Below are positions 1 through 9,523 of a stretch of DNA of 9,523 nucleotides, piece after piece (position 1 is the stretch's first letter; each line of letters opens with the position of its first letter). Source of the DNA: Bacteroidota bacterium (GTDB lineage Bacteria > Bacteroidota > Bacteroidia > Chitinophagales > Chitinophagaceae); the NCBI GenBank assembly GCA_023390215.1, contig JAEWDG010000174.1, forward strand, positions 1 to 9,523, given 5' to 3'. A model generated the notes under the pieces. That model made no database searches. It saw only the letters and a list, made by a program, of their open reading frames with translations, and was not told the DNA's origin. The position numbers and the translations under genes are program-made.

Positions 1-732
1 GAGCTGCCCCATATCAAGGGCATAGATGGTCTTTGATTTTAGATTTTCAGGAACATCGCCATTCACGATCCGCATCGCGATACCTTCCGCTATAGCGGTT
101 TTACCCACACCCGGTTCACCCACCAGAATAGGGTTATTCTTCGAGCGGCGGCTAAGTATATGCAGCGTTCTTCTGATCTCTTCATCTCTGCCGATCACGG
201 GATCAAGCTTACCATTTCTCGCAAGTTCATTCAGGTTCTTTGCATATTTATTTAACGCATTGAATTGTGTTTCCTGAGTTTGAGAAGAGATCGTTTCCCC
301 TTTTCTGAGTTCTTTAATTGCGGTAACCAGACCTTTTTCTGTAAGTCCGGCATCTTTTAAAAGTTTAGCAACGGCATCATTACCCTGTACCAACGCCAGT
401 AATAAGTGTTCCGGTGTGATAAATTCATCACCAAAAGTTTTTAAAACTGCGCCTGCACGCAGGATGCTGTTATTTGCTTCGCGTCCAATGGACTGAGCAG
501 GTTCTCCGGTAACCTGGGGAAGTTTACTAATCAAATCACTCACCCGGGATTCAACAAGGTTGATGGTAACATTATTTTTCTTCAGCAGATGTTCAACCGG
601 AGAATCTTCCATATCGAGCAAAGCTTTGAGAATATGCTCGTTTTCAATATTTGGATTTTTATGGTTAAACGCAAGCTGCTGAGCCTGTTGTATCACTTCA
701 GAAGCCTTAATGGTGAAATTATTCAGATTCAT
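1..732 (-). CDS. clpB: ATP-dependent disaggregase ClpB, N-terminal part (cut by window edge)
   Basis: This encodes the first 244 residues of ClpB, the cytoplasmic AAA+ unfoldase that works with DnaK to rescue heat-aggregated proteins. The start ATG is at 732-730 and the frame stays open to base 1, so the rest of the gene lies left of the window. Residues 1 to about 145 form the two-repeat Clp N domain ([20 protein letters not shown] opening). The first AAA domain then begins with the hallmark stretch [15 protein letters not shown] followed by [19 protein letters not shown]. The Walker A box GEPGVGKT is at residues 205-212 (bases 120-97), within one residue of its position in E. coli ClpB from memory. 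The N domain and the [19 protein letters not shown] run fit ClpB better than ClpA or ClpC, but the middle domain that would settle this is not visible. No Shine-Dalgarno sequence precedes the start. A candidate promoter lies about 60 bases upstream. Confidence 0.95.
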
Positions 733-798
733 AATTATTAGATTGAGAAGAAGGGAGCAAAACAGGAACCAATTAAGATCTGATGAAAATCTGTCATA

Positions 799-832
799 TA
801 AATTTAAGAATTCTGACTGTTTTACATTCCAA
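799..832 (-). promoter_or_regulatory. Candidate clpB promoter (-33 TTG, -7 TAAATTTA)
   Basis: On the minus strand, TTG at 832-830 is followed after 23 bases by TAAATTTA at 806-799. This matches 7 of 8 positions of the Bacteroidota -7 consensus TAnnTTTG and the upper end of the TTG-N17-23 spacing. It would give a leader of about 60 bases before the clpB ATG. Two TCTGWC words on the plus strand (790-795 and 812-817) flank the box, 22 bp apart, and might be regulator half-sites. The region is AT-rich, so a chance match is quite possible. Confidence 0.35.
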
Positions 833-881
833 TTCGGGTAAAACTGAAAAGCTGGCGGGAGAAGGGATCAACAATTAAGAG

Positions 882-926
882 GTTCAAGACGTTCAAGACG
901 TTCAAGACGTTCAAGAGGTTCAAGGT
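882..926. repeat. Tandem array of five 9-bp units (GTTCAAGAC)
   Basis: Five contiguous 9-bp units are seen: three exact GTTCAAGAC copies (882-908), then GTTCAAGAG (909-917) and GTTCAAGGT (918-926). The array then decays into GTTCAACG-type words at 932-945. The 9-bp period is compatible with coding, but no start or recognised gene is associated. Low-complexity GTTCAAG/GTTCAACG strings are, from general familiarity, common between genes in some Bacteroidota. The probable origin is replication slippage or a dispersed intergenic repeat family. Confidence 0.9.
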
Positions 927-941
927 TCTTCGTTCAACGTT
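925..941. repeat. 17-bp direct repeat, copy 1 (GTTCTTCGTTCAACGTT)
   Basis: The word GTTCTTCGTTCAACGTT occurs here and again, identically, at 1069-1085, 144 bp downstream. This copy is joined to the end of the 9-bp tandem array and is followed by a further TCAACG word. Confidence 0.9.
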
Positions 942-989
942 CAACGTCACTTCCGTATCCTTTCTTATTTCATCTCAACGGCCCGGACA

Positions 990-1008
990 TAGTCATCCTG
1001 GATGACTA
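990..1008. other. Perfect 8-bp stem-loop
   Basis: TAGTCATC (990-997) and GATGACTA (1001-1008) are exact reverse complements separated by CTG. There is no T-tract on either side, and neither flanking gene ends here, so it does not look like a Rho-independent terminator. It lies midway between the two copies of the 17-bp direct repeat and may be part of the same intergenic repeat element. Confidence 0.6.
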
Positions 1009-1068
1009 CATCTCCATGACAGCTTCGTTCGGACTTAATTCGAATTATACTTATACTTATGAGTCAAA

Positions 1069-1085
1069 GTTCTTCGTTCAACGTT
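1069..1085. repeat. 17-bp direct repeat, copy 2 (GTTCTTCGTTCAACGTT)
   Basis: Exact second copy of the word at 925-941. Here it is a lone copy without tandem 9-bp units, followed directly by TATCCCC. The 127 bp between the copies contains the stem-loop at 990-1008 and the AATTCGAATT palindrome. Confidence 0.9.
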
Positions 1086-1172
1086 ATCCCCATCACCTGG
1101 TTTTCGTCTTTCAGGAGTTGATTCATTGTGAATCACGGATGCAGATTTAATCATTCCTTTTGCCTTTTGACA

Positions 1173-1180
1173 TACCTTCG
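1173..1180 (+). promoter_or_regulatory. Candidate -7 box (TACCTTCG) for the outer-membrane protein gene
   Basis: TACCTTCG matches 7 of 8 positions of the Bacteroidota -7 consensus TAnnTTTG and lies 7 bases before the ATG at 1188. That leaves a very short leader, as at several other genes in this window. TTTTG words occur just upstream (1158-1162 and 1165-1169) but too close to be a well-spaced -33 element. The box supports the ATG at 1188 over the GTG at 1128. Confidence 0.4.
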
Positions 1181-1187
1181 CGCGGAA

Positions 1188-2000
1188 ATGAGAAAATTGA
1201 CACGGGTTCTCTTGACCCTGGCCACCTTGTGGGCCGGTTTACCTGCAAATGCACAGAACAAGAAATTCAGTTTAAAAGGAATGTATTTTCAATGGGGTTA
1301 CAATAAGGAATTCTATACCCGAAGTAATATCCACGTCATGCTTTCTGACGGATCCGATTTTAAGATCCTAAAAGGAAGAGCGCATGATAAACCGGATTAT
1401 GATGCGATTGTAGAAAAACCAACTGAGATTTCAATTCCGCAGTATAATTATCGTTTGGGATTTTACCTGGATAAAAATCACCGCCATGCACTCGAACTGA
1501 ATTTTGATCACATTAAATATGTGCTCACAGACGGACAAAAAGTAAAAGTGGTTGGCTTTATAAATAAGGTGCCGGTCTATGGGGATAGCATTTTAGATCC
1601 TGATAAATTCATGCACCTCGAACATACTGATGGCGGAAACCTGCTTCATCTGAATTATGTGTCTCAAAAAACCATACTTAGATCTACCGCCCGTACAAGG
1701 GATCTGTTAACCCTGGTATATAAATTCGGTGCGGGTATCAATATTCCACGTACAGATTTTACTTATCATGGCGACCGCTACAATAACGATTTTCACGTTG
1801 CGGGATATAATTTTGGAACTGAAGCGGGTATCAGGTTCTTTCCTTTACGGCATTTGTTTATAGAAGCCACGGGCAAAACCGGTTATGTAAGGGTAGTGAA
1901 TGCTCTGGCCAATACAACTTCTATGAAAGGCGACAGGGTTCGGCATGGATATGGGTATTTCGAATGTATTGCTACCCTGGGATATGATATTAATTTTTAG
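1188..2000 (+). CDS. Secreted outer-membrane beta-barrel protein of unknown function
   Basis: The product is 270 residues. Residues 1-22 are a clear signal peptide: MRK, then a hydrophobic stretch (VLLTLATLWAGL), then the cleavage site ANA before Gln23. The mature part is a run of alternating polar and aromatic segments (YFQWGYNKEFY, YNYRLGFYLD, LELNFDHIKYVL, LLHLNYVSQ, LVYKFGAGINIPRT, LFIEATGKTGYV, ending GYGYFECIATLGYDINF). It finishes on phenylalanine, the usual end of a barrel inserted by the BAM machinery. It resembles a conserved family of Bacteroidota barrels that I know only as uncharacterised proteins; no transport or enzyme role can be given. The ATG at 1188 is chosen because it starts exactly at the signal peptide; an upstream GTG at 1128 would bury the signal behind 20 unlikely residues. 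It is followed after 29 bases by queG on the same strand, with no evident functional link. Confidence 0.85.
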   Translation: MRKLTRVLLTLATLWAGLPANAQNKKFSLKGMYFQWGYNKEFYTRSNIHVMLSDGSDFKILKGRAHDKPDYDAIVEKPTEISIPQYNYRLGFYLDKNHRHALELNFDHIKYVLTDGQKVKVVGFINKVPVYGDSILDPDKFMHLEHTDGGNLLHLNYVSQKTILRSTARTRDLLTLVYKFGAGINIPRTDFTYHGDRYNNDFHVAGYNFGTEAGIRFFPLRHLFIEATGKTGYVRVVNALANTTSMKGDRVRHGYGYFECIATLGYDINF

Positions 2001-2029
2001 TTTCCCGCGATTTTTGTAGTTTGTTTGAG

Positions 2030-2983
2030 ATGTCTGCCCCCGAACAATATACCGCGCAGGTAAAAAAACTCGCAGCTTCACTCGGCTTTTCTCAGTGCGG
2101 CATTGCCAAAGCGGAACGGCTCGATGAAGATGCCCGCCGGCTTGAAGCATGGCTGCATAAGGGGCATCAGGCGGGGATGCAATACATGGAAAAACATTTT
2201 GATCTGCGCGTCGATCCCCGCAAACTTGTTCCCGGGGCCAGATCGGTGATCACTTTGATGTGCAACTACTTTCCTTCAAATCAGGCTGCGTCCGAATCTT
2301 TAAAAATTTCAAAGTATGCCTGGGGGAAAGATTACCATGAAGTAATAAGGGAAAAGCTGAACATTTTTCTTTTTCGTCTACGCGAAACCGTTGGCGAAGT
2401 GAACGGACGTGGATTTGTTGACAGTGCGCCTGTGCTGGAACGTGCCTGGGCAAGGAAATCCGGTTTAGGCTGGGTAGGAAGGAACGTCAATCTTATTAAC
2501 AAAGAAAAAGGCTCATTTTATTTTCTTGCCACATTGATCACGGATCTCGAGTTGGTACCCGACAATCCTTTTATCAAAGATTATTGTGGAACCTGCACCA
2601 AATGCATTGATCATTGTCCAACGGCGGCAATTTTGCCCGGCAAAGAAATAGATGCCAATAAATGTATTTCGTATCTCACCATAGAGCTGAAGGAGGAAAT
2701 GATTTCTCCGGCTTTTTCAGGTAAATTTCAAAACTGGATGTTTGGTTGTGATATATGCCAGGATGTATGCCCCTGGAACCGGTTTTCCAAACCGCACAAT
2801 GAACCTGCGTTCGAAGCCCGGAATGAATGGTTTACTTTTAAGATCAGCGACTGGCTGAACCTGGATGAAGAAAGATTTAAAATACTTTTCAAAGATTCCC
2901 CTTTAAAACGTGCTAAATTAAAAGGGATAAAACGGAATATTAAATTTCTAATCAATGAACCTTCCGGCAACGAAACTGAGTAA
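2030..2983 (+). CDS. queG: Epoxyqueuosine reductase QueG
   Basis: QueG is the cytoplasmic cobalamin- and iron-sulfur-dependent enzyme that reduces epoxyqueuosine to queuosine in the wobble position of certain tRNAs. The 317-residue product shows the N-terminal cobalamin-binding region with the conserved DSAPVLERAWARKSGLGWVG block (131-150), which carries the presumed catalytic Asp131. Two ferredoxin-like 4Fe-4S cysteine sets follow: C186-x2-C189-x2-C192-x3-C196P, and C240-x2-C243-x3-C247P, with C212 between them. It is shorter than E. coli QueG (about 380 residues), lacking most of the C-terminal HEAT-like part. The ATG at 2030 is preferred to the in-frame TTG at 2021. A weak TAGTTTG box (2017-2023) lies just before it, too close for certainty. 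Its 3' end overlaps anmK by 29 bases. None of the other queuosine genes is in the window. Confidence 0.95.
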   Translation: MSAPEQYTAQVKKLAASLGFSQCGIAKAERLDEDARRLEAWLHKGHQAGMQYMEKHFDLRVDPRKLVPGARSVITLMCNYFPSNQAASESLKISKYAWGKDYHEVIREKLNIFLFRLRETVGEVNGRGFVDSAPVLERAWARKSGLGWVGRNVNLINKEKGSFYFLATLITDLELVPDNPFIKDYCGTCTKCIDHCPTAAILPGKEIDANKCISYLTIELKEEMISPAFSGKFQNWMFGCDICQDVCPWNRFSKPHNEPAFEARNEWFTFKISDWLNLDEERFKILFKDSPLKRAKLKGIKRNIKFLINEPSGNETE

Positions 2984-4136
2984 TATCGCGGGAAAAAAAA
3001 GCCGGATCATTATAGGTTTGATGAGCGGAACTTCCCTGGACGGACTGGATATAGCGCTTTGCCGCATAGAGGGAGCAGGGTTTGATACAAAAACTGAACT
3101 GCTTGCGTTTGAAACCAAAACTTATACCGACGAAACAAAAGAACGGATACTGAAGATATTCGCTAAGGAACAAATATCTTTTCCGCTGCTTATCCGGTTA
3201 CACAAAGAAATCGGCTTACTGCACGCCGACATGGTACTTAATTTTCTTGCCGCAAGGCATCTCGATCCACGAGACGTAGACCTTATCGGCAGTCATGGCC
3301 AAACTATATTTCATCTGCCTGCATCTTCCGGAAATAGTGCAGCAACTTTTCAGATCGGTGATGCCGATCATATAGCTACAGGAACCGGGATCATTACGGT
3401 CTCCGATTTTCGCCAGCAACATATAGCAGCGGGCGGTGAAGGTGCGCCATTAGCGCCTTATGGAGATCTTCTCCTGTTTAAGCCTGAAGATAAAAACAGA
3501 ATATTCATCAATATCGGAGGAATTTCCAATTTCAGTTTGATACAGGGAAAAAAAATCCTTTTCAGTGACATAGGACCAGGGAACACCCTGCTTGATCAGG
3601 TGGCGCGCCTCCGGCTTAACAGAGCATATGATATGAATGGTGCGATTGCTTCGAAAGGAAAATTAATTGAACCGGTTTTAACCGCATTGTTAGATGAAAA
3701 ATTTCTCGGGCAGCCTATTCCCAAAACTACAGGACCGGAACTGTTCAATGCTGAATGGCTTGAAAAAAAATCGCCTGTACCGCTGAGAGACATTTCTTCA
3801 GAAGATTTGTTACATACTTTATCTGAATTTACCGCATTGACAATTTCTTATGCGATCAGAAATATGAAAACAGATCCTGCCAATACAGAAATATTTTTTA
3901 GTGGTGGAGGCATCCATAATGATTTCCTGATGGAAATGATCAGTAAAAAACTGCAGGGATATACATCCGGAACAACGAAGGATCTGGGTATCGATCCCGA
4001 CGCGAAAGAAGCGATTTTATTTGCGCTGCTTGCTAATGAATCTGTAGCCGGAGATCCCGATATATTCAGGGATTCGAACCTGATTCGGGTTCGCATGGGA
4101 AAAATCAGTTTTCCCGGGACTCAACAAAACTTTTAA
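2955..4136 (+). CDS. anmK: Anhydro-N-acetylmuramic acid kinase AnmK
   Basis: AnmK converts 1,6-anhydro-MurNAc, released from peptidoglycan turnover, into MurNAc-6-phosphate by ring opening and phosphorylation with ATP. The 393-residue product has the ASKHA-fold landmarks: the ATP-binding GLMSGTSLDG (21-30), GSHGQT (112-117), QIGD (133-136), FINIGGISNF (184-193), the catalytic-region SDIGPGN (204-210, Asp205 aligning with the general base described for Pseudomonas AnmK) and FFSGGGIHN near the C-terminus. One oddity is DFRQQH at 151-156, where E. coli AnmK has DFRRRD. The start ATG lies inside queG, a 29-base overlap suggesting translational coupling. The next ATG, in GLMSGT, would remove the first strand. 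The 3' end overlaps the convergent SRPBCC gene by 32 bp. No murQ etherase is in the window, so the next pathway step must be encoded elsewhere. Confidence 0.95.
   Translation: MNLPATKLSNIAGKKSRIIIGLMSGTSLDGLDIALCRIEGAGFDTKTELLAFETKTYTDETKERILKIFAKEQISFPLLIRLHKEIGLLHADMVLNFLAARHLDPRDVDLIGSHGQTIFHLPASSGNSAATFQIGDADHIATGTGIITVSDFRQQHIAAGGEGAPLAPYGDLLLFKPEDKNRIFINIGGISNFSLIQGKKILFSDIGPGNTLLDQVARLRLNRAYDMNGAIASKGKLIEPVLTALLDEKFLGQPIPKTTGPELFNAEWLEKKSPVPLRDISSEDLLHTLSEFTALTISYAIRNMKTDPANTEIFFSGGGIHNDFLMEMISKKLQGYTSGTTKDLGIDPDAKEAILFALLANESVAGDPDIFRDSNLIRVRMGKISFPGTQQNF
4097..4115. terminator. Inverted repeat in the convergent 3' overlap, possible bidirectional terminator
   Basis: GGGAAAA (4097-4103) and TTTTCCC (4109-4115) form a perfect 7-bp inverted repeat around the loop ATCAG. 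It lies exactly where anmK and the minus-strand SRPBCC gene overlap, and the loop holds the stop codon of the minus-strand gene (4107-4105). The A and T runs within the stem would serve transcription from either side, but there is no T-tract outside the stem. A terminator role is therefore only a possibility. Confidence 0.35.
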
Positions 4137-4620
4137 GAGACTTAAGGGTTTCTTCCAAAGCAGGACCACTGACCTTATCCTCAAACATACCGGAAAATTT
4201 TTCCCAGGGATACCATTTCAATTCTCGCACTGTTCGCATTTCCAGTTGCAGGCTTTGAACGGCTTCAATAGAGTCGGTGGAAAAAAACAGATCTATGGTA
4301 TTTTGATTTTTCTTTTCTAAGATAAAATGAGATAAAAACCGGCTGCTGTCTATACGTTTTACTGAATTAAGATCTGTTTCCGGCCCCCAATGAATGGCAT
4401 GAGCCGACGGCTCAATTAAAATATTTTTTTTATTCTTCATCGGTGAAAACCAATCAGGCCATGATTCCATATTATTTATAGCAGCAAAAACCTTTGCCGG
4501 AGGCGCGTCGATCAGAGCCGTTCTCGCCACCATTACGGTGGAAGGCATTAACAGGGAAATCAGCGTGATCAGCACACAGAAGAAAAAAATTGCAAGAAGA
4601 ACAGGCTTAATGAATCTCAT
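4105..4620 (-). CDS. Membrane-anchored SRPBCC-family protein
   Basis: The product is 171 residues. Residues 5-25 (KPVLLAIFFFCVLITLISLL) form one hydrophobic segment, either a membrane anchor or an uncleaved signal. From about residue 30, VMVARTALIDAPPAKVFAAI and then NNMESWPDWFSPM match the opening of the START/SRPBCC (polyketide cyclase-like) fold: strand, helix and W-x2-W loop. The remaining strands and the long C-terminal helix (PALEETLKSLKSFVES) also fit. Such proteins bind hydrophobic ligands, but the ligand here is not predictable and no enzyme function is claimed. The ATG lies one base after the stop of the upstream permease gene, so the two are almost certainly co-transcribed and probably translationally coupled. 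The 3' end overlaps anmK tail to tail by 32 bp. Confidence 0.85.
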   Translation of the reverse strand: MRFIKPVLLAIFFFCVLITLISLLMPSTVMVARTALIDAPPAKVFAAINNMESWPDWFSPMKNKKNILIEPSAHAIHWGPETDLNSVKRIDSSRFLSHFILEKKNQNTIDLFFSTDSIEAVQSLQLEMRTVRELKWYPWEKFSGMFEDKVSGPALEETLKSLKSFVESREN

Positions 4621-4621
4621 A

Positions 4622-5722
4622 TTATTCCCATCTGAAAACTTTTACTGCAATGGCGTATACTACAATTCCCCACACTGCGAGGATTCCGAGTTGTTTACCG
4701 CAGTTATATATATGTGCGCCCTCAAACGATATTTTACGCAGGGCATCATTCAACGCGGTAAGCGGCAAAGCTTCAACGAGCCAGTGTATACTTTTGGGCA
4801 ATGCTGATTTAGAAAAAAAAGTTCCCGATAAAAAATATTGGGGGAACATGAAAAGGTTGGAATAAATAGGAATAACATTCTGATTTTTTGCAACACTGCT
4901 TACCACAAATCCAGCACCCATAAATACGATCAATCCAAAAATCGTTACAATCAGCATTTCGATGAAAGTGATATAACCATGCGCCAGCGTGAAACCATAT
5001 AAATATTTTCCAAAAACTATAAGCACGATAACAGTGATGATCTGAAATATTATACGCGAAAGCGTTTCGCCAACAATGATATTCAACCTGTTTACCGGCG
5101 AGGCATAAAGCCTTTTTAAAACAAGTGTTTCCCGAAGGTTAAAAAATAAAAATGATACTCCGAATACCGCGGCGCCGATCATCGAGAACCCGATCATACC
5201 CGGCAAATAAAAATCGATCAGTTTATATTCCCGGCCTTCTACTTCTTCATTACTGATGGTCGCAATTGTGTATTCGCGCGGCTCCATCCTGTTGTCTATT
5301 TCGCTGGCAACATTGCGTAACAGTGTATTCAATGCAGGCAGTTCGCGCTGACTTGCCGAACTGGATTGTACATGAATATTATACAGCGCTTTCTTTGAAC
5401 TGTCCTTGTTTTTTTCAATAAGCAACAACGCTGTTAATCTGCCTTTTTTCATCTTGTCCTCCAGTGTATCATGGCTACTCTTTTCGACGCCAATGATGGG
5501 TGAAGACATCAGTGTTTTATAGATCGCGTTGGAAGTATCACTTTTAGGATCAAGTCCCACATCCATACTGATTCCGCCACCCCCACTTAACGCACCAAAG
5601 ATCCAGATGAGGATGATCGGAAAAAATACGCCGAAAAAAACGGATTGCGGACTGCGAAAAATAGAAATCAGGCTTGCTTTTGTAATGGCCCAAAGCGCTT
5701 TTGCCTGGCTGTAAGGTCTCAT
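4622..5722 (-). CDS. ABC-2 type transporter permease
   Basis: The 366-residue product has the layout of ABC2_membrane_3 permeases (YhfL/YbhR-like exporters). One membrane helix lies at about 28-46 (VFFGVFFPIILIWIFGAL), then a soluble extracytoplasmic domain at about 50-170. Five further hydrophobic segments lie at about 172-195, 225-245, 252-275, 284-304 and 344-362. The cytoplasmic loop RETLVLKRLYASPVNR (197-212) is the typical E-x-G-T-LK-R-x-x-x-S/TP coupling-helix region. The substrate is unknown; relatives export drugs, lipids or polysaccharide precursors. The ATG at 5722 is chosen because an excellent -7 box (TAGTTTTG) sits 15 bases upstream; an in-frame start at 5794 would run through that promoter and into the divergent operator. 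No ATP-binding partner is encoded in the window. The next gene is the SRPBCC protein, one base downstream. It is divergent from the antitoxin gene, with 79 bp between starts. Confidence 0.88.
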   Translation of the reverse strand: MRPYSQAKALWAITKASLISIFRSPQSVFFGVFFPIILIWIFGALSGGGGISMDVGLDPKSDTSNAIYKTLMSSPIIGVEKSSHDTLEDKMKKGRLTALLLIEKNKDSSKKALYNIHVQSSSASQRELPALNTLLRNVASEIDNRMEPREYTIATISNEEVEGREYKLIDFYLPGMIGFSMIGAAVFGVSFLFFNLRETLVLKRLYASPVNRLNIIVGETLSRIIFQIITVIVLIVFGKYLYGFTLAHGYITFIEMLIVTIFGLIVFMGAGFVVSSVAKNQNVIPIYSNLFMFPQYFLSGTFFSKSALPKSIHWLVEALPLTALNDALRKISFEGAHIYNCGKQLGILAVWGIVVYAIAVKVFRWE

Positions 5723-5737
5723 ACCTTTAGTTTGGAA

Positions 5738-5745
5738 CAAAACTA
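5738..5745 (-). promoter_or_regulatory. -7 box (TAGTTTTG) of the permease gene
   Basis: On the minus strand TAGTTTTG is a full match to the Bacteroidota -7 consensus TAnnTTTG, ending 15 bases before the permease ATG at 5722. The nearest TTG for a -33 element (5761-5759) is only 13 bases away, shorter than usual. Where a normally spaced -33 region would fall (about 5763-5771), the DNA directly adjoins the left palindrome of the antitoxin operator. Confidence 0.5.
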
Positions 5746-5761
5746 ACATATTTGGAATCAA

Positions 5762-5793
5762 TTTTGGCAGGCCGGACATTTGTCGTAATTTCA
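5762..5793 (+). promoter_or_regulatory. Toxin-antitoxin promoter (-33 TTTTG, -7 TAATTTCA)
   Basis: TTTTG at 5762-5766 is followed after 19 bases by TAATTTCA at 5786-5793. This fits the Bacteroidota pattern of TTTG/TTG, 17-23 bases, then TAnnTTTG; the -7 box differs at its last two positions. Transcription would start at about 5798-5801, making the message from the ATG at 5802 nearly leaderless. One palindromic operator half lies between the two boxes and the other immediately downstream. Confidence 0.5.
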
Positions 5794-5806
5794 CGCGACA
5801 TATGTC
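5775..5806. promoter_or_regulatory. Paired palindromic operator for the Xre-RES operon
   Basis: GACATTTGTC (5775-5784) and GACATATGTC (5797-5806) differ at a single base. The second is a perfect 10-bp palindrome. Their spacing is 22 bp, about two helical turns, so two dimers would bind the same DNA face. The outer arms also form a larger inverted repeat, ACATTTGTCG and CGACATATGT around ten central bases. The left site lies between the -33 and -7 boxes, and the right site covers the predicted transcription start and the antitoxin ATG (5802-5804). This is the geometry expected for a helix-turn-helix antitoxin repressing its own operon. Binding itself is inferred. Confidence 0.65.
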
Positions 5807-6224
5807 AGCTTCCCGTTCAAACAGGTCTTCCGGCTCCTCAGGTAGAAAAATCAGCCCAAAGCCGCCACGTATGCCTGAGCTCCGTGATTTCGATTACGCG
5901 GAATTCAGAAAAACCGCAGACAAAGTTCCTTTTACGCTCGGAGAATGGGCCTCCATTCTTCACCTCAGTGAACGTACGCTTCAACGTTATGCCCAGAGCA
6001 ATGCATCCTTTGCTCCTATTCATGCGGAAAGATTTCACCAGGTGGAACAGTTGATTGCCCTTGGAAAGAAACTTTTCGGAAAGACTTCAGCATTCAGTGA
6101 CTGGTTGCATGCAAACCCTCCCGCGCTCGAAGGAAACCTGAGTATGCAATCACTGGAGAGTTTTGACGGGATCCGCCAGGTGAGAGAACAACTGGAAAGA
6201 ATTCAACAAGGTTTACTCGCATGA
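5802..6224 (+). CDS. Xre/MbcA/ParS-type antitoxin of a RES toxin system
   Basis: The 140-residue product is the predicted antitoxin of a type II module. It should bind and block the RES toxin encoded next and repress the shared promoter. Residues 1-23 are a Ser/Arg/Pro-rich, probably disordered tail. Residues 44-64 (FTLGEWASILHLSERTLQRY region) form the Xre-like helix-turn-helix. Residues 76-140 fit the DUF2384 toxin-binding domain, with the helical AERFHQVEQLIALGKKLFG and the closing LESFDGIRQVREQLERIQQG typical of the family. The ATG at 5802 lies inside the right operator palindrome, just after a promoter, giving a leaderless message. The ATG at 5871 (residue 24) would drop the disordered tail and remains a real alternative. 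The stop overlaps the toxin start as ATGA (6221-6224), so the two are translationally coupled with antitoxin first. Confidence 0.88.
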   Translation: MSASRSNRSSGSSGRKISPKPPRMPELRDFDYAEFRKTADKVPFTLGEWASILHLSERTLQRYAQSNASFAPIHAERFHQVEQLIALGKKLFGKTSAFSDWLHANPPALEGNLSMQSLESFDGIRQVREQLERIQQGLLA

Positions 6225-6682
6225 GGATCTACAGGCTTGCGCGGGCCAGTTTTGCTGAAGATTTAAGCGGAACGGGAGCCAGGCTGGTGGGTGGCCGCTG
6301 GAATTCGCCGGGAAGAAACGCACTTTATGCCGCAAGTCATATTTCTTTGTCTGTACTCGAACTGCTGGTACATATCAGAACAATCAAAATTCCGCCCGAT
6401 TTTCAACTGGTACATTTGGAAATACCCGAGTCGCTGAGTTCGGGCTTCACTGAAACACCAAAACTTAAACGCAATTGGAAGGACGACCTTGGTTATACCC
6501 GGAAGATCGGTGATGAATTTTTGAAGCAAAAAGACTTTCTTTTGCTGAGGGTTCCATCCGCGATCGTGGAGACGGAATACAACTATGTGCTGAATTGTCA
6601 GCATGCTGATTACAAAAAAATTAAGATCGCTTCGGTAATACCTTTTGAATTCGATAAGAGACTTTATGATCCGCTTTCATAA
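6221..6682 (+). CDS. RES-domain toxin, predicted NAD+-degrading
   Basis: The 153-residue product is a complete RES-domain protein. Characterised relatives (Pseudomonas putida RES, Mycobacterium MbcT) deplete cellular NAD+ by hydrolysis or phosphorolysis, stopping growth until the antitoxin binds. The family landmarks are present: YRLARASFAEDLSGTGARL at the start, GGRWNSPG with Arg26, LYAASHISLSVLELLVH with Tyr36 and Glu47, and VPSAIVETEYNYVLNCQHADY with Ser113. Arg, Glu and Ser are the residues that name the family, so the protein is probably active. The usual NxLLNPxHP motif reads NYVLNCQHAD here, with Cys126 in place of proline. The start overlaps the antitoxin stop by four bases. The 3' end overlaps folK by 17 bases, which is unusual for an accessory module. 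No frameshift or truncation was seen. Confidence 0.9.
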   Translation: MRIYRLARASFAEDLSGTGARLVGGRWNSPGRNALYAASHISLSVLELLVHIRTIKIPPDFQLVHLEIPESLSSGFTETPKLKRNWKDDLGYTRKIGDEFLKQKDFLLLRVPSAIVETEYNYVLNCQHADYKKIKIASVIPFEFDKRLYDPLS

Positions 6683-7154
6683 GATCTATATTCTCCTGGG
6701 CAGTAATATGCAGGAACCCGCACAACAATTAGTGCGGGCGGAAAAAATGATCACTGCTTCCGTCGGCAGGATTATTAAATCATCTTCCTTATATAAAACC
6801 GCAGCCTGGGGAATTAGGGATCAGCCTGATTTTATAAACCAGGTCATCGAAGTGGAAACTGGTCACCCGGCAGGCGAATGCATGGACATATTACTTAACA
6901 TCGAGGCGGAAATGGGAAGGGTGAGAACGGTGAAGAATGCGCCGAGAGTGATCGACCTGGATATTCTATATTACGACAATGCTGAGATCCATACCGAAAG
7001 GCTTATCATCCCACATCCTGCCATAGCCCAAAGAAGGTTCGTCCTGGTGCCTCTTAATGAAATTGCACCGGATTTTATTCATCCTGTGTACAAAATCTCA
7101 AATGCGCAGTTGTTAGCGCAGTGCAACGACACACTGGATGTGAAAAAATTCTGA
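6666..7154 (+). CDS. folK: 2-amino-4-hydroxy-6-hydroxymethyldihydropteridine pyrophosphokinase FolK
   Basis: FolK transfers pyrophosphate from ATP to 6-hydroxymethyl-7,8-dihydropterin, the step before dihydropteroate synthase in folate synthesis. The 162-residue product shows the family motifs in order: YILLGSNM (8-15), the pterin-binding Y43-x5-W49 and DFINQV (55-60), AEMGRVR (81-87), and the signature KNAPRVIDLDILYYD with magnesium-binding Asp97 and Asp99. IPHPAIAQRRFVLVPLNEIAP (115-135) closes the core. The ATG at 6666 is the first ATG in frame and sits inside the toxin gene, overlapping its end by 17 bases; an in-frame TTG at 6645 would overlap more and add nothing recognisable. No promoter was seen within the toxin gene, so folK may depend on read-through from the toxin-antitoxin promoter or on an internal promoter that I could not identify. 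A deoxynucleoside kinase gene follows after 39 bases. Confidence 0.95.
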   Translation: MIRFHKIYILLGSNMQEPAQQLVRAEKMITASVGRIIKSSSLYKTAAWGIRDQPDFINQVIEVETGHPAGECMDILLNIEAEMGRVRTVKNAPRVIDLDILYYDNAEIHTERLIIPHPAIAQRRFVLVPLNEIAPDFIHPVYKISNAQLLAQCNDTLDVKKF

Positions 7155-7175
7155 GGGAAGGGTCTGTGATTCCGC

Positions 7176-7183
7176 TTATTTTG
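7176..7183 (+). promoter_or_regulatory. Candidate -7 box (TTATTTTG) before the deoxynucleoside kinase
   Basis: TTATTTTG matches 7 of 8 positions of TAnnTTTG and lies 10 bases before the ATG at 7194, in the 39-bp gap after folK. No TTG was found at a suitable distance upstream. If real, it gives the kinase expression independent of the toxin-antitoxin promoter. Confidence 0.4.
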
Positions 7184-7193
7184 CAGCCCGTTC

Positions 7194-7826
7194 ATGAAAT
7201 ATCATTTCGTTACGATTGAGGGAAATATTGGCGCAGGGAAAACAACGCTGGCTCATTTGCTGAGCAAACATTTCAAGGCCAGACTGGTACTTGAAGAATT
7301 TGCGGACAACCCGTTTCTACCCAAGTTTTACGAAAATCCACAGCAATATGCCTTTCCGCTGGAATTATTCTTCATGGCCGAAAGGTATAAGCAGTTAAAG
7401 GAACTGTTACAAACCAAAGACATGTTCCAAACAGTGACGATATCCGATTATCTTTTCACCAAATGCCTGCTGTTTGCAAAAGTGAATTTACTGGAAGAGG
7501 AATTCAGGCTATATCAAAAACTATTCGATATCATTAACCCACAAATCGTTCAACCAGATCTGCTTATTTACCTCCATTCACCCGTCTCCAAACTCCAGGA
7601 AAATATCCGCAAACGAAACCGGAGTTATGAACAGTCCATTCCAAACGACTATTTGTTTTCCTTACAGGAAACCTATACCGCATATATAAAACAACATAAC
7701 ATTAAAACACTGTTCATTGATACGAGCAATGCTGATTTTCTCGGAAATGAGGCGCACCTGCAGGTTATCATCGACGCACTGGATATGGAATATCCTGAAG
7801 GCCAACATTATCTGACGCTGCCTTAG
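7194..7826 (+). CDS. Deoxynucleoside kinase family protein
   Basis: The 210-residue product belongs to the dNK/dCK/dGK family of cytosolic salvage kinases, which phosphorylate deoxynucleosides to monophosphates with ATP. The P-loop GNIGAGKT is at residues 10-17. The substrate region EEFADNPFLPKFYENPQQYAF (34-54) with Glu34/Glu35 matches deoxyadenosine/deoxyguanosine kinases (family pattern E..DNP(Y/F)L..FY). PDLLIYLHSP (121-130) precedes the LID stretch RKRNRSYEQ (139-147). Where relatives carry the DRS or ERS motif, this protein reads SDYLF (84-88), so an arginine usually involved in substrate phosphate handling is missing. I recall this form from other Bacteroidota, so it is probably a subfamily trait rather than damage. 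The specific nucleoside cannot be predicted. folK lies 39 bases upstream and the MFS gene starts 22 bases downstream, on the same strand. Confidence 0.88.
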   Translation: MKYHFVTIEGNIGAGKTTLAHLLSKHFKARLVLEEFADNPFLPKFYENPQQYAFPLELFFMAERYKQLKELLQTKDMFQTVTISDYLFTKCLLFAKVNLLEEEFRLYQKLFDIINPQIVQPDLLIYLHSPVSKLQENIRKRNRSYEQSIPNDYLFSLQETYTAYIKQHNIKTLFIDTSNADFLGNEAHLQVIIDALDMEYPEGQHYLTLP

Positions 7827-7834
7827 GTATTGGC

Positions 7835-7842
7835 TAAATTTA
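7835..7842 (+). promoter_or_regulatory. Candidate -7 box (TAAATTTA) before the MFS gene
   Basis: TAAATTTA matches 7 of 8 positions of TAnnTTTG and ends 6 bases before the ATG at 7849, in the 22-bp gap after the kinase gene. No well-spaced TTG is present upstream, so the call rests on the box alone. Confidence 0.35.
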
Positions 7843-7848
7843 AATGAG

Positions 7849-9093
7849 ATGGCTTCTCAACGCGAAAAACAAAATCCATACGCACCGCTTCAGTTCACTG
7901 AGTTCCGCTATTTCATCATTGGCAGGTTCATATTTATTCTTGGTTTAAGGATGACGACTACTGTTTTGGGATGGTGGGTTTATCAACTCACGAAAAGCGG
8001 TTTGGCCCTGGGTTTGGTGGGGCTTTCGGAGTTTATCCCGGCATTTTCCCTCGCGTTATACGCAGGACATCATATTGATAAAACAGAGAAACGCGGTTTA
8101 CTCCTTAGATGCGTATTATTTTATCTCGGTTGTTCTTTTCTTTTTTATTTATTGTCAACCTTCATGGCTGCGGATCATTTATCGAACTGGAACATTACCA
8201 TCCTGATCTTCATTGTAGTGGGACTAACGGGTGTGATCAGGGCATTTTCCGGACCAACTTTTTCGGCAATGATCTCACAGGTGGTTCCCAAACAGCTATT
8301 ACCTTCTGCTGCGGCAATCAGTTCTTCTACATGGTTGATCGGTTCCATCTGCGGTCATGCGATGGGTGGATTTCTTATTGCTTTTATCGGCATCCATCAT
8401 ACGTTTTTGATCGTAATGTTTTTAGTGATGTCGTCCTTTATGTTCATGCTGCATCTTACGCCGAAACCGGTATATGTCCGGTCGAATACAAATCCCTGGA
8501 AGAGTGTAAAAGAAGGCCTGAATTATGTTTTTGCCAGCAAGGAATTGCTCGGCGCGATCACGCTGGATCTGTTTGCGGTTTTGTTTGGCGGTGCCGTCGC
8601 GCTGGTTCCCATTTTTGCTACCGAGATCCTTCACGCCAGTGCGATCGGTTTTGGTTGGTTAAATGCAGCTGCGGATATAGGATCTATCCTCATGGTTACC
8701 ATGCTTACCATATTTCCCCTGAAAGGTGGCCAGGGAAGAATCCTGTTTTTTGCCGTTGCCGGCTTCGGTGCCTGTATCATCCTTTTCGCTTTGTCAAAGA
8801 TATTCTGGCTTTCTTTCCTGGCACTGATGTTAAGCGGATGCCTTGATGGGGTAAGTGTAATTATCAGGGGAACAGTTCTTCAGTTAAAAACTCCTGATAA
8901 CCTGCGGGGAAGGGTGATGGCGGTAAACAGTATGTTCATTAATTCCTCCAATGAACTCGGCCAGTTTGAAAGCGGCGTAATGTCAAAATTAATGGGTGTC
9001 ATCCCCTCGGTGATCTTCGGAGGTTTCATGACAATAGCCGTGGTGTTTGTTACATGGTTTAAAGCACCTGCGCTGCGAAAAATGGAATACTGA
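7849..9093 (+). CDS. MFS transporter (EntS/MFS_3-like exporter)
   Basis: The 414-residue product is an inner-membrane major facilitator protein, hydrophobic almost throughout, consistent with about 12 membrane helices. The first four fall at about 25-47, 51-73, 83-103 and 113-132. A motif A-like loop, GHHIDKTEKR (73-82), follows the second helix. RAFSGPTFSAMISQVVPKQL (131-150) and TPDNLRGRVMAVNSMFINSS (348-367) are characteristic of the MFS_3 group, which includes the enterobactin exporter EntS and many predicted efflux pumps. A hydrophilic loop at about 205-225 separates the two halves. The substrate cannot be read from sequence, and siderophore export is not implied because no siderophore genes are nearby. 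The ATG at 7849 follows a -7-like box, and the opening MASQREKQNPYAPL is a normal cytoplasmic tail. It converges on the YkgJ-like gene with 21 bases between stops. Confidence 0.9.
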   Translation: MASQREKQNPYAPLQFTEFRYFIIGRFIFILGLRMTTTVLGWWVYQLTKSGLALGLVGLSEFIPAFSLALYAGHHIDKTEKRGLLLRCVLFYLGCSFLFYLLSTFMAADHLSNWNITILIFIVVGLTGVIRAFSGPTFSAMISQVVPKQLLPSAAAISSSTWLIGSICGHAMGGFLIAFIGIHHTFLIVMFLVMSSFMFMLHLTPKPVYVRSNTNPWKSVKEGLNYVFASKELLGAITLDLFAVLFGGAVALVPIFATEILHASAIGFGWLNAAADIGSILMVTMLTIFPLKGGQGRILFFAVAGFGACIILFALSKIFWLSFLALMLSGCLDGVSVIIRGTVLQLKTPDNLRGRVMAVNSMFINSSNELGQFESGVMSKLMGVIPSVIFGGFMTIAVVFVTWFKAPALRKMEY

Positions 9094-9114
9094 GACTTTT
9101 TTTTCAGCTACTGT

Positions 9115-9523
9115 TTATTCTGCCGTTAAATTTTCCAGTACGTGATAAACGATGGGACAGAAACTGCTGTTCTTTATGGTCAGCGCCGGCCTTTTAAGTA
9201 AAACATCTTCATCTGTATAAGGAAACCGGGCACAGTCTGAAGGGCGAACCTCATATATGGAACAGGTATTATCCTGATTCAGAAAAGGACAGGGTTTGGT
9301 TTGCAGCACATAATCACCTTCTTCATCGATACGTAAATATTGATCTATGAAACTTCCCTCTTTCATCCGCAGTTGTTTGGCTATGCGTTTAATATCCGGC
9401 GTTTTAAACCTCGGCGAATAATTTTTACAACAAGCTGCACAATTCAGGCAGTTGACGGCTTCCATTGCTTTTTCATGAAGAGAAGGCAATAGTTTCAGTA
9501 CTTTCTTCCTGTCTGCCCGTGAA
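9115..9523 (-). CDS. YkgJ-type cysteine-cluster protein (5' end beyond window)
   Basis: This is the C-terminal 135 residues of a CxxCxxCC family protein, annotated generally as a putative zinc- or iron-binding domain of unknown function. The cluster C-x2-C-x2-C-C is encoded at 9450-9427, followed by the family pattern CPFL..DNTCSIYEVRPSDCARFP and a final FCPIV, giving eight conserved cysteines in all. No ATG occurs upstream of the cluster at a sensible place: an in-frame TTG at 9489 is possible, but the frame stays open to the window edge and encodes plausible protein (SRADRKKVLKLLPSLHEKA). The real start is therefore most likely to the right of base 9523. The stop lies 21 bases from the convergent MFS stop; the T-run at 9097-9104 has no hairpin beside it. 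Confidence 0.88.
   Translation of the reverse strand, partial: SRADRKKVLKLLPSLHEKAMEAVNCLNCAACCKNYSPRFKTPDIKRIAKQLRMKEGSFIDQYLRIDEEGDYVLQTKPCPFLNQDNTCSIYEVRPSDCARFPYTDEDVLLKRPALTIKNSSFCPIVYHVLENLTAE

Follow-up and report, generated by a model that had tools for sequence, protein, structure and literature searches.

A conserved pair of palindromes as the likely operator of a RES-Xre toxin-antitoxin locus upstream of folK in Chitinophagaceae

How a chromosomal toxin-antitoxin pair might be switched, and which neighbouring genes might be switched with it, is the question raised by two near-identical palindromes in the promoter region of an xre-res locus from a member of the Chitinophagaceae. We analysed the whole stretch of 9,523 nucleotides, called the window here, together with related loci. 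The reading that we favour, and that we consider probable, is that the palindromes are the operator of the RES-Xre pair, that a 4:2 antitoxin-toxin hexamer would grip both of them and hide the core of the promoter, and that the supply of folK would be set in part by the same switch.

Architecture of the locus and its promoter

The features on which the argument turns are the following.

4622-5722, minus strand: ABC-2 permease (PF12698, PF01061), divergent; the gap upstream of it holds the putative operator
5738-5745, minus strand: -7 box of the divergent permease, TAGTTTTG, 6/6 positions, 29 bp from palindrome 1
5763-5766, plus strand: -33 box, TTTG, with a 19-bp spacer before the -7 box
5775-5784, no strand: palindrome 1 of the putative operator, GACATTTGTC, with 4-bp arms GACA/TGTC and an unmatched central TT
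5786-5793, plus strand: -7 box, TAATTTCA, 4/6 positions of the TAnnTTTG consensus
5797, plus strand: predicted transcription start, placed from the -7 box and uncertain by 1-2 nt
5797-5806, no strand: palindrome 2 of the putative operator, GACATATGTC, perfect
5802-6224, plus strand: xre antitoxin, 140 aa, with an Xre-like helix-turn-helix (HTH) and an Xre/MbcA/ParS C-terminal toxin-binding domain
6221-6682, plus strand: res toxin, RES domain, 153 aa, overlapping xre by 4 nt
6666-7154, plus strand: folK (HPPK; PF01288), its start overlapping the end of res by 17 nt (6666-6682), with predicted co-transcription
7194-7826, plus strand: deoxynucleoside-kinase-like gene downstream of folK, which from its sequence we take to be a dNK

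The two proteins carry the traits of a RES-Xre (ParT-ParS/MbcT-MbcA) type II system, namely a RES toxin, Xre antitoxin domains and an overlapping two-gene operon with the antitoxin first. In systems of this type the toxin consumes NAD and the antitoxin neutralises it. The toxin scores 86.6 bits with PF08808 and 160.3 with NF049844 (cut-off 110); the antitoxin lies above the cut-off of PF09722 (28.0 bits, cut-off 24.5) and just under those of the HTH profile PF20432 (22.9, cut-off 25.8) and of NF049845 (88.8, cut-off 90). Relatives of the window proteins in the PDB are 6d0h, 6d0i, 9r35, 6gw6 and 8gug, and a search for RES in phages gave no match.

The starts of GACATTTGTC and GACATATGTC are 22 bp apart, or about two helical turns, and the two sequences differ at one base; the original prediction had described them with correct coordinates and sequences. 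Its description of both as palindromes holds in full for GACATATGTC and in part for GACATTTGTC, whose reverse complement, GACAAATGTC, matches it in the outer four pairs and leaves the central pair unmatched. The larger inverted repeat with a ten-base gap that had been described as well was located with arms at 5776-5785 and 5796-5805, ten bases between them and 9/10 positions complementary. When the whole window was searched for GACATWTGTC with at most one mismatch, four matches were returned, every one at the two palindromes; shuffled windows held a mean of 1.31 near matches and reached four in 11 of 200 shuffles, so that the window taken alone is only suggestive. A repeat finder (seed 6, minimum length 8) run on the window did not pair the two palindromes.

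A scan for sigma-70 promoters found none, as expected for Bacteroidota, in which the sigma-ABfr consensus is TAnnTTTG at -7 and TTTG at -33 (PMC7366714). Candidate boxes of this kind are placed as had been claimed, with the palindromes on either side of the -7 box, the first lying between the -33 and -7 boxes and the second over the predicted transcription start and the ATG (5802-5804). Because the -7 box is taken to be centred at -7, the predicted transcription start is placed at or near the first base of palindrome 2; palindrome 1 would then cover approximately -22 to -13 and palindrome 2 approximately +1 to +10, and a protein sitting on both would cover the promoter core.

Conservation of the pair in close and distant loci

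A similarity search with the antitoxin returned 104 homologues, 34 of which were aligned with the window antitoxin to give a 35-sequence alignment; a scan of genome contigs with the single antitoxin sequence found no relative, and the alignment was needed. The relatives considered here are the best 80 of 389 loci encoding an antitoxin relative, chosen by protein and not by promoter, and counts out of 81 refer to these best 80 together with the window. A RES gene follows in 79 of the best 80; the remaining locus, L067, stops inside the antitoxin gene. Eight duplicate loci were removed (225 to 217), and locus L114, with its short upstream region, was left out of the spacing score.

The original prediction had proposed aligning the promoters of related RES-Xre loci to look for palindrome pairs, and this comparison bears it out: with all spacings of 14-34 allowed, 80/80 of the best 80 of 389 have a GACA..TGTC pair that matches at least 13 of 16 positions. 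The best spacing is 22 in 48 of them, 21 in 31 and 32 in one, and when the spacing is restricted to 21 or 22 the window and all of the best 80 still score at least 13. The shuffles of the window alone had left some room for the view that the palindromes are a chance arrangement, since 11 of 200 equalled its near-match number; only 0.6% of 1600 shuffles, however, score at least 13 over the spacings 14-34, against 80/80 of the best 80 of 389 relatives. We reject the reading of a chance arrangement, the probability of which we regard as negligible.

The promoter core keeps its place relative to the palindromes. Among the best 80 of 389 and the window, a -7 box is recognisable at 5-6 of 6 positions in 68/81 loci, and in 68/68 of these its first base lies 11 bp downstream of that of palindrome 1, offsets of 8-21 having been allowed; TAATTTCA of the window, at only 4/6, has the same 11-bp offset. 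A TTTG occurs within 30 nt before the -7 box in 40/81 loci of this set, 18 of them with a 19-bp gap, the commonest one, and in none of the other 41/81; nine loci, the window included, were scored on a TTTG inside palindrome 1.

The start codon follows another pattern. It had been proposed to be embedded in the operator, and an ATG does fall within palindrome 2 in the window; as a conserved design the proposal fails. Across the best 80 of 389 and the window, 58/81 loci have their first in-frame ATG at 14-17 nt, counted from the first base of palindrome 2, which is 4-7 nt past its end; this ATG is at 5 nt, and hence inside the palindrome, in 17/81 and farther away in 6/81. Thirteen of the 17 loci with an operator ATG have a second ATG at 14 or 17 nt, and the operator ATG is the sole near start in only 4/81 of the same set (the window, where the next ATG is at 74, and loci L029, L066 and L074). 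Only a minority of loci embed the start codon in the operator, and the trait lies outside the conserved design of the family. For the window itself the embedded start codon is likely, with a predicted leader of about 5 nt between +1 and the ATG. The nearly leaderless translation and the tight repression of the original prediction are expectations drawn from this predicted start of transcription. Homologues that are 82-83% identical (P0002, and P0001 with an annotated extension) share the MSAS start and have Leu at the position of the window's next Met; in P0003, a 99% identical homologue, the annotated start is that next ATG (Met). The annotated N-terminal extensions of P0001, P0004, P0023 and P0082 resemble translated operator, for example PDICRNFMRQMSAS in P0001 and MTFVVN in P0004, and the annotated starts of these four are probably misannotated.

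More distant loci were drawn from genomes of the phylum and the family, giving 136 further loci, all with RES, whose median ungapped antitoxin identity to the window is 19%, compared with 48% for the best 80; only five of the 136 reach at least 40% (ungapped). It should be noted that the whole-genome loci consist of the top-scoring ones and of a further 80 chosen from match lists, and that they are not a random draw. A consensus-free score was applied that looks for two alike palindromes at a spacing of 12-40, likeness being part of the score. It returned 42 strong pairs in the 136 loci, 29.1 of them at 21/22 bp, against 13 pairs and 1.0 at 21/22 bp in a coding control. Among 48 representatives below 50% identity, 12 of 16 strong pairs are at 21/22 bp (control, 1 of 5; shuffles, 1.5 of 21), and with three-base centres also allowed a strong pair is found in 52/136 loci, 28.2 of them at 21/22 bp (control, 16/136, with 1.0 at 21-23 bp). 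By a strict score a twin at 20-23 bp is present in 36/136, with 2.95 in shuffles and 1 in the coding control; no twin is found by this score in the other 100/136, so the excess is large, yet no proof of universality.

Plasmids carry the arrangement as well. Fourteen plasmid loci were picked by hand for diversity among 101 matches listed, a choice that passed over, among others, every record from Klebsiella, Citrobacter, Escherichia, Salmonella and Burkholderia, and six more were picked from 20 matches. Counted without L245 and L251-L256, and with the gene start guessed in L247 (an unannotated record), they comprise 11 loci from Pseudomonadota, one from Nitrospirota and one from Spirosoma, and a twin at 21-23 bp is found in 9/13 of them, compared with 0 in the coding control and 0/65 in shuffles; the Spirosoma locus (L250) has no twin. 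The twin of a Methylophaga plasmid reads GCCATATGGC-gcTATAATatag-GCCAGATGGC and that of a Stutzerimonas plasmid GGCATATGCC-gcTTATAATgc-GGCAAACGCC, and a TATAAT lies between the two sites in L237, L242 and L243.

Some of the twins in the further loci carry half-sites other than GACA. Read from the list, GACA goes mostly with a QRY recognition helix, GCCA with RTL[ASTQ]RR or RTFTRR, GAAA with RT[IV][SQ]N[YR] or KTLNNY, GGCA with RTL[ST]HRR or KTLKSR, and GCAA, in one locus, with TTYNKK. Half-site and recognition helix thus seem to vary together from group to group, at an unchanged spacing. The pairs of L128, L129, L159 and L168 in the same list are probably noise.

These comparisons also bear on whether a single palindrome does the work, the other being a weak accessory or a by-product of the sequence preference of the promoter. 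One strong site is what the P. putida study found (PMC12204516), and the right arms are less well kept at some positions: the T of TGTC at position 9 is A in 21/81 loci at site 1 and 36/81 at site 2 among the best 80 of 389 and the window. The GACA bases, however, are each kept in at least 76/81 loci of this set at both sites, a count made at the best match and therefore flattering, and in the distant loci alike palindromes with other half-sites are paired far more often than in the controls, likeness having been scored. We consider a single working site quite improbable and take it as very likely, from position and conservation, that the two palindromes together are the operator of the RES-Xre pair.

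A wider regulon was considered as well. In 195 genomes, exact GACA pairs with a gap of 2-30 occur in seven, compared with nine for a backwards control; exact pairs are thus no commoner than the control, and a wider regulon is unsupported. Exact pairs at 21/22 bp occur twice in the 195 genomes (G312 and G367), both times upstream of xre. An exact pair at 23 bp (G473, L225) has no RES nearby, G467 holds near-identical copies at 12 bp in four places and G384 a tandem array at 20 bp; no RES match was found at L226, L230 and L232-L236 in G467 and G384.

Candidate repressors of the xre-res promoter

The closest known counterpart is the Xre-RES system of P. putida (PMC12204516; PDB 6gw6, 9r35), which resembles the present locus in its homologous proteins, in a promoter inverted repeat and in the arginine of the recognition helix; autoregulation is known there and predicted here. 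Arg67 of P. putida, which is needed for repression (PMC12204516), aligns with the conserved Arg of RTLQRY in the antitoxin alignment. There a 4:2 hexamer binds one imperfect repeat, and a second site about 20 bp away for the other Xre dimer is a prediction (iPTM 0.6; PMC12204516). In sequence, the conserved 21/22-bp pair here is the arrangement that the P. putida model predicts for its two Xre dimers; the proteins are homologous and the Arg aligns. In contrast to P. putida, where one imperfect repeat (S4) is bound and the second site is predicted (PMC12204516), the present loci have near-identical palindromes conserved at 21/22 bp, a Bacteroidota -7 box and another half-site. Closer in sequence to the P. 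putida Xre are an Azotobacter locus (L252), with GGTAAATGCC and GGTAAATACC 21 bp apart, and pWW53 (L251), in which the program found no strong pair and a pair was read by eye.

Building on these parallels, we propose that a 4:2 Xre-RES hexamer would grip both palindromes together, with one Xre dimer on each and both on the same face of the helix, and that in doing so it would hide the promoter core and shut off the xre-res promoter. With declining antitoxin, Xre subunits would leave the hexamer, which would then release the DNA, and the promoter would reopen, as proposed for P. putida. The spacing would then be a constraint set by the hexamer, and the half-sites would be free to drift with the recognition helix. 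Multi-site operators are also known from HipBA and Phd-Doc, in which toxin-antitoxin complexes bridge repeated palindromes; their toxins are unrelated and their half-sites are other ones.

The original prediction had the Xre antitoxin repress its own promoter through the twin operator. The operator part of that claim is borne out by the conservation described above; as to the repressor, the 4:2 antitoxin-toxin complex is more likely than the antitoxin alone. Isolated P. putida Xre is a monomer that represses weakly and the 2:2 form does not bind (PMC12204516), whereas 4:2 complexes bind the promoter in P. putida and in P. aeruginosa, where both genes contribute to repression (PMC11535050). Further relatives include the RES toxin pairs NatR-NatT (PMC11535050) and PA14_51020-51010 (PMC8065639) of P. 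aeruginosa, in which autorepression and, for NatR-NatT, 4:2 promoter binding are known; NatR-NatT differs in that switching proceeds via a toxin dimer and a Flap domain (PMC11535050). The VPA0770-VPA0769 pair of Vibrio parahaemolyticus (PDB 8gug), also reported as a 4:2 form (PMC12204516), and ParS-ParT (PDB 6d0h) are sequence relatives of both proteins.

The main alternative is that two separate Xre dimers, and not one hexamer, bind the palindromes cooperatively, each making contacts with its neighbour. A fixed spacing on the same face suits side-by-side dimers as well. A caveat attaches to one antitoxin studied as a fusion with GST, which itself dimerises. In that case, which sets PA14_51020-51010 apart, the GST-fused PA14 antitoxin alone gave a promoter shift (PMC8065639), so the toxin may be dispensable, and one P. 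putida hexamer bound just a single copy of the 30-bp S4 DNA (PMC12204516). The monomeric state and weak repression of isolated P. putida Xre and the non-binding 2:2 complex, on the other hand, speak against separate dimers, as does the derepression of the P. aeruginosa operon upon deletion of the toxin (PMC11535050). The four plasmid xre genes without an adjoining RES gene (L253-L256) lack twin palindromes and point the same way, as a small and anecdotal sample with little upstream DNA at L255 and L256. On this evidence we judge separate dimers to be unlikely, if a serious contender, and retain the bridging hexamer as the preferred reading.

Within the open-licence full-text literature, PMC12204516 is the sole paper in which we found a RES-Xre operator analysed at the level of its sequence; no paper listed named family-wide twin operators or tied res to folK, folK itself lying outside these searches. 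The terms "inverted repeat" and "operator" are absent from the available parts of PMC11535050, PMC8065639 and PMC12457610.

The permease, folK and a possible wider role

The gap that holds the palindromes also holds a perfect -7 box for the divergent permease. The permease diverges from xre within 900 nt in 68/80 of the best 80 of 389 relatives, which would suit palindromes that serve the permease, or another regulator, instead of xre-res. Among 30 folK loci taken, with about 1.5 kb on each side, from a family sample of 60 genomes, xre-res lies directly before folK in two (L283, and L280, the genome of L003), and in three (L261, L266 and L278) the permease adjoins folK without xre-res. These three empty sites keep the permease and have no GACA pair at 21/22 bp, scoring 8-10/16, so the operator accompanies xre-res and not the site; nor is there an annotated permease beside the twin-bearing plasmid loci (L247 being unannotated). 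An operator belonging to the permease is thus rejected as very improbable, although the complex on the xre-res operator may also touch permease expression.

Downstream, the gene order of this clade suggests a folK-dNK operon with xre-res in the leading position. A folK match is present in 62/80 of the best 80 of 389 loci and lies on the same strand within 600 nt after res in 45/80; in all but one of those 45 (44) the predicted folK start falls between -32 and +15 nt relative to the stop codon of the toxin gene; a dNK-similar gene is found in 59/80 of the best 80. The folK gene is single-copy in 28/28 genomes of these loci, in 23 of which it adjoins res. In the other five, the Sediminibacterium-like loci L040, L043, L044, L046 and L060, the coordinates place folK downstream at a distance of about 2.7 kb from xre, so that there is intervening DNA after res. 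The family sample of 60 genomes gave one folK match in 59 and none in one.

With xre-res at the head of the operon, expression of the single-copy folate gene folK would depend in part on this same switch. Perfect -7 boxes within the end of res in 10/43 loci, against 2.8 expected (43 of the 45 res-folK loci, L005 and L045 having been left out), leave room for a separate folK promoter there; the window has a box at 5/6 positions. Perfect -7 boxes for folK are found in two of the three empty sites, and reverse-strand -7 boxes in all three.

A broader hypothesis, which we offer tentatively and consider doubtful as a whole, is that RES-Xre systems share a family-wide ruler, in which palindromes 21-23 bp apart flank the promoter core at a distance set by the hexamer while the half-sites follow the recognition helix (GACA with QRY, GCCA with RR, GAAA with N[YR], GGCA with HRR or KSR, and GCAA with NKK in one locus). 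The toxin-antitoxin pair of this clade would have been inserted between the ABC permease and folK and have taken over the promoter of the folate operon, and the complex of an NAD-consuming toxin would have become a repressor of folate and deoxynucleotide supply.

In the P. putida structure paper it was undecided whether the promoter offers a site to the second dimer of the hexamer (PMC12204516), and for the present clade the conserved pair at two helical turns answers that question at the level of sequence. The window and its relatives supply two-site DNA for binding and structural work, and the natural variation among half-sites offers material from which to derive a recognition code. Should folK be transcribed from this promoter as well, the toxin-antitoxin module would have been turned into a housekeeping regulator, which would bear on why chromosomal toxin-antitoxin pairs persist.
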